DNA of 64,000 bases from Guyparkeria hydrothermalis (lineage in GTDB: Bacteria; Pseudomonadota; Gammaproteobacteria; Halothiobacillales; Halothiobacillaceae), in assembly GCF_023555375.1 (NCBI RefSeq), contig NZ_JAJSEE010000002.1, forward strand, positions 124,001 to 188,000, written 5' to 3'. Positions 1-64,000 of this stretch are shown here, in pieces. Every line of letters begins with the position of its first letter. Position 1 is the stretch's first letter. Position numbers and translations under genes: made by a program. The notes under the pieces were generated by a model. That model saw nothing but the letters and a program-made list of their open reading frames with translations. It was not told the DNA's origin and did not search any database.

Positions 1-1837
1 TCGCCTTGAAGTGGTCGATGTCGAGGATGATCACGCCGAAGCCCTCGCCGTAGCGCTCGGCCTGGCGCGTCTCCTCCCCCAGCGCCAGGTCGAGGCGGTG
101 GCGGTTGAACACGCCGGTGAGCTTGTCGGTGACGGCCAGCCGCTCGGACTGCCGGTACGCGGCCTCGAGCTGGCGCTTGAGATTGGCCTGCTTCCAGTAG
201 ATCAGCCCGCCGGCGACGATCAGCAGCACGAACACCGCGCTCACCTGCCAGAGCAGGGTGTAGTCGACGCGCTGGTCGTAGCGGATGGCGATCCACTTGT
301 TGTTGATGTCCCGGCGCTGTTCCTCGGTGATGCTGGCGACGGCCTTCTGCATGATGCCGTGCAGGACCGGCCGGTCCTCGCGCACGGCCACGCCCATGTC
401 CCAGGACTTGCCGGTGTCGCCGGTGATGCGCAGTTCGCCGGTGTACTCGGTCTGCAGCTTGTAGCCGATGGTGGCGAGCGTGCCGATGTAGCCGAACACC
501 TCGCCGCGGCGCACCATCGCCAGGCCGGCGTCGATGTCGGTCACCTCGACCAGTTCGAGGTCGGGGAAGTCGTGGCGTAGCAGCTCGGCGAAGGCGTACA
601 GCGCCGGGATCGCGATCTTGCGTCCCTTGAGGTCGTCGAGCCCGTCGATGAAGGCGACGTCCGCCTTGGTCGCGATCACCAGCGGGGTCCGGATGTAGCT
701 GTCGGTGAACTCGGCATAGCTCTCGCGCTCGGGCGTGCGCATGGCGAGGCTGAACAGCTCGCAACGCCCGGCCTTGAGCGCTTCGACCGATTCCGACCAG
801 GTCGCCACCGGCAGCGGGCGGAAATCCACGCCCAGCGCCTGCTCGAACAGGGCGAAGTAGTCGGCGCTGATGCCGTCGTGCTCGCCCTGCTCGTCGAAGC
901 GCTCGAAGGGCATCCAGTTCGGATCGATGCAGATGTCGATGTGGCGTGCCCGATCCAGGTAGGCGCGCTCGGCCTCGGTCAGGTCGATGGCCGGCAACGC
1001 CCCCGGTGTGGCCGCGCCGCGCACATCCAGCCAGCGGGCGGTGAGGGCCTGCCACTCGGCCGGGGTGATGGCATCCAGGCCCTTCTGCATGATCGAGCGC
1101 AGCGCGGGCTTGTCCGGCGTGATGCCGAAGCGCAGGTCTTCCTCGTTCACCCCGGGCAGGTCCAGCTCGCCGGCGATGCGGATATTGGTGTAGGCGCGGC
1201 GCTTGATCACGGCGTTGATGTTGGTGAGGTTCTGGACCAGGGCGTCGATCTCGCCCAGCACCAGTGCACGGGTCATTTCCTGGTAGGTGCCGTAGCGCCG
1301 CAGCTCCATGCCGTCGACGGCCTCGAGGTCCTTGACGTAGAAGATGTCCTCGATCACCCCGACCCGTTTCCCCTCGAGGTCTTCCAGCCCGTCGTAGCTG
1401 CCGAAGTCGTCGCGCACGAAGACGAAGATCGGCAGCTCGTAGTACGGCTCGGTGTAGAGCGTGAAGGGGGTGCGGTCCTCGCGGTAGGAGATGCTCGAGA
1501 TCACGTCGACCTCGCCGTCGCGGAAGCGACGGAACGAATCGCCCCAGGCGCCGAAGGTCTTCTCGAACCTGAGCCCCGTCTTGGCGGCGATCAGGTGCAG
1601 GAGGTCGTGCTCGAAACCGTTGCCCGAGCCGTCGCCGAGGACGGTGAACGGCGGATGCTCGACCATCATGGCGATGCGGGCGGTCGGGTGGTCGTCGAGG
1701 AACGCCTTTTCGTCGGCACTGAGGGTCACGGCCGATGCGTCCTGGGTAGTCGCGCCCTGAGCCATGACTCCCTGGGTCATCACCGGGGCGATCAGCAGGA
1801 ACCAGGTCCCGAGGAGAGTAAGGCAGAGTCGCTTCAT
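1..1837 (-). CDS. Membrane diguanylate cyclase with two tandem periplasmic solute-binding sensor domains (3' end cut off)
   Basis: The gene reads right to left from ATG at 1837 and runs off the window at base 1. The visible protein starts with a signal-like segment (MKRLCLTLLGTWFLLIAPV). Two bacterial extracellular solute-binding (SBP family 3) domains follow, at roughly residues 40-270 and 285-510. Next come one transmembrane helix (LLWQVSAVFVLLIVAGGLIYW) and the start of a GGDEF domain (DKLTGVFNRHRLD, then VIILDIDHFK). The GGDEF motif itself lies beyond the window edge, so activity cannot be judged. The family senses small periplasmic ligands and makes cyclic-di-GMP in the cytoplasm. The tandem sensor layout resembles hybrid sensor kinases of the BvgS/EvgS type, with a cyclase as output. 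The upstream neighbour is recG on the same strand, about 200 bases away, so co-transcription is uncertain. Confidence 0.85.
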   Translation of the reverse strand, partial: MKRLCLTLLGTWFLLIAPVMTQGVMAQGATTQDASAVTLSADEKAFLDDHPTARIAMMVEHPPFTVLGDGSGNGFEHDLLHLIAAKTGLRFEKTFGAWGDSFRRFRDGEVDVISSISYREDRTPFTLYTEPYYELPIFVFVRDDFGSYDGLEDLEGKRVGVIEDIFYVKDLEAVDGMELRRYGTYQEMTRALVLGEIDALVQNLTNINAVIKRRAYTNIRIAGELDLPGVNEEDLRFGITPDKPALRSIMQKGLDAITPAEWQALTARWLDVRGAATPGALPAIDLTEAERAYLDRARHIDICIDPNWMPFERFDEQGEHDGISADYFALFEQALGVDFRPLPVATWSESVEALKAGRCELFSLAMRTPERESYAEFTDSYIRTPLVIATKADVAFIDGLDDLKGRKIAIPALYAFAELLRHDFPDLELVEVTDIDAGLAMVRRGEVFGYIGTLATIGYKLQTEYTGELRITGDTGKSWDMGVAVREDRPVLHGIMQKAVASITEEQRRDINNKWIAIRYDQRVDYTLLWQVSAVFVLLIVAGGLIYWKQANLKRQLEAAYRQSERLAVTDKLTGVFNRHRLDLALGEETRQAERYGEGFGVIILDIDHFKA

Positions 1838-2043
1838 GGCCGGGGCGTGGTTCCGTCGGTGCCAGGGGTGCGTTCCGGCCGTGGGGCCGGTTGCGAGAGA
1901 GTCCTTGCGATCCGGCCGCCGCGGCATGCGGCTGCCCGGCGTGCCGGTTGGGTCGTGCCGGTTGGGTCGTGCCTGGATCGGGGTATAAGGAAAACTGTAT
2001 GTCAGCCGTCGGGCGCGGGCAAGGGGGTGACGAGGCCGCGCCG

Positions 2044-4185
2044 CTATACCTGCCCGTACTGGCCGGCCGCGCCTACCCAGCGTGCGATCAACGGGTGGAC
2101 CGACTCGGGGAAGCGCTCGAGGAGCTCGTCGGCCAGACGCCCGGCCTCCTCGAGCTTGCCCTGGTCTTCCTGCAAGTCGGCGATCTTGAGTTTGGCGATG
2201 CCGGCCTGGCGGGTGCCGAGCACCTCGCCGGGGCCGCGCTGCTCGAGGTCGGCCTCGGCCAGTCGAAAGCCGTCCTCGGTCTCGCGCATCAACCCCAGCC
2301 GTGCCCGGGCGCGATCCGAGAGCGGCTCCTCGAACAGCAGCACGCAGTGGCTGGCGGTCGCGCCGCGACCGACGCGACCGCGCAACTGGTGCAGCTGGGC
2401 CAGCCCCATGCGCTCGGCGTTCTCGATGATCATCAGCGAGGCATTGGGCACGTCCACGCCCACCTCGATCACGGTGGTGGCCACCAGCAGGTGGTAGTCG
2501 CCGGCCTTGAAGCGGGCCATCTCGCGCTGCTTCTCGGCGGCGTTCATGCGCCCGTGCACCATGCCGATGTTCAAATGCGGCAACTCCTCGCCCAGCATGG
2601 CGAAGGTGGTCTCGGCCGCCTGCGCCTCGATCTGTCCCTCCTCGATCAGCGGGCAGACCCAGTAGGCCTGGCGGCCTTCGGCGCAGACCTGGCTGATGCG
2701 CTCGATTACCTCGCCACGGCGGTCGGCGCGCACCACCACGGTGGTCACCGGGGTCCGCCCCGGCGGCAGTTCGTCGATGACCGAGACATCGAGATCCGCG
2801 AACTGCGTCATCGCGAGCGTGCGCGGGATGGGGGTCGCGGTCATGATCAGCTGGTGCGGGCGACGGGCGCCACCAGAGCCCGCTGAACCAGGCTGGCTCG
2901 CGCCCTTGTCGGTCAGCGCCAGGCGCTGGTGCACGCCGAAGCGGTGCTGCTCGTCGACGATTACCAGCCCGAGTCGGTGGAAGTCCACCGACTCCTGGAA
3001 CAGGGCGTGGGTGCCGATCACGATCTGCGCCCGCCCGTCGGCCAGCTGCGCGAGTCCCTCCCGTCGGTTGGCCGCCGATTGCTGGCCGGAGAGCAGCAGC
3101 ACCGACAGCCCCAGCGGCTCGAACCACTGGGCGAAGTTGCGGGCGTGCTGCTCGGCGAGGAGGGCCGTCGGCGCCATCAGCGCGACCTGGTAGCCGGCGT
3201 CGATCACGTCCAGCGCCGCTGCCGCGGCCACCAGGGTCTTGCCCGAGCCGACGTCGCCCTGCACCAGCCGCAGCATCGGCAACGCCTGGGCCAGGTCCGT
3301 CTTGATCTCGCCGATCACCCGCTGCTGCGCGCCCGTGGGCGTGAAGCCCAGGTGTCCGAGCAGTTGAGCGAACAGGTGGTCGCGCGGCGGGATGGCCGGG
3401 GCGGCGACCTGGCGGGTGACCGCCCGGCGCTGGCGCAGGGCGAGGATGTGGGTGGCCAGTTCCTCGGTGATCAGCCGTTGCAGCGCCGGCTCGCCGCGTG
3501 CGGGCACCCCGTCGTTGCGCTTGGGCAGGTGGATGCGTTGCAGGGCGCGCATCAGTGACGGCCAGCCGCGGGCCTCGCGGATGGCGCCGGGCAGCGGGTC
3601 GGACAGATCGCGCACCGCCACCTCCATGGCGGCCTCGACCAGTTGGCGCAGCTTGGGCTGGGCGATGCCCTCGGTGGCCGGGTAGACCGGGCGGATCTGG
3701 CCGATCTGGTTGGGGGCGACCAGCTCCGGCTGGGCCATCTCGAGCCCGTGCGGGCCCTGTTGCAGCTCGCCGAACACGAGGTAGCTGCGCCCGGCCTGCG
3801 GGGTGGGCCCGAAGCGACCGAAGAACCAGATGGTCACGGCGACGGGGCCCTGCGGTCCCTCGCCCACGCCCTGGCAGACCAGCCGGGCCTTGCCGCGGAA
3901 CAGGGGGCGCACCTCGTTGATCCGGACCTCGAACAGCGCCGCCTCGCCCAGGTGTTCCGGCGAGAGCGGTTGCCGGGTGCCACGGTCCTCGTAGCGCAGG
4001 GGCTGGTGCCAGAGCAGGTCGCCGACGGTCTCGATGTGCAGGCGCGCGAGCTTTTCGGCGACCTTCGGCCCGACGCCGGGCAGGTCGGCCACGGGCGAGG
4101 AAAGCCCCGGAGATGGCTTTCTGGTGCGCCCCGAGCCAGTGGCCCTGCCGGATGTGCGGTTTTTTTTGGGTGCGGAGGGAGACAT
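2044..4185 (-). CDS. recG: ATP-dependent DNA helicase RecG
   Basis: Replication-fork and Holliday-junction branch-migrating helicase, 713 residues, close to the usual RecG length. The N-terminal half is the OB-fold/wedge region, beginning at LPGVGPKVAEKL (residues 35-46). Walker A is GDVGSGKT at 310-317. The DEQH box sits at 411-414 in the RecG-typical string VDEQHRFGVHQ. The C-terminal helicase lobe carries QLRGRVGRG and the RecG tail. I chose the ATG at 4185 because the peptide from there (MSPSAPKKNR) leads straight into a basic N-terminus. The open frame extends much farther upstream, but only as antisense to the cytochrome gene. It is transcribed divergently from that gene across a 90-base gap that holds a promoter for the other side. 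Confidence 0.95.
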   Translation of the reverse strand: MSPSAPKKNRTSGRATGSGRTRKPSPGLSSPVADLPGVGPKVAEKLARLHIETVGDLLWHQPLRYEDRGTRQPLSPEHLGEAALFEVRINEVRPLFRGKARLVCQGVGEGPQGPVAVTIWFFGRFGPTPQAGRSYLVFGELQQGPHGLEMAQPELVAPNQIGQIRPVYPATEGIAQPKLRQLVEAAMEVAVRDLSDPLPGAIREARGWPSLMRALQRIHLPKRNDGVPARGEPALQRLITEELATHILALRQRRAVTRQVAAPAIPPRDHLFAQLLGHLGFTPTGAQQRVIGEIKTDLAQALPMLRLVQGDVGSGKTLVAAAAALDVIDAGYQVALMAPTALLAEQHARNFAQWFEPLGLSVLLLSGQQSAANRREGLAQLADGRAQIVIGTHALFQESVDFHRLGLVIVDEQHRFGVHQRLALTDKGASQPGSAGSGGARRPHQLIMTATPIPRTLAMTQFADLDVSVIDELPPGRTPVTTVVVRADRRGEVIERISQVCAEGRQAYWVCPLIEEGQIEAQAAETTFAMLGEELPHLNIGMVHGRMNAAEKQREMARFKAGDYHLLVATTVIEVGVDVPNASLMIIENAERMGLAQLHQLRGRVGRGATASHCVLLFEEPLSDRARARLGLMRETEDGFRLAEADLEQRGPGEVLGTRQAGIAKLKIADLQEDQGKLEEAGRLADELLERFPESVHPLIARWVGAAGQYGQV

Positions 4186-4199
4186 GCGGGCGCCGGTTC

Positions 4200-4228
4200 T
4201 GTCAAACGAGGATTTTTGCCGATATACT
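4200..4228 (+). promoter_or_regulatory. Sigma-70-type promoter of the triheme cytochrome gene
   Basis: A -35-like TGTCAA (4200-4205) is followed after exactly 17 bases by a -10 TATACT (4223-4228), inside the short divergent gap between recG and the cytochrome gene. The start codon is about 40 bases downstream, with a GGAGGA Shine-Dalgarno at 4265-4270. The assignment rests on consensus similarity only. Confidence 0.5.
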
Positions 4229-4275
4229 ACGCGCCGTTGCGCATGCCAAAACGATAAAGATTCTGGAGGACTCTC

Positions 4276-5535
4276 GTGGCTCAACATACCCCCAAGGTCG
4301 ATCCGATGTCGAAGCTGGTGGGCTTCGCTTCGGCGCTGGTCCTGCTGGTCGTCGTGTTCTATTTCATCAGCTCGCTGATGAACACCGTCGACGAGAACTC
4401 GCTCGAAGGGCAGGTGGTCGAGAAGCCGGAAAGCAAGGAAGAGGAAACCAAGACTGCCTCGGCGGACGAGAAGTCGGGTGGCGACGAGACGTCCTCTGGT
4501 GGTTCCGGTGGCGACATTGCCGCCGGCAAGGAAAAGTACGCCTCCTGCGCGGCCTGTCACGGTGCCGACGGCAAGGGTCAGGGCGGCGCCTTCCCGGTGC
4601 TGACCGGCATTCCGGCCGACGAGGCCGAGAAGAAGCTGACCGCTTACCGCGAAGGCGACCAGGAATACCTGAAGTCGGTCGGCCTGGGCGATCGCTACGG
4701 CACCATGGCGCCGAACGCGGCCAACCTCTCCGACGCCGACATCGCTGACCTGGCCGCCTACATCGGCGACGCCTTCGGCGGTGGTGCCGGTGGTTCGGCC
4801 GACGGCGGCGACAGCGCTGGCGGCAACGGCGGCGGTGCGGTCGACGGTGACGTCGCGGCCGGCAAGGAGGCCTACGCCTCCTGCGCGGCCTGCCACGGCG
4901 CCGACGGCAACGGCCAGGGCGGTGCGTTCCCGGTACTGACCGAGATGGACGCGGCCGATGTGCAGAAGAAGCTGACCGCCTACCGTGAAGGCGACCAGGA
5001 GTACCTGAAGTCGGTCGGCCTGGGCGATCGTTACGGCACCATGGCGCCGAACGCGGCCAACCTCTCCGACGAGCAGATCGCCAACCTGTCGGTCTACATC
5101 GCCGACGAGTTCGGTGGCACCAACGGTGGCGGCGATGCCGGCTCCAACGGTGGCGACTCGGCCAAGGCCGAGAGCGACGACGGCGCCAAGGAAGAGAAGT
5201 CCGCCGAGCCGCGCATCGTCAGCGAGTCGCTGATCAACCGCGGTGCCGCGCTGTACTCCTCCTGCGCCATCTGTCACGGCGCCGAGGGCGAGGGTGGCGA
5301 GCTCTTCAACGCGCCCAAGCTGGTCGGTACCAAGATGGACCAGACCATCAGCCTGCTGAAGATCTACCGCAAGGGCCAGGAAATGGGCCCGAACTCCTAC
5401 GCGATGATCCCGCAGGCCAAGGGCCTGACCGACGATGACATTGAGGCCCTGGGTGCCTACATCGAGGTCATGGACGACGAGGAGCTGCCGGCCGAAGCCG
5501 AGGGTGATGCCCCGGCAGGCGCGTCGGCCCAGTAA
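4276..5535 (+). CDS. Membrane-anchored triheme c-type cytochrome with internally duplicated domain
   Basis: 419-residue protein starting at GTG, chosen because GGAGGA lies 5 bases upstream. An uncleaved N-terminal helix (about residues 12-34) should anchor it to the inner membrane with the rest in the periplasm. Three class-I cytochrome c domains follow, with heme motifs CAACH at 91-95, CAACH at 203-207 and CAICH at 330-334. Candidate axial methionines lie in GTMAPNAANLSD (twice) and YAMIPQAKGL. The domains are joined by Gly/Ser/Asp-rich linkers. The first two domains are near-copies offset by 336 bases, and the third is diverged. The likely role is electron transfer between membrane and periplasmic redox partners. 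The gene stands alone between recG and fetAB and ends before a terminator, so its partner is not shown by context. Confidence 0.9.
   Translation: MAQHTPKVDPMSKLVGFASALVLLVVVFYFISSLMNTVDENSLEGQVVEKPESKEEETKTASADEKSGGDETSSGGSGGDIAAGKEKYASCAACHGADGKGQGGAFPVLTGIPADEAEKKLTAYREGDQEYLKSVGLGDRYGTMAPNAANLSDADIADLAAYIGDAFGGGAGGSADGGDSAGGNGGGAVDGDVAAGKEAYASCAACHGADGNGQGGAFPVLTEMDAADVQKKLTAYREGDQEYLKSVGLGDRYGTMAPNAANLSDEQIANLSVYIADEFGGTNGGGDAGSNGGDSAKAESDDGAKEEKSAEPRIVSESLINRGAALYSSCAICHGAEGEGGELFNAPKLVGTKMDQTISLLKIYRKGQEMGPNSYAMIPQAKGLTDDDIEALGAYIEVMDDEELPAEAEGDAPAGASAQ
4504..5119 (+). repeat. 336-base tandem intragenic duplication encoding two heme domains
   Basis: The stretch around 4504-4783 recurs at about 4840-5119 in the same frame, offset 336 bases. 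The second half of each unit (from the codons for LTAYREGDQEYLKSVG to NAANLSD) is almost base-for-base identical, with only a few third-position changes. The flanking linkers have diverged more. This suggests a recent duplication or continuing gene conversion. Confidence 0.85.
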
Positions 5536-5616
5536 GTTGGCCCACTAAGGTGACGCGGTAACCCGCTTCATCGCCTCAGCCACTCGGGTTGCCCAGCGAT
5601 CCGGGTGGCACGAAAG

Positions 5617-5645
5617 ACGCCGGCCCCTGGGCCGGCGTTTTGTTT
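5617..5645 (+). terminator. Rho-independent terminator after the triheme cytochrome
   Basis: A 9-bp perfect stem (ACGCCGGCC, 5617-5625, with GGCCGGCGT, 5630-5638) closes a 4-base loop and is followed by a T-rich tail (TTTTGTTT). It lies about 80 bases past the cytochrome stop codon and ahead of fetA. Confidence 0.85.
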
Positions 5646-5676
5646 GCGGGACGGCATTTTCCAGAAGGGGAGAACT

Positions 5677-6279
5677 ATGTTGTTCGAGGTAAAGGAGCTG
5701 AGCGGGCCGAACGTCCCGCCCGTCTCGTTCGCGCTCGCTGCCGGCCAGGTGCTGCCGGTGCGCGGCGAGTCGGGCGTGGGCAAGAGTCAGATGCTGCGCG
5801 CGCTGGCGGATCTCTCCCCGCACGAGGGCGAGGTCTGCCTGGACGGCACCGAGCAGCAGACCATGCCGGCCACCGACTGGCGTCGCCAGGTGGTGCTGGT
5901 GCCGGCGGAATCCGGCTGGTGGGCCGAAACGGTGGCCGAGCATTTCCCGGCCCGGCCACCCGAGTCGTCGTGGACGCGTCTGCGCCTGCGTGACGCGCTC
6001 TGGGAGTCGCCGGTCGAGCGCCTGTCCTCCGGCGAGCGCCAGCGACTGGCGGTGCTGCGCGCCCTGGCGCTCGAGCCACGCGTGCTGCTGCTCGACGAGC
6101 CGACCGCCAACCTCGATCGCGACAACGCCGAGGCGATGGCCGGACTGTTGCTCGACTACCTCCGCGAGCGGCAGGCCGCGGCCGTGTGGATCAGCCACGA
6201 CCCGCACGAGATCGACTCGCGCGGCGAGCGCTGGCTGGAAATGACCGCCGAGGGAGGGCTGCTGCATGGATCTGTATAG
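5677..6279 (+). CDS. fetA: ABC transporter ATPase, FetA/YbbL type
   Basis: 200-residue ABC ATPase. Walker A is GESGVGKS (30-37), the signature is LSSGE (about 116-120) and Walker B is LLLDEP (about 137-142), followed by the D-loop and the WISHDP switch histidine. ATG 5677 is chosen because a purine-rich GGGGAGAA lies just upstream and the peptide MLFEVKEL starts the fold. The gene overlaps the next one by 14 bases. The pairing with a FetB-like permease is the basis for naming it FetA, the ATPase of an exporter linked in E. coli to iron and oxidative-stress tolerance. The substrate here is inferred. Confidence 0.85.
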   Translation: MLFEVKELSGPNVPPVSFALAAGQVLPVRGESGVGKSQMLRALADLSPHEGEVCLDGTEQQTMPATDWRRQVVLVPAESGWWAETVAEHFPARPPESSWTRLRLRDALWESPVERLSSGERQRLAVLRALALEPRVLLLDEPTANLDRDNAEAMAGLLLDYLRERQAAAVWISHDPHEIDSRGERWLEMTAEGGLLHGSV

Positions 6280-7066
6280 CCTCACGCCGATCGACCTGAT
6301 GGTGGCCGCGGGCCTGGTGTTGGCCTTGGGCGTGGTCCAGATCATCCTCGGGCTGGGCCTGTTCCGCACGCTCGCCTTCAACAGCGTGCGCATGGTGCTG
6401 CAGCTGCTGCTGGTGGGCGTGATCCTCAAGGCGGTCTTCGATGCCGCGACCCTGCCCTGGATCCTGCTGATCGCGATGGTGATGATGGGGCTGGCCGGCT
6501 ACGAGGTGGTCGCCCGGCAGAAACGTGCCATTCGTGGCTGGCACGGCTACGGCATCGGGCTGGCGGCGATGAGCGCTACCGCGCTGATCGTCACCGTGCT
6601 GGCCCTGACTCTGATGATCGAGACCGATCCCTGGTACGAGCCGCAGTACGCCATCCCGCTGCTGGGGATGATCCTCGGCAACACCATGACCGGGATCGGG
6701 CTTGCGCTGAACAACCTCACGCAGACGGCGTGGCAGAGTCGGGTCGAGATCGAGGCAAGGCTGGTGCTGGGCCACTCGGTGCGTGATGCCACCGCCGAGC
6801 TGAGGTCGGATTCGATGCGCGCCGGGTTGATCCCGACGCTCAACATGCTGGCCGCCGCCGGCGTGATCAGCCTGCCGGGGATGATGACCGGCCAGATCCT
6901 GGCCGGCTCGCCGCCAGTCGAGGCGGTCAAGTACCAGATCCTGATCATGTTCCTGATTACGGCCGCGACCGGCTTCGGCTCGCTGGTTGCCGTGCAGCTG
7001 GGCGCGCGCCGCCTGTTCGATGCGCGTGATCGCCTCCGCCTCGACCGCCTGCGCAGCGGACGCTGA
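6266..7066 (+). CDS. fetB: ABC transporter permease, FetB/YbbM (UPF0014) type
   Basis: 266-residue polytopic membrane protein with about seven hydrophobic helices and family-typical strings: VRMVLQLLLVGVILK near residue 45, PLLGMILGNTMTGI near 130, and GLIPTLNMLAAAGVISLPGMMTGQIL near 190-215. It overlaps fetA and ends just before a bidirectional terminator, so fetAB forms a two-gene operon. UPF0014 members are permease halves of putative iron exporters; other metals or small molecules are possible. Confidence 0.9.
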   Translation: MDLYSLTPIDLMVAAGLVLALGVVQIILGLGLFRTLAFNSVRMVLQLLLVGVILKAVFDAATLPWILLIAMVMMGLAGYEVVARQKRAIRGWHGYGIGLAAMSATALIVTVLALTLMIETDPWYEPQYAIPLLGMILGNTMTGIGLALNNLTQTAWQSRVEIEARLVLGHSVRDATAELRSDSMRAGLIPTLNMLAAAGVISLPGMMTGQILAGSPPVEAVKYQILIMFLITAATGFGSLVAVQLGARRLFDARDRLRLDRLRSGR

Positions 7067-7120
7067 CACCGCGCGGCTCGAGACGGAGCCGGCCCGTCGG
7101 CCCCGGTGTCGACCACAAAA

Positions 7121-7146
7121 AAACCCGGACCAAATGGTCCGGGTTT
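7121..7146. terminator. Bidirectional terminator between fetB and the convergent cytochrome gene
   Basis: An 11-bp perfect stem (AAACCCGGACC, 7121-7131, with GGTCCGGGTTT, 7136-7146) around the loop AAAT. It is preceded by an A-run and followed by T-rich sequence, so it can stop transcription from both sides. Confidence 0.9.
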
Positions 7147-7187
7147 GCGTTTGCCCGGGCATGTGCCCGGGGGCCTGGCGCCGGCGC

Positions 7188-7526
7188 TTAGAGGCTCTCG
7201 ATGTAGGCGCCCAGGTTCTCCATGTCGCCATCGGACAGGCCGGCGGCGTTCGGCGCCATGATGGCGAAGTTCGAGCCGCCCAGGTCGCCCATTTCCTTGA
7301 GTGCGTCCTGGTTGCCGTTCTTGTAGTGGCCCAGCGCGGTGACGACGCGGTCGGCGCTCTTGCCGGCCAGTGCCGGGAACATGCCCTGGCCCTGGGCCTG
7401 CTGGCCGTGGCAGGAGGCGCAGCTCTGCTCGTAGAGCTTCTTGCCGGCCTTGACGTCGGCGGCCATGGCCTGCGCGGAGGCAACGGCCAGACCGGAGGCG
7501 AATGCAATCGCGGTCAGTTTCTTCAT
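7188..7526 (-). CDS. Small periplasmic class-I cytochrome c
   Basis: 112-residue monoheme cytochrome. A signal peptide (MKKLTAIAFASGLAVASAQA) probably ends at AMA-AD around residue 22/23. The heme motif CASCH is at 36-40. A candidate axial methionine lies in AIMAPNAAGL, and the C-terminal helix ends ENLGAYIESL. The fold resembles the domains of the triheme cytochrome at 4276-5535, including the shared MAPNAA string. A Shine-Dalgarno (CAGGAG) precedes ATG 7526. It is monocistronic, with the terminator at 7121-7146. It is likely a soluble electron shuttle. Confidence 0.9.
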   Translation of the reverse strand: MKKLTAIAFASGLAVASAQAMAADVKAGKKLYEQSCASCHGQQAQGQGMFPALAGKSADRVVTALGHYKNGNQDALKEMGDLGGSNFAIMAPNAAGLSDGDMENLGAYIESL

Positions 7527-7560
7527 GGGGAACTCCTGATATCTCGTGTCATTTAATTAC

Positions 7561-7580
7561 CCGAGCTCACTCCTGCTCGG
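7561..7580. promoter_or_regulatory. Inverted repeat in the upstream region of the small cytochrome gene
   Basis: CCGAGC (7561-7566) and GCTCGG (7575-7580) flank an 8-base spacer, about 35 bases upstream of the cytochrome start. An AT-rich TAATTAAAT on the minus strand, which could hold a -10, lies between it and the gene. It could be an operator or a chance hairpin in GC-rich DNA. The rest of the 227-base gap (7527-7753) shows nothing else clear. Confidence 0.25.
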
Positions 7581-7753
7581 CTGGGGCTGGGTAAAGCAGG
7601 TTCCATGCCATTCGGCTGGGCGTTCGTGGGCCTTCATAAACAAACGCTTACCCGACTTTCGTTCGACTGATGACCCCGCCGAGAGTTGCATCTTGCAAGC
7701 GCGCGACGTCAGGACGCAATGCGGCGGCGGATCGACGCGGCCTGGCCCGGGCG

Positions 7754-8422
7754 TCATTGCCCGTCGATGTAGCGGTGGTCGTCGAAGGAGATCACCAGCT
7801 GCGGGCTGACCAGGGCGAGTGCCGTCATCAGCATGCCGTTGATCACCCCCTCCGGGAAGGCGAGCAGCGGCAGGATGCGCAGGTAGTTGTTCCAGACGAT
7901 GTCCGCGTCGTAGAGCCCGAGCGTCATCACCAGCAGCGCGGTCGCGCCGCCGTGGGCGATGACACCCAGCACCGCGGAGAGGAACACGCCGATGAACAGG
8001 TAGATGAAGAAATTCGGCGGCAGGAAGCGTTGTGACGCGCGTGTGATGGCGTAGGTGATCGCCGCCGGCAGGGCGGCGCTGAGCAGGAAGGTCCAGCCGG
8101 CGATCGCCAGGCCGTGGCCGAAGAGCAGGGCCGAGGCAACCGCCGCGACCAGGCCGGCGATCAGGGTCAGCTCCAGGCCGATGACCAGGGTCACCGTGGC
8201 CGCGCCGAGAAAATGCAGGGTCAGCCCCGGCATCAGCGTGGCCGAGAGCGACCACATGCCCGTGAGGAACACGGCCGACAGCAACACCAGGTGAATCCGG
8301 GTCGGGTCGGCGCGCAGCGCGGGCCACGGCGCGGCGCGTACCGCCCAGGCGAGGCTGGCCAGCGCCAGCAGCCAGCCGACCGCGCCCACGGGCAGGGAGA
8401 CCAGGTGGTTGGGTAGCTGCAT
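7754..8422 (-). CDS. CbiM-like energy-coupling-factor membrane protein (COG3235 type)
   Basis: 222-residue hydrophobic protein with about six membrane helices. Strings match the CbiM/NikM substrate-binding membrane component: GLTLHFLGAATVTLVIG near residue 66 and LLAFPEGVINGMLMTALA near 188. The start MQLPNHLVSLPVG at 8422 has a GGTGAT-type purine stretch just upstream. CbiM-family proteins bind Co or Ni and normally work with a transmembrane T component and an ATPase, but none of those is adjacent here. The first half lacks the MHIxEG metal-binding N-terminus of true CbiM, so the substrate may differ. Family assignment is good; function is inferred. Confidence 0.75.
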   Translation of the reverse strand: MQLPNHLVSLPVGAVGWLLALASLAWAVRAAPWPALRADPTRIHLVLLSAVFLTGMWSLSATLMPGLTLHFLGAATVTLVIGLELTLIAGLVAAVASALLFGHGLAIAGWTFLLSAALPAAITYAITRASQRFLPPNFFIYLFIGVFLSAVLGVIAHGGATALLVMTLGLYDADIVWNNYLRILPLLAFPEGVINGMLMTALALVSPQLVISFDDHRYIDGQ

Positions 8423-8562
8423 GGCATCACCTCAAGGCGTTCGAGGGTGCCCCAGTGTAGCGATCTTGGGGGGTGGGCGCCGATGATTTATGCTTTGGGC
8501 CTTTCCGCAGCACGGTTCGTCTGTTGCGGTCACCACGGACACATCAATCGGGAAGATACCCC

Positions 8563-8979
8563 ATGGCCAACGCCTCCCTCTGGATTCACCTGCATGCCCT
8601 GGCGGCGGTGCTTTCGCTCGCCGGCTTCATCGTGCGCGGCATCTGGATGCTCTCCGGCTCGTCGATGCTCAAGAAGAAGTGGGTCAAGATCACCCCGCAC
8701 GTGGTCGATACCGTGCTGCTGGTCAGCGCGCTGGTCGCCGCCTGGCTGCTGTTCTGGGGCAATGGCGTTCATCCGCAGTTCCTGACCGTCAAGATCGTCG
8801 GCCTGATCGTCTACATCGGGCTGGGGCTGATGGCGATGCGCTTCGGCAAGACCCGTGGCGTACGCGCCAGTGCCTGGGTGCTGGCCATCCTGGTCTTCCT
8901 GTACGTGGCGGCCGTGGGCGTCGCCAACACGCACCCGCAGCTGCAGGACGTCCTGCCGGCCATGGTGACGGGCGTATGA
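8563..8979 (+). CDS. SirB family membrane protein
   Basis: 138-residue protein with four hydrophobic helices and the SirB2 pattern: [20 protein letters not shown] at the start, then [20 protein letters not shown] and [19 protein letters not shown]. The family is named after a Salmonella invasion-gene regulator, but its biochemical role is not established. ATG 8563 is preceded by GGGAAGA. The stop overlaps the start codon of purE (ATGA), so the two are translationally coupled. Confidence 0.8.
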
Positions 8980-9473
8980 GTGCGCAACCGCTGGTTGGCG
9001 TGATCATGGGCTCGCTGTCCGACTGGGAGACCATGAGCCACGCCTGCGAAACCCTCGAGGCACTGGGCATCCCCTTCGAGAAGGAGGTGGTCTCGGCGCA
9101 CCGTACCCCCGACAAGCTGTTCGACTACGCCGAGACGGCCGTCGGGCGCGGGCTAAAGGTGATCATCGCCGGGGCCGGCGGCGCGGCCCACCTGCCGGGC
9201 ATGGTCGCGGCCAAGACCCGCCTGCCGGTGTTTGGCGTGCCGGTGCAGTCCAAGGCCCTCTCGGGCATGGACTCGTTACTGTCGATCGTGCAGATGCCGG
9301 CCGGCGTGCCGGTAGGTACGCTGGCGATCGGCCGTTCCGGCGCCATCAACGCCGCGTTGCTGGCCGCCGCTACCTTGGCGACCCACGACGAGGCGCTGGC
9401 CGAGCGACTGGATGCCTGGCGCGAGCGCCAGACGCAAATGGTGCTCGACAAGCCCGAGCCGGGCGAGGGCTGA
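8976..9473 (+). CDS. purE: N5-carboxyaminoimidazole ribonucleotide mutase PurE
   Basis: 165 residues, the normal class-I PurE length. It converts N5-CAIR to CAIR in purine biosynthesis, using the product of PurK encoded next door. Conserved strings are [11 protein letters not shown] near the N-terminus, [11 protein letters not shown] with the catalytic histidine, and [21 protein letters not shown] overlaps the sirB stop. The purK start lies 4 bases after the purE stop. Confidence 0.97.
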
Positions 9474-9477
9474 GCCG

Positions 9478-10671
9478 ATGGGCGGCGTTCAGGAGCAGTG
9501 CGAGGTGCCACGCGTCGAGGGGCGCACCGGCGAGTCGGCCGGGCTGCACATCGGCGTGATCGGTGGTGGCCAGCTCGGCCAGATGCTGGGCCTTGCCGGG
9601 GTGGCGATGGGTCATCGCTTCACCTTCCTCGACCCGGCCATGGAGCCGCCGGCCGCCTCGGTCGGCCGCCACCTGCGCGCCGAGTTCGACGACGCTGAGG
9701 CCCTCGAGCGCCTGGCCGTCGAGTGTGATCTCGTCACGCTCGAGTTCGAGAACGTGCCGCAGGCCTCCGCCGAGCGGATCGCGGCGCGCAACTGCCTGAT
9801 GCCCAACCCGCAGGCGCTGGCCGTGGCGCAGGACCGCGTCGAGGAAAAGCAGTTCTTCGAGGGGCTGGGCCTGTCGGTCGCCCCCTGGGTGCAGGTCGAC
9901 TCGGTGCGCGACATCGTCCAGGGCGTGGCGCACCTCGGTGGTGCCTCGATCCTCAAAACGCGTCGCTTCGGCTACGACGGCAAGGGTCAGGTGCGCATCG
10001 CCGATCCCGCCCACGCCGCCCACGAGGGTGGCCCGGGCAACCCCGGCGAGGCCGCCTCGGCCTGGGAAGCGCTCGCCGGCGCCCCGGCCGTGCTGGAGAA
10101 GCTGCAGCACTTCGAGCGCGAGGTCTCCATCGTCGCCGTGCGCGGTCGCAACGGCGAGGCACGGGTCTATCCGCTGGTGACCAACGAGCACCGCGACGGC
10201 ATCCTCTGGCAGACCAGCGCCCACACCGGCGACCCGCTGCAGGCGGATGCCGAGCGTGCCGCGCGGCTGGTGATGAAGAAGCTCGGCTACGTCGGTGTGC
10301 TGGCGATCGAGTTCTTCGTCGTCGATGGCCGGCTGGTGATCAACGAGATGGCCCCGCGCGTGCACAACAGTGGCCACTGGAGCCTGGGCGGGGCGCGCAC
10401 CTCGCAGTTCGAGAACCACATCCGCGCGGTGATCGGCTGGCCGCTGGGCGACACCGACCCGATCGGCGAGGTCGCCATGCTCAACCTGGTCGGCACCCTG
10501 CCCGACCCGGCGGCGGTGCTGGCCGTGCCGGGCACCCAGTGGCACGACTACGGCAAGACCCCGCGTCCGGGGCGCAAGCTCGGCCACGTCACGGTCACCG
10601 CGCCGGATCGCGCCGCGCTCGAGTCCCGGCTGGATCGCCTGCGGGCCGTCATCCGGCCGCCCGGGGGCTGA
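9478..10671 (+). CDS. purK: 5-(carboxyamino)imidazole ribonucleotide synthase PurK
   Basis: 397-residue ATP-grasp enzyme making N5-CAIR from AIR, bicarbonate and ATP. Seen are IGVIGGGQLGQMLGLAG (nucleotide-binding start, about residues 25-41), ILKTRRFGYDGKGQ, the ATP-grasp metal-site region AIEFFVVDGRLVINEMAPRVHNSGHW, and QFENHIRAVIGWPLG. ATG 9478 immediately follows purE. The first 20 or so residues (MGGVQEQCEVPRVEG) are an extra extension with no conserved feature, so a later start is possible. Confidence 0.95.
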   Translation: MGGVQEQCEVPRVEGRTGESAGLHIGVIGGGQLGQMLGLAGVAMGHRFTFLDPAMEPPAASVGRHLRAEFDDAEALERLAVECDLVTLEFENVPQASAERIAARNCLMPNPQALAVAQDRVEEKQFFEGLGLSVAPWVQVDSVRDIVQGVAHLGGASILKTRRFGYDGKGQVRIADPAHAAHEGGPGNPGEAASAWEALAGAPAVLEKLQHFEREVSIVAVRGRNGEARVYPLVTNEHRDGILWQTSAHTGDPLQADAERAARLVMKKLGYVGVLAIEFFVVDGRLVINEMAPRVHNSGHWSLGGARTSQFENHIRAVIGWPLGDTDPIGEVAMLNLVGTLPDPAAVLAVPGTQWHDYGKTPRPGRKLGHVTVTAPDRAALESRLDRLRAVIRPPGG

Positions 10672-10733
10672 CCGGGGGTCACCTGGGGCCTAACCCCGGG
10701 GCGTCATTCGCCGCCAATCATCGAGGAATGCCC

Positions 10734-11378
10734 ATGCGAGTCGTCACCGGAAGATCGCCGCATCGCGTCCACCTGCTCTGGCCCCTGCTCCTGGTGCTGG
10801 CCCAGCCCCTGTCGGCCGCCAAGATCTACCAGTACACCAACAGCGCCGGCGAAACGGTGTTCACCGACGAGCCGGTCGAGGGCGCGACCGTCCACGAGGT
10901 CGAGGATGCCCCGGTGATCCCCATGACCCCGGTCGACATGCCCGAACCGCGTACGGACGAGTCCGCCACGACGGACCGGGCCGAGCCGTCCGCCGACGTC
11001 CCCAGTTACGCACCGGCCGGATCGGGCGAGACGGCGGACGCGGAGGACGGCCGGGAGGCCGCAGCGCGCGAGGCAGCCGACGAACCCGCCGGCTACCAGA
11101 ACCTGGCAATCGTCGAACCCACCGACGGCGAGGTGGCCAGCCGGCTGCAGGGCAGTATCACCGTCGCGCTGGTCATGCAGCCGAACCTGCGTGGCGGCGA
11201 CCGGATTCGCATCCTGGTCGACGGCGAGGCGCGCGTGCGCGACTCGACGGGTCGACGCCACCTGATCAACGGGCTGACGCCCGGCGAGCACGTGCTGGTG
11301 GCGCAGATCCATCGCGACGGCGAGGTGGTCAAGGAAAGCGCGCCGGTACGCTTCCAGCTGATGCTGCCCTCCCAATAA
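10734..11378 (+). CDS. DUF4124 domain secreted/periplasmic protein
   Basis: 214 residues. The signal peptide is around residues 12-30 (LLWPLLLVLAQPLSAA). It is followed directly by the DUF4124 motif KIYQYTNSAGETVFTDEP, then a low-complexity acidic/Ala-rich linker. The C-terminal beta-rich domain (NLAIVEPTDGEVASRLQG onward) resembles an Ig-like fold. ATG 10734 is preferred over ATG 10728 because GAGGAA lies at proper spacing only for the later codon. The function of the family is unknown. It lies between purK and the ntrBC control region, which begins about 20 bases past its stop. Confidence 0.75.
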   Translation: MRVVTGRSPHRVHLLWPLLLVLAQPLSAAKIYQYTNSAGETVFTDEPVEGATVHEVEDAPVIPMTPVDMPEPRTDESATTDRAEPSADVPSYAPAGSGETADAEDGREAAAREAADEPAGYQNLAIVEPTDGEVASRLQGSITVALVMQPNLRGGDRIRILVDGEARVRDSTGRRHLINGLTPGEHVLVAQIHRDGEVVKESAPVRFQLMLPSQ

Positions 11379-11399
11379 CGGTGCGATCGGCTATTCTCA

Positions 11400-11416
11400 T
11401 GCACTGACCTGGTGCA
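11400..11416 (+). promoter_or_regulatory. NtrC enhancer-binding site upstream of ntrB
   Basis: TGCACTGACCTGGTGCA matches the NtrC palindrome TGCACC-N5-GGTGCA at 11 of 12 defined positions. It lies about 95 bases upstream of the -24 element of the sigma-54 promoter below, a normal enhancer distance. It implies autoregulation of ntrBC by phosphorylated NtrC. Confidence 0.8.
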
Positions 11417-11511
11417 ATTGGCGGCCTGATCGGTCCGCCGCTTCGGGGCTGCGCCCATGGCGATCCGCGCCAGCATGCGCCCCGTCGCGATTCCTGCCCG
11501 CGTTCCCGGCC

Positions 11512-11527
11512 GGGCACGCTACTTGCA
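11512..11527 (+). promoter_or_regulatory. Sigma-54 promoter of ntrBC
   Basis: GGGCACGCTACTTGCA fits the -24/-12 consensus TGGCACG-N4-TTGCW with a single mismatch at its first base. The GG and GC dinucleotides are separated by the required 10 bases. Transcription should begin near 11538, about 55 bases before the ntrB start codon. The -12 element overlaps an extra NtrC half-site-like TGCACC (11524-11529). Confidence 0.75.
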
Positions 11528-11591
11528 CCAAAATCGTCAGCCGCCCGACAGGTCAGCCCTGTCGATCGTTTCGCGCCCGGTGGAGCAGTGC

Positions 11592-12695
11592 ATGAACCCG
11601 AGATCCGAGCCCCGGCTTGCCGATACCCTGAACACCGCGATCGTGGTGCTCGACGAGCGCAATCGGCCGATCTATCTCAACTCGGCGGCGGAACAGTTTC
11701 TCGGCACCAGCTACAGCGCCGCGCTCAAGTCGGGCTTCGACACGGTCTTCGCCGCCAATCCCCTGCTGGCCGAGACCATCCGCGAGGCACTGGCCACCCA
11801 GCAGGTCATGACCCTGCGCGAGATCGAGCTGGTGCTGGCCCACGAGTCCACCCGCGTGGCCGACTGCGCGATCACCCCGCGCCCGGACTATCCCCGCGCC
11901 CGGGTGATGCTGGAATTCAACGACATCGAGCGCCACCTGCGCATCTCCCGCGACGCGCGCATCAACTCCCTGCAGATGACCACCCGGCAGATGATGCGCG
12001 GGCTGGCCCACGAGCTGAAGAACCCGCTGGGCGGCCTGCGCGGGGCGGCGCAGCTGCTCGAGCGCGAGCTGCCCGACGAGCGCCTGACCGAGTACACGCG
12101 CATCATCCTGCAGGAGACCGATCGCCTGCGCGGGCTGATCGACCGCATGCTCGGCCCGATCGACCGGCCGGACTGCCACTGGGTGAACGTCCACGAGCCG
12201 CTCGAGCAGGTCCGCCAGCTGCTGCGGATCGAGGCCGGGGACAAGCCGCTCGACTGGCAGCTGGACTACGACCCGTCGATCCCGGATGTCTGGGCCGACC
12301 GCGACCAGTTGGTGCAGGTGCTGCTCAACCTCGCCCGCAACGCCGTCCAGGCCATGCGCGAGGGCAACACGCCCGAACCGCGGCTGACCTTCCGCACTCG
12401 CGTGCTGCGCCAGTTCACCATCCACGGCAAGCGCCACCGTCTGGCGGTGCGGATCGACGTCGAGGACAACGGTCCCGGCGTGCCCGAGGACCTGGTCGAG
12501 ACCCTGTTCCTGCCGATGGTCAGCGGCCGGGCCGGCGGCAGCGGGCTGGGGCTGTCCCTGGCCCAAACCATCGCCGAACGCCACCAGGGCATGATCGAGT
12601 TCGTGCCCAAGCGTGGCCTGACGCGGTTTTCCCTGATCCTGCCCATCCACCCCGACGGCGACCATGCCCCGGGGCGCAAAGCACCTAACGAGTGA
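11592..12695 (+). CDS. glnL: Nitrogen regulation sensor histidine kinase NtrB (GlnL)
   Basis: 367-residue cytoplasmic two-component kinase. An N-terminal PAS domain (TLNTAIVVLDERNRPIYLN) leads to the dimerisation helix with the phospho-accepting His140 in GLAHELKNPLGGLRGAAQ. The ATPase domain has N box NLARNAVQAM, G1 VEDNGPGVP and G2 GGSGLGLSLA. No membrane helices are present, as expected for NtrB. It phosphorylates NtrC under nitrogen limitation, controlled by PII and therefore by the GlnD encoded at 55583-58291. It is followed by ntrC after 7 bases. Confidence 0.95.
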   Translation: MNPRSEPRLADTLNTAIVVLDERNRPIYLNSAAEQFLGTSYSAALKSGFDTVFAANPLLAETIREALATQQVMTLREIELVLAHESTRVADCAITPRPDYPRARVMLEFNDIERHLRISRDARINSLQMTTRQMMRGLAHELKNPLGGLRGAAQLLERELPDERLTEYTRIILQETDRLRGLIDRMLGPIDRPDCHWVNVHEPLEQVRQLLRIEAGDKPLDWQLDYDPSIPDVWADRDQLVQVLLNLARNAVQAMREGNTPEPRLTFRTRVLRQFTIHGKRHRLAVRIDVEDNGPGVPEDLVETLFLPMVSGRAGGSGLGLSLAQTIAERHQGMIEFVPKRGLTRFSLILPIHPDGDHAPGRKAPNE

Positions 12696-12702
12696 GCCGA
12701 CC

Positions 12703-14157
<1,455 letters not shown>

Positions 14158-14267
14158 CGAGAGACCAGCGTGTCGGTCATGTCCGTCGGGGGCGGCTGTC
14201 ACAAAGTCCGCGCCCGCCCGATGCTATGCTCGGTTGGACGTTCAATCGAGGCAGGAGCAGGAGAGGC

Positions 14268-15011
14268 ATGGCCCAGACGGTGGCGCTGTATTCGGTCAAG
14301 GGCGGGGTCGGCAAGACCGCCGCAGCGGTCAATCTCGCGGCACTGTCGGCCGCCGCCGGTCGGCGGGTGCTGGTCTGGGACCTCGACCCGCAGAGCGCCG
14401 CGTCCTGGTACCTGCAATCGGAGGCGGGTGCGGAGCGCTCGGTCAAGAAGCTCCTCAAGCCCAAGGGCCTGGCCGCCTCGGTGCGCCCCACCATCCACAA
14501 CCACCTCTGGGTGCTGCCGGCCCTACCCGGCCAGCAGGCGATCGAGCACCATCTCGCCGACAAGAAGGACGCCGGTTACCGGCTGGCCAAGCTGATCGAC
14601 CCGCTCGCCGAGCAGTTCGAGGAAATCTGGATCGATGCGCCGCCGGGGCTGTCGCTGCTGGCGGACAACGTGCTGCGCGCCGCCGACATGGTGCTGGTGC
14701 CGATGGTGCCCACCCACCTGTCCGAACGCACCTGGTTCCAATTGAAGCGCCACCTCGACGAGCGCCACATCAACCCCGAACGGCTGCGCGCCTTCCTCTC
14801 CCTGGTCGACCGTCGCCGACACATGCACCGCGAGTTCGCCGAGCGCCATCGCCACGACATCCCCGAGCTACTCGACAGCGAAATCCCCTACGCCTCGGTC
14901 GTCGAGCAGATGGGCGAGGACCAGCAGCCCAGCGTCTACCGCGAGCCGCGCCATCCGGCCAACCAGGCCTACCGCGCCCTCTGGGACGAGATTGACGGCC
15001 TCTTCGCCTGA
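14268..15011 (+). CDS. ParA-family ATPase (orphan)
   Basis: 247 residues with the deviant Walker A KGGVGKT at 11-17 and Walker B-like WIDAPPGLS. The Asp in VWDLDPQSAASWYL is also conserved. GGAGAGG precedes ATG 14268. No ParB or parS-like partner is adjacent, and its length is nearer to orphan ParA/MinD-like proteins than to the chromosomal ParA beside gidB. Such proteins position cellular cargo on nucleoid or membrane. The cargo here cannot be told from neighbours (ntrC upstream, ybbP convergent). Confidence 0.8.
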   Translation: MAQTVALYSVKGGVGKTAAAVNLAALSAAAGRRVLVWDLDPQSAASWYLQSEAGAERSVKKLLKPKGLAASVRPTIHNHLWVLPALPGQQAIEHHLADKKDAGYRLAKLIDPLAEQFEEIWIDAPPGLSLLADNVLRAADMVLVPMVPTHLSERTWFQLKRHLDERHINPERLRAFLSLVDRRRHMHREFAERHRHDIPELLDSEIPYASVVEQMGEDQQPSVYREPRHPANQAYRALWDEIDGLFA

Positions 15012-15029
15012 GCGTCGATCAAGCCACAT

Positions 15030-15153
15030 TGTGGGAGCGGGCCTTGCCCGCGAATCGCGCGGCAAGCGCGAGTCCCGACGTCCGGCTGATCGATCGGTGG
15101 ATGGGCTGACGCCGGCGCGGCCGCTGCCGTCGCGGGCACGGCCCGCTCCCACG
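15030..15153. repeat. REP-like inverted pair (BIME-type)
   Basis: TGTGGGAGCGGGCCTTGCCC begins at 15030 and its imperfect complement GGGCACGGCCCGCTCCCACG ends at 15153. About 80 bases of GC-rich sequence separate the two heads. This resembles the REP elements common in pseudomonads and relatives. It fills the gap between the convergent parA and ybbP genes and may also help end their transcripts. No REP-associated transposase is in this window. Confidence 0.7.
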
Positions 15154-15171
15154 AGATTTCCCGTCGCGCCT

Positions 15172-17634
15172 TTAGCTGCGCAATGCTTTCGCCGGCGCGA
15201 CCCGCGTCATGCGCCGTCCCAGCAGGGGCGTCACCAGTGCGGCCAACAGCAGCCCGGCACCCAGCCCCCAGAGCAAGAGCAGCGGGTTGAATGCCAGCGG
15301 CAGGTCGAAGACCCGCGCAGACAAGGTCGCGCCGACGGCCATGGCGGCCACCGCCGCCAGCAGCCCCACCAGTAGTCCCAGGGCGAGGAATTCGATCCAC
15401 AGCGCGGCGATCACCTTGCCGCGACTCGCGCCCATCACCCGCAGCACGGCGGCGTCATGAATGCGCTGGCGCTCGCTCGCACCGAAGGCGGCAAGCAGCA
15501 CCACCAGTCCGGCGGCCAGCGTGAAGGCGAACACGTACTCCACCGCCTGGCTGGCCCGGTCGATCAGCGTGCGCACCTCGTCGAGGATCCGCGAGACGTC
15601 GAACAGCGTTACCGTGGGAAATTCGCGCAGCAGTGCCACCTGCGTCTCCGGCGCGCCGTCGGGGAAGTGAAAGCTGGTGATGTACTGCGTGGCCACGCCG
15701 TCCATCAGCGATGAGCTGGCGATGACGAAGAAGTTCGGTCGCATGGAATCCCAGTCGACTTCACGCAGCGAGGTGATTGGGGCGCTCACCTCCCGGCCGT
15801 CCACGGTGAAGGTCAGCCGGTCGCCCAGCGACCAGCCGAGCGTCTCGGCGATGCCCTCTTCGACCGAAAAGCCTTCCGTGCCCAGATCGCCGGCGGTGAC
15901 ACGGTTGTGCGCGGCGGCTTCCTCGCCCACGGAGAGATTGAATTCCCGCGTGGCCAGTCGATGCGCGCGCCCCTCGTAGCGCGCCTTGTCCACCGGCTCG
16001 TTGTCCAGTTCGGTCCAGCGGGCACGCAACATGGGGTAGAAGCTGGCGTTCTCGATGCCGGCCTCCTGCAGGAAGGCGCGCATGCCATCGACCTGTTCGG
16101 GCTGGATGTTGATGGCGAAGATATTGGGCGCATCGGCCGGGATCTGGCGCTCCCAGGCATCGATCAGGTCCGAACGGACCACCGAGAGCAGCAGCACCGC
16201 CGTTACGCCCAGCGCGAGCGCGGCGATCTGGGTGGCAGACATCCAGCGGGCGCGCGCCATCCGAGCCAGCCCGAAGCGGGCCACGCCCCGGGCCGGCCAG
16301 CGGCGCAGCAGCGTCACCAGCAGCCAGGCGACGGCGAGAAAGACCAGCAGGCTCGCTCCCAGCCCGACCAGTACCCACAACGTCAGTGCGGCATCGCGGG
16401 CCTGGAACCAGACCAGCAGCGTGATCGCCGCAATGCCGGCGCCGAACAGCAGTGTCGCCGCGGGGCTGGGTGCGACTGCGTGCTCGACCAGTACCCGCAG
16501 CGGCGGGGTGTGCTTGAGCTGCACCAGGCTGGGCAGGGCGAAGCCGAACAGCGCGACCAGCGCGACCGCCAGTCCCAGCGCCACCGGTGTGAATCCCGGT
16601 GGTGGCAGGTCGACCTCCAGTACCTGCGCCATCAGGTCAGCGAGCAGCAGCTGCGTGAGCGCGCCGATCGCGATGCCCGGGATGGCCGCCAGCAGCGCCA
16701 GCATCAGCAGGCGCCAGCGGTAGATCGCCCCGATCTGCTTGGAGGAGGCACCCAGCGCACGCATCAGTGCGGCCGCCCCCTGCTGCACGCGGTTGTAGTG
16801 TCGTGCCGCGATTACCAGTGCCGCGCCGGCGAGTAGCACGGCGACCACCGAGGCGAGACCCAGAAAGCGCGCGGCGCGGTCAAAGGCGGTCTCGAACGCC
16901 GGTTGGCTGGATTCCGGGCGTTCCAGCCGCAAGCGGTCGGGGAGGCGCTCGGCGAGTCGCTCGAACCGGGCGTCGCGATCGTTTGCATCGCTGGCCAGCA
17001 GTAGGGCGTGTTCGACGCGGCTGGTCTCGGTCACCAGCCCGGTGGCGGCCAGATCGTCACGGTGGATCATCAGCCTGGGCGCGGCCTGGGCAAAGACGTT
17101 ACCCACGTCGGGCTCGCGCTCGAGCACCGCGCCGATCGTCAGCTCTGACTGCCCCACCGCGATCGAATCGCCGATCGCCGCGTCCAGCGAGAGCAGCGCG
17201 CGTCGGGCGATCCAGGCCTGCCCCGCTGGCGGGCCGTGCTCGACCGTGCTCACCGTCTCGCCGTCGTCGATGCGCAGGTCGCCGCGCAGCGGGTAGGCGC
17301 CGTCGACTGCCTTGACGCCCACCAGCTGGCTCTGCTGCCCGGCGAGTGCCACGGTGGGAAAGGTGACGTGCCGGCTGGTAGTCAGTTCCAGCTCCCGGGC
17401 GATCCCGACGACCTCGTCGAGTGGATCGGGCGATTCCACCCGGGCGTCGGCGGCCAGGAATTGGGCGGCCTGTGCACGCATCGCCCCGTCGACGCGGTCG
17501 ACGAAGAAACCCACCGCCGTCACCGCCGACACGGCCACCAGCAGGGCGAGCAGCATGGGCGTGAGCAGCCCGTTTTGCACCTCGCGTACCAGGCCCTGCC
17601 AGGCCAGTCGGGCGTTGTGCATGGCCCCGGCCAT
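15172..17634 (-). CDS. ybbP: ABC transporter permease, YbbP type (FtsX/MacB fold)
   Basis: 820-residue inner-membrane protein with an N-terminal helix (LLTPMLLALLVAVSAVTAVG), a large periplasmic domain and two FtsX-like membrane blocks separated by a second soluble domain. It ends in a third FtsX block (YVFAFTLAAGLVVLLAAFGASERQRIHDAAVLRVMGASRGK). The start codon overlaps the stop of the ATPase gene (TAATG), showing tight coupling. The family works with YbbA and often lies beside tesA, as here. A role in exporting or extracting lipids or envelope compounds is suspected but not proven. Confidence 0.9.
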   Translation of the reverse strand: MAGAMHNARLAWQGLVREVQNGLLTPMLLALLVAVSAVTAVGFFVDRVDGAMRAQAAQFLAADARVESPDPLDEVVGIARELELTTSRHVTFPTVALAGQQSQLVGVKAVDGAYPLRGDLRIDDGETVSTVEHGPPAGQAWIARRALLSLDAAIGDSIAVGQSELTIGAVLEREPDVGNVFAQAAPRLMIHRDDLAATGLVTETSRVEHALLLASDANDRDARFERLAERLPDRLRLERPESSQPAFETAFDRAARFLGLASVVAVLLAGAALVIAARHYNRVQQGAAALMRALGASSKQIGAIYRWRLLMLALLAAIPGIAIGALTQLLLADLMAQVLEVDLPPPGFTPVALGLAVALVALFGFALPSLVQLKHTPPLRVLVEHAVAPSPAATLLFGAGIAAITLLVWFQARDAALTLWVLVGLGASLLVFLAVAWLLVTLLRRWPARGVARFGLARMARARWMSATQIAALALGVTAVLLLSVVRSDLIDAWERQIPADAPNIFAINIQPEQVDGMRAFLQEAGIENASFYPMLRARWTELDNEPVDKARYEGRAHRLATREFNLSVGEEAAAHNRVTAGDLGTEGFSVEEGIAETLGWSLGDRLTFTVDGREVSAPITSLREVDWDSMRPNFFVIASSSLMDGVATQYITSFHFPDGAPETQVALLREFPTVTLFDVSRILDEVRTLIDRASQAVEYVFAFTLAAGLVVLLAAFGASERQRIHDAAVLRVMGASRGKVIAALWIEFLALGLLVGLLAAVAAMAVGATLSARVFDLPLAFNPLLLLWGLGAGLLLAALVTPLLGRRMTRVAPAKALRS

Positions 17635-18365
17635 TATTTCGGACCCCGCAGCGCATCTGGATCGGGTTGCCAGTCGCTGACCCGGCCCGCACTCACCTCG
17701 AAGCCCCGATCGCAGCGGGTGGCTAGTGCCGGGTCGTGGGTCACCAGCACCAGCGTGGTCTGGTGGCGTTCGCGCAGGCGGAAGAGCAGGTCGATGACGT
17801 GCTCGCCGGTGGCCGTGTCCAGCGAGCCCGTGGGTTCGTCGGCGAACAGGATGTCCGGTTCGATCACGAAGGCGCGCGCCAGCGCGACACGCTGCTGCTC
17901 GCCGCCGGAGAGTTGGCGGGGCATGTGGGCAAGTCGCTCACCCAGGCCGACCTCCACCAGTGCCTCGCGTGCCCGAGCCTCCGCACCGCGTTCGCCCGCC
18001 AGTTCCAGCGGCAGGGCGACGTTCTCCAACGCGTTGAGCCCGTCGATCAGCTGGAAGGACTGGAACACGAAGCCCACATGCCCGGCGCGCACCGCCGCTC
18101 GGCCGTCTTCGTCCAGGTCCTCCAACGACTGGCCGGCCAGCGTGATCCGCCCGGCGGTGGGCGTGTCCAGCCCGGCCATCAGCGCCAGCAGCGTCGACTT
18201 GCCGGCCCCTGATGGGCCGACCAGCGCGACGGCCTCGCCGGGGAAGATTTGCAGTGAGGCCTCATGCACAATGGTCAGCGGTTCGGGCGTGCGCACGGTC
18301 TGCGTGACGCCCTCGACGGTCAGGATGGGCTGGCTGTCGTCTGCGGGAGTTTTCAATGAGGACAT
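17634..18365 (-). CDS. ybbA: ABC transporter ATPase, YbbA type (LolD/MacB family)
   Basis: 243 residues. Walker A is GPSGAGKS (50-57), the Q-loop FVFQSFQLI, the signature QLSGGEQQRVALARA and Walker B ILFADEPTGSLD, a pattern typical of the LolD/MacB group. It is the first gene of the ybbA-ybbP pair. Its ATG at 18365 lies 10 bases inside the 5' end of the divergent tesA-like gene, so each gene's promoter must sit within the other. No strong Shine-Dalgarno is seen for this start. Confidence 0.9.
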   Translation of the reverse strand: MSSLKTPADDSQPILTVEGVTQTVRTPEPLTIVHEASLQIFPGEAVALVGPSGAGKSTLLALMAGLDTPTAGRITLAGQSLEDLDEDGRAAVRAGHVGFVFQSFQLIDGLNALENVALPLELAGERGAEARAREALVEVGLGERLAHMPRQLSGGEQQRVALARAFVIEPDILFADEPTGSLDTATGEHVIDLLFRLRERHQTTLVLVTHDPALATRCDRGFEVSAGRVSDWQPDPDALRGPK

Positions 18366-19063
18366 GGGGAATGCTCGGACGTCGCTGGCCGGCAGGCATC
18401 GCCGGGCTGTTGCTGCTGTGTTTCGGAGTCGGCGCGAGTATAGGTGACGACACCCCACCTGCGCCGAGCCACGCGCCAACCCAGGGGCTGACCCAGGTGC
18501 TGGTGTTCGGCGATTCGTTGTCGGCCGCGTACAAGCTGCCGGCCAGCGAGGGCTGGGTCGCACTGCTGCGCGAGCGGCTGGAAACGCGTGAGCCCGGCCG
18601 TTTCGAGGTCACCAACGCCTCGGCCAGTGGCGAGACCACCTCCGGCGGGCTGACGCGCTTGCCCGAGGTGCTCGAGACCGGTGACTACGACTGGGTGCTC
18701 CTGGAACTGGGCGCCAACGATGGCCTGCGCGGCCTGCCGTTAGACGTGATCGAGGCGAACCTGCAGACCCTGATCGACCGGGCCGAGGCCCACGGCGCGG
18801 CAGTGGTGTTGCTGGGCATCATGCTGCCGAGCAATTACGGCCCGGCCTACGCCGACCCCTTCGCCGCCATGTACGCCCGACTCGCGGAGGAGAACGACCT
18901 CCCGGGGCTGCCCTTCCTCCTGGAAGGAGCGGCCGACGATCGCGAGTTGATGTTCGATGACGGGTTGCACCCGAATGCCGAGGGGCAGAAGCGGGTGCTG
19001 GAGAATGTCTGGGAGGTGGTGGCGCCGTTGTGGGGACTGGACAGTCACGGGAGTGAAGATTGA
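18356..19063 (+). CDS. tesA: Arylesterase/lysophospholipase, TesA-type GDSL hydrolase
   Basis: 235-residue periplasmic SGNH hydrolase. A signal segment (AGIAGLLLLCFGVGAS) precedes block I VFGDSLSAAY with nucleophile Ser54. Block III GAND has Asn121. Block V has Asp202 and His205 in DDGLHPNAEG. TesA cleaves acyl esters and thioesters. ATG 18356 has GGGAG 6 bases upstream. A second in-frame ATG at 18371 would remove the overlap with ybbA. The tesA/ybbA/ybbP association is widely conserved. Confidence 0.92.
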   Translation: MRTWGMLGRRWPAGIAGLLLLCFGVGASIGDDTPPAPSHAPTQGLTQVLVFGDSLSAAYKLPASEGWVALLRERLETREPGRFEVTNASASGETTSGGLTRLPEVLETGDYDWVLLELGANDGLRGLPLDVIEANLQTLIDRAEAHGAAVVLLGIMLPSNYGPAYADPFAAMYARLAEENDLPGLPFLLEGAADDRELMFDDGLHPNAEGQKRVLENVWEVVAPLWGLDSHGSED

Positions 19064-19612
19064 CGGGAACGTGTCACGGATGAGCCGACAGCCGATTTTG
19101 GATGTCGAGCTGATGCCCTTGTTGGCGTTGGGGGCGGTTTCCGCCCGCCGCTTGCGTGGTGCGATCTCCTTGATCGCCGTGCGCGGCGGTCGGGGCGATT
19201 TTCTTTGCTCGCGCGAAAGAAAACCGCCGAAAAGAAACGCGCCGAATGTCTCGTCGCCCTGCGGGCGATCCCCTGCGTTTCTCATTCCAGCCGGGCCGCG
19301 CCGACGGGCATCCCTGCCCGACGGCGCGATGGCGCGCGTCCCTGCGCGCCACCCTTCGGGCGTTTCCGGCTTCCATTGCGATACTCGGCGAGACATACGG
19401 AACGGCCGAGCGCTGGTGGGCTTTTCGAGCAGGACCGATGCTTTTCCGACTTTCGTCGCCTCGGCTGGTCGTAGGAGCGGCTTTAGCCGCGAAGGGGCAC
19501 GGTGTGCGGTTCGAGGTTCGGCTGCTTCGCGCCTCAATTCGCGCCTTAAGGCGCTCCTACGTGCTGGTTCAAACGCCGTGGGTGTTCGTGGCGCGAGCGA
19601 GGAGGTAACCCG
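19064..19612. other. 549-base intergenic region with hairpin-rich repeat and REP-like pair
   Basis: No gene is supported here. From about 19198 a block starting TTTTCTTTGCTCGCGCGAAA, with AAGAAAA and CGAAAAGAA strings, resembles the arms of the palindromic island at 52487-53140. Several short hairpins follow whose loops contain TCCCTG (for example CGGGCATCCCTGCCCG and GGCGCGCGTCCCTGCGCGCC, about 19300-19350). A REP-like inverted pair closes the region. The murJ Shine-Dalgarno is at its end. Confidence 0.7.
19471..19561. repeat. REP-like inverted pair upstream of murJ
   Basis: GTAGGAGCGGCTTTAGCCGC starts at 19471, and GCGCCTTAAGGCGCTCCTAC (19541-19560) is the opposed head. The core differs from the 15030-15153 pair (GTAGGAGCGGC versus GTGGGAGCGGG), so two REP sub-types seem to coexist. 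Confidence 0.65.
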
Positions 19613-21199
19613 TTGAGCATCTGGAAGAGCAGCGCGGCCTTCGGTGGGATGACGATGATCTCGCGGGTGCTGGGTTTCGTCCGCGACATGCTGCTCGCGC
19701 GTGTGTTCGGCGCCAGCGCGGCGATGGACGCCTTCTTCGTCGTCTTCAAGATTCCGAACTTCCTGCGCCGGCTGTTCGCCGAGGGCGCCTTCCAGCAGGC
19801 GTTCGTGCCGGTACTGTCCGAGTACCGCGAGACCTCGACGCGCGAGGAGCTCAAGCGCTACGTCGATTACATGTTCGGCACGCTGGCGGCGATCGTCGCG
19901 GTGGTCGTCGCGCTGGGAATCGCCGGCGCGCCGCTGCTGGTGATGCTGTTCGCACCCGGTTTCACCGACGACCCGGCCCAGCTCGAGATGGCCGAGACGA
20001 TGCTCGCGATCACCTTCCCCTACCTGCTGTTCATCTCGCTGACCGCCTTCGTCGCCAGCAGCCTGAACGCCTTCGGCCGCTTCGCCATGCCGGCGCTCGC
20101 GCCCATCTGGCTCAATCTGAGCCTGATTGCCGCGACACTGATCGCCGCGCCGTTCTTCGACGAGCCGGTGATGGCGCTGGCCTGGGGCGTATTCATCGCC
20201 GGAATCCTGCAGCTGTTCTTCCTGTTGCCGTTCCTCGCCCGGTTGGGGTTGCTGCCGCGCCCGCGCCTCGGTCATCACCCCGGGGTAAGAAAGACGCTGC
20301 GGCTGATGCTGCCGGCGATGTTCGGTGCCTCGGTCACGCAGATCAATCTGCTGGTCGACACCATCCTCGCCTCCCTGCTGGTGGCCGGTTCGGTGAGCTG
20401 GCTGTACTACTCCGACCGGCTGGTCGAGCTGCCGCTGGGGGTATTTGGTGTGGCGATCGGCACGGTCATCCTGCCCGCCCTGTCGCGCGCGTTCGCCCGG
20501 GGCAGCGACGAGGATTACAATCGCACCGTCAACGGCGCCCTGCGCCTGACCCTGCTGATCGGCGTGCCGGCGATGGCCGGGCTGATCGGCCTGTCGGTAC
20601 CGATTCTGGTCACCCTGTTCGAGTACGGCGCGTTCACCCCCACCGATACCCAGATGGTGTCGATGGCGATGGTCGCCTACGCGCTCGGCCTGCCGGCGTT
20701 CCTGCTGATCAAGATCTTCGCCCCGGGTTTCTTTGCCCGGCAGGACACGGTCACCCCGGTGCGCATCGCGGTGATCTCGGTGGTCGCCAATCTGGTCTTC
20801 AAGGCGCTGCTGGTGCTGCCGTGGATCCTCTGGCTGGGCGGTAACCTTGCCCACGTGGGGCTGGCGTTGACCACCGTGATGGCCGCCTGGGTCAACGCCC
20901 TGTTGCTGGGCTGGACCCTGCGCCAGCGCGGTGCCTGGCAGGTGGAGGCGGGCACGCGGCGGTTTATCGGCCACATCACGCTTGCCGCGCTCGTCATGGC
21001 CGGCCTGCTCCTCTGGGTCAGCCCGGCCGCCGAGATCTGGACCGGCTGGGCCTGGTTCGAACGGCTTGGCGCCGTGCTTGGCCTGATCGCGCTGGGCGTG
21101 GGCATCTTCCTCGCGGCGGCCGCGATCCTCGGGCAGACGCCGCGCCGCCTGGTATCGGTGGTCGCCTTCGATCGGCAGGTGCCGCCCGAACACCAATGA
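19613..21199 (+). CDS. murJ: Lipid II flippase MurJ (MviN)
   Basis: 528-residue, roughly 14-helix membrane protein that flips lipid II for peptidoglycan synthesis. Family strings are GGMTMISRVLGFVRDMLLARVFGAS (residues 11-35), FFVVFKIPNFLRRLFAEGAFQQAFVPV and GLSVPILVTLFEYGAFTPTDT. It starts at TTG 19613, supported by a perfect GGAGG at 19601-19605 and by the MSIWKSSAAFGG homology start. It heads a murJ-ribF-rmuC run. Confidence 0.95.
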   Translation: MSIWKSSAAFGGMTMISRVLGFVRDMLLARVFGASAAMDAFFVVFKIPNFLRRLFAEGAFQQAFVPVLSEYRETSTREELKRYVDYMFGTLAAIVAVVVALGIAGAPLLVMLFAPGFTDDPAQLEMAETMLAITFPYLLFISLTAFVASSLNAFGRFAMPALAPIWLNLSLIAATLIAAPFFDEPVMALAWGVFIAGILQLFFLLPFLARLGLLPRPRLGHHPGVRKTLRLMLPAMFGASVTQINLLVDTILASLLVAGSVSWLYYSDRLVELPLGVFGVAIGTVILPALSRAFARGSDEDYNRTVNGALRLTLLIGVPAMAGLIGLSVPILVTLFEYGAFTPTDTQMVSMAMVAYALGLPAFLLIKIFAPGFFARQDTVTPVRIAVISVVANLVFKALLVLPWILWLGGNLAHVGLALTTVMAAWVNALLLGWTLRQRGAWQVEAGTRRFIGHITLAALVMAGLLLWVSPAAEIWTGWAWFERLGAVLGLIALGVGIFLAAAAILGQTPRRLVSVVAFDRQVPPEHQ

Positions 21200-21238
21200 C
21201 GGAATGGCAATGACGGAACGGTAATGAAGGAAGCCCGC

Positions 21239-22237
21239 ATGCAACTCGTCCGCCTGTCACCCGGGACATCGTCCACCGATGCCGCCTCGAGCGCCGGCGC
21301 GGTGGTCACCATCGGCAATTTCGACGGCGTGCACCGGGGGCATCGCGCGGTGATCCGGCAGGCCGCCGCGCGTACCGACGAGCTGGGGCTGCCGCTGACG
21401 GTGGTGATCTTCGAGCCGCTGCCGCGGGAGTTTTTCGCCGAACGCCATGGGGTTCCGCCCGTGGCGCGGCTCACCCGCCTGCGCGAGCGCTTCCAGGCCT
21501 TCGAGGCGCTTGGCGTGGTCGACCGGCTGGTGTTGATGCCCTTCAATGCGCAGCTGGCCAGCATGTCGGCACAAGACTTCGTCAACGAGTTGCTGGTCGA
21601 GGCGCTGGGTGCGCGCCACGTCGTGATCGGCGACGATTTTCGCTTCGGCGCCAAACGCGCCGGCGATTTCGCCTTGTTGGCATCGATGGGACCGGAACTC
21701 GGCTTCGGCGTCGAGCGGGCGGTGACCGTCACCCTCGACGGCGAGCGGGTGTCCTCGACGCGGGTGCGCGCGGCGCTCGAGGCCCGCGACGTGGTTGGCG
21801 CCGCGCGCCTGCTCGGTCATCCGTTCTTTCTCTGTGGGCGGGTGATGCACGGCGACAAGCGCGGCCGCCAGCTGGGTTTTCCCACCGCGAACATCGCGCT
21901 GCGACGCCGTCTGTCGCCGTTGCGTGGTGTCTTCCTGGTGCGGATGAGCGGCATCGACGGCGGGCCGCGCTTCGGCGTGGCCAATATCGGCACCCGTCCG
22001 ACCGTCGACGGCGGCGAAGCGCGCCTCGAGGTGTTCGTGCTCGACTTCGACGGCGATCTCTATGGGCAGTCGGCGACGGTGGAGTTTCTCGCCGATATCC
22101 GCGACGAGCGGCGCTTCGATTCGCTGGAGGCCCTGGTCGAGCAGATCGGGGCGGACGTGGCCGAGGCGCGCCGACTAATCGACACGCACCGCCGGGCAGG
22201 CACGCCCTGGCCGGTGGATGAAGGAGAGACCGCATGA
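21239..22237 (+). CDS. ribF: Bifunctional riboflavin kinase/FAD synthetase RibF
   Basis: 332 residues. The N-terminal FMN adenylyltransferase domain carries GNFDGVHRGH (26-35) and later SSTRVRAAL. The C-terminal flavokinase domain has GDKRGRQLGFPTANI and FGVANIGTRPTV. Together they convert riboflavin to FMN and FAD. ATG 21239 is preferred over ATG 21224 because GAAGGAAG lies between them at correct spacing for the later one. The stop overlaps the rmuC start (ATGA). Confidence 0.95.
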   Translation: MQLVRLSPGTSSTDAASSAGAVVTIGNFDGVHRGHRAVIRQAAARTDELGLPLTVVIFEPLPREFFAERHGVPPVARLTRLRERFQAFEALGVVDRLVLMPFNAQLASMSAQDFVNELLVEALGARHVVIGDDFRFGAKRAGDFALLASMGPELGFGVERAVTVTLDGERVSSTRVRAALEARDVVGAARLLGHPFFLCGRVMHGDKRGRQLGFPTANIALRRRLSPLRGVFLVRMSGIDGGPRFGVANIGTRPTVDGGEARLEVFVLDFDGDLYGQSATVEFLADIRDERRFDSLEALVEQIGADVAEARRLIDTHRRAGTPWPVDEGETA

Positions 22238-23787
22238 CGTCCATCGACGTGCTGATCGACAACCCGATCGCCTGGGGACTGGCGGGGTTCGCCCTGGTCA
22301 TGCTGGTGGCGACCGCCTGGCTGGCGGCGCGACTGCGGGCCGAGACGCGCGAGCGCGATCGCCTGACCACCGAACAGGAGCGTCTCGAGACCCTGCTGGA
22401 GGCGGAGACCGAATCGCTCGCTGCCGCCCGCGAGACGTTGGCGGACGCACGCACCATGGCGGCCCGCCATGAAACCGAGCGCCAGCACCTCGTGGAGATG
22501 CGCGATGCCCTCGAGATGCGCCGCCGGGAGGCGCAGGCGGCACTGGACGCCGAGCGGGAGATGACCGCCACGCTCAAGGCGGAGAAGGCCGAGCTGACCG
22601 AACGGCTCGAGCGTGAACGCGAGGCGGCCGAGGAGAAGCTCAAGCTCCTCGACGAGGCGCGCGAGAAGCTGGCGGATGCCTTCAAGGGGCTGTCGGCCGA
22701 TGCGCTGTCGCGCAACAACGAATCCTTCCTCAAGCTCGCCCGCGAAAACCTCGAACGCTTCCAGCACCAGGCAAAGGATGATCTCACCGCCCGCCACAAG
22801 GCGATCGAGCAGCTCACCGGCCCGATTCGCGAGCGCCTGGAGAAGTTCGACACCAAGCTTGACGGGCTCGAGCAGGCGCGCACCAGCGCCTACTCGGCGC
22901 TCAACCAGCAGGTCAACGACCTGCTGCAGACCCACCTGCCGCGCCTGCACCGCGAGACCGCCGATCTGGTCAAGGCGCTGCGCCAGCCGCAGGCGCGCGG
23001 GCGCTGGGGCGAGCTGCAACTCAAACGCGTGGTCGAGATGGCCGGCATGCTCGAGCACTGCGACTTCGAAGAGCAGGTCAGCCAGACCACCGAGGCCGGT
23101 CGCCTGCGCCCCGACATGATCGTGCACCTGCCGGGCGGCCGGCAGGTGGTGGTCGACGCCAAGGCCCCGGTGGATGCCTACCTCGAGGCCGTCGAGGCGC
23201 ACGACGAGACCGCGCGCAAGGCCGCCCTGGTCAGTCACGCCCGGCAGGTGCGCGCCCACGTCGGTCAGCTGGCGAAGAAGAGCTACTTCGACCAGTTCGA
23301 CCCGTCGCCCGAGTTCGTGGTGCTGTTCGTCCCCGGCGAGGCCTTCTTCTCCGCGGCGCTGGCCGAGGACCCGGGGTTGATCGAGTACGGCGCCGAGAAC
23401 CGCGTCATCCCCGCCAGTCCCACCACCCTGATCGCGCTGTTGAAGGCCGTCTCCTACGGCTGGCGCCAGGAAGCCATGGCGCAGAACGCCGCCGAGGTGG
23501 CCGCACTGGGCAAGGAGCTCTACGAGCGCATCGGCACGCTCGCCGATCACTGGAACAAGGTCGGCAACCGGCTCAACCAGGCGGTGGATGCCTACAACAG
23601 CTCGGTGGGTACGCTCGAATCCCGCGTGCTGCCCAGCGCGCGCAAGTTCCGCGATCTGAAGACCGTTTCCGCCGAGAAGGACATCGCCTCGCTCGACCCG
23701 GTGACCCAGGAGCCGCGCTCGCTGACGGCCGCCGAATTGACGGAGGCGTTGTCGGAAGCCGATGAGGGCAAATCGCCGCAAGGCTGA
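22234..23787 (+). CDS. rmuC: DNA recombination protein RmuC
   Basis: 517 residues. An N-terminal membrane helix (NPIAWGLAGFALVMLVATAW) is followed by a long coiled coil (about residues 35-150, rich in E/R/A/L). The RmuC nuclease-like domain has RWGELQLKRVVEMAGM, RPDMIVHLPGGRQVVVDAKAP and KSYFDQFDPSPEFVVLFVPGE. The DxK-type core in VVVDAKAP is intact. RmuC limits inversions at short inverted repeats, which is of interest next to the palindrome-rich regions of this window. It is translationally coupled to ribF. Confidence 0.93.
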   Translation: MTSIDVLIDNPIAWGLAGFALVMLVATAWLAARLRAETRERDRLTTEQERLETLLEAETESLAAARETLADARTMAARHETERQHLVEMRDALEMRRREAQAALDAEREMTATLKAEKAELTERLEREREAAEEKLKLLDEAREKLADAFKGLSADALSRNNESFLKLARENLERFQHQAKDDLTARHKAIEQLTGPIRERLEKFDTKLDGLEQARTSAYSALNQQVNDLLQTHLPRLHRETADLVKALRQPQARGRWGELQLKRVVEMAGMLEHCDFEEQVSQTTEAGRLRPDMIVHLPGGRQVVVDAKAPVDAYLEAVEAHDETARKAALVSHARQVRAHVGQLAKKSYFDQFDPSPEFVVLFVPGEAFFSAALAEDPGLIEYGAENRVIPASPTTLIALLKAVSYGWRQEAMAQNAAEVAALGKELYERIGTLADHWNKVGNRLNQAVDAYNSSVGTLESRVLPSARKFRDLKTVSAEKDIASLDPVTQEPRSLTAAELTEALSEADEGKSPQG

Positions 23788-23848
23788 CGGCAGCGAGTCA
23801 CGTCGTCGACTAGGGTGGTGGGGCAATCACCATCAGAGGAGATGACGC

Positions 23849-24316
23849 ATGAAACATGGTAGCCAGTGGCTGGGTCGCGGCCTGATCGGGGCGGCGTTCC
23901 TGCTGCCGTTCGCCGCCCAGGGGGCGAACGGCCTGAATGTGATCGAGAGCCAGCACGGCGTGGCCGAGACCGAAGAGCGGTTGGTCGAGGCGGTTGAGGG
24001 CAAGGGGCTGACGGTGATGGCCCAGGTCGATCACCAGGCCAATGCCCAGACGGTCGACCTGGAGATGCCGCCGACCCGAGTCGTGATCTTCGGCAACCCG
24101 CAGGGCGGCACGCAGCTGATGAAGTGCGCCCCGACCGTCGCCATCGACCTGCCGATGAAGATGCTGATCTGGCAGGACGGCGAGACGGTCAAGGTAGGCT
24201 ACAACCGGGTCGATTACCTGGTCGAGCGACACGGCATCGGCGATTGTGCCGCGCCGGTACAGGAGACGATGAAAAAGACACTCGATGGGTTGGCACATAC
24301 CGCCGCCGGTGACTGA
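23849..24316 (+). CDS. DUF302 domain secreted protein
   Basis: 155 residues with signal peptide (LIGAAFLLPFAAQGANG, cleavage near residue 26) and a DUF302 core: VAETEERLVEAVEGKGLTVM, then VVIFGNPQGGTQLM and IDLPMKMLIWQDGETVKVGYN. The family is widespread and of unknown function, and the fold is a small alpha/beta sandwich. AGAGGAGAT precedes ATG 23849. It is followed at once by a shared bidirectional terminator. Confidence 0.85.
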   Translation: MKHGSQWLGRGLIGAAFLLPFAAQGANGLNVIESQHGVAETEERLVEAVEGKGLTVMAQVDHQANAQTVDLEMPPTRVVIFGNPQGGTQLMKCAPTVAIDLPMKMLIWQDGETVKVGYNRVDYLVERHGIGDCAAPVQETMKKTLDGLAHTAAGD

Positions 24317-24334
24317 ACCGTTCCGAGGCAGGCA

Positions 24335-24367
24335 AAAGAAAAGGCCGGGAAAAATCCCGGCCTTTTT
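24335..24367. terminator. Bidirectional terminator between the DUF302 gene and cusA
   Basis: A 10-bp stem (AAGGCCGGGA, 24341-24350, with TCCCGGCCTT, 24355-24364) around AAAA. An A-run precedes it and TTTTTT follows, so it can end both convergent transcripts. Confidence 0.9.
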
Positions 24368-24390
24368 TGGTTTCGATTAACGGGCCGCGC

Positions 24391-27300
24391 CTACGCGGTT
24401 TCGGGCAGCTTGCGTCGCTGCCACAGCCAGTAGATGACCGGCAGGACGACCATCGACAGGAACGGCGCGCTGATCATGCCGCCCACCATCGGCGCGGCGA
24501 TGCGCGACATCACCTCGGAGCCGGTGCCGTGGCCGATCATGATCGGCATCAGACCGGCGAGAATCACCGCCACGGTCATTGCCTTGGGGCGAACCCGCAA
24601 TACCGCGCCTTCCATCAGCGCCTCCTTGAGGTCGGCCCGGGTATTGAGTAACTCCTCGCGCCGGTAGCGCTCGATCGCCTGGTCGAGGTAGATCAGCATC
24701 ACCACGCCGAACTCAGCGGCCACGCCGGCCAGCGCGATCAGGCCGACGGCCACCGCGATCGAGAGGTTGTAGCCCAGTGCCCACAGCAGCCAGAAGCTGC
24801 CGATCAGGGCGAATGGCAGGCTGGCCATGATCATCACCGCCTTTCCGCCGTGACGGAAGGTGAGATACAGCAGCACGAAGATGATCGCGAGCGTCAGGGG
24901 CACCACCTGCTTGAGTCGCTCGGCGGCGCGTTCCATGTAGCGGTACTGGCCGGCCCACTCGATCGCATAGCCCGGCGGCAGGTCGACCTCTTCCTTGAGT
25001 ACCTCCTTGGCGCGGGCGACATAACCGCCCAGATCGACGCCGCTGGTGGTGACGAAGACGAAGCCGGCCGGTCGGCTGTTCTCCGACTTGATCACCGGTG
25101 GGCCGGACTGGATCTCGACGGTGGCCACCTGCCCCAGTGCGACCGATGAGCCGCCCGGCGTGACGATCGGCAAATCGCGCAGCTTTTCCACCGAGTGCCG
25201 ATCGGCCTGCGGGTAGCGCAGGCTGACCGGATAGCGCTCCAGCCCTTCAACGGTGTCGGTTACCTTGACCCCGCCGACGGCCAGGCTGATGACCTTCTGG
25301 ATGTCGCCGATGTTCAGGCCGAAACGGGCGGCCTTCTCGCGGTCCGGGGTGATCACGACGTAGCGCCCGTCCGAGGTGCGGTCGGCGAAGGCGCTGCGGG
25401 TGCCCGGCAGCTTCTTCAGCGCGGTCTCGACCTGCTTGCCGACGTCCTCGATCTGGTCCAGGTCCGAGCCGGTGATCTTGATGCCGATCGGCGTCTGAAT
25501 GCCGGTGGTCTGCATGTCGATCCGTGTCTTGATCGGCATGACCCAGGCGTTGTTCAGGCTGGGGAAATCCACCTTTTCGTTCAGTCGCTCGATCAGGTCG
25601 TCCAGCGTCACGCCCTCGCGCCACTCGTCACGCGGCTTGAGGGTGATGCTGGTCTCGATCATGGTCAGCGGCGCCGGGTCGGTGGCCGTGTCGGCCCGGC
25701 CGATCTTGCCGAACACGCGCTCGACCTCGGGCTCCTCGCTGATCAGCTTGTCGACTTGCTGCAGGAGGATGCGGGCCTCGCCGATCGACAGACCCGGCAG
25801 GGTAGTCGGCATGTAGAGCAAGTCCCCTTCGTCGAGCTGGGGCATGAACTCCGAGCCCAGGCCGCTACCAAGGCTGGCCAATCGCGGCGAGCCGTCGAAC
25901 CAATCGCTCCACTGGTCCTCCAGATCCGACTGCCAGTCGGTAACCGTCGCCTGCCAGTCGGTGTCACCGGCCCATTTGAGCGGGGCCAGAAAGCCGGTTA
26001 CGCCGGCAAACGGCAGCACCATCGAGAACAGAGCGACGAAGGCGATCACCAGCACGGTCTTGGGGAAGCGCAGCGCGTTCGACAGCAGCGGCCGGTAACC
26101 CCAGATCAAGAAGCGGTTGATCGGGTTGGACTCCTCCGACGGGATGCGCCCGCGGATGAAGTAGCCCATCAGCACCGGGATCAGCGTGACCGCGAGACCC
26201 GCGGCCGCGGCCATCGCGTAGGTCTTGGTATAGGCCAGCGGCGCGAACAGTCGACCTTCCTGTGCCTCCAGCGCGAATACCGGCACAAACGAGAGCGTGA
26301 TCACCAACAGCGAGAAGAACAGCGCTGGGCCGACCTCGCTGGCCGACTTGGCGATCAGCCCCCAGTGGACCTCGCCCTCGGGGGGCTTGCCGTGCGTCTC
26401 CCGGTAGCGTGCCAGGTGCTTGTGAGCGTTCTCGATCATGACGATCGCCGCGTCGACCATCGCGCCGATGGCGATGGCGATGCCGCCGAGCGACATGATG
26501 TTGGCGTTGATGCCCTGCCAGTTCATGACGATGAAGGCGGTCAGGATGCCCAGCGGCAGGCTGACGATCGCCACCAGCGCCGAACGCAGGTGGAACAGGA
26601 AGATCAGGCTCACGAGGGCCACGACCAGGAATTCCTCGATCAGCTTCGTCTCGAGGAAGGCCACGGCACGTTCGATCACGCCGCTGCGGTCGTAGGTGGT
26701 CAGCACCTCGACGCCGTCGGGCAGGCCCGGCTTGACGTCATCGAGCTTCTCCTTGACCGCCGCGATCACCTCGCGGGCGTTCTCGCCGCTGCGCATCACC
26801 ACGATGCCGCCAACGACCTCGCCCTTGCCGTCAAGCTCGGCCACCCCGCGGCGCTCGGCCGGCCCGACCTCGACCCGACCTAGATCGCGGACCGTGATCG
26901 GGGTGCCCTTGTCGGTCACGCCCACCGGAATCTGCTCGATGTCCTCGGCGGATTTGAGATAACCACGGCTGGTGATCATGTACTCGGCGCCACCGCGCTC
27001 GATCACGCCGCCGCCGACCTCGCGGTTCGCCTGGGAGATCGCCTCGCGCAGGCGGTTGATCGAGATGTTGAAGGCGCGCAGACGCTGCGGGTCGACCACG
27101 ATCTGGTACTCGCGGACCATGCCGCCGACGGTGGCCACCTCGGCGACGCCCTCGACCGACTCGAGCTGGAACTTGAGGAACCAGTTCTGCAGCGTGGTCA
27201 GCTCGGAGAGATCATGCTGCCCGGTCGGGTCGTTGAGCGCGTACTGGAACACCCAGCCGACGCCGGTCGCATCCGGCCCCAGCTTCGGCGTGACCTCCGA

Positions 27301-27666
27301 TGGCAGATCCTCCGAGGCCTGGTTGAGGTACTCCAGCACCCGCGAGCGCGCCCAGTAGAGGTCGGTGCCCTCCTTGAACGTGACGTAGATGTACGAGTCG
27401 CCGAAGAACGAGTAGCCCCGTACCGCCGTCGAGCCGGGCACGGCCAGCAGCCGCGTGGTCAGCGGATAGGTGACCTGGTCCTGGACGACCTGCGGCGACT
27501 GGCCGGGGAAGGTCGTCTTGACGATCACCTGGGTGTCCGACAAGTCCGGGATGGCGTCCAGCGGCGTCGCCTTCCAGGCTGCCCAGCCGATTGCGGCGAG
27601 CAGGGCGGACAGCAACAAGACCAGCACCCGGAAGCGGATGCTGGCATGAATGATGCGCTCGATCAT
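24391..27666 (-). CDS. cusA: Copper/silver efflux RND pump CusA
   Basis: 1091-residue heavy-metal RND transporter with the CzcA/CusA N-terminus (IERIIHASIRFRVLVLL, then PLDAIPDLSDTQVIVKT), twelve predicted helices and two periplasmic porter loops. The three methionines forming the Cu(I)/Ag(I) site of E. coli CusA appear conserved in the strings LLYMPTTLPG, PLTMIETSITLKP and RIDMQTTGIQTP. This supports monovalent copper/silver rather than Zn/Co specificity. An insert around residues 545-580, rich in W and D (WAGDTDWQATVTDWQSD), is longer than I expect. It is the last gene of the operon, 9 bases after cusB. Confidence 0.95.
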   Translation of the reverse strand: MIERIIHASIRFRVLVLLLSALLAAIGWAAWKATPLDAIPDLSDTQVIVKTTFPGQSPQVVQDQVTYPLTTRLLAVPGSTAVRGYSFFGDSYIYVTFKEGTDLYWARSRVLEYLNQASEDLPSEVTPKLGPDATGVGWVFQYALNDPTGQHDLSELTTLQNWFLKFQLESVEGVAEVATVGGMVREYQIVVDPQRLRAFNISINRLREAISQANREVGGGVIERGGAEYMITSRGYLKSAEDIEQIPVGVTDKGTPITVRDLGRVEVGPAERRGVAELDGKGEVVGGIVVMRSGENAREVIAAVKEKLDDVKPGLPDGVEVLTTYDRSGVIERAVAFLETKLIEEFLVVALVSLIFLFHLRSALVAIVSLPLGILTAFIVMNWQGINANIMSLGGIAIAIGAMVDAAIVMIENAHKHLARYRETHGKPPEGEVHWGLIAKSASEVGPALFFSLLVITLSFVPVFALEAQEGRLFAPLAYTKTYAMAAAAGLAVTLIPVLMGYFIRGRIPSEESNPINRFLIWGYRPLLSNALRFPKTVLVIAFVALFSMVLPFAGVTGFLAPLKWAGDTDWQATVTDWQSDLEDQWSDWFDGSPRLASLGSGLGSEFMPQLDEGDLLYMPTTLPGLSIGEARILLQQVDKLISEEPEVERVFGKIGRADTATDPAPLTMIETSITLKPRDEWREGVTLDDLIERLNEKVDFPSLNNAWVMPIKTRIDMQTTGIQTPIGIKITGSDLDQIEDVGKQVETALKKLPGTRSAFADRTSDGRYVVITPDREKAARFGLNIGDIQKVISLAVGGVKVTDTVEGLERYPVSLRYPQADRHSVEKLRDLPIVTPGGSSVALGQVATVEIQSGPPVIKSENSRPAGFVFVTTSGVDLGGYVARAKEVLKEEVDLPPGYAIEWAGQYRYMERAAERLKQVVPLTLAIIFVLLYLTFRHGGKAVMIMASLPFALIGSFWLLWALGYNLSIAVAVGLIALAGVAAEFGVVMLIYLDQAIERYRREELLNTRADLKEALMEGAVLRVRPKAMTVAVILAGLMPIMIGHGTGSEVMSRIAAPMVGGMISAPFLSMVVLPVIYWLWQRRKLPETA

Positions 27667-27675
27667 GTGGCCCCC

Positions 27676-29415
27676 TTACTGCTCGTTGCCCGACAGGCGC
27701 GAGAAGGCCGCCTGGACGTTGGACTCGGAGTCGATCAGGAACTGACCCGAGGCGACCACCTGTTCGCCCGGTTCCAGCCCCGAGACGATCTCGGTGTAGC
27801 CGCCCGCCTCGGCGCCGGTTTCCACGGCCACCGGCCGGAAGCGACCTTCGCCGGTGCGCACCACCACGCGGGCTCCACCCGGGGATGGGATGATGGCGGT
27901 TGCCGGCACGGCGAGCACCGGCGGGGTCTTCTCCGGCGTGAGCGTCACCTCGGCGAACTGGTTGGGTCGCAACTGGCCGTCCTCGTTGTCGAAGGCCAGT
28001 CGTACGCGCAGGGTGCGCGATTGCGGGTCGAGCTCCGGGTAGACGAAATCGACCGTGCCCTCGAACGTGCGCCCGGGGATGCCGTCGACCCGCATGGTGG
28101 CCTCTTGCCCCTCGCTGACCGACTGCATGCGCCGCTCGAGCACGTCGACGTTCACCCAGACGCGATCCCGCCGCGCGATGGTGTAGAGGTCGAGGCCGGG
28201 CTGGATGTACATGCCCTCGCGCAGGTTGATCTCGGCGACGTAGCCGTCCTGCGGGGCGAGCAACGGGATGGTGCGCTGCACCTTGCCTTTCTGGCGGACC
28301 GTGTCGATCACCGATTCGGGTACGTCGAGCAGTTCGAGCCGGGCGCGGGATGATTCGATCAGATCGCTCATGCCGCGGCGCAGTGCGACCAGGTAGTCCT
28401 GCTGGGCGGCGACGATGTCCGGCGAGTAGTACTCGAACAGCACGTCGCCCTTCTTTACGGTGGTGCCCACCGAGGCGACCTTGAGCTGCTCGACCCAGCC
28501 CTTGGCCCGCGGGTGGACGTGGGCTAGCAGGTCTTCGTCGTAGCCCACGGTGCCGACCGTGCGGATCGTCTCCACCAGCGGCCGCTTCTTGGCCTCTTCG
28601 ATCACCACGTTCATGTGCTGCACGGTGATCGGGCTGACCGAGACGGCCGGGAAGCTTGGCGCCTTGGGACGACTGGCGTTTCCACCGCTACTTTCGGCGC
28701 TGGCCGCGCCAACCTCGGAGGCCGGGTATTCCTTCTCGACCAGATCCATGCCGCAGATGGGGCAGGAGCCGGGCTCCTCCTCGATGATCTGCGGGTGCAT
28801 CGGACAGGTCCAACGGGTCACTGTCTCGCCACCGCTGGCCGCGCTCGAGGCACTATTGCCACCCTGGGCGCTCGCACCGCCCGAGGCGCTGTCGCTCGTT
28901 TCGGCGGCAGCCTCCTGGGCGGGGTATTCCTTCTCGACCAGGTCCATGCCGCAGATGGGACAGGAACCGGGTTCCTCCTCAACTATCTGTGGATGCATCG
29001 GGCAGGTGTAGCGGGTGACGGTCTCGCCGGTTTCATCGGACGACTCGACAAGAGTCTGACCCTCATGGCCCTCGTCTGGCGCGGCGCGGTCCTGGCTCTC
29101 GCTCGCCGCCTGAGAGGTCTGTTCGGCCGGGAATTCCTTCTCGACCAGGTCCATGCCGCAAATCGGGCAGCTACCGGGTTCCTCTTCGACGATCTGCGGG
29201 TGCATCGGGCAGGTCCAGCGAGTGACGGAGTCACCGCCGTCACTGGCGGACTGGGCGTGATCGTGACCGTCGTGGTCGGTCTGGTCGCCGTTCTCGGCCG
29301 CCATTACCGAGGTGATGGCCGGGTTGACGCCCATCAGCACCGCTGGGGTGACCAGGGCCGAGCCCAGCAGGGTGACGCGGGTGAGTCGCTTGATGCGGAA
29401 GGTGCGGGTGTTCAT
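27676..29415 (-). CDS. cusB: Cus-type periplasmic adaptor with three tandem heavy-metal-binding modules
   Basis: 579-residue membrane-fusion protein linking CusA to CusC. After a signal region (residues 10-40) and a His-rich stretch (DHDGHDH) come three near-identical heavy-metal-binding modules at about 68-93, 137-162 and 203-228. Each has the pattern TCPMHPQI, EEEPGSCPICGMDLVEKE and is separated from the next by acidic/Ser/Ala linkers. The adaptor proper follows: PITVQHMNVVIEEAKKRPL, the hairpin region, and the beta-barrel around PIPLLAPQDGYVAEINL. Many relatives carry a single module, so a triplet is notable. ATG 29415 overlaps the cusC stop (ATGA). Confidence 0.93.
   Translation of the reverse strand: MNTRTFRIKRLTRVTLLGSALVTPAVLMGVNPAITSVMAAENGDQTDHDGHDHAQSASDGGDSVTRWTCPMHPQIVEEEPGSCPICGMDLVEKEFPAEQTSQAASESQDRAAPDEGHEGQTLVESSDETGETVTRYTCPMHPQIVEEEPGSCPICGMDLVEKEYPAQEAAAETSDSASGGASAQGGNSASSAASGGETVTRWTCPMHPQIIEEEPGSCPICGMDLVEKEYPASEVGAASAESSGGNASRPKAPSFPAVSVSPITVQHMNVVIEEAKKRPLVETIRTVGTVGYDEDLLAHVHPRAKGWVEQLKVASVGTTVKKGDVLFEYYSPDIVAAQQDYLVALRRGMSDLIESSRARLELLDVPESVIDTVRQKGKVQRTIPLLAPQDGYVAEINLREGMYIQPGLDLYTIARRDRVWVNVDVLERRMQSVSEGQEATMRVDGIPGRTFEGTVDFVYPELDPQSRTLRVRLAFDNEDGQLRPNQFAEVTLTPEKTPPVLAVPATAIIPSPGGARVVVRTGEGRFRPVAVETGAEAGGYTEIVSGLEPGEQVVASGQFLIDSESNVQAAFSRLSGNEQ
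28732..29214 (-). repeat. Three in-frame copies of a 78-base heavy-metal-binding module
   Basis: Copies lie at 29137-29214, 28930-29007 and 28732-28809 (minus strand), each encoding one CPMHP...CPICGMDL unit. They are spaced about 200 bases apart with unrelated linkers between them. Conservation at DNA level is high with mostly silent differences, implying duplication followed by purifying selection or conversion. Confidence 0.85.
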
Positions 29416-30665
29416 GCGGTCGGCTCCAGCAGGTAGCGCAGGTCGATGAGTTGGTCGGCACGGTCGAGGCGCAGGGTGAGCAGTTCCTGGCGGGCCTCGA
29501 TGACGGCGCGTTCGGCCTCGATCAGGGCGTCGAACTCGCCCCTTCCGGCGCCGATCTCGCCGCGGATCATCTCGGCGACCTGTTGCAGTTCGGGAATGAT
29601 GTCGTTCTGGTAACGCGTGATGCGGCGATCCAGGGCCGCCAGGCGGGCGCGGATGCCGTCGGCCTGGGCGGCGAGATCGCGCGCGCGCTTGGTCAGCTCG
29701 AGTTGGGCGGCCTGGGCGGACTGTTGCGCCCCGCGCAGTCGAGGCGACTGGCGACGCTCGCTGAAGATCGGCAGGCTCACGCTGACGCCCGCGGACAGCG
29801 TGTTGGGTTCGCTGCCGGCGCGCAGGCCGTAGCCGACCTGCAGGCCGATCTCCGGGGCGAACTGCGCTTCGGCCTCGCCGACCCGGGCGCGAGCGGCCTC
29901 GAGTTCGGCGCGCAGCCGCTCGATTTCGGGTTGCCGGTCGATCTCCCCCCGGGGGAGGTCGGTCAGCCGGGCGGGAAGGGTGTCGGGCAGCGGCAGGCGC
30001 GCGGCATCGCCCACCCAGCGTTCCAGCCGAGCCCGGGCGGCCTCGGCCTCGCCATGACGGCGATCGAGGGCATCGCCCAGCCGCGACAGCCGGGATTGCA
30101 GGATGACCAGATCGCTGCCGCTGGCCTCGTTGACCTGGTAGGCGGTACGGGCGCTGTCCAGCAATTCCCGGTAGAGCGCGCGCTCGCGCTCGAGCAGCCG
30201 GGCGAGCGCCTCTTCGCGGTAGACGGCCAGCCACAGGCGACGCACCTCGCGCTTGAGCTGGCGGTCGGCGGTGGCCAGGGCGGCGGAGGCGCCGGCAATG
30301 CGCGCCTCGGCCGCTTCCCCGCGGAAGACGAGCGTGTCGCCCGGCGGCAGGCTCTGCGAGAGCGTCACCACCGTCTGGGTCATCGGCGAGTCGCTCAGGC
30401 TGTAGTTGTCGGTGGGTACGTTCTGCAGGGCGACGGACAGCCGCGGGTCCGGCAGTTCGTCGGCGGCCTCGGCACTGGCGGCCTGGCCTGCGCGTCGGCG
30501 TTCGGCGGCCTGCAGTCCCTCGTCGCTTTGCACGGCGGCCTGTTCGGCCGCGTCCAGCGTCAGCCGTTGACCGGCCTGTGCCGATGAGTCGGCCAGGCTC
30601 GGCGTGAGCGGCACGGCGATCGTCAGCAGGACCACGGCGGTCCGCGAGAGAATCGATGGGTTCAT
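29412..30665 (-). CDS. cusC: Outer-membrane factor of the Cus efflux system (TolC/CusC family)
   Basis: 417 residues. The signal peptide is MNPSILSRTAVVLLTIAVPLTPSLA. Two TolC-like halves follow, with long heptad helices (for example RARLERWVGDAARLP and RARVGEAEAQFAPEIGLQVGYGL). No lipobox cysteine is present after the signal, unlike E. coli CusC. It forms the outer-membrane duct for the CusBA pump. It lies 85 bases after the small Cys-rich protein gene and overlaps cusB by 4 bases. Confidence 0.9.
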   Translation of the reverse strand: MNPSILSRTAVVLLTIAVPLTPSLADSSAQAGQRLTLDAAEQAAVQSDEGLQAAERRRAGQAASAEAADELPDPRLSVALQNVPTDNYSLSDSPMTQTVVTLSQSLPPGDTLVFRGEAAEARIAGASAALATADRQLKREVRRLWLAVYREEALARLLERERALYRELLDSARTAYQVNEASGSDLVILQSRLSRLGDALDRRHGEAEAARARLERWVGDAARLPLPDTLPARLTDLPRGEIDRQPEIERLRAELEAARARVGEAEAQFAPEIGLQVGYGLRAGSEPNTLSAGVSVSLPIFSERRQSPRLRGAQQSAQAAQLELTKRARDLAAQADGIRARLAALDRRITRYQNDIIPELQQVAEMIRGEIGAGRGEFDALIEAERAVIEARQELLTLRLDRADQLIDLRYLLEPTA

Positions 30666-30750
30666 GGAAGTTTCCTCGGTTGAAGACGGTCAGCGGAGAG
30701 CTGGGTCGGCCGAGGTGAGCGGGGCGTGGTGCCCCGTCGACTCGGCCGTG

Positions 30751-31083
30751 TCAGGCCGAGAGGGGGGGGCGGAACGGGGTGTTGGGAACCCCTGCGGCCA
30801 TCGAATCGGTCAGGGAGGCGTCGAGGGTGCCGTTGGGCAGGTGAATGGCGGCGACCGTGGACTGGGTCGGCAGGGAGAAGCCACCCAGGAGCACGCAATT
30901 GCCGCAGTGGTCACAGCCGGCCGAGGCGGTGGGCTCGTCGATCGAGCCGCCCATGCTCGGGCAGTCGGCGCCATGCTCGATCATTTCCTCCATCGGGCAA
31001 TCGAGCATGGCCACGCCGGCGGTCACCGCGTTGAGCGGTGCCCAGAAGGCGAGCAGCAGGGTGACCAGGTGCATGAATTTCAT
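30751..31083 (-). CDS. Small secreted Cys/Met-rich protein at the head of the cus operon
   Basis: 110 residues. The signal peptide (MKFMHLVTLLLAFWAPLNAVTA) is followed by clustered potential metal ligands: DCPMEEM, HGADCPSMGG and the tight CDHCGNC around residues 57-63. The tail ends in small apolar residues. It resembles DUF2946/CopL-like proteins found beside copper-resistance genes. Periplasmic copper binding or sensing is likely from context but unproven. There is no Shine-Dalgarno, and the predicted transcription start is only a few bases from the ATG. Confidence 0.7.
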   Translation of the reverse strand: MKFMHLVTLLLAFWAPLNAVTAGVAMLDCPMEEMIEHGADCPSMGGSIDEPTASAGCDHCGNCVLLGGFSLPTQSTVAAIHLPNGTLDASLTDSMAAGVPNTPFRPPLSA

Positions 31084-31092
31084 GGTGTCGGG

Positions 31093-31121
31093 ACTATAGG
31101 TGCTTCTTTTGGCGGGCGCAA
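31093..31121 (-). promoter_or_regulatory. Promoter of the cus operon
   Basis: Read on the minus strand, -35 TTGCGC (31121-31116), a 17-base spacer and -10 TATAGT (31098-31093). The predicted start point is near 31086, three bases before the first ATG, so the first message may be essentially leaderless. No MerR/CueR-style long spacer is seen, and no copper box was recognised. Confidence 0.5.
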
Positions 31122-31142
31122 GCCCTCCCGCGGATGGGGCGG

Positions 31143-32225
31143 TCAGCCGGGCGTCAGCCGCAGCAGTCGACCGTCGGCATGATCGGTGATCACCCAGAGC
31201 GCGCCATTCGGCCCGACCTCCACATCGCGGATACGCCATTCGCGTTCCTCTAGCCAGCGTTCCTCGCCGATCACGCGTTCGCCATCCAGCCGCAGTCGGG
31301 CGAGGTGGCGCTTGGCCAGGGCGCCGACGAACAGGCTGCCCTGCCAGTCGGGTGCGGCCGCATGATCGTAGAAGGCCATGCCGGAGGGGGCGATCGACGG
31401 CGTCCAGTGATGAATCGGGCCGGTGACGCCCTCGACCTCGTCGGGGGCGATTTCCGGGCCGGCGTATTCCCGACCGTAGGTCTGGATCGGCCAGCCAAAG
31501 TTTTCACCGGCCGCCGGGATATTGACCTCGTCGCCGCCGCGCGGGCCGTGCTCATGAATCCAGACGCGACCGGTCTGCGGGTGGGTGGCCGCCCCCTGCG
31601 GGTTGCGGTGTCCGTAGCTGAAGATGGCGGCCTCGGCATCGGGGCGGTCGACGAACGGGTTGTCTTCGGGAATGCGGCCATCGGCGTGGAATCGCAGGAC
31701 CGAGCCGTTGTGGTCGGCGAGATCCTGGGCGCGATTGCGTTCGCCGCGGTCGCCGACTGTCATGAACAGGTACCCGTCGCGATCGAAGGCCAACCGCGAG
31801 CCGAAGTGGATGCCGGAATCGACGCAGGGGGTGGCGACATGCAGTGTCTTGAAATCGACCAGCCGGTCGCCCTCCAGTCGCCCGCGTCCCAGGTGGGTGG
31901 CGTTGCCGCCGTCGCAGCGCCCGGCCCAGGTGAGGTAGATCCATCGGTTGTCGGCATGCGCCGGGTGGGCGAGCACGTCGAGCAGGCCGCCCTGGTTGCG
32001 GTGGTCGACCTCCGGCACGCCGTCGATCGCCCGGCGCTCTCCCGTCGCCGGGTCGATATGCCAGAGCCGCCCGCGTCGCTCGGTGACCATGAGGTCGCCA
32101 TCGGGAAGAAAGGTCAGGGCCCAGGGGTGGTGCAGGTCATCGACGACCGTCTTGACGGTCGGCTCGGCGAGTGTCGGGGTGGCGAATGCCAAGAGAAGGG
32201 CGAACAGGACGGTATGGGTTCTCAT
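31143..32225 (-). CDS. PQQ-dependent soluble aldose sugar dehydrogenase (YliI/Asd type)
   Basis: 360-residue periplasmic six-bladed beta-propeller with signal peptide MRTHTVLFALLLAFATPTLA. Family landmarks are LHHPWALTFLPDGDLMVTERRGRLW, the catalytic-histidine region DSGIHFGSRLAFDRDGYLFMTVGDRG, and YGHRNPQGAATHPQTGRVWIHEHGPRGGDEVN. It would oxidise aldoses with PQQ and pass electrons to a quinone or cytochrome. No pqq synthesis genes are in the window. It is transcribed toward the cus operon from just upstream of it. Confidence 0.9.
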   Translation of the reverse strand: MRTHTVLFALLLAFATPTLAEPTVKTVVDDLHHPWALTFLPDGDLMVTERRGRLWHIDPATGERRAIDGVPEVDHRNQGGLLDVLAHPAHADNRWIYLTWAGRCDGGNATHLGRGRLEGDRLVDFKTLHVATPCVDSGIHFGSRLAFDRDGYLFMTVGDRGERNRAQDLADHNGSVLRFHADGRIPEDNPFVDRPDAEAAIFSYGHRNPQGAATHPQTGRVWIHEHGPRGGDEVNIPAAGENFGWPIQTYGREYAGPEIAPDEVEGVTGPIHHWTPSIAPSGMAFYDHAAAPDWQGSLFVGALAKRHLARLRLDGERVIGEERWLEEREWRIRDVEVGPNGALWVITDHADGRLLRLTPG

Positions 32226-32280
32226 GGCGACGATCTCCGGCGAATCCTTTCCGCCAGATTAGACCAGCCTGTCGCCCGTC

Positions 32281-33048
32281 TCAGGCCAGCATCGGGTAGC
32301 TGAATAGCGAGAAGTGCAGCAGGTTGACCAGCCAGTGCAGGGCAATGGCCGGCCAGAGGGATCCGCTTTGCCAGGCGATCCAGCCGTAGCCCAGGCCGGC
32401 GACGGTGGCCACGGCAGCGAATTCGATGCCGAAGGGCAGATGCGCCAGCCCGAAGATCAGGGCGGTGAGCCACCAGGCATGTGTCGCGCCCAGTCGGGTC
32501 AGCAGGTGGCGCTGGAGCAGGCCGCGAAACAGTACTTCCTCGGCGGCGACCGTGACCAGGTTCGCTGCGGCAAACAGGGTCAGTAGCGACAAGCCGGGCC
32601 AGCCGGGTTGCCAGTGGAACAGGCCGGTGGCGATGCCCAACGCGACCGCCGCGGCGATGGTTACCACGCTGGCCATCAGCAGGGGCATCGGGTTGGCTGC
32701 TCGCCAGTGCCCGATGACCAACGGCAGCCAGGCCGTCACCAGCAGGGCCTGGTCGACCGACAGGTAGAGGCTGTGCGGCAGGCAGTCGCGGCAGAAGCGT
32801 CGGTCCTGCCACAGGAGTGGATTGTCAAAGCCAGGCCAGAAATGAAGGCTGAGCATCACGCCCAGGCCGATGGCGATGGCCGCGGTTATCGGGCCGATCG
32901 TCCCGCGGGTGGCGGCGATCAAGCCCAGTCCCAGCAATGGCAGCAACACCGCCAGGCCCGCCGGCTCGGCGTGCCCGGCGAGCAGCGCGCCCGCGCCGGT
33001 AGCCAGGGAAAGAGTCAGGGCGAGGCGCCAGTGGCGAAGATCGATCAT
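32281..33048 (-). CDS. CPBP-family intramembrane glutamic endopeptidase
   Basis: 255 residues and about eight hydrophobic helices. The CPBP (Abi/CAAX) motifs are present: EEVLFRG in VTVAAEEVLFRGLLQRHLL, FGLAHL after it, and a final HWLVNLLHF. The start at 33048 (MIDLRHWRLALT) gives a clean first helix but lacks a good Shine-Dalgarno. An in-frame ATG at 33168 would add 40 residues with no recognisable feature. The substrate is unknown; members process prenylated or small peptides or confer bacteriocin immunity. Confidence 0.85.
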   Translation of the reverse strand: MIDLRHWRLALTLSLATGAGALLAGHAEPAGLAVLLPLLGLGLIAATRGTIGPITAAIAIGLGVMLSLHFWPGFDNPLLWQDRRFCRDCLPHSLYLSVDQALLVTAWLPLVIGHWRAANPMPLLMASVVTIAAAVALGIATGLFHWQPGWPGLSLLTLFAAANLVTVAAEEVLFRGLLQRHLLTRLGATHAWWLTALIFGLAHLPFGIEFAAVATVAGLGYGWIAWQSGSLWPAIALHWLVNLLHFSLFSYPMLA

Positions 33049-33184
33049 GGGTGCTTTGCGGTTTCCGCTGGGTTCTCGGGTGGCGTCGATCAAGGAGATG
33101 ACATTGTCGTCGAGAGGCCGGCCGGGATGGAGGTCGTGACCATGGATCCACCCGGGTTTGGTTGGCATGCGCACGTATAAGCGG

Positions 33185-33212
33185 TTGTTTTTGTCGGGAA
33201 ATGGGCTAGAAT
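33185..33212 (+). promoter_or_regulatory. Promoter of the KamA-type gene
   Basis: TTGTTT (33185-33190), a 16-base spacer and TAGAAT (33207-33212), about 55 bases before ATG 33267. Consensus similarity only. Confidence 0.45.
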
Positions 33213-33266
33213 TCGCCGGCCTTGTGGTCGGCACGGCCCCAATCCATGCGCACCAGACGAGGTTTT

Positions 33267-34673
33267 ATGACGACTGTTGCCAAGCGAAGCATTCCCGGGA
33301 CCCAGCCGGGTACGCAGGACGGGCAGGCGCCCAAGCTGCAGGTCTTCACCGACCGTCATCTCGACAAGATCGAGCCCTTGAAGCGTCTCGGCGAGGAGGC
33401 GCTGTTCGAGATGAAGGTGGTCGCGAGCGTGCTGCCGTTTCGCGTCAACAACTACGTCATCGAGAACCTGATCGACTGGGACCGTGCCCCCGACGACCCG
33501 ATCTTCGCCCTGACTTTCCCGCAGCGCGACATGCTCAGCCCCGAGATGTACGAGCAGATGGCCGAGCTGCACCGCCGCGAGGCGCCCAAGGAAGAGATCA
33601 CCGCGCTGGCCTGGAAACTGCGCCACCAGCTCAACCCGCACCCGGCCGGCCAGATGGAGATGAACCTTCCCGAGGTCAACGGCGAGACGGTCGAGGGCGT
33701 GCAGCACAAGTACCGCGAGACCGCGCTGTTCTTCCCCAGCCAGGGGCAGACCTGCCACAGCTACTGCACCTTCTGTTTCCGCTGGGCGCAGTTCGTCGGC
33801 GACAAGGACCTCAAGATCGCCTCCAAGGAGGCTGGCCAGCTGCTCGACTACCTCGCCGAGCGCCCCAACCTGAGCGACCTCTTGATGACCGGCGGCGATC
33901 CGATGGTGATGAAGACCAAGCACCTGGCGCCGTACCTCGAGGGCCTGCTCGACGAGCGCCTCGAGCACGTGCAGACCGTACGCATCGGCACCAAGGCACT
34001 GTCGTTCTGGCCGTACCGTTTCGTCACCGACAAGGATGCCGACGAGCTGCTGGGGTTGTTCGAGCGGCTGGTCGAGTCCGGTAAGCACGTCGCGGTGATG
34101 GCGCACATCAACCACTACCAGGAGATGGAGAACCCCATCTTCCGCGAGGCGGTCAAGCGCATCCGGGCGACCGGTGCGGAGATCCGCACCCAGAGCCCGC
34201 TGATCAAGCACATCAACGACTCGGGCGAGGTCTGGGCGCGCATGTGGCGCGAGCAGGTGCGCCTGGGCATGATTCCGTACTACATGTTCGTCGAGCGCGA
34301 CACCGGCGCGAAGTACCGCTTCGAGGTGCCGCTGGCCGAGGCGCACCGCATCTACCGCGACGCGATGAAGCGCGTCTCGGGCCTCGCGCGCACCGCGCGC
34401 GGTCCGTCCATGTCCGCCGGCCCCGGCAAGGTCGAGGTGCAGGGCGTGACGGAGATCCATGGCGAGAAGGTATTCGTGCTGCGCTTCGTCCAGGGTCGCA
34501 ACCCGGACTGGGTGCAGCGGCCGTTCTTCGCCAAGTACGACGAGGAGGCCACCTGGCTCAACGAGCTGACGCCGGCCTTCGGTGAAGAGAAGTTCTTCTT
34601 CGAGGACGAGTACGAGGCAATGCAGGCCGACAGCGGCCTCAAGGTGATCGACGCCACCGAGGTCGAGGCATAA
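33267..34673 (+). CDS. KamA-family radical SAM protein (lysine 2,3-aminomutase-like, long form)
   Basis: 468 residues. The radical-SAM cluster motif CHSYCTFC places cysteines at 163, 167 and 170. Other aminomutase signatures are LLMTGGDPMVMKTKHLAPYLE and RIGTKALSFWPYRF. The protein is clearly longer than the translation-factor enzyme EpmB and differs from it in the N-terminal extension. No epmA, beta-lysine acetyltransferase (ablB) or transporter is adjacent, so whether it makes beta-lysine or acts on another substrate is open. GAGG precedes ATG 33267. Confidence 0.85.
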   Translation: MTTVAKRSIPGTQPGTQDGQAPKLQVFTDRHLDKIEPLKRLGEEALFEMKVVASVLPFRVNNYVIENLIDWDRAPDDPIFALTFPQRDMLSPEMYEQMAELHRREAPKEEITALAWKLRHQLNPHPAGQMEMNLPEVNGETVEGVQHKYRETALFFPSQGQTCHSYCTFCFRWAQFVGDKDLKIASKEAGQLLDYLAERPNLSDLLMTGGDPMVMKTKHLAPYLEGLLDERLEHVQTVRIGTKALSFWPYRFVTDKDADELLGLFERLVESGKHVAVMAHINHYQEMENPIFREAVKRIRATGAEIRTQSPLIKHINDSGEVWARMWREQVRLGMIPYYMFVERDTGAKYRFEVPLAEAHRIYRDAMKRVSGLARTARGPSMSAGPGKVEVQGVTEIHGEKVFVLRFVQGRNPDWVQRPFFAKYDEEATWLNELTPAFGEEKFFFEDEYEAMQADSGLKVIDATEVEA

Positions 34674-34699
34674 CCCGTTGGGCGGTCGGCAGATCTCCC

Positions 34700-34728
34700 T
34701 TGACGAAAGGTGCGCGGGTCGCTAAGAT
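34700..34728 (+). promoter_or_regulatory. Promoter of the rplU-rpmA operon
   Basis: -35 TTGACG (34700-34705), exact 17-base spacer, -10 TAAGAT (34723-34728). The predicted start near 34735 lies just before the left arm of the inverted-repeat element, so the element would form the 5' end of the L21 mRNA. Confidence 0.65.
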
Positions 34729-34739
34729 TGCGCGCCTTT

Positions 34740-35009
34740 ACGGAAGGCCTGCACGAATTCGATACCGCTCTGCGGGCCTTGAGCCGGGCAGATGCAAGGC
34801 GACCGTCCGCCGGACAGGGTGATTCCCTTTCCAAGGGCGGCAACGCGGCAGATGGCCGGCTCAAGGCCCGCCCTTCGGGGCCAGTCGAGCCGCCCGTGCT
34901 CTTCGTTGCGCCGTCTTGACGTGGCCGCCGGCACGCCAGCGACGTCGGCGCCTTGATCACGAGCGGCTCGACTGGCCAGAGTGGCATCGAATTCGTGCAG
35001 ACCTTCCGT
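34740..35009. repeat. 270-base branched inverted-repeat element in the rplU leader
   Basis: Outer 33-base arms at 34740-34772 and 34977-35009 pair at 30 of 33 positions. Inside are two separate stems: 34774-34789 with 34854-34869 (15/16) and 34879-34898 with 34958-34977 (19/20). Smaller hairpins lie within the first stem loop (GTCCGCCGGAC; CCCTT..AAGGG). The layout predicts a three-way junction in RNA or a cruciform in DNA. It could be a miniature mobile element or a structured leader. I do not recognise the family. Confidence 0.8.
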
Positions 35010-35078
35010 TAACAACGCCTGCCGGTGACTGCGATGCGTCATCGGCTCCTTTACGCATAAACATTCGGGTTTTACAGC

Positions 35079-35390
35079 ATGTACGCAGTGGTCGTTACCG
35101 GCGGTAAGCAGTACCGCGTCGAGCAAGGCAGCAAGGTGCGCGTCGAGAAGCTCTCTGGCGAAGCCGGCAGCACCGTGACGCTGGATCAGGTTTTGATGGT
35201 CGGCGACGGCTCTGACATCAAGGTGGGCACCCCCACCGTCGATGGCGCGAGCGTTACCGCCGAGATCGTCGGCCAGGGTCGCGGCAAGAAGGTGGAAATC
35301 CTCAAGTTCCGCCGCCGCAAGCACCACATGAAGCGTCAGGGCCATCGCCAGGCCTACACCGAACTCAAGATCACCGGTATCAGCGCCTAA
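35079..35390 (+). CDS. rplU: 50S ribosomal protein L21
   Basis: 103 residues, standard L21: [25 protein letters not shown], ending [16 protein letters not shown] 35079 is fixed by homology. The upstream sequence lacks a clear Shine-Dalgarno, which may matter together with the structured leader. rpmA follows after 32 bases, preceded by GGAG. Confidence 0.97.
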
Positions 35391-35422
35391 GCGCCCGGTA
35401 TCCAGACCAGGAGACTTGAACC

Positions 35423-35680
35423 ATGGCACATAAAAAAGCAGCGGGCTCTACCCGGAACGGTCGCGACAGTGAAAGCAAGCGCCTCGGCGTGAAGCGTTTC
35501 GGTGGCGAAGCCGTCTCCGCCGGCAGCATCATCGTTCGTCAGCGTGGCACCAAGTTCCACGCCGGCAGCAACGTGGGCGTTGGCCGCGACTACACCCTGT
35601 TCGCCCTGACCGACGGCCAGGTGAAGTTCGAGACCAAGGGTCCGAAGAGCCGCCGTTTCGTCAGCATCGAGCCGGCGTAA
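35423..35680 (+). CDS. rpmA: 50S ribosomal protein L27
   Basis: 85 residues, beginning [20 protein letters not shown] as in typical gammaproteobacterial L27 (no cleaved N-terminal leader as in Firmicutes). It pairs with L21 in the operon. A terminator-like hairpin separates it from obgE. Confidence 0.97.
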
Positions 35681-35724
35681 CGCCGGCCCGACGTGAGTTG
35701 GCGGTCAGCGTGGCTGGCCGGTAA

Positions 35725-36879
<1,155 letters not shown>

Positions 36880-36881
36880 TC

Positions 36882-38000
36882 ATGCGTGACGAGGTCAGGG
36901 GCTATCAGCGCTGGGTGGTGAAGATCGGCTCGGCGATGGTCACGGGTGACGGTCGCGGTCTCGATCGCGAGGCGATCGCCGCCTGGGCCCGCCAGCTCGC
37001 CGAACTGCGCCGCGAGGGCCGCGAGATCGTCATCGTCACCTCGGGCGCGGTGGCCGAGGGCATGGCGCGGCTCGGCTGGGAGGAGCGTCCCGAGTCGCTG
37101 CCCAAGCTGCAGGCGGCCGCCGCCGTTGGGCAGATGGGCCTGGTCGAGGCCTATGCCGAGGGGCTGGCCCGCTTCGACACCCATTCGGCGCAGATCCTCC
37201 TGACCCACGAGGACTTGGTCGACCGCGAGCGCTACCTCAACGCCCGCAGCACGCTGCGCACCCTGCTCGAGCTGGGCGTGGTGCCGGTGGTCAACGAGAA
37301 CGACACGGTCGCCACCGACGAGATCCGTTTCGGCGACAACGACACGCTCGCCGCGCTGGTTGCCAACCTGGTCGAGGCCGACATGCTGGTGATCCTCACC
37401 GACCAGCCGGGCCTGTTCGAGGCCGACCCGCGCAAGCGGCCGGAGGCGAAGCTACTGGCCGAGGTGAACGCCGGCGATCCGACACTCGAAACCATGGCCT
37501 CGCCCGAGGGCGGGCGTCTCGGTCGGGGCGGCATGTACACCAAGGTGCTCGCGGCCAAGCGCGCCGCCCGTTCCGGGGCGGCGACCATCGTGGCCGCGGG
37601 CAGCGAGGCGGACGTGCTCTGCCGACTGGCCGCCGGTGAGCCGTTGGGAACGCATTTCCACCCCGCCACCAACCGGCTGGCCGCGCGCAAGCAGTGGCTT
37701 GCCGGGCACTTGCGGGTGCGGGGTCAGTTACGGGTCGATGCCGGCGCCGCCCGCGCGGTGGCCGAGCAGGGGCGCTCGCTGCTGCCGGTCGGCGTGACGG
37801 CCGTCTCCGGCCAGTTCGCCCGTGGCGAGCTGGTCTCGATCGTCGATGCCGACGGTCATGAATTCGCGCGCGGGCTGGTCAACTACCCGAGCAGCGACGC
37901 CGCGCGGCTGGTGCGTTGCTCAAGCCAGGCGATCGCGGAGACCATCGGTTACCGCGAGGAAAACGAACTGGTGCACCGGGACAACCTGGTCCTGCTCTAA
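36882..38000 (+). CDS. proB: Glutamate 5-kinase ProB with C-terminal PUA domain
   Basis: 372 residues. The amino-acid kinase domain has [43 protein letters not shown] and [17 protein letters not shown] domain follows from about residue 280 ([25 protein letters not shown]). It catalyses the first step of proline synthesis and is feedback-inhibited by proline in its family. It is translationally close-coupled to obgE. Confidence 0.96.
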
Positions 38001-38061
38001 GTGCCTTCGGTTCGTGCCGCCCGGCCAATCTCGTCGGGCGGTCCGTCCTTTCTTGTTCGCC

Positions 38062-39216
38062 TTATCCGGCCAGTCGCCGCGCCTCGGTGTCCAGTTCGTC
38101 GAGCAGCCGTTCGTAGATCGTCGACAGCGTCTTGAGGTCCTCGACCGCGACATGCTCGTCGATCTGGTGGATGGTGGCGTTGAGCGGGCCGAGCTCGATC
38201 ACCTGCGCGCCGGTCGGCGCGATGAAGCGCCCGTCCGAGGTGCCGCCCGCGGTCGACGGCGTCGGCGCCGTTCCCAGCGCCCCTTCCACGGCGCGCTCGA
38301 CCGCGCCCACCATCGGCCCGTCGTCGCGGGTGAGAAACGGCACGCCCGAGAGCTGCCAGTCGATTCGATAGGCCAGTCCGTGGCGCTTGAGCAGTTCCTC
38401 CACCCGCGCCTGGATCGCCTCGACCGAGGTCTCGGTGTTGAAGCGCAGGTTGAACTGGACATTAAGCTCGCCGGGGATGACGTTGTTCGCGCCGGTGCCG
38501 GCCTGGATGTTCGCGATCTGCAGCGTCGAGGGCGGGAAGTGCGCGTTGCCTTCGTCCCACTCGATTTCCACCAGCTCGGCCAGGAACGGCGCGGCGCGAT
38601 GCACCGGATTGTCGGCCAGGTGCGGGTAGGCTACGTGCCCCAGGCGACCCTCGATGACGAGATTGCCGGTAATCGAGCCGCGCCGGCCGATCTTGAACTC
38701 GTCGCCCAGCCGGTTGCGGCTCGACGGTTCGCCCACCAGGCACCAGTCGATCGAGATCCCCTTCTCGCGCAGCCACTGCATCACGCGCTTGGTGCCGTGC
38801 TGGGCCGGGCCCTCCTCGTCGCTGGTGATCAGGTAGCCCAGCCGGAAGGCCGGCTCGGGCTGCCGGGCGAGAAAGCGCTCGGTGGCGGTGACGAAGGCGG
38901 CCACTGACCCCTTCATGTCCGCCGCCCCGCGGCCATAAAGCCGACCGCCGTGGACCTCGGCGCCGAACGGCGGGTAGGTCCAGCGCGTGGCCTCGCCGGT
39001 CGGCACCACGTCGGTGTGACCGGCGAAGACGAACAGCGGGCCCTGGTCGCCGTGCACGGCCCAGAGGTTGTCGACCTCCGCGAAGCGCAGCGACTCGATG
39101 GCAAAGCCCAGCGGGGCGATGCGCCCGCCGATCAACGCCTGGCAACCCTGGTCGTCGGGCGTGACCGAGGGGCGGCGGATCAGATCGCGGGCGAGATCGA
39201 TGGTCGGGTCGGTCAT
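38062..39216 (-). CDS. dapE: Succinyl-diaminopimelate desuccinylase DapE
   Basis: 384-residue M20 metallohydrolase in the lysine/diaminopimelate pathway. Zinc ligands begin with His67 in FAGHTDVVPTG. GRGAADMKGS, SDEEGPAQHGT (catalytic Glu) and VGEPSSRNRLGD follow, with the final His in LGPLNATIHQIDEHV. Its ATG overlaps the yffB stop (ATGA), giving a yffB-dapE pair. The partner enzymes DapC and DapD are encoded at 51.5-54.4 kb. Confidence 0.96.
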   Translation of the reverse strand: MTDPTIDLARDLIRRPSVTPDDQGCQALIGGRIAPLGFAIESLRFAEVDNLWAVHGDQGPLFVFAGHTDVVPTGEATRWTYPPFGAEVHGGRLYGRGAADMKGSVAAFVTATERFLARQPEPAFRLGYLITSDEEGPAQHGTKRVMQWLREKGISIDWCLVGEPSSRNRLGDEFKIGRRGSITGNLVIEGRLGHVAYPHLADNPVHRAAPFLAELVEIEWDEGNAHFPPSTLQIANIQAGTGANNVIPGELNVQFNLRFNTETSVEAIQARVEELLKRHGLAYRIDWQLSGVPFLTRDDGPMVGAVERAVEGALGTAPTPSTAGGTSDGRFIAPTGAQVIELGPLNATIHQIDEHVAVEDLKTLSTIYERLLDELDTEARRLAG

Positions 39217-39557
39217 GCCAGTGCCTCCTGCCAGTCGTCGGCGGAAAAGCCGATCAGGGTGTCGCCGTCGTGTTCCACCACCGGGCGCTTGATCAGGCTG
39301 GGGTTGGCCAGGGCCGCCTCGCGGGCCTGCGCGGTGTCCATCGCCTCGCGTTCCTCGGCCGGCAGGCGCCGCCAACTCGTGCCGCGGCGGTTGATCACCG
39401 TCTCCCAGCCGAATCGCTCCAGCCAGTCGTCCAGTCGCTGCTCCGGTACGCCTGCCTTCTTGAAATCGTGAAAGCGGTAGTCCAGCCCCTGTTCGGCCAG
39501 CCAGGCCCGGGCCTTCTTGACGGTGTCGCAGTTGGGGATGCCGTAGACGGTGATCAT
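39213..39557 (-). CDS. yffB: ArsC/Spx-family reductase YffB
   Basis: 114-residue thioredoxin-fold protein with Cys10 in ITVYGIPNCDTVKKARAWL, INRRGTSWRRL and LIKRPVVEHDGDTLIGFS. The family is glutathione-dependent reductase-like but its substrate is not settled. It is commonly embedded among dapC/dapD/dapE genes, as here with dapE. ATG 39557 is fixed by the conserved N-terminus. Confidence 0.9.
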   Translation of the reverse strand: MITVYGIPNCDTVKKARAWLAEQGLDYRFHDFKKAGVPEQRLDDWLERFGWETVINRRGTSWRRLPAEEREAMDTAQAREAALANPSLIKRPVVEHDGDTLIGFSADDWQEALA

Positions 39558-39591
39558 CGATAGTCCTAACAAGTGAAAATAGTTGTTCCGG

Positions 39592-39614
39592 ATAGGAAAA
39601 ATTGATTTTCCTAT
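39592..39614. promoter_or_regulatory. AT-rich 9-bp palindrome in the divergent yffB/cytochrome region
   Basis: ATAGGAAAA (39592-39600) and TTTTCCTAT (39606-39614) are perfect inverted arms separated by 5 bases, standing out in otherwise GC-rich DNA. A -10-like TACACT lies at 39629-39634, so the palindrome would cover the -35 region of the cytochrome promoter. It is a plausible operator for an unknown regulator. Confidence 0.5.
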
Positions 39615-39702
39615 GAGTGCCGGCGTCCTACACTCAAACTCGATGCGGCCGTGGAAATGGCCCGCGCGTTCGAAATTGCAGCAGAAAAGGAGTGGCAATG
39701 CC

Positions 39703-40029
39703 ATGCGAACCAGGAAGACGATGATGCACGCAAACCCGACTCGAATGCTTGGCCTTGTCGCCGGGCTGATGCTCGCCGCCCCGGTCGCCGCCGAGCCCGA
39801 CATCGCCTGGGGCGGTGAACTGTTCGCCGACAATTGCGCCGAGTGCCACATGGTTCCGCACAACGACGAGTGGTTCAAAGCGCGCGCGGACGCCGGAAAT
39901 ATGGGCAGCTACGACAGCCTGCGCACCATGGTCCAGGGTTGTGCCAACAACTTCGGTCTGCCGTGGTTCGACGAGGAAGTCGAGGCGGTGACCGCCTGGA
40001 TGAACCAGGAATATTACGGGTTCGAGTGA
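39703..40029 (+). CDS. Small monoheme c-type cytochrome
   Basis: 108-residue secreted protein. The signal peptide likely ends VAA-EP (30/31). The single heme motif CAECH is at 45-49, followed by HMVPHNDEWFKARADAGNMGSY with a possible axial Met. The C-terminal helix is EEVEAVTAWMNQEYYGFE. It is shorter and unlike the other two cytochromes of the window in the region after the heme. AAGGAG sits 10 bases before ATG 39703. Its redox partner is unknown. Confidence 0.85.
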   Translation: MRTRKTMMHANPTRMLGLVAGLMLAAPVAAEPDIAWGGELFADNCAECHMVPHNDEWFKARADAGNMGSYDSLRTMVQGCANNFGLPWFDEEVEAVTAWMNQEYYGFE

Positions 40030-40052
40030 CCTGAGCGGCGCTCGAGGTGCGA

Positions 40053-40889
40053 TCAGTCGATGAATCGCATCGACAGGTCGATCGCCTCGACGTGCTTGGT
40101 TAGCGCGCCGATGGAGATGTAATCCACCCCGGTCTCGGCCACGTCGCGCACGGTCGCCAGCGAGACGTTGCCGGAGGATTCCAGCTTGGCCCGGCCGGCG
40201 GTGACCCGGACGGCTTCGCGCAGCTGATCCAGCGCAAAGTTGTCCAGCAGCACCCGCTTGACCCCGGCGCCCAGCGCCTCATCCAGCTGCTCGAGGTTCT
40301 CCACCTCGACCTCCAGCGGCAGGTCACGTGCCACCACCCCGGCGGCACGAACGGCTTGCTCGATCGACCCGGCCGCACGGATGTGGTTCTCCTTGATCAT
40401 CACCATGTCGTAGAGACCCATGCGGTGGTTGGCCCCGCCGCCGTCGATCACCGCCTTCTTCTGCGCGTAACGCAGGCCGGGCAAGGTTTTGCGGGTATCG
40501 AGTATCTGCGCGCCGGTGCCCTCGACCGCCTCGACGAACCGGCGGGTGACCGTGGCCGTGGCGCTGAGCGTCTGCAGGAAGTTGAGCGCGACGCGCTCGG
40601 CCGTCAGCAGGGCGCGCGCCGGGCCGCTGAGCAGGCACAGGCTCTGCTCCGGGAACAGGCTGTCGCCGTCGGCGGCGGCCCACTCGATCCGCACGGCTGG
40701 CGAGACGCGACGGAAGGCGGCATCCGCCCAGTCGACCCCGGAGAGGATCGCCGGCTCGCGACTGATGATGCGGGCATGCGCGGTCTCGTCGGCCGGGATC
40801 AATTGCGCCGAGACGTCACCGCTGCCGATGTCTTCGGCCAGCGCGCGCGCCACGTCCAGGGCGACGATGTCGGGGTCGGCTTTGCTCAT
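40053..40889 (-). CDS. nadC: Nicotinate-nucleotide pyrophosphorylase (quinolinate phosphoribosyltransferase) NadC
   Basis: 278 residues. It converts quinolinate and PRPP to nicotinate mononucleotide in NAD synthesis. Conserved strings are [59 protein letters not shown] and [16 protein letters not shown] 40889 ([30 protein letters not shown]) has the standard N-terminus. It is divergent from phoB. Confidence 0.96.
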
Positions 40890-41032
40890 GGGGCTCCTGG
40901 TCGCTGTCGAGGCTCGATTGATCGGGTTGGCAAGTCTAGCAAGTTCTTTCCGCAAGCAAGCGCTGCCCCTTCCATCCGGACGCCTGGCCACCTGCGGTGA
41001 CGGATTCGTAGGCTTCCCGTCACGCTGTCATC

Positions 41033-41050
41033 TTGTCATGCTGCTGTCAT
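41033..41050 (+). promoter_or_regulatory. Pho box upstream of phoB
   Basis: TTGTCAT (41033-41039) and CTGTCAT (41044-41050) are direct repeats with the 11-base period of a PhoB-binding box. Two more half-site-like units, CCGTCAC (41017) and CTGTCAT (41025), lie upstream at 8-base spacing. It implies autoregulation of phoBR under phosphate limitation. The rest of the 265-base nadC-phoB gap is otherwise featureless. Confidence 0.8.
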
Positions 41051-41154
41051 CGCGGCGGCGTTTAATGCCGGCAGATGGTCGGGGTGCCGCCCGGTGCCCC
41101 GACGTCCCGCTCACATCGATTGTTGCGAGGACCGGCGTTGGCCGGGATGACCGA

Positions 41155-41841
41155 ATGCAGAAGACCATATTGATTGTCGAGGACGAGAAGCCGATCCGCG
41201 AGATGGTCGCCTTCGCGCTGGGGCGCGCCGGCTACGACCTAGTCGAGGCCGCCGACGTGCAGGAGGCCTACGAGCGGTTGGCGGAAAAGCAGCCCGACCT
41301 GATCCTGCTCGACTGGATGCTGCCGGGTGCCAGCGGCATCGAGTTCGCCCGACGCATCAAGCGCGACGAGCTCACCCGCGATGTGCCGATCGTGATGCTC
41401 ACCGCGCGTGGCGAGGAAGAGGACAAGGTCAGCGGACTGGAGGCCGGCGCCGACGACTACGTCACTAAGCCGTTCTCGCCGCGTGAGCTGATGGCCCGCA
41501 TCAAGGCGGTGCTGCGTCGCGTGTCCCCGGAGACCGAGAACCCGGTGCTGGACGTCGCGGGACTCAAGCTCGACCAGGAAAGCTACCGCGTGACGGCCGC
41601 CGACGAGCCGATCGACATCGGCCCGACCGAGTTCCGCCTGCTCGCCTTCTTCATGAAGCACCCGGATCGGGTGTTCACCCGGGCGCAGTTGCTCGACCGC
41701 GTCTGGGGGCAGAACGCCTACGTCGAGGAGCGGACCGTCGACGTGCACATCCTGCGCCTGCGCAAGGTGCTCGCGCCCAGCGGTTATGATGGCCTGATCC
41801 AGACCGTGCGTGGCGTGGGCTACCGACTCTCGCCCCGCTGA
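41155..41841 (+). CDS. phoB: Phosphate regulon response regulator PhoB
   Basis: 228 residues. The receiver domain has Asp53 in [19 protein letters not shown] and Lys in [16 protein letters not shown]. The OmpR/PhoB-type winged helix ends [16 protein letters not shown] and [14 protein letters not shown] 41155 is chosen by the receiver start [11 protein letters not shown]. The Pho box about 105 bases upstream supports the identity. phoR follows after 68 bases. Confidence 0.96.
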
Positions 41842-41909
41842 GGCGCGTGGCCCGCACCCCGGGCCGACCCGGTGAGACTTGGCCCGACCGTTCTTGCATT
41901 GAGCCGTCC

Positions 41910-43301
41910 ATGACCGACCCGCAATCCTCCCATCCCCAGCATGCCGCCCGCGCGACGCGAGTCGAGCGTCGCGCCCAATTGCGGCAGTTGCGCCTGGTCG
42001 AGGCCCGCCAGCGGGCCTGGCGCGAGGAGGGCATCCTCGTGCTGGCCGTGCTGGCGCTGGGTTCGGTGGTCGCCTGGGTCGGTGCGGTGACCGGCTGGGG
42101 GCTTGCTTGGGTGCTGGCGCCGGTCACGGCGCTGGTGATCTACACGGCCGCGCTGCTCTGGCGGGTGATCTACCTGGCGCGCGCCCTGCCGATCACCTCG
42201 CAGCCGCGCCGCGTCTGGGGGCTACCCGGGCTGATTCAGGTGCGCCAGCGACGCCTGAGCCGGCGATGGTCGCGACGCCAGCGGCGCCTGATCGGTCTGC
42301 TCAAGCGCTATCACCACTCGGCGATGACCGTGCCGGACGCCATGGTGGTGCTCACCACCGAGCGCGAGATCGAGTGGCTCAACCGCGCCGCCATCGACAT
42401 GCTGGGCCTCAACCGCTCCGACATCGGCCTGCGCCTCGACGATCTCTGGCGCACCCCGGCCTTCATCGCCTGGCTCAAGCAGGGCAGTGACCGGCCGGCC
42501 CTGGAGCTGGTCGCGCCGGCAGACGAGACCCGCACCCTGAGCCTGCGGATCGAGCCCTACGGCTCGGACCGCTACCTGCTGATCGGCCGTGACGTGACCG
42601 CGTTGCACAGGTTGCAGGGGGTCCGCCAGGACTTCGTCGCCAACGTCTCGCACGAGCTGCGCACCCCGCTTACCGTGCTGGCCGGTTACGTCGAGACCCT
42701 GCTCGACACCGACGAGGGACAGGATCCGCAGATGCACCGCATCCTGTCGAACATGCACCAGCAGGCCGATCGCATGCGGCGCATCGTCGAGGACCTGCTG
42801 CTGCTTTCTCGGCTCGAGACCTCGCAGCCGGACGCCGACTGGTTCGAGACCATCGACGTGGCGCGCCTGCTCGAGCCGATCCTCAATGACGCGCGCCTGG
42901 TCTCCGGCGAGGAGGGGCACGACATCCGCGCCGATCTCGACCCGACCCTGACCTTGTGGGGCGTGCCGCGCGAGCTGCAGTCGGCGCTCTCCAACCTGGT
43001 CTTCAACGCGGTCAAGTACACCCCGGCCGGCGGGCGCGTCGAGGTGCGCTGGGGGCGCGACGAGCAGGGGCGGGCGGTCTTCTCCGTGTGCGACTCGGGC
43101 ATCGGTATCGAGGCGCGCCACATCCCGCGCCTGACCGAGCGGTTCTATCGCATCGACGTGGGGCGGTCGCGTTCGCGTGGCGGTACCGGGCTGGGACTGG
43201 CCATCGTCAAGCACGTGGCCCTGCGCCACGGGGCGCGGCTCGAGATCGACAGCACGCCGGGCGAGGGCAGCTGTTTTCGCGTGATCTTTCCGGGGTCGTG
43301 A
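41910..43301 (+). CDS. phoR: Phosphate regulon sensor histidine kinase PhoR
   Basis: 463 residues. Two N-terminal membrane helices (about 43-85, ILVLAVLALGSVVAWVGAVTG onward) with a very short periplasmic loop are followed by a basic linker and a PAS-like domain (MVVLTTEREIEWLNRAAIDMLGL). The kinase core has His248 in FVANVSHELRTPLTVLAGYVE, N box NLVFNAVKYTP and GGTGLGLAIVKHV. It is the phosphate-responsive partner of PhoB. The gene just downstream was the methyltransferase now split by the island at 43406. Confidence 0.95.
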   Translation: MTDPQSSHPQHAARATRVERRAQLRQLRLVEARQRAWREEGILVLAVLALGSVVAWVGAVTGWGLAWVLAPVTALVIYTAALLWRVIYLARALPITSQPRRVWGLPGLIQVRQRRLSRRWSRRQRRLIGLLKRYHHSAMTVPDAMVVLTTEREIEWLNRAAIDMLGLNRSDIGLRLDDLWRTPAFIAWLKQGSDRPALELVAPADETRTLSLRIEPYGSDRYLLIGRDVTALHRLQGVRQDFVANVSHELRTPLTVLAGYVETLLDTDEGQDPQMHRILSNMHQQADRMRRIVEDLLLLSRLETSQPDADWFETIDVARLLEPILNDARLVSGEEGHDIRADLDPTLTLWGVPRELQSALSNLVFNAVKYTPAGGRVEVRWGRDEQGRAVFSVCDSGIGIEARHIPRLTERFYRIDVGRSRSRGGTGLGLAIVKHVALRHGARLEIDSTPGEGSCFRVIFPGS

Positions 43302-43393
43302 CGGCCGATCAGTGGACCCGGGGGTGACCCGGGTTCGCCCCGGGGACATGCGCTAGACTGACCCGATTAGCCACAAGGGGCGCGAGCCAGCCG

Positions 43394-43426
43394 ATGTCCG
43401 AATTCTGGAACGGAACTCCGACATAG
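43394..43426 (+). pseudogene. Orphaned 5' end of the SAM methyltransferase gene
   Basis: ATG TCC GAA TTC TGG AAC encodes MSEFWN, the start expected for the methyltransferase whose remainder resumes as WNEKYGQVDFLYGT at 48484. After the shared TGGAACG the frame continues only into GTPT and a TAG at 43424. This marks the left junction of the inserted segment. Confidence 0.75.
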
Positions 43427-43474
43427 TCGATATAAACGCTTAGAAACAGCAAGTTAGCCCTGAGCGAAGCGTTT

Positions 43475-43510
43475 GTTACTCACTTCGTTACTCACATTTG
43501 GCTGAGTAAC
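43475..43510. repeat. GTTACTCAC tandem and inverted repeats near the islet's left end
   Basis: GTTACTCAC occurs at 43475-43483 and 43487-43495 (12-base period). TGAGTAAC at 43503-43510 is its complement, forming an 8-bp inverted repeat with the second unit around an 8-base loop. Such arrays can be recombinase-binding sites or operators. It is only about 60 bases from the left boundary. Confidence 0.6.
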
Positions 43511-43726
43511 TTGCCCCTGCACCTCTTTGTCAATGCCTTCCCAGCTTGAGCTCGAGTCTCATCGGTCTTGCTGTGTGTAGACAAAAGTCTCACTTGCAGC
43601 GGAATCTTTCTGCCAGCTCGATGTGAACAGAGGCTTGGTCTTGAAGGTAAGGTGGGGGGCTTCCGCGAGAGGGTTAATGCGCCTCACGCTTTCCCGAGAC
43701 AATTGCTTTCCGAGCCGTGACCTCCG

Positions 43727-46700
43727 ATGAAACCGTCAAACGAGTTGACATCCCGCATCGAGCGAACTTTTCGTGACCTATCCCAGCGCGAGATGGCTGA
43801 CGTTGAGCGTGCGACAACTTTGGCTCGTATGGGGTGGTTGGATTCGTTCGGATGGCAGGAACTTCTCAAATCACGCCGGGTTCTGATCATTTCGGAAGCC
43901 GGGGCCGGTAAGACATTCGAGTGCCAGCGTCAGGCCGAGATGCTCTGGAACCAAGGGGAAGCGGCCTTCTATCTGGAGTTGTCGGCGCTTGCAAATGAGC
44001 GCTTGGAGGAGTTGCTATGCCCGGAATATGAGGAACGGCTAGAGGCATGGCGATCGGCGCAGTCTGAAGTCGCTACGTTTTTTCTTGATTCGATCGACGA
44101 ACTTAATCTGACGCTCAGTACATTCGAAATGGCACTAAGGCGGCTCCGAAGGGCTGTGGTTGGTCGCCTCGGTCGTGTGCGCGTAATCATCACAACTCGC
44201 CCCATTGAGATCGATCAGGCCCTTATTGAGCAGTACCTGCCGATACCGCCGCAAGAAGAACTGGTCATGACCGGCGGGGATGCCTTTGCTGATGTGGTGA
44301 TGGGGCGAAAACGGCAGAAGAAAAAGTCAGATGAGGAAGTTGTTCTTGAGTGGCGTCATGTGACCTTGATGCCCTTGTCAGATGCTCAGATAGAGCAAAT
44401 GGCGGTGAGCGAGGGCGTTGAGCATCCCAAAGCACTGCTCGACCACATCCATGCAACAAATGCCGAGGAGTTTGCGCGTCGTCCGCAAGACCTCGTGGAA
44501 TTATGTGCGACATGGCGTGCAGACCGTTCTATCCCGACTCACCGGGAACAAGTTCTACAGAATATTCAATCCAAGCTGAGGGTTCGCAGTGGTCGCCGTG
44601 AGCCAGCTGAACTGTCGCCAGAGAAGGCCTTAGCGGGGGCTTGCCGCCTGGCCTTCGCTACCTTACTGAGTCGCAAATTAACTATTCGGTTTAGCGTGGA
44701 GGCGGATCGGGGAGGAGAGCCGGGGACTGCCCTTGATCCAGAGCTAATCCTGAGTGACTGGACACGAGTAGAACGCCAAGCCTTGCTGGAGCGCCCACTA
44801 TTCGGTTTTGCGAGCTATGGGCGTGTTCGATTTCATCACCGCTCGATCACCGAATTTTTGGCAGCTAAATGGCTTGCGAGTCGCTTAACGCAAGGTATGC
44901 CCATTCGTTCAGTTAAGCGGCTCCTGTTTGCCGACACCTCGGATGGGTTTCAAGTGGTTCGGCCAACCATGCGTCCGGTGGCGGCCTGGTTGGCTCGAGA
45001 GCAGCAAAATATTTTTTCAGAGCTGTGTCAGCGTGAGCCTGAAGTCTTACTGGACTTTGCTGATCCGGAGTCTCTCTCTTTGTCCCAACGTGCCGAGGCT
45101 TTGCGTTCGTATGTGCATCGCTACCGGGATGGTTCGTGGTGGGGCATTCATACGCCACGTGTTCAAGTGGAACGCTTCGCTTCCCCAGAGTTGGCGGGGG
45201 ACGTGATGGACCTTTGGTTCGAAGATGTAGAGAGCTTTGAGGTTAGGGAGTTTCTACTTGAACTGATTGGTGCCGGACCAATGCCCGAAGGGGCGGATCT
45301 GGTTTATGAAACTGCCCGGAACCAGCTCGCCCAGAATGTGGAGCGTGTGGCCGCCATTGATGCCCTGATCCGCCTTGGTGATCCGAGGGTCAGCCTCGTC
45401 GTGCAGTCCATGCTGGACTCTAAAAGTCGCTGGAACAGCGCTCTTGTTAGGGCTGCGGTTGCACGTTTGTTTCCGCAGCACATCGATGCAGAGCAGATGT
45501 GTGACCTTCTGGAAGTCGTTGAGAGCTCAGATGGGGTGCTTGATGAGTTCGAATGGCACATCCCTCGCCTTGTTGCACAGGCTGATTTTCGGCCGGGCTA
45601 CTTGGAGATCCTTCGTGAGCGCTTGGCAACCAAGGTCATCAGTGAACTTGGCTGGGAGCAGCGGCAGGTTCAAATTTCGAAAAATCACGGCCATTTGGTT
45701 TCGATTATCGCTTCAGTCTGTCTTCGGCTGATTCGGGAAGGTGGGTTTGAGGACACAGCGCTATTGCATTCGTCCGTCGTCGCCCTGCGGCTGCGCCTTG
45801 ATAGTCGAATGGAAAGGGATGTTGTTGCGGACCTCCGTAGAGAGATCGAGGCATTATCGCCGCCGTTGCGCGAAGAAGTATTTTGGATAGAGGAACGATT
45901 AATGCGGGACCTTTGTCCGGAGATGAAGCCTCGTGATCGCTTCTTTGAGGTTGCGTTTGACGGGGCGTTGAACTTGACCGAGAAACTCGATGATGAGTGG
46001 ATGAGGCGAGGCTTGGCAACTCCGGATATGCTCCTTCAGGATCGCGAAATTCTTCTCCGAGGGCTGATGCTTCTCAGAAGTAGAGAGCCAGATAGCTCGC
46101 GAGCTAAGATCGAATCACTCCGAGTTTTTGTCACGGATGAGCCCCCACTGTCGGACTTGATTGACGATTTCTTGAACCCGCCGGAGCCCGATCCTAGGTC
46201 CGTTAAGCTGCAAGCTCAGATTGAGGAGCAACGTAAATCGCAGGAAGAAAAAGAGAAGAAAAGGCGTGCTGATTGGATTGCGTTCTGGGAGTGGGTTGCC
46301 GAGCATCCGGAGACGGCCTTTAGTCCGAGCCACGAAGGGGCAACCGCCTGGAATCTGTGGGCAGCTATGGAGAAGGATGGAGACGGCCTAACTTCAGGCT
46401 GGAGTCGCCAGTTCATAGAGAGCCACTTTGGTCGAGAAGTGGCGGATAGGTTGCGAGAGACATTGCACTCCATTTGGCGGAACGAAATTCCAACTCTTCC
46501 CTCCGAACGGCCAGAGAAGGAAAGGAATAAGATCTTTGTCCGCTGGCGTTTAGGTTTGGCTGCCATCTCGGCGGAAGCCGAGGATCGGGATTGGGCCGCA
46601 AAGCTGTCAGATGATGAGGCCGAATTGGCCGCACGTTACGCGCCAGTACAGATTAATGGCCTTCCGCCATGGCTTGATGCACTTGTGGAAACGCACCCAG

Positions 46701-48064
46701 ATGCCGTGGACAGAATCCTGGGTCGTGAGCTGACCAGTGAGCTTGAAGAACCAGCATCCCCAGCTTTTCCCACAATGTTGCTTCAGGATTTGAATAGTGC
46801 CTCTGAGAAAGTCGTCAGCCTGTTTCTGCCACGGTTAGCTCGTTGGTTGGGTGGCTTCTCCGGTCAAGTACAGGACGATGACCAAACGCTGTTTGCGGCA
46901 GAGCGTCTCGGACGAGTGCTCAACCTACTGTATGAGCATGGCGATGGCGATCAGCTAGGGCGGATGTATGAAGCGGCCCAACTGCATTTGGGACAGGCTT
47001 CGGCCGCCCCGTTTGTACCTCTCTGGGTCGGAGTGCTTCTGAAGCTTAACCCGGCTAAGGGAGTTGAGGTGGTGGAGGGGTTGCTGAAAGGGGTCGAGCC
47101 GTCAGCTGAGGGGTTTGCTGTCAACCTTATCGGTAGTCTTTTTGGCGATCGGCACGGCGGGGCGCGTGTCGATTTAAAGCGTTCTGAGTTTGAGCCGGGG
47201 TTGCTACTCCGGTTGGTGCAACTAGCCTACAAACATGTTCGGCGCGGTGATGATGTAGAGCACGAAGGCGCATTTACGCCTGGGCCTCGAGACGCGGCTG
47301 AAAGTGCTCGGGGCGCGTTACTAGACGCGGTCATTAAGTCATCGGGACCGAGAGCTTGGGCAGTCAAGTCCCAGTTGCTTCAGGATCCCTTGGTGGATGA
47401 CTTTCGGGATTGGTTGAAGATCCAGATTCGTGAAAGGGCCGCAGCAGAAGCTGATGCTCTTGTGCGGACTGAGAGCGCTTTCACTCTGCTAGAGCAGCAT
47501 GGCGAAGTGCCACCCGAAAATCGGAGTGAGATGTTCGATGTTCTTGTCGGCCGATTAGAAGATTTGGAAGAGATGCTCCTTGAGGATGACTCGCCGAGAG
47601 CTGGGTGGGCCCAAGTGGGGGAAGAACGAATCATGAGGCAGTTCATCGCGCATGAGTTGAAACGAACGCGCCGAAGCGCCTATGTCCTCGATCAAGAATC
47701 AGTTACGGCCGATGAAAAGGAGACGGATATTCGCTTGCGGGCCCAGTCGGGGCAGCAAGCTGTTATCGAACTTAAGATTGGTGAACGATGGTCTGGTCGT
47801 GTTCTTCGTGACACGATCCGTAAGCAGTTGGTAGATAAATACATGGCCGACGAGACTTGTGGCTCAGGGTGTCTTCTCGTAACCGTGTCCACCTATAAAG
47901 GGTGGGAGCATCCTGAGACTGGCGAACGGATTGATGCTGACGGGCTTCAAGAGATGTTAGATCGTGAGGCCGAAAACGTTGTTGATGAGAGGGGCGGAGA
48001 GGTGAAGCTTTTGGCGAAGGTGCTGAACCTTCAGCCGCGCCTTACTAAGGAAGGCATGAAGTAG
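43727..48064 (+). CDS. NACHT/STAND-type NTPase with C-terminal PD-(D/E)XK nuclease motif; candidate anti-phage effector
   Basis: 1445 residues. Walker A is SEAGAGKT (56-63), Walker B FFLDSIDE (118-125, the NACHT-like D-x-x-DE form), and a sensor-like ITTRP ends near 159. VRFHHRSITEFLAAKWL (about 366-382) matches the helix motif that closes the NACHT module in many STAND proteins. Residues of roughly 390-1290 are helical, repeat-like and without a recognised domain, with a charged coiled coil around 827-858 (IEEQRKSQEEKEKKRRADW). Near the C-terminus Asp1334, Glu1348 and Lys1350 (ETDIRL then AVIELKI) form a D-x13-ExK restriction-nuclease signature. Known antiviral STAND proteins usually carry the effector at the N-terminus and the sensor at the C-terminus; here the nuclease is last. 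Anti-invader function is inferred, not shown. Confidence 0.8.
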   Translation: MKPSNELTSRIERTFRDLSQREMADVERATTLARMGWLDSFGWQELLKSRRVLIISEAGAGKTFECQRQAEMLWNQGEAAFYLELSALANERLEELLCPEYEERLEAWRSAQSEVATFFLDSIDELNLTLSTFEMALRRLRRAVVGRLGRVRVIITTRPIEIDQALIEQYLPIPPQEELVMTGGDAFADVVMGRKRQKKKSDEEVVLEWRHVTLMPLSDAQIEQMAVSEGVEHPKALLDHIHATNAEEFARRPQDLVELCATWRADRSIPTHREQVLQNIQSKLRVRSGRREPAELSPEKALAGACRLAFATLLSRKLTIRFSVEADRGGEPGTALDPELILSDWTRVERQALLERPLFGFASYGRVRFHHRSITEFLAAKWLASRLTQGMPIRSVKRLLFADTSDGFQVVRPTMRPVAAWLAREQQNIFSELCQREPEVLLDFADPESLSLSQRAEALRSYVHRYRDGSWWGIHTPRVQVERFASPELAGDVMDLWFEDVESFEVREFLLELIGAGPMPEGADLVYETARNQLAQNVERVAAIDALIRLGDPRVSLVVQSMLDSKSRWNSALVRAAVARLFPQHIDAEQMCDLLEVVESSDGVLDEFEWHIPRLVAQADFRPGYLEILRERLATKVISELGWEQRQVQISKNHGHLVSIIASVCLRLIREGGFEDTALLHSSVVALRLRLDSRMERDVVADLRREIEALSPPLREEVFWIEERLMRDLCPEMKPRDRFFEVAFDGALNLTEKLDDEWMRRGLATPDMLLQDREILLRGLMLLRSREPDSSRAKIESLRVFVTDEPPLSDLIDDFLNPPEPDPRSVKLQAQIEEQRKSQEEKEKKRRADWIAFWEWVAEHPETAFSPSHEGATAWNLWAAMEKDGDGLTSGWSRQFIESHFGREVADRLRETLHSIWRNEIPTLPSERPEKERNKIFVRWRLGLAAISAEAEDRDWAAKLSDDEAELAARYAPVQINGLPPWLDALVETHPDAVDRILGRELTSELEEPASPAFPTMLLQDLNSASEKVVSLFLPRLARWLGGFSGQVQDDDQTLFAAERLGRVLNLLYEHGDGDQLGRMYEAAQLHLGQASAAPFVPLWVGVLLKLNPAKGVEVVEGLLKGVEPSAEGFAVNLIGSLFGDRHGGARVDLKRSEFEPGLLLRLVQLAYKHVRRGDDVEHEGAFTPGPRDAAESARGALLDAVIKSSGPRAWAVKSQLLQDPLVDDFRDWLKIQIRERAAAEADALVRTESAFTLLEQHGEVPPENRSEMFDVLVGRLEDLEEMLLEDDSPRAGWAQVGEERIMRQFIAHELKRTRRSAYVLDQESVTADEKETDIRLRAQSGQQAVIELKIGERWSGRVLRDTIRKQLVDKYMADETCGSGCLLVTVSTYKGWEHPETGERIDADGLQEMLDREAENVVDERGGEVKLLAKVLNLQPRLTKEGMK

Positions 48065-48423
48065 AGCCGCTAGGATGTGTCCCGTTGGTTTGCGGAAGTT
48101 TCGGTCCCAACTTGAACTCTAACTAAGACAGGACGTACTCTATCTTTGATCCGCCCCCTGGTTTTCGTCCAGCCCTTGTTGATTTCGGCTGGGCCGCCCC
48201 CTGGGGGCTTTGTTTTGTGAGGCGCTTGCCTGTTGCGGCGCTCGCATGCCGCCCTTACCGTCTCTTCCTCCCCCGCTGCTCTCGGTCGAGTTTGGGGCTG
48301 TTTATGGATGGATCATCTCGCCGAAGCTCCGGGTCACTGTTGTTAGCCGAGGGCAAGAGATGGACTATTCTGCCGCAACGGCTGATATTTAAACGGCATG
48401 TCTGAATTTGACCTTCGTGGGCG
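48065..48423. other. 359-base right end of the islet
   Basis: It holds a terminator (48196-48216) and otherwise moderate-G+C sequence with no supported gene. Two short frames around 48210-48405 lack ribosome sites and conserved content. Near the boundary, TTGTCC (48424) with AATAGA 17 bases on could act as a promoter for the interrupted methyltransferase. Confidence 0.6.
48196..48216 (+). terminator. Terminator after the STAND-nuclease gene
   Basis: GCCCCC-T-GGGGGC (48196-48208), workable with a 3-5 base loop, followed by TTTGTTTT. It lies 130 bases past the stop codon, inside the islet. Confidence 0.65.
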
Positions 48424-49077
48424 TTGTCCCTGCGTAACGTGCTGAAAATAGAGAAAACTCTGGTGGTGGGCAAATTGGTGGATTGGAACGAAAAGTACGG
48501 TCAGGTCGATTTCCTCTACGGGACCCACCCCAACGAATTCCTGTTGAGCCAGGCCTGGCGCCTGCCGACCGGGGGGCGCGTGCTGGTGCTGGGCGACGGC
48601 GAGGGGCGCAACGGCGTCTGGCTGGCCGAGCAGGGCTTCGATGTCACCAGCGTCGACTACTCCGCGGTGGGCTGCGAGAAGGCCCGTCAGCTCGCCGACG
48701 AGCGCGATGTCAGTCTCGCCGTGCATTGCGCGGACCTGACCGAGTGGGACTGGGAGGAGGACGGTTTCGATGCGGTCGTGCTGATCTACCTGCACTTCGA
48801 GCCGCCGGCACGCCGCGAGGTCTACCGCCGCGCCGCGGCCGCCCTGCGGCCCGGCGGGCTCCTGATCGTCGAGCTGTTCCATCCGCGCCAGCTCGCCTAC
48901 CAGAGTGGCGGGCCGAAGCGGGCCGACATGCTGGTGCGCGCCAGCGACCTGTCGCAGGACCTCCCCGGACTCGAGTGGCTCATCCTCGCCGAGGGCAAGG
49001 CGCTGCTCGACGAGGGGCCGGGTCACCAGGGGCCTGGGTTCGTCACCCACGGCGTGGGCCGCCGCGCCGGCTCCTGA
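48424..49077 (+). CDS. Class I SAM-dependent methyltransferase with replaced N-terminus
   Basis: 217 residues if read from TTG 48424. Motif I is VLVLGDGEGRNGVWLAEQGFDVTSVDYS, and the fold continues through DAVVLIYLHFEP and LRPGGLLIVELFHP, a TehB-like small-molecule methyltransferase. The normal start (MSEFWN) lies 5 kb upstream at 43394. The first 20 codons here (MSLRNVLKIEKTLVVGKLVD) come from the inserted islet. In-frame GTG at 48463, 48466 or 48478 behind a GGTGG stretch are alternative starts that would restore nearly native length. The core is intact, so the enzyme may still be made. Confidence 0.8.
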   Translation: MSLRNVLKIEKTLVVGKLVDWNEKYGQVDFLYGTHPNEFLLSQAWRLPTGGRVLVLGDGEGRNGVWLAEQGFDVTSVDYSAVGCEKARQLADERDVSLAVHCADLTEWDWEEDGFDAVVLIYLHFEPPARREVYRRAAAALRPGGLLIVELFHPRQLAYQSGGPKRADMLVRASDLSQDLPGLEWLILAEGKALLDEGPGHQGPGFVTHGVGRRAGS

Positions 49078-49181
49078 CCACGACGGCGCTCCCCTCCCTC
49101 TCGCGCCGCCTTTCCGAATGTCGCCACTTGGTCGGCCCTGCCTGCCATCCCCTTCGTCGTGCTCGCCCGTGAGCCGGCCGC

Positions 49182-51398
49182 TCAGTCCGATGGCAAACCC
49201 GCCAGGTAGTCGTCCAGCGGCATGGGCTCGGCCACGCCGTATCCCTGGTGGAAGTGCACCCCCAGCTCCTCGAGCAATTCGACCTGCTGCGGGGTTTCGA
49301 CGAATTCGGCCACCACCCGGCAGCCCAGGTGGTCCGCGAGCAGGCGGGTGGTCTTGACCACCTCGCGGTCGAAGCTCGACTCGGCCAGTCGGCGAACGAA
49401 GCTGCCGTCGATCTTGAGCTCGTCGACCGGGTAGTGCTGCAGGTAGGAAAAGGTCGCCCGCCCGGTGCCGAAGTCGTCGATCCCGATGGCCACGCCCAGC
49501 TCGTGCAGGGCGGCGAGGTTGCGCTGGGCCCGTGCCGTGTCGCGGATCAGCATGGTCTCGGTGATTTCCAGGCAGAGGCGCTCGGCCGGCCAGTGATGGT
49601 CCTCGAGCAGCGTCTCGATCCGTGACGGCAGCCAGCCGCCGGCCAGCGAGTCGCCCGAGAGGTTGATCGCGATCTCGGTGAGATGGATGCCGGCGGTCTG
49701 GCTGTCGACGGCGGCGAGCGCGTGGTCGAGCACCCAGCGGTCGATCTTCGGCATCAGGCCGAAGTGTTCGGCGATCTCGAGGAACGTGCCGGGCGGTTCG
49801 ATGCGCCCGTCCGGCGTGCGCCAGCGCAGCAATACCTCGATGCGGTGGGCGCCGGGGTCGTGCCGGTCGACGATCGGCTGGGCGAAGAGCGCGAAGCCGC
49901 CCGCCGCGGTCTCGCCGGCCAGGGCCTCGCGCAGGTTCCGGGCCCATTCCAGGGTGCGACGGTGATCCTCGATCAGGTGAATCGCCGGCTCGCGATGGTG
50001 GTGGAACGGGCGGTCGTCGCGCTCGGCGTCCTTCTGGCAGGCCATCAGCAGCACCGTGGTCAGGTGCTGGTGATCGCCGGCGGTGACGGTATCCAGCACG
50101 GCCAGTCGCACGCCCTGCCGGGCCGTCGGTAGTTGTCCCTCGCGCTCGGCGCGGTCGATCGCGGCGCGCAGGTGGGTCGCGATCATGGTTGCCCGGTCGG
50201 CCTCGCCGCGCTCGGGGACCAGCATCGCGAACAGTCCCGGTTGCAGGTGGCCGGCCGCGATCTCCGGACTGGGGCGGACCTCGCGCAGGGTCTCGCCGAT
50301 CAGCCGTTCCACCCGGTGGACCTCGTCGAGCCCGATCAGCGCGGAGAGGTCGTCGACGTCGGGGATCTGCACGCCGATCAGGGCCAGCCGGCGATGCGGC
50401 TGGCCGGGCGCGGCCAGCTCGCGCAGTCGCCGGGTCAGGCCGAGGTCGTTGTAGAGGTCGGTCACGCCGTCGCGCAGGCGGGCGGCCTTGAGGCGATGGT
50501 TGGCCAGCTCGAAGGACAGCACCGACTCGATGGCGAGAAACGCGATCAGGGTGGCGGTGAAGATGATCATCTGGCCGTTCAGGAGCGCGTTGACCTCGAC
50601 CATCCCGTCCGGTCGCGTGAAGACCACGTAGTGCACCCCCACCCAGACGAGCACGAAGCCGGCGACCGCGAAGCGGGTCACCGAGGTGGGCAGCAGGTAG
50701 ACGGCCAACATGGGCACCGTCAGCGCGAGATAGGGCAGCCACTCCCGGCCCGTCCCGTCCTGCCGGCCCACCAGCAGCAGGGCGGCTAGCACCAGGAACG
50801 CGGTCAGGGTCCAGGCGGCGATCACGCCCGTGATCGGCCGGAACCGCGGCGGCCCGTGATGCCGCGTACTGGCCGTGACGACTTGCTGCACCAGCGGCGT
50901 GAACAGGAGCACCGAGGTGGCCTCGGACAGCCACAGGGCTATCACCAGCTCGGTCGCCGGCAGGCCGCCGCCGGCGAACTGCCACACCCCGAGCAGCGTG
51001 AACACGCTCGCGCTGGTGATCGCGATGATCGGCACGCGCAGCAGGCGCCGGGCCTGGTCCTGGTCGACCCGATTTTCGAGCAGGCGCGAGAAGCCGATCA
51101 CGAACAGCATCACCACCAGGAATGCCCCGGTGCCGATGACGATCTCGGGCAGGGCATCACCGCGGGCGATGTTCCAGGTCAGCGCGGCCAGGGTGAAGGC
51201 CGGGATCAGGCGCGGCCCGAGGCTGAGCACCGCCCCGTAGGCCAGGGCGTTGGCCACCCAGATGAGCGAGATCGGCAGATAGTCGGCCACGGCCGGGTAG
51301 GCCAGGCTGACCAGCCAGGCGGCCAGCCACCAGCCGACGAAGGCGAGCAGGGATTCACCCACCCGCCTTGTGATCGTCGTCGCCGTTCCTGCCGCCAT
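49182..51398 (-). CDS. MASE1-GGDEF-EAL c-di-GMP phosphodiesterase
   Basis: 738 residues. The N-terminal MASE1 sensor has about eight helices (VGWWLAAWLVSLAYPAVADYLPISLIWVANALAYG). The GGDEF-like domain (RDGVTDLYNDLGLTRRLREL) lacks the GGDEF signature: the matching place reads LQPGLFAMLVP. The EAL domain keeps its metal and catalytic residues in EVLLRW, NLSGDSL, EITETML, IDDFGTG, LKIDGSFV, AEFVET and QGYGVAEP. It is therefore probably a phosphodiesterase, not a cyclase. It is convergent with the methyltransferase; dapD lies upstream on the same strand behind a terminator. Confidence 0.88.
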   Translation of the reverse strand: MAAGTATTITRRVGESLLAFVGWWLAAWLVSLAYPAVADYLPISLIWVANALAYGAVLSLGPRLIPAFTLAALTWNIARGDALPEIVIGTGAFLVVMLFVIGFSRLLENRVDQDQARRLLRVPIIAITSASVFTLLGVWQFAGGGLPATELVIALWLSEATSVLLFTPLVQQVVTASTRHHGPPRFRPITGVIAAWTLTAFLVLAALLLVGRQDGTGREWLPYLALTVPMLAVYLLPTSVTRFAVAGFVLVWVGVHYVVFTRPDGMVEVNALLNGQMIIFTATLIAFLAIESVLSFELANHRLKAARLRDGVTDLYNDLGLTRRLRELAAPGQPHRRLALIGVQIPDVDDLSALIGLDEVHRVERLIGETLREVRPSPEIAAGHLQPGLFAMLVPERGEADRATMIATHLRAAIDRAEREGQLPTARQGVRLAVLDTVTAGDHQHLTTVLLMACQKDAERDDRPFHHHREPAIHLIEDHRRTLEWARNLREALAGETAAGGFALFAQPIVDRHDPGAHRIEVLLRWRTPDGRIEPPGTFLEIAEHFGLMPKIDRWVLDHALAAVDSQTAGIHLTEIAINLSGDSLAGGWLPSRIETLLEDHHWPAERLCLEITETMLIRDTARAQRNLAALHELGVAIGIDDFGTGRATFSYLQHYPVDELKIDGSFVRRLAESSFDREVVKTTRLLADHLGCRVVAEFVETPQQVELLEELGVHFHQGYGVAEPMPLDDYLAGLPSD

Positions 51399-51419
51399 CC
51401 GCCCACTCCCTGTGCACGT

Positions 51420-51462
51420 AAAAAGGCCCGCCTGTCGACTGATGCTAGTCGAAAGGCGGGCC
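51420..51462 (-). terminator. Terminator after dapD
   Basis: Two stacked stems: GGCCCGCC (51425-51432) with GGCGGGCC (51455-51462), enclosing TCGACT/AGTCGA. An A-run at 51420-51424 gives a U-tract on the minus-strand transcript of dapD. Confidence 0.85.
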
Positions 51463-51503
51463 CGGTAATAGCGGTGTGGTCGGGCGGGGGGTCCCCGTCC
51501 GGG

Positions 51504-52334
<831 letters not shown>

Positions 52335-53174
52335 CGGATGCTCCTGAAATGATTTGGAAAAACGAGCGGCCGACCTCTGTGGGTCGGCCGGGAAACGGGG
52401 TGATCAACTGCTGGTTATTGTAACAACAGATTGTTGATGGGGTTGATGTCGTGCCGGTGGGATGTCCGTTTTGGGAAGCGGGAGAGGTTTCGCACGCCTG
52501 TCTCGTGGAGCGGCCAAGATCGGCCGCCTTGCCTGGCGTGCGAGCCCCTTTTCTTGCTTGCCCAAGAAAAGGGGCGAAAAGAAGGGCACCCCGGCGTCCT
52601 GGCCCTGCGGGCCTTCGAGCCCGGACGGTGTCCGGACTCGAAGCCTCGCGACCGGCGGCTGCCTTCGGGGCCGGCTCGACGTGACTTCCTGTCACGGCGA
52701 GCTTCGGAGCGACCTCCCTGTCGCTCCGACCCCGAGTCATCCACCGGTCGCGAGGCAGGACGCAAGGGGGCGTCGCCTTGCCATCTGGTGGAGTTGCCTG
52801 AATGCCGAGAGAGCGGCGGAGCTTGGAGGTCGGTTCCCAAGCTGGATCGGAGGGTCGAGCCCCTTGTGCCTTGCCTCGCGAGCGAGGGGTTGCAGGGTCG
52901 GGCTCGCATGGACGCGAGCCCGAGGTTCGCCGCGACAGGATGTCGCGTCGAACCGACCCGTCCGCAATCCCTCGTTCGCGAGGCTGATCGGCTCGGATGC
53001 AATCCGAGTCGATCAGGCCCGAAGGGCCAAGGCATCGGGGTGTCTTCTTTTCGTCGGTTTTCTTGGACAAGCAAGAAAATCGACTCGCACGCCGAGCACG
53101 GCAGTGCTCAGTGCCACGTCGGCAGACCGGCGTGCGAAACCCTGACGAGGGTTGGTCAGGTCCGCCAAGACGAA
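52335..53174. other. 840-base non-coding gap between dapC and dapD
   Basis: 52335-52486 is the dapD upstream region with an AT-rich patch (GTTATTGTAACAACAGATTG) likely holding its promoter. 52487-53140 is the nested inverted-repeat island described separately. Open frames across the island in several registers reflect palindromes and base composition and are not supported as genes. Confidence 0.85.
52487..53140. repeat. 654-base nested palindrome island
   Basis: The outer ends GTTTCGCACGCC (52487-52498) and GGCGTGCGAAAC (53129-53140) are perfect complements. GGCGTGCGAG (52535) pairs with CTCGCACGCC (53084). A longer arm at 52549-52613 pairs imperfectly with 53016-53079 (shared TTTTCTTGCTTG, CCAAGAAAA, CGAAAAGAAG). 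Within lie stems 52644-52655/52744-52755 (12 bp perfect), 52706-52713/52720-52727, GTGAC-GTCAC at 52681, a long stem 52874-52902 with 52954-52983, and hairpins at 52900-52921, 52931-52947 and 52992-53008. Several loops contain TCC(C/A/T)TG-like strings. No transposase is present. Confidence 0.85.
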
Positions 53175-54383
53175 TCAGTAAAGCATCGCCCGAATCCGCT
53201 CCGCCGCCTCGACGCAGTCGTCCAGCTCGGCGACCAACGCCATCCGCACGAAGCCCGCCCCGGGATTCACCCCGTCCGTCTCGCGCGAGAGAAACCGCCC
53301 GGGCAGCACGGTGACGTTCTGCTCCGCGAACAGGCGACGGGCGAAGTCGCGTTCGTCGCCGTTCACTCCGGCCCAGAGGTAGAACCCGGCATCCGGGCGG
53401 CGCACGTCGATGCCGGCGACCGGCTCGAGGATGTCGAGCACCGCGTCGAATTTCTCGCGGTAGAAGCCGCGGTTGGCGCGTACGTGGTCCTCGTCGTTCC
53501 AGGCGGTGATCGAGGCCAGTTGCGTCGGCAGGGGCAGGGCACAGCCCTGGTAGGTGCGGTAGCGCAGGAACCGCTTGAGGAGTGCCGCGTCGCCGGCGAC
53601 CAGGCCCGAGCGCAGGCCCGGCAGATTGGAACGCTTGGAGAGGCTGTGGAAGACGATCACGTTCTCGAACGGCGTTTCGCCGCCGCGTTCACCGGCGACC
53701 TCGAGCAGGCCGGTGGGTGGCTCGTGCTCGCCGAAGTAGATCTCGGAGTAGCATTCGTCGGCTGCGACCACCACGTCGTGGCGCCGGGCGCGGGCCAGCA
53801 GGTCGCGATAACGCGGGGCATCGATCACCGCGCCGCTGGGGTTTCCCGGCGAGCAGACGTAGAGCAGCTGGGCGCGTTGCCAGATGGTCTCGGGGATCGC
53901 ATCGAAGTCCGGCAGGAAGCCGTTTTCCGGCAGGGTCGGGTAGTAGTAGGGCTCGGCGCCGGCCAGCAGGGCGGCGCCCTCGTAGATCTGGTAGAAGGGG
54001 TTCGGCATGAGCACCACCGGCGGCTGGTCGCCGGTGTCCCGGTCGACCACCGCCTGGGCGATGGCGAACAGCGCCTCGCGGGTGCCGGCGACCGGCAGCA
54101 CGTTGGTCTCGGGGTCGAGCAGCCCGTCGCCCAGTCGGAAGCGTCGTGTCAGCCAGCCGGCCATCGCCTCGCGCAGCGCGGGTTCGCCCTTGGTCGCCGG
54201 GTAGCGGGCGATTTGCGGCAGGGCCTCGCGCAGGGTGTCGAGCACGATCGCCGGTGGGGCGTGGCGCGGCTCGCCGATCGAGAGCGGGATGTGCTTGCGA
54301 TCGACCGGCGGCTCGGCGCCGGCCTTGAGCTCGGCGAGTTTCTCGAAGGGGTAGGGGTGGAGTCGGTCGAGATCGGGGTTCAT
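53175..54383 (-). CDS. dapC: Succinyldiaminopimelate transaminase DapC
   Basis: 402-residue class-I/II PLP aminotransferase, DapC type: MNPDLDRLHPYPFEKLAELK at the start, IPLSIGEPRHAPP, LMPNPFYQIYEGAALLAGAEP and CSPGNPSGAV. PLP-binding Lys250 is in FHSLSKRSNLPGLRSG, and the tail has FVRMALVA. It acts between DapD and DapE. ATG 54383 is fixed by the conserved start. It is divergent from the VOC gene. Confidence 0.95.
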   Translation of the reverse strand: MNPDLDRLHPYPFEKLAELKAGAEPPVDRKHIPLSIGEPRHAPPAIVLDTLREALPQIARYPATKGEPALREAMAGWLTRRFRLGDGLLDPETNVLPVAGTREALFAIAQAVVDRDTGDQPPVVLMPNPFYQIYEGAALLAGAEPYYYPTLPENGFLPDFDAIPETIWQRAQLLYVCSPGNPSGAVIDAPRYRDLLARARRHDVVVAADECYSEIYFGEHEPPTGLLEVAGERGGETPFENVIVFHSLSKRSNLPGLRSGLVAGDAALLKRFLRYRTYQGCALPLPTQLASITAWNDEDHVRANRGFYREKFDAVLDILEPVAGIDVRRPDAGFYLWAGVNGDERDFARRLFAEQNVTVLPGRFLSRETDGVNPGAGFVRMALVAELDDCVEAAERIRAMLY

Positions 54384-54481
54384 GCCGTAAGCCGTTCGGT
54401 TGGGTGGTGACGGGGCGAGATGCGACCGGGCATTATAGGTGGCCGATCCAATCGCTGCGAGAACCGACCCCGGAGCCTGCC

Positions 54482-54886
54482 ATGACTGATGCCGACAATC
54501 GATCCGACACGCGTCCCGAGGTGCGGGGAGTGGATCACGTGAGCCTCATGGTTCGTGATGCCCGCCAGGCGCGCGACTTCTATACCGAGGTGCTTGGGTT
54601 GGCGGCGTTGCCGCGGCCGGACCTGGGTTTTCCGGGGGCATGGCTGTCACTGGGCGGCGGGCAGGCCCTGCACCTGCTCGAGCTGCCCAATCCCGACCCT
54701 CGCGAGGGGCGCCCGGAACATGGCGGGCGCGACCGGCATGTTGCCCTGCGCGTGGCCGAGACCGCACCGTTCGCCGAGCGACTCGAGGCGCGCGGCATGC
54801 GTTTCACCCGCTCGCGCTCGGGGCGGGATGCCCTGTTCTTCCGCGACCTGGATGGTAACGCCGTCGAATTGGTCGGTACTGGCTGA
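54482..54886 (+). CDS. VOC-family (glyoxalase/bleomycin-resistance fold) protein
   Basis: 134 residues, a single VOC module of two beta-alpha-beta3 repeats. GVDHVSLMVRDARQARDFYTEVLGL carries the first His. RHVALRVAET and LFFRDLDGNAVELVGTG supply the later metal ligands (His, Glu). Such small VOC proteins are metal-dependent lyases, dioxygenases or resistance proteins, and the substrate here is unknown. It sits between the divergent dapC and the convergent rluA-like gene. Confidence 0.8.
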   Translation: MTDADNRSDTRPEVRGVDHVSLMVRDARQARDFYTEVLGLAALPRPDLGFPGAWLSLGGGQALHLLELPNPDPREGRPEHGGRDRHVALRVAETAPFAERLEARGMRFTRSRSGRDALFFRDLDGNAVELVGTG

Positions 54887-54915
54887 TGGCCAGCGGGGTT
54901 GGTCCAGGCGGGGCG

Positions 54916-55581
54916 TCAGAACGGGGCGTCGAGCTCGAACACCGCCTTGGGCGCCTCCGGATGTTCCGGATCGGGAAAGGCGAGCCGCATGGCATGCAGC
55001 ATCAGTCGTTCGTGGCGTCCCGCGTCGGGGTGATAGAGCGAGTCGCCCTGAATGGGGCGTCCCCGGGCCAGCAGGTGCACGCGCAGCTGGTGTGAGCGGC
55101 CGGTGATCGGTTCGAGGATTACCCGCACGGCCGCATCGCCGGTCTCGGCGATGCGGTAGCGCGTCTGCGAGGGGCGCCCGCCCTCGGGGTCGATCCGGTA
55201 GCGCGGCCGACGGTCGGGGTCCTTGCCGATCGGCAGGTCGATCAGGCCCTCGGCCGGCTCGAGCGGCGCGTCGATGAGTGCCACGTAGGTCTTGTTGACC
55301 GCCCGCGCGGCGAAGGCCTTGGAGAGGAACGAGTGCGCGCGGGCGTTGCGCGCCAGCACCAGCAGGCCCGAGGTGTCCCAGTCGAGGCGATGGACGATGC
55401 GCGCCTCGGGGAACTCGGTCTGCACGCGCGTGATCAGGCAGTCCTGCTTGTCCGGCCCGATGCCGGGTACCGACAGCATCCGCTCCGGCTTGGCTACCAC
55501 CAGGAAATCGCGACGCTCGCCGATCAGCGCCCAATCCCCGGGCGGCTGGTTGGCGGGCAGGTTGTGGTCGATCGGGGTCAC
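54916..55581 (-). CDS. rluA: RluA-family RNA pseudouridine synthase
   Basis: 221 residues. The catalytic Asp67 is in RIVHRLDWDTSGLLVLARN, with VAKPERMLSVPG before it and EPITGRSHQLRVHLLARGRPIQGDSLY after it. The short length without an S4 domain fits RluA (23S U746 and tRNA U32) rather than RluC or RluD. The start is GTG 55581, one base after the glnD stop region, so translation is coupled to glnD. Confidence 0.88.
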   Translation of the reverse strand: MTPIDHNLPANQPPGDWALIGERRDFLVVAKPERMLSVPGIGPDKQDCLITRVQTEFPEARIVHRLDWDTSGLLVLARNARAHSFLSKAFAARAVNKTYVALIDAPLEPAEGLIDLPIGKDPDRRPRYRIDPEGGRPSQTRYRIAETGDAAVRVILEPITGRSHQLRVHLLARGRPIQGDSLYHPDAGRHERLMLHAMRLAFPDPEHPEAPKAVFELDAPF

Positions 55582-55582
55582 C

Positions 55583-58291
55583 TCAATGCTCCTCGTCCGC
55601 GCCGCGGCCCTTGGCCGCGTGGATCAGGGCGTCGGCGATCGCCTGCTGGTGCTCGCGGTCGTTGATCGGGTGGCCGTACTGGTCGACCACGAAGAAGGCG
55701 TCCTCGGCGCGTTCGCCCAGGGTGGCGATCCGGGCGTGCAGCAGGATCGCGCCCATGCGCCAGAGCGTGTCGGAGAGATCCGCGAGCAGGCCCGGCCGGT
55801 CCTTGGTCAGCACCTGGATCATGGTGCGCGCCCGGGCGACGTCGGCGATGAATTCCACCTCGGTATCCACGTCCAGGCTCGAGAGCTGGGCCGGGGTGCG
55901 CCGGCGGGTGACGGACAGCGCGCGCTCGGGTCGGTGGATCACCCCTTCGAGCCGTTCGTGCAGCGCCTCGATCGCGCCGGGGTCGTCGACGGCGTGCCCC
56001 TGGCGATCGAGGACGAAGAATTCCAGCAGGATCAGCTCGGACTCGGGCAGCTGTTCGCGGTTGCCCTCGCCGTCGATGGCGTTGAGCCCGCTCTCGACCA
56101 CCAGCGGACGCGGGATCACCGTGATGTTGGCCGACTGGACGTTCAGGCCTTCCCGGTCGATGCCGGCGACCACGTGGGCGAACAGCGCCGGGTGGTTCTG
56201 GGCGAGGATCAGGATCTGGGTGGCCTGGTGCTGCGGGTCGTCGTTGATGGTCAGTGCCGGCAGGTCGGCATCGATCGCCACCCGCGAGTGGCGCAGGATG
56301 TTGTCGATCTCGTTTCTGAGGAAGTACTCCTCCGGCATTCCCGACAGCCAGGCGGCCAGCTTGCCGGCATCCATCCCCTCGCTCGAGCCCTGCCGATTGG
56401 CATCCCGGCGGGTCTCACGCACGATCTGCGCGGAGGAACGCACGCCCTCGGCGAAGTGCTGGTGGGTGAGTTCGAACAGGCGCTTGAGCAGGGTGTCGCG
56501 CCAGGAATTCCACAACTGCGGGTTGGTGGCGCGGATGTCGGCGACCGTCAGCAGGTAGAGGTAGTCGAGCCGTTCCGGGCTGCCGACCTGCTCGGCGAAG
56601 CGCCGGATGACCTCCGGGTCCTCGATGTCCTGGCGCTGGGCGGTGAACGAGAGCAGCAGATGCTGTTCGACCAGCCAGCCGACCAGGTCGATGTCCTCGC
56701 GGGCCAGGCCGTGGGCCCGGGCGAAGTCCCGGGCATCGAACGCGCCCAGCTCGGCGTGATCGCCGCCCCGGCCCTTGGCGATGTCGTGGAACAGGCCGGC
56801 CAGATACAGCACTTCCGGTCGCGGGATGCGGGCGAAGGCGTCCGCGGCGATCGGGTTCTCGTCGCGGTACTCGGGCAGGGCGGGCCGGCGCAGGTTGCGG
56901 ATCACCAGCAGGGTGTGGGTGTCGACCGTGTAGGCGTGGAACAGGTCGAACTGCATCAGGCCGACGATCGGGCCGAAGTTGGGGATGTAGGCGGCGAGCA
57001 CGCCGGTCAGGTTCATGTTGCGCAGGGCGAGGTAGACGCCGCGTTCGGCACGCAACAGGCGCATGAACAACTGCTTTGCGTGGCGGTTGGCGCGAAAGCC
57101 GGCGTCGATCACCGACAGGTTGGCGCGCAGCTGGCGGGCGGTCGCGGCGGTCATGCCCTCGAGTTCCGGGTGCTCGGCGAGCAGCAGGAACAGCTCGAGG
57201 ATGGCCGTGGGCGAGCGCATGAACACCTGCGCGTCGCGGGTCTCGATCAGCCGGCCGCGGCGGATGAAGCGCGGGTTGAGCCGCTGGATCGGCTCGAGGA
57301 TCTCCGGGTGCAGGCGCTCACGCCAGCGCTGGATCAGCAACTGGTTGAGGCGTTCGACCTCGATGGTGGCGCGGAAGAAACGCTGCATGAAGCGCTCGAC
57401 CGCGAGGTTGCCGTCCTGCTGCCCCTGGTAGCCGAACGCGCCGGCCAGGGTCTTCTGGTGGGTCAGGAGCAGCCGTTCCTCGGCGCGCTCGGCCAGGCCA
57501 TGCAGGCCAATCCGGATGCGGAACAGCAGCGATTCGGCGTGCTCGAGGGCGCGGTACTCGTCGTCGCGCAGCAGTTCGGCCCGGTGCATCGCCGCCAGGT
57601 TGGGGGCCCCGTCGATGCGATTGGCCAGCCAGCGGATGGTGTGCAGGTCGCGCAGGCCGCCCGGGCCTTCCTTGATGTGCGGCTCGATCTTGGTGCCGAC
57701 GTTGTCATGCGATTCGTAGCGCGCCTGCTGCTCGTCGAGCTTGGCGGCGAAGAACCAGGCCGGATCGAAGGCCGCCTCACTGCGGATGGCCGAATCCAGG
57801 CGCGTGACCAGTCCCTCGTCGCCGGCGATCAGCCGCATCTCGATCAGGCTGGTGTAGACGGTGGGGTCGGTGGCCGCCTCGAGGCATTCCTCGACGCTGC
57901 GCACGGCGTAGCCGATCGACAGACCGGTGTCCCAGAGGGTGTAGAGGAACGCCTGGACCGCCTCGTCGTGGGCGTGATCGGCGGTGAGCACCATGATGTC
58001 GATGTCCGAGTGAACGAACATCTCGCCGCGGCCGTAGCCGCCGACCGCGACCAGGGCGCAGGGGGTGTCGGCGAGCTTGTCCTGCCACAGGGTCCGCAGG
58101 GCGCTGTCGACCCGGGCGGTGACCTCCTGGATGAAGCCACGGGCGCTAGCCTCGTCGGCCAGTGCCTCGGCCCAGTGGGCGTTTAGCGTTTCGAGCTGGC
58201 GGGCCAGCGGCCGGTCGGCCGGGAAGGTGGTCTGGTCGCCGAATCGACCGTCGGGCGCCGGATGCCCGCTCGATTGCCCTGTCGATTGCAT
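55583..58291 (-). CDS. glnD: Bifunctional PII uridylyltransferase/uridylyl-removing enzyme GlnD
   Basis: 902 residues. The nucleotidyltransferase motif is GGYGRGEMFVHSDIDIM (84-100), the HD domain is LFHDIAKGRGGDHAELG, and the two C-terminal ACT domains start at EFFVLDRQGHAVDDPGA and VARARTMIQVLTKDRPGLLADLS. It senses glutamine and (de)uridylylates PII, which sets NtrB activity and so links to ntrBC at 11592-14157. It follows map after 4 bases on the same strand. Confidence 0.96.
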   Translation of the reverse strand: MQSTGQSSGHPAPDGRFGDQTTFPADRPLARQLETLNAHWAEALADEASARGFIQEVTARVDSALRTLWQDKLADTPCALVAVGGYGRGEMFVHSDIDIMVLTADHAHDEAVQAFLYTLWDTGLSIGYAVRSVEECLEAATDPTVYTSLIEMRLIAGDEGLVTRLDSAIRSEAAFDPAWFFAAKLDEQQARYESHDNVGTKIEPHIKEGPGGLRDLHTIRWLANRIDGAPNLAAMHRAELLRDDEYRALEHAESLLFRIRIGLHGLAERAEERLLLTHQKTLAGAFGYQGQQDGNLAVERFMQRFFRATIEVERLNQLLIQRWRERLHPEILEPIQRLNPRFIRRGRLIETRDAQVFMRSPTAILELFLLLAEHPELEGMTAATARQLRANLSVIDAGFRANRHAKQLFMRLLRAERGVYLALRNMNLTGVLAAYIPNFGPIVGLMQFDLFHAYTVDTHTLLVIRNLRRPALPEYRDENPIAADAFARIPRPEVLYLAGLFHDIAKGRGGDHAELGAFDARDFARAHGLAREDIDLVGWLVEQHLLLSFTAQRQDIEDPEVIRRFAEQVGSPERLDYLYLLTVADIRATNPQLWNSWRDTLLKRLFELTHQHFAEGVRSSAQIVRETRRDANRQGSSEGMDAGKLAAWLSGMPEEYFLRNEIDNILRHSRVAIDADLPALTINDDPQHQATQILILAQNHPALFAHVVAGIDREGLNVQSANITVIPRPLVVESGLNAIDGEGNREQLPESELILLEFFVLDRQGHAVDDPGAIEALHERLEGVIHRPERALSVTRRRTPAQLSSLDVDTEVEFIADVARARTMIQVLTKDRPGLLADLSDTLWRMGAILLHARIATLGERAEDAFFVVDQYGHPINDREHQQAIADALIHAAKGRGADEEH

Positions 58292-58295
58292 GGAA

Positions 58296-59054
58296 TCAGG
58301 CGGGCGGCAGGCTGAGGATGTCGAACCCGTCCTTGGTCACGGCGACCGTGTGCTCCCATTGCGCCGAGAGCGAGTGGTCCTTGGTGACTACCGTCCAGCC
58401 ATCGCCAAGGAGCTTAATCTCCTTCTTGCCGGCGTTGATCATCGGCTCGATGGTGAAGACCATGCCTTCCTTGAGGCGCACGCCTTCCCCCGGGTTGCCG
58501 TAGTGGACCACCTGCGGGTCCTCGTGGAAGTTTCGCCCGATGCCGTGGCCGCAGTACTCGCGCACCACGGAAAAGCCGGAGGATTCCGCGTGGGTCTGGA
58601 TGGCGTGGCCGATGTCGCCGAGGGTGGCGTCGGGACGGACCGTCTCGATGCCCTTCATCATCGCCTCATGGGTGACGTCGATCAGTCGCTGGGCGCGCAC
58701 CGAGGGCTTGCCGACCGTGTACATCGCCGAGGTGTCGCCGTACCAGCCATCCTTGATCACGGTGACGTCGATGTTGAGGATGTCGCCGTCGCGCAGGGTC
58801 TTGTCGCCGGGGATGCCGTGGCAAACCTGGTGGTTGAGCGAGGTGCAGATCGAGGCAGGGAAGCCGTGGTAGCCGAGGGTCGCCGGCGTGCCGCCCTGGA
58901 CCTCGGTGATGTGCTTGTGGGCGATCTCGTTGAGCTCGCCGGTGGTCACGCCGGCCCGCACGTGCTCGCGCAGCAGCACCAGTATCTCGGCGGCCAGCTG
59001 GCTGGCGATGCGGATCTTCTCGATTTCCTCGGGGGTCTTGATGGAGATGTTCAT
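58296..59054 (-). CDS. map: Methionine aminopeptidase type I
   Basis: 252 residues with the metal ligands Asp96 and Asp107 (DILNIDVTVIKDGWYGDTSAMY), His170 (CGHGIGRNFHEDP), Glu203 (TIEPMINAG) and Glu234 (AQWEHTVAVT). It removes initiator methionine from new proteins. ATG 59054 starts MNISIKTPEEIEKIRIA. It heads the map-glnD-rluA transcript. Confidence 0.96.
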   Translation of the reverse strand: MNISIKTPEEIEKIRIASQLAAEILVLLREHVRAGVTTGELNEIAHKHITEVQGGTPATLGYHGFPASICTSLNHQVCHGIPGDKTLRDGDILNIDVTVIKDGWYGDTSAMYTVGKPSVRAQRLIDVTHEAMMKGIETVRPDATLGDIGHAIQTHAESSGFSVVREYCGHGIGRNFHEDPQVVHYGNPGEGVRLKEGMVFTIEPMINAGKKEIKLLGDGWTVVTKDHSLSAQWEHTVAVTKDGFDILSLPPA

Positions 59055-59125
59055 GACCTGGAAACGGGCTCCCCTCAATGGTGTTCGCCGCGATACGAGC
59101 GGCGCGCAAAGACGGTCAGTGTAAC

Positions 59126-59151
59126 GAAAAACGCCCCGGCTCGCGGGGCGT
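59126..59151 (-). terminator. Terminator after the TlpA-like gene
   Basis: ACGCCCCG (59131-59138) pairs with CGGGGCGT (59144-59151). The AAAAA before it becomes a U-tract on the minus-strand message. Confidence 0.8.
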
Positions 59152-59175
59152 CGGGGCGTGTCGGTGTGAGGCGGA

Positions 59176-59736
59176 TCAGGCCGACTCGAGCAGACCGTCG
59201 AGGGTGCGTTCGACCCGGTCGACGTCGAACACGCCGATCTTCTGGAACTCGATGCGCGCCTGGGCATCGAGGACGAAGGTCGTCGGGGTGACGCGCACCG
59301 GCCCGAAGACCTCCGCGCCGCGCCCGTCCTTGTCCTGCCAGATGGTGTAGGTCATGTCGCGCTCCTCGACCATCTTGTTGATCTGGTCGAGCGGGTCGTA
59401 GCTCATCGCCAGGCCCACGACGTTCACGCCGCGCTCGGCGTACTTGTCGTGCAGTTCCTGGATGTGCGGGATTTCCTTGACGCAGCCGGGGCAGGTGGTC
59501 GCCCAGAAGGTGATCAGGGTCGGCTTGCCCTTGATCGATGCCAGCTCGACCGGCTGGCCGTCGCGGTCCTGCACGGTCACGCCCTCCAGCGGCAGGCCGC
59601 TGTCCGACAGGCAGCCGCCCAGTCCCAGGGTCAGCAGCGCGCCGGTGCCGCCCAGCAGCAGCCGGCGGCGCGAGCGGTCGGCCGGGGCGTTGTCGGTCGT
59701 GTCCGTCGGGTGGTGATTCTCGGTCAGTGGCGTCAT
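59176..59736 (-). CDS. TlpA/ResA-like thiol-disulfide lipoprotein
   Basis: 186 residues. A Tat-like/lipoprotein leader has SRRRLLLGGTGALLTLGLGGC, with the lipobox cysteine at 42. The thioredoxin-fold domain has FWATTCPGCVKEIP (CPGC, 82-85) and cis-Pro in RVTPTTFVLD. It probably reduces disulfides in the periplasm, for example for cytochrome c maturation, which would fit the three cytochromes in this window, though none is adjacent. ATG 59736 is chosen; an in-frame upstream extension lacks support. Confidence 0.85.
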   Translation of the reverse strand: MTPLTENHHPTDTTDNAPADRSRRRLLLGGTGALLTLGLGGCLSDSGLPLEGVTVQDRDGQPVELASIKGKPTLITFWATTCPGCVKEIPHIQELHDKYAERGVNVVGLAMSYDPLDQINKMVEERDMTYTIWQDKDGRGAEVFGPVRVTPTTFVLDAQARIEFQKIGVFDVDRVERTLDGLLESA

Positions 59737-59828
59737 CTCGAACCCTCGTCTGGCCATGGGTGCACGTCGGGTGCAACAAGAAAGGACCCATCCGTGGCGC
59801 GAAAGTTTCCGCCTCGTGGCGGATGGCG

Positions 59829-61832
59829 TCAACGTTCGACGATCGCCTGCTCGAGCATGGCGGCGGTCATCACGCCTAGCGTGCGGGCCTGCGGCGAGCC
59901 GAGCATGCGTCGGGCCACCAGCACGCCGACGTCCTCCTCACGCATCACGCGCTGGGCCTGGGTCAGCGTGTAGCCCACCTCGACATCGGCGGCCCGGTAG
60001 AAACCGCTGATCTCGGCCGGGTCGACGAGGACCTCCTCGCGCACCTGGTCGGCCAGCGCCTCCATGTCGATGCCCGGCTCGGCCTGTTCCTCGCTGGCCG
60101 CTTCCGTGGTGTCGCTTGGCTCGACGCGCTCGCCTGCCTCGCTCGAGTCGTGGGCAGGTGAGGCCGTCGATTCCGGTGCCTCGTCGGCCCCGGCTTCGGC
60201 CTCGACTTGGACCTCGGAATCGCGGGCCGCCTGTTCGGCCTCGGCGCGGGCCTGCGCGTCGAACAGGGCCTGGTTGAAGACGTGGTCGAAGGCGGCCCTC
60301 GCCGCGGCGTACCGGATCACGCCCATCGCCTGGCGGTGCTCGTCGCGGATCACGAGCCAGGCGGGCTTTTCCTCGAGCGCCTGCTCGAAGCGGGCGAGAT
60401 TGCAGGGGCAGTTCACCTCGGCGACGCGCCGCTCGATGATGCTCGAGACACCGATGTTGTCGCCGTTGAACCACAACGACGGCCCCGGCATCTGCTGGTC
60501 GTTGGCGCGCAGGATCGCGTCGTAGAGCCCCGACTTGCCGAACACCATGCGGCTGACCAGCCCGGAGACGACGATGGTGATCATGGCGGGCAGGATCGCG
60601 CCGGTGTCACTGGTCAGTTCCAGTACCGCGGCCAGGGCGGCCAGCGGCGCCTGGAGCGTGGCGCCCATCATCGCGCCCATGCCCAGTACCGTGTAGAAGG
60701 CCACGTCGTTCAGCGGGATCTGGTCGAGCCGGTAGAGCAGGCTGCCGAGCGTCCCGCCGACCACGGCGCCGATCATCAGCACCGGGGCGATGGTGCCGAT
60801 CGGCAGGCCGAGACCCACGGTCACGCTGGCCAGCAGCCACTTGGCCACCGCGATGATCAACAGGGCGCCCAGGGTCAGCTCGGCGGCGGCGACCAGGTCC
60901 GTGGTGTCGTGGCCGATGCCCAGGATTTCCGGCACCCAGAAGCCGATGATGCCGGTGGCCACGCCCGCGGCGGTGAAGCGCGCCCAGACCGGCCAGTCCC
61001 AGCTGCGGGCGATGGTGCCCTCGACGATCTGGATATAGCCGGCGGCCATCGCGCCGATGATCAGTCCCAATGCCAGCAGCGTGGGCACCTCCCAGAACGA
61101 CATCTGGTGGTGGATCTCGATGGTGAACAGGGTTTCCGGCCCGAAGACGGTCGTGGCCAGCAGGGCGCCCATCGAGGAGGCGAGGATCACCGGCAGGAAG
61201 CTCGCCAGCGTGTACTGCTTGATTACCACCTCGAGGGCGAAGATTACGCCGGCCAATGGGGTGTTGAAGGCCGCCGAGATCGCCGCGGCCACCCCGCAAC
61301 CCGAGAGCGTGCGCACGCTGTTGTTCGGCAGCCCCAGGCTGTGGCCCAGCAGGCTGCCGGAGAAGGCGCCCAGGTGGATGCCGGGGCCTTCCCGCCCACC
61401 GGTCAGGCCGATCAGCAGGCCCCAGATGCCGGCGACGAACTGCACCACGGCGTTCTGCCAGGGCATGTCGGCGCCGAAACGGTGAAAGCGGATGATGACG
61501 TGGCCGACGCCGACGTTGCGCATGCCGAACGGCAAGAGGTGGAAGGCAAGGCCGAGGACCAGTGCGCCGAGGATCGGCAGCAGCAGTCGCCATTCGGCCG
61601 GGAGAGACTCGTAGCGCTCCGCGCCCGGGAGTCCCAGCCCGTAGACCTGCAGCCCCTCGAGTGCCAGCCGGAAGGCGACCACCAGCAGGGCGGCCAGCAA
61701 CCCGGCGATCAGGCCGAGCAGGGTGACCTGCAACAGGGCATCCGGTTGGGCCAGGCGCAGCCGCAGACGCTCGATGAACCGGTTCAGCGGGCGGCCGAAC
61801 CAGTCCTGGATGCGGGCGAGCAAAGCGGTCAC
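59829..61832 (-). CDS. ClC-family chloride channel/transporter with C-terminal CBS region
   Basis: 667 residues. The ClC membrane domain (about 30-430) has the anion-filter motif GGREGPGIHLGAFSG (GREGP 146-150) with the gating glutamate, FNTPLAGVIFALEVVIKQY, and GLGLPIGTIAPVLMIGA in place of the usual GxFxP. A CBS pair at the C-terminus (SIIERRVAEVNCPCNL onward; AADVEVGYTLTQAQRVMREEDVGVLV) is split by an acidic, Ala/Glu-rich linker of about 80 residues. It exports chloride or another anion, or exchanges it for protons. It is divergent from argC. Confidence 0.9.
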   Translation of the reverse strand: MTALLARIQDWFGRPLNRFIERLRLRLAQPDALLQVTLLGLIAGLLAALLVVAFRLALEGLQVYGLGLPGAERYESLPAEWRLLLPILGALVLGLAFHLLPFGMRNVGVGHVIIRFHRFGADMPWQNAVVQFVAGIWGLLIGLTGGREGPGIHLGAFSGSLLGHSLGLPNNSVRTLSGCGVAAAISAAFNTPLAGVIFALEVVIKQYTLASFLPVILASSMGALLATTVFGPETLFTIEIHHQMSFWEVPTLLALGLIIGAMAAGYIQIVEGTIARSWDWPVWARFTAAGVATGIIGFWVPEILGIGHDTTDLVAAAELTLGALLIIAVAKWLLASVTVGLGLPIGTIAPVLMIGAVVGGTLGSLLYRLDQIPLNDVAFYTVLGMGAMMGATLQAPLAALAAVLELTSDTGAILPAMITIVVSGLVSRMVFGKSGLYDAILRANDQQMPGPSLWFNGDNIGVSSIIERRVAEVNCPCNLARFEQALEEKPAWLVIRDEHRQAMGVIRYAAARAAFDHVFNQALFDAQARAEAEQAARDSEVQVEAEAGADEAPESTASPAHDSSEAGERVEPSDTTEAASEEQAEPGIDMEALADQVREEVLVDPAEISGFYRAADVEVGYTLTQAQRVMREEDVGVLVARRMLGSPQARTLGVMTAAMLEQAIVER

Positions 61833-61998
61833 GGGCCGGGCCTCCCGGGGAAAGAAGAAATGCGGTGAGCGGGCTCCCGCGCTGGATGGTCCGCAGCGAC
61901 GGCCCTGCTAATATGCCACGATTGTCGACCGGGTTCGAACGCCGCCTGCCGCGGCGGCGTTGCCCGGGTATCCACGCGAGAGGAGTCGAGTCGAAGAC

Positions 61999-63033
61999 AT
62001 GAAGAAGATCGGAATCGTCGGGGGCACCGGCTACACCGGTGTCGAGCTGATGCGCCTGCTGGCCCACCACCCGGAGGTCGAGGTGGTGGCGATGACTTCG
62101 CGTGGCGAGGCCGGTCGCCGCGTCGATGACCTCTACCCCAGCCTGCGTGGGCACACGGATCTCGTCTTCAGCGAGCCGGGCGAGGCGGATCTGGCCGGTT
62201 GCGACCTGGTGTTCTTCGCTACGCCCAACGGTATCGCCATGCAGGAGGCGCCGGCCTTGCTCGAGCAGGGGGTACGGGTGATCGATCTTGCCGCCGACTA
62301 TCGCCTCAAGGACCTCGATGTCTGGTCGCGCTGGTACGGCATGGAGCATGCCTCGCCCGACTGGGTCGAGCAGGCCGTCTACGGGCTGCCGGAGCTCTAC
62401 CGCGACGAGATCCGGGGCGCCCAGCTGGTCGCCAATCCCGGTTGCCACGTCACCGCCACCACGCTGGCCGTGTTGCCGCTGATGGGGCTGGAGTGGGTCG
62501 ATCACGAGCGGATCGTCGCGGACACCAAGTCGGGCGCCAGCGGTGCCGGGCGCTCGGCGGCCGTGCACACCCTGATGGCCGAGGCCGGTGAGAGCGTGCG
62601 CACCTACGCCGCCGCCGGTCACCGCCACCAGCCGGAGATTCGCCAGACCCTGACCACCATCGCCGAGCGCGAGATCGGGCTGACCTTCGTGCCGCACCTG
62701 GTGCCGATGGTCCGCGGGATCGAGTCGACCGTCTACCTGCCGCTCGTCGGCGAGCCGGGCGAGAACGTGCAGCGCCTCTACGAGCGCTACTACGCCGAGG
62801 AGCCGTTCGTCGACGTGATGCCGCCGAACAGCCACCCGGAAACGCGCAGCGTGCGCGGCAACAATATCTGCCGCATGGCCGTGCACCGGCCGCTCGACGG
62901 CCCCATGCTCGTGGTCTCCAGCGTGATCGACAACCTGGTCAAGGGCGCGGCCGGGCAGGCGGTGCAGAACATGAACCTGATGCTCGGCTGCGACGAGTCG
63001 GCTGGGCTGGAGCTGGTTGCCCTCTCCCCTTGA
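61999..63033 (+). CDS. argC: N-acetyl-gamma-glutamyl-phosphate reductase ArgC
   Basis: 344 residues. The NADPH-binding start is [20 protein letters not shown], the catalytic Cys149 is in [19 protein letters not shown], and GASGAGRSA follows. It catalyses the third step of arginine synthesis. AGGAGTCGAG lies upstream of ATG 61999. The 166-base gap to the ClC gene contains CTAATATG, a possible -10, but no clear -35. Confidence 0.96.
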
Positions 63034-63142
63034 GCGGGTTGGGCGGCTCGCGTGCATTCGCCAATGGTCTGATAGACTGTGAGTTTGCCGCTTGGCACAG
63101 CATTTCTGCCGGGCGGACGCGCAATCGATTGAGGTGAACGCG

Positions 63143-63517
63143 ATGGTTGACGCAACCGACACCATGGTCGCCGAGCCGGCCACCGAGGCAACGCCGCTGG
63201 TCTTTACCGAGAACGCGGCGAACAAGGTTCAGTCGCTGATCGAGGAAGAGGGCAACCCGGATCTCAAGCTGCGCGTGTTCATCACGGGCGGTGGTTGCTC
63301 CGGTTTCCAGTACGGTTTCATGTTCGAGGAGACCGCTCAGCCGGACGACACGGCCGTGGAGCGTTCGGGCGTGACCCTGCTGGTCGACCCGATGAGCATT
63401 CAGTACCTCGAAGGTGCCGAGATCGACTACAAGGAAGACGTCTCCGGCGCGCAGTTCGTGATTCGCAACCCCAACGCCGCGACCACCTGCGGCTGCGGAT
63501 CGTCGTTCTCGATCTGA
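63143..63517 (+). CDS. erpA: Iron-sulfur cluster insertion protein ErpA
   Basis: 124 residues. The A-type carrier cysteines are Cys52 ([14 protein letters not shown]) and Cys116/Cys118 ([11 protein letters not shown], the ErpA-style end). The N-terminal 18 residues are an extra acidic/Ala extension. It delivers Fe-S clusters to target enzymes such as IspG/IspH. GAGGTGAACG precedes ATG 63143. It is followed by a GC hairpin and a citrate synthase gene. Confidence 0.94.
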
Positions 63518-63532
63518 TTTGGTGATGTCGAT

Positions 63533-63552
63533 ACGCGGGCGGTTGCCCGCGT
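63533..63552. terminator. GC hairpin between erpA and the citrate synthase gene
   Basis: ACGCGGGC (63533-63540) pairs with GCCCGCGT (63545-63552) around GGTT. No strong T-tract follows, so it may be a weak terminator or a stability hairpin. Confidence 0.4.
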
Positions 63553-63587
63553 GTCGCGTTTGTCAGGGTTACTACAAGGCGTTGTCG

Positions 63588-64000
63588 ATGGATTTCGTAC
63601 CGGGTTTGCAGGGTGTGCCGGCGGCGCAGTCTGCCATTTCGTATCTGGATGGTCAGGCCGGGCTCCTGACCTATCGTGGCTATCGCATCGTGGATCTGGC
63701 TCGCCAGAGCACGTTCGAGGAAACCGCGTGGGTGCTGATCCACGGGGATCTGCCCACCGCGCTCGAGCTCGCGGAATTCGACGCCGAGCTGCGTCGCAAC
63801 CGCCGCGTGAAGTACAACGTGCGCGACATCATGAAGTTCCTGCCCATCGACGGGCACCCCATGGAGGCGCTGCAGACCTGCGTCGCCAGCCTCGGCATGT
63901 TCTACCCGGGCCAGGAGCGCATGACGGCCAACGGCGTCAACGCCGATTCCGAGTTCGTCGAGCAGATGATCGTCAAGATCCTCTCGAGCATGTCGACGCT
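63588..64000 (+). CDS. gltA: Citrate synthase (3' end beyond window)
   Basis: 138 residues visible: MDFVPGLQGVPAAQSAISYLDGQAGLLTYRGYRIVDLA is the citrate synthase N-terminal signature, followed by TFEETAWVLIHGDLPTALEL and KFLPIDGHPMEALQTCVASLGMFYP. The active-site His and Asp lie beyond the window. It condenses oxaloacetate and acetyl-CoA. The short N-terminus resembles the Gram-positive/archaeal-like type or 2-methylcitrate synthases rather than the E. coli hexameric form, so the gene symbol is tentative. ATG 63588 has AAGG about 8 bases upstream. Confidence 0.8.
   Translation, partial: MDFVPGLQGVPAAQSAISYLDGQAGLLTYRGYRIVDLARQSTFEETAWVLIHGDLPTALELAEFDAELRRNRRVKYNVRDIMKFLPIDGHPMEALQTCVASLGMFYPGQERMTANGVNADSEFVEQMIVKILSSMST

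Follow-up and report, generated by a model that had tools for sequence, protein, structure and literature searches.

A mobile three-way-junction element upstream of rplU in Guyparkeria, with an interior hairpin module that recurs across proteobacterial families

The region upstream of the ribosomal protein genes rplU and rpmA in Guyparkeria hydrothermalis contains a multi-copy mobile element with terminal inverted repeats, flanked by target repeats of the TA type; in relatives, orthologous sites lack it. Inside, one hairpin module is present twice, in inverted orientation, and this arrangement recurs with different stems and different ends across many proteobacterial families. The feature at rplU is very probably one copy of a non-autonomous MITE, with putative mobilisation in trans by a DDE transposase and a module role at the DNA level, and together these elements are best read as a structure-conserved MITE superfamily.

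The element at rplU, its fold and its surroundings

Within the window, i.e. the whole stretch of 64,000 nucleotides that was analysed, a first-pass annotation had described a branched inverted-repeat structure at 34740-35009, and this structure is real, with three arm pairs far beyond chance. The outer arms (34737-34772 and 34977-35012) comprise 36 nt at 89% complementarity; the pairing claimed for an outer 33-base arm stands, and the bounds of the element are corrected to 34741-35008. The two inner stems, put at 15-19 bp by the same annotation, are present and longer than claimed, with 24 nt at 88% complementarity (34772-34795 and 34848-34871) and 23 nt at 91% (34879-34901 and 34955-34977). 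The RNA fold of 34735-35015 reaches -186.1 kcal/mol (z = -13.5), with 0/200 shuffles as good; folded as ssDNA the same stretch gives z = -11.7, and the opposite strand of the element, folded as RNA, is equally stable (z = -15.1). The parts of the region are as follows, with the evidence for each in brackets.

34700..34728, + strand: sigma-70-type promoter TTGACG-17-TAAGAT, predicted for the rplU-rpmA transcript (sequence, promoter scan, relatives)
34738..34740, no strand: left target-repeat copy TTA, bounding the element (sequence; compared with empty sites)
34741..35008, no strand: mobile element with three-way junction, 268 bp (copies, ends, empty sites)
34741..34772, + strand: 5' arm of the outer stem, the left terminal inverted repeat, CGGAAGGCCTGCACGAATTCGATACCGCTCTG (arm pairing, copy ends, covariation)
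34768..34880, + strand: module A, a double-bulged hairpin with the motif CAAGGCG...CAACGC and a junction mini-stem (covariance model R1, 119.9 bits, E 5.5e-26)
34871..34981, - strand: module B, the same hairpin module as A, inverted (covariance model R1, 47.5 bits, E 5.8e-9)
34977..35008, + strand: 3' arm of the outer stem, the right terminal inverted repeat (arm pairing, copy ends, covariation)
35009..35011, no strand: right target-repeat copy TTA, bounding the element (sequence)
35012..35078, + strand: native leader of rplU, which relatives lacking the element also have; its last ~30 nt are nearly invariant and the short hairpin before them varies (relatives)
35079..35390, + strand: rplU, L21 (ORF)
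35423..35680, + strand: rpmA, L27 (ORF)

The near-consensus promoter annotated at 34700-34728 is borne out, TTGACG-N17-TAAGAT being the sole promoter match in the region (0.1 expected) and being kept upstream of rplU in all relatives read. Equally, the rplU start does lack a visible Shine-Dalgarno ahead of the ATG at 35079, and the 30 nt preceding this ATG are nearly identical genus-wide. Judged from the position of the promoter, the element is likely to be transcribed into the rplU message. With its TTA/TTAA target lying a few bases downstream of the predicted transcription start, the insertion would lengthen the predicted 5' leader from ~75 to ~345 nt (+~270 nt). This is probably tolerated because neither the promoter nor the native ribosome-binding region is disrupted, and any effect of the element on rplU would be incidental.

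The native leader itself (35012-35078; loci L044-L053) has a short hairpin, the arms of which vary between species in a seemingly compensatory way, followed by ~30 nearly invariant nt without a Shine-Dalgarno, TTACGCATAAACATTCGGGTTTTACAGC-ATG. It has no Rfam match, and the hairpin and invariant stretch together are possibly a genuine small leader element. Elsewhere in the window a TwoAYGGAY RNA (RF01731) lies at 52867-52985 (+), with 63.1 bits.

Copies, empty sites and target

Searched with 34735-35015, the genome itself yields ~24 full-length copies and 16 partial ones, which lie on both strands and are 80-88% identical, and the element is carried by 10/11 Guyparkeria genomes, the one without it being only 64% complete. 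Full copies are nearly always 268 bp, with no transposase frame common to them, and shorter derivatives of 44, 70, 94, 142 and 164-208 bp keep the ends and have lost one inner arm or both. With ≤3 mismatches allowed, 93 occurrences of the ends were counted and none of the reversed control. According to a crude gene call, the copies lie mostly in short intergenic gaps, often between tandem genes. L063 (G000, 142 bp) and L182 (G009, 268 bp) have common flanks; they are apparently one insertion, internally deleted in G000, a case that shows how short derivatives arise. G010 has two elements side by side both at L039:1228-1767 and at L220:2877-3426, which suggests that one element inserted next to another. 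In G000 (C7), a pair of solitary ends spanning 3.6 kb was considered as a transposon and rejected, since housekeeping genes lie between them.

The region upstream of rplU could be read in 10 relatives, and in 7 of them the site is empty, both promoter and native leader being preserved; it reads GCGCGCCTTCAAACAACG in G005, compared with GCGCGCCTTTA, the element and then TTAACAACG in the filled site of G000. Flank matching gave a few tens more empty sites at other loci, of which the clean ones fit a TA-cored YTAR target (e.g. GATGCTAATGAGGG, CGTTAGACTG) and others have altered flanks. The copy ends read YTAR, then GGAA..TTCC, then YTAR. Of 78 copies, 38 have TA directly beyond the 5' end, 33 beyond the 3' end and 22 beyond both, compared with a TA share of 1.1% among dinucleotides. 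The target repeat is non-uniform across copies, appearing as TA, TTA or YTAR. One insertion is common to four species, in which the elements are 91-94% identical. The element has these features of a MITE: a size below ~500 bp, no transposase gene, terminal inverted repeats, target-site duplication with empty sites, and many dispersed copies.

The first-pass annotation had left a choice between a regulatory role, as structured leader of the L21-L27 operon, and the arrival of a miniature mobile element exactly at the start site, to be settled by counting copies across the genome. The count falls on the side of the MITE, together with the terminal inverted repeats, the TA-type target duplication and the empty sites. 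That the rplU-rpmA operon has here a cis-regulatory leader RNA of its own is highly improbable: such a leader would fit the location at the predicted transcript start, the very stable fold, and the rplU-site copies of G000 and G009, which share one position and are 97.8% identical where their rplU-rpmA-obg DNA is 90.5% identical, but dozens of copies lie at unrelated sites, most relatives lack the element at rplU, no Rfam leader matches, and a copy at the same site in G007 (86% identical) falls outside the G000/G009 pair. In all, the element sits at the same nucleotide of the rplU locus in three species (L001 in G000, L031 in G009, L033 in G007), and the G000 and G009 copies are much more alike than their flanks; these two genomes are not sisters in the rplU-rpmA-obg tree. 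Repeated insertion at a favoured target, short-tract transfer or selection are possible accounts of this three-species occupancy.

The interior module beyond the genus

A class-wide search returned 68-81% matches to the element interior in other families, at loci with the same three-way junction and different stem sequences. In an alignment of 15 such modules, 24/37 pairs have two-sided changes between families, and the TGC-AGGC, CAAC and GCAG blocks around the two bulges are invariant. The covariance model R1, which represents one hairpin module and was built from this alignment, matches 100/369 sampled gammaproteobacterial genomes, i.e. about a quarter, in 79/271 genera at E ≤ 1e-3, and 59/398 genomes of a phylum sample, 25 of these outside Gammaproteobacteria; many genomes have at least 9-10 sites. 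The repeated unit measures 265-271 bp in genomes of several families, and G148 holds seven copies at different sites that are 99-100% identical and have therefore moved recently.

An overlapping inverted module pair, with A and B on opposite strands as in the window, occurs in 19/20 loci tested; in L343 the second module is marginal (E 0.09). CAAGGCG ... CAACGC is common to modules A and B. Arm pairing within an element is 0.95 for the outer stem, 0.97 for A and 0.98 for B, compared with 0.41-0.51 between species, the own values being slightly flattered by registers picked to maximise own pairing. Terminal sequences differ by lineage, namely GTGTACTGCG.. in G110, GTGTCCTGTCTCC.. in G051, CTAAGACAAACG.. 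in G148 (terminal repeat CTAAGACAAACGATAAC), GGAAACGCTGATTAATTC.. in G371, GGGCACCTCTATTAAT.. in G157 and G282, and GGAACCTCTGCACGAAT.. in G172, and nearly every element read is TA-flanked. BLAST of the element copies against plasmids and phages gave no match, nor did the module pattern in viral contigs, and no Rfam family matches the element at gathering or permissive thresholds; sub-threshold Rfam matches (mir-734, M23, mir-181, MIR6201 and others) are unlikely to be real.

Within the genus, 35/84 pairs among 71 full copies have two-sided changes, with 281 covarying cells compared with 81.5 ± 13.4 in shuffles, a count drawn from related copies and not from independent events. All three stems contribute, and the signal is lost when the 3' partners are slid. 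Mutation in place of selection would provide another source of this covariation, through quasi-palindrome correction between arms or the inheritance of perfect arms by young copies from a master copy. The outer stem, with 20 rare two-sided and 49 rare one-sided states, and a 5' C / 3' G pair at the ends of the rplU copy that is absent from most copies, both speak for such an origin; it leaves unexplained why the bulge motifs, which are unpaired, and a length of 265-271 bp are kept across families, and we regard it as somewhat unlikely.

An RNA-strand bias, i.e. G.U over A.C, was sought in the genus copies and in family modules and was not found: rare pair variants in the genus number 35 G.U and 33 A.C, and the lower stems of 38 modules across families hold 11 and 9, both comparisons having limited power. 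This result bears on the idea of a mobile element whose hairpins act as RNA, the Y-shaped transcript being processed (e.g. by RNase III) or stabilising neighbour messages and its fold conserved for that reason. The placement of copies in short gaps between tandem genes and the very stable RNA fold on either strand agree with this, and Correia/NEMIS, MITEs of other bacteria, undergo processing as RNA (PMC2229807). We nevertheless consider it unlikely, given the missing G.U excess and the inverted arrangement, by which each transcript has one module and one complement. The same two observations, an inverted dyad with one module per strand and no G.U bias, are our grounds for favouring a DNA-level role, in which the paired hairpins, either folded in single-stranded DNA or serving as two inverted binding sites, may help transposition or its regulation. 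Such a role would account for structure and bulge motifs that persist despite drift of the stem sequences.

More tentatively, and with slightly less than even confidence, we propose that the superfamily is defined by its folded interior, an inverted pair of double-bulged hairpin modules with a fixed overall length, which has been joined to different terminal repeats across Pseudomonadota, both IS5-like YTAR-GGAA ends and other TA-flanked ends. The core would then be selected for mobility, e.g. because it recruits a host factor or an enzyme that reads single strands, and would be able to switch transposases. Interior structure and bulge motifs persist across families (79/271 gammaproteobacterial genera sampled) and terminal repeats are lineage-specific; if the superfamily is truly interior-defined, the structured core would have its own selected role in mobility. 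One could then test which factor recognises the folded core and whether different transposases serve one MITE chassis, and a single covariance model could annotate hundreds of unexplained intergenic repeats.

Candidate transposases and relation to known elements

Considering how the Guyparkeria element moves, a DDE transposase acting in trans, IS5-type here and others elsewhere, would recognise the terminal repeats. The ends, YTAR followed by GGAARNTCTGCACGAAT, resemble IS5-type ends, and the YTAR target together with GGAA.. ends agrees with derivation from the IS5 family; from ends and target only we infer an IS5 assignment for the element and, because of the YTAR-GGAA ends, a putative IS5-type transposase. 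In a sister-genus genome an IS5-like transposase frame adjoins ctag followed by GGAACCTCTGATTGAATC, and this IS5-like element and the Guyparkeria element have GGAACCTCTG in common. Within the genus, PF01609 (IS4/IS5) has no match in 10/11 genomes, the host's among them, and the lone PF01609 protein, in G002, is IS4-like by eye; PF13358 (IS630) has no match in any of the 11. IS630 and IS4/IS5 partners sought in the genus gave none with ends shown to match the element, and the IS630-type transposases of G148, G222 and G347 were rejected as partners of the elements there since their ends do not match. Possibly the Guyparkeria element is stranded or has its partner in another transposase family.

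Movement by a non-DDE route, e.g. a single-strand HUH or integrase-like enzyme reading the folded hairpins, would suit an interior that is conserved across families where the ends are not, bulged hairpins that resemble single-strand recognition sites in general design, and the failure to find a partner transposase. TA-type target repeats with long terminal inverted repeats are, however, typical of DDE transposition, and the target duplication is visible at empty sites, which makes this route quite improbable.

MITEs are usually defined by their ends, which they usually, though not by strict requirement, have in common with a parent IS, and their interiors are thought expendable. The present element is like IS5-type MITEs in being short, non-coding, multi-copy and intergenic, with terminal inverted repeats and a YTAR/TA target repeat, and differs in conserving its interior between bacterial families while the ends change; it is this conservation of interior instead of ends that sets it apart. 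REPIN/BIME elements are inverted pairs of short REP hairpins moved by RAYT (Y1) enzymes, and REPs are without long terminal inverted repeats or TA duplication. The inverted pair of conserved hairpins and the equivalence of strands are shared with the present element, whereas its modules are ~110 nt and lie inside terminal repeats.

Other comparisons are with elements described in the literature. RUP of Streptococcus pneumoniae is likewise non-autonomous with TA targets, and its ends have been compared with those of an IS, IS630-Spn1; it differs in its 107 bp, and PMC2229807 describes no conserved inverted hairpin-module pair for it. CIR repeats of Caulobacter/Brucella similarly form two arms from two long inverted repeats, but have no end-to-end outer stem (terminal repeat), occur in other organisms and differ in motif, with GANTC in a loop (PMC2229807). 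By its description (PMC5896051), QMITE1 of Coxiella burnetii is likewise a MITE from a gammaproteobacterium, has about the same size and is predicted to form a large fold, but is confined to C. burnetii. A three-way-junction MITE was not described in the open-access literature searched, so that an earlier description elsewhere is possible, and term searches of the reviews PMC10969869 and PMC2229807 led to no passage with an account of this element.

The sister genus (G019, G021; L090, L096, L099, L104) also has other palindromic elements, of 150-175 bp, with ends that read YTAR followed by GGAANNTCTGCAC and with a different interior.
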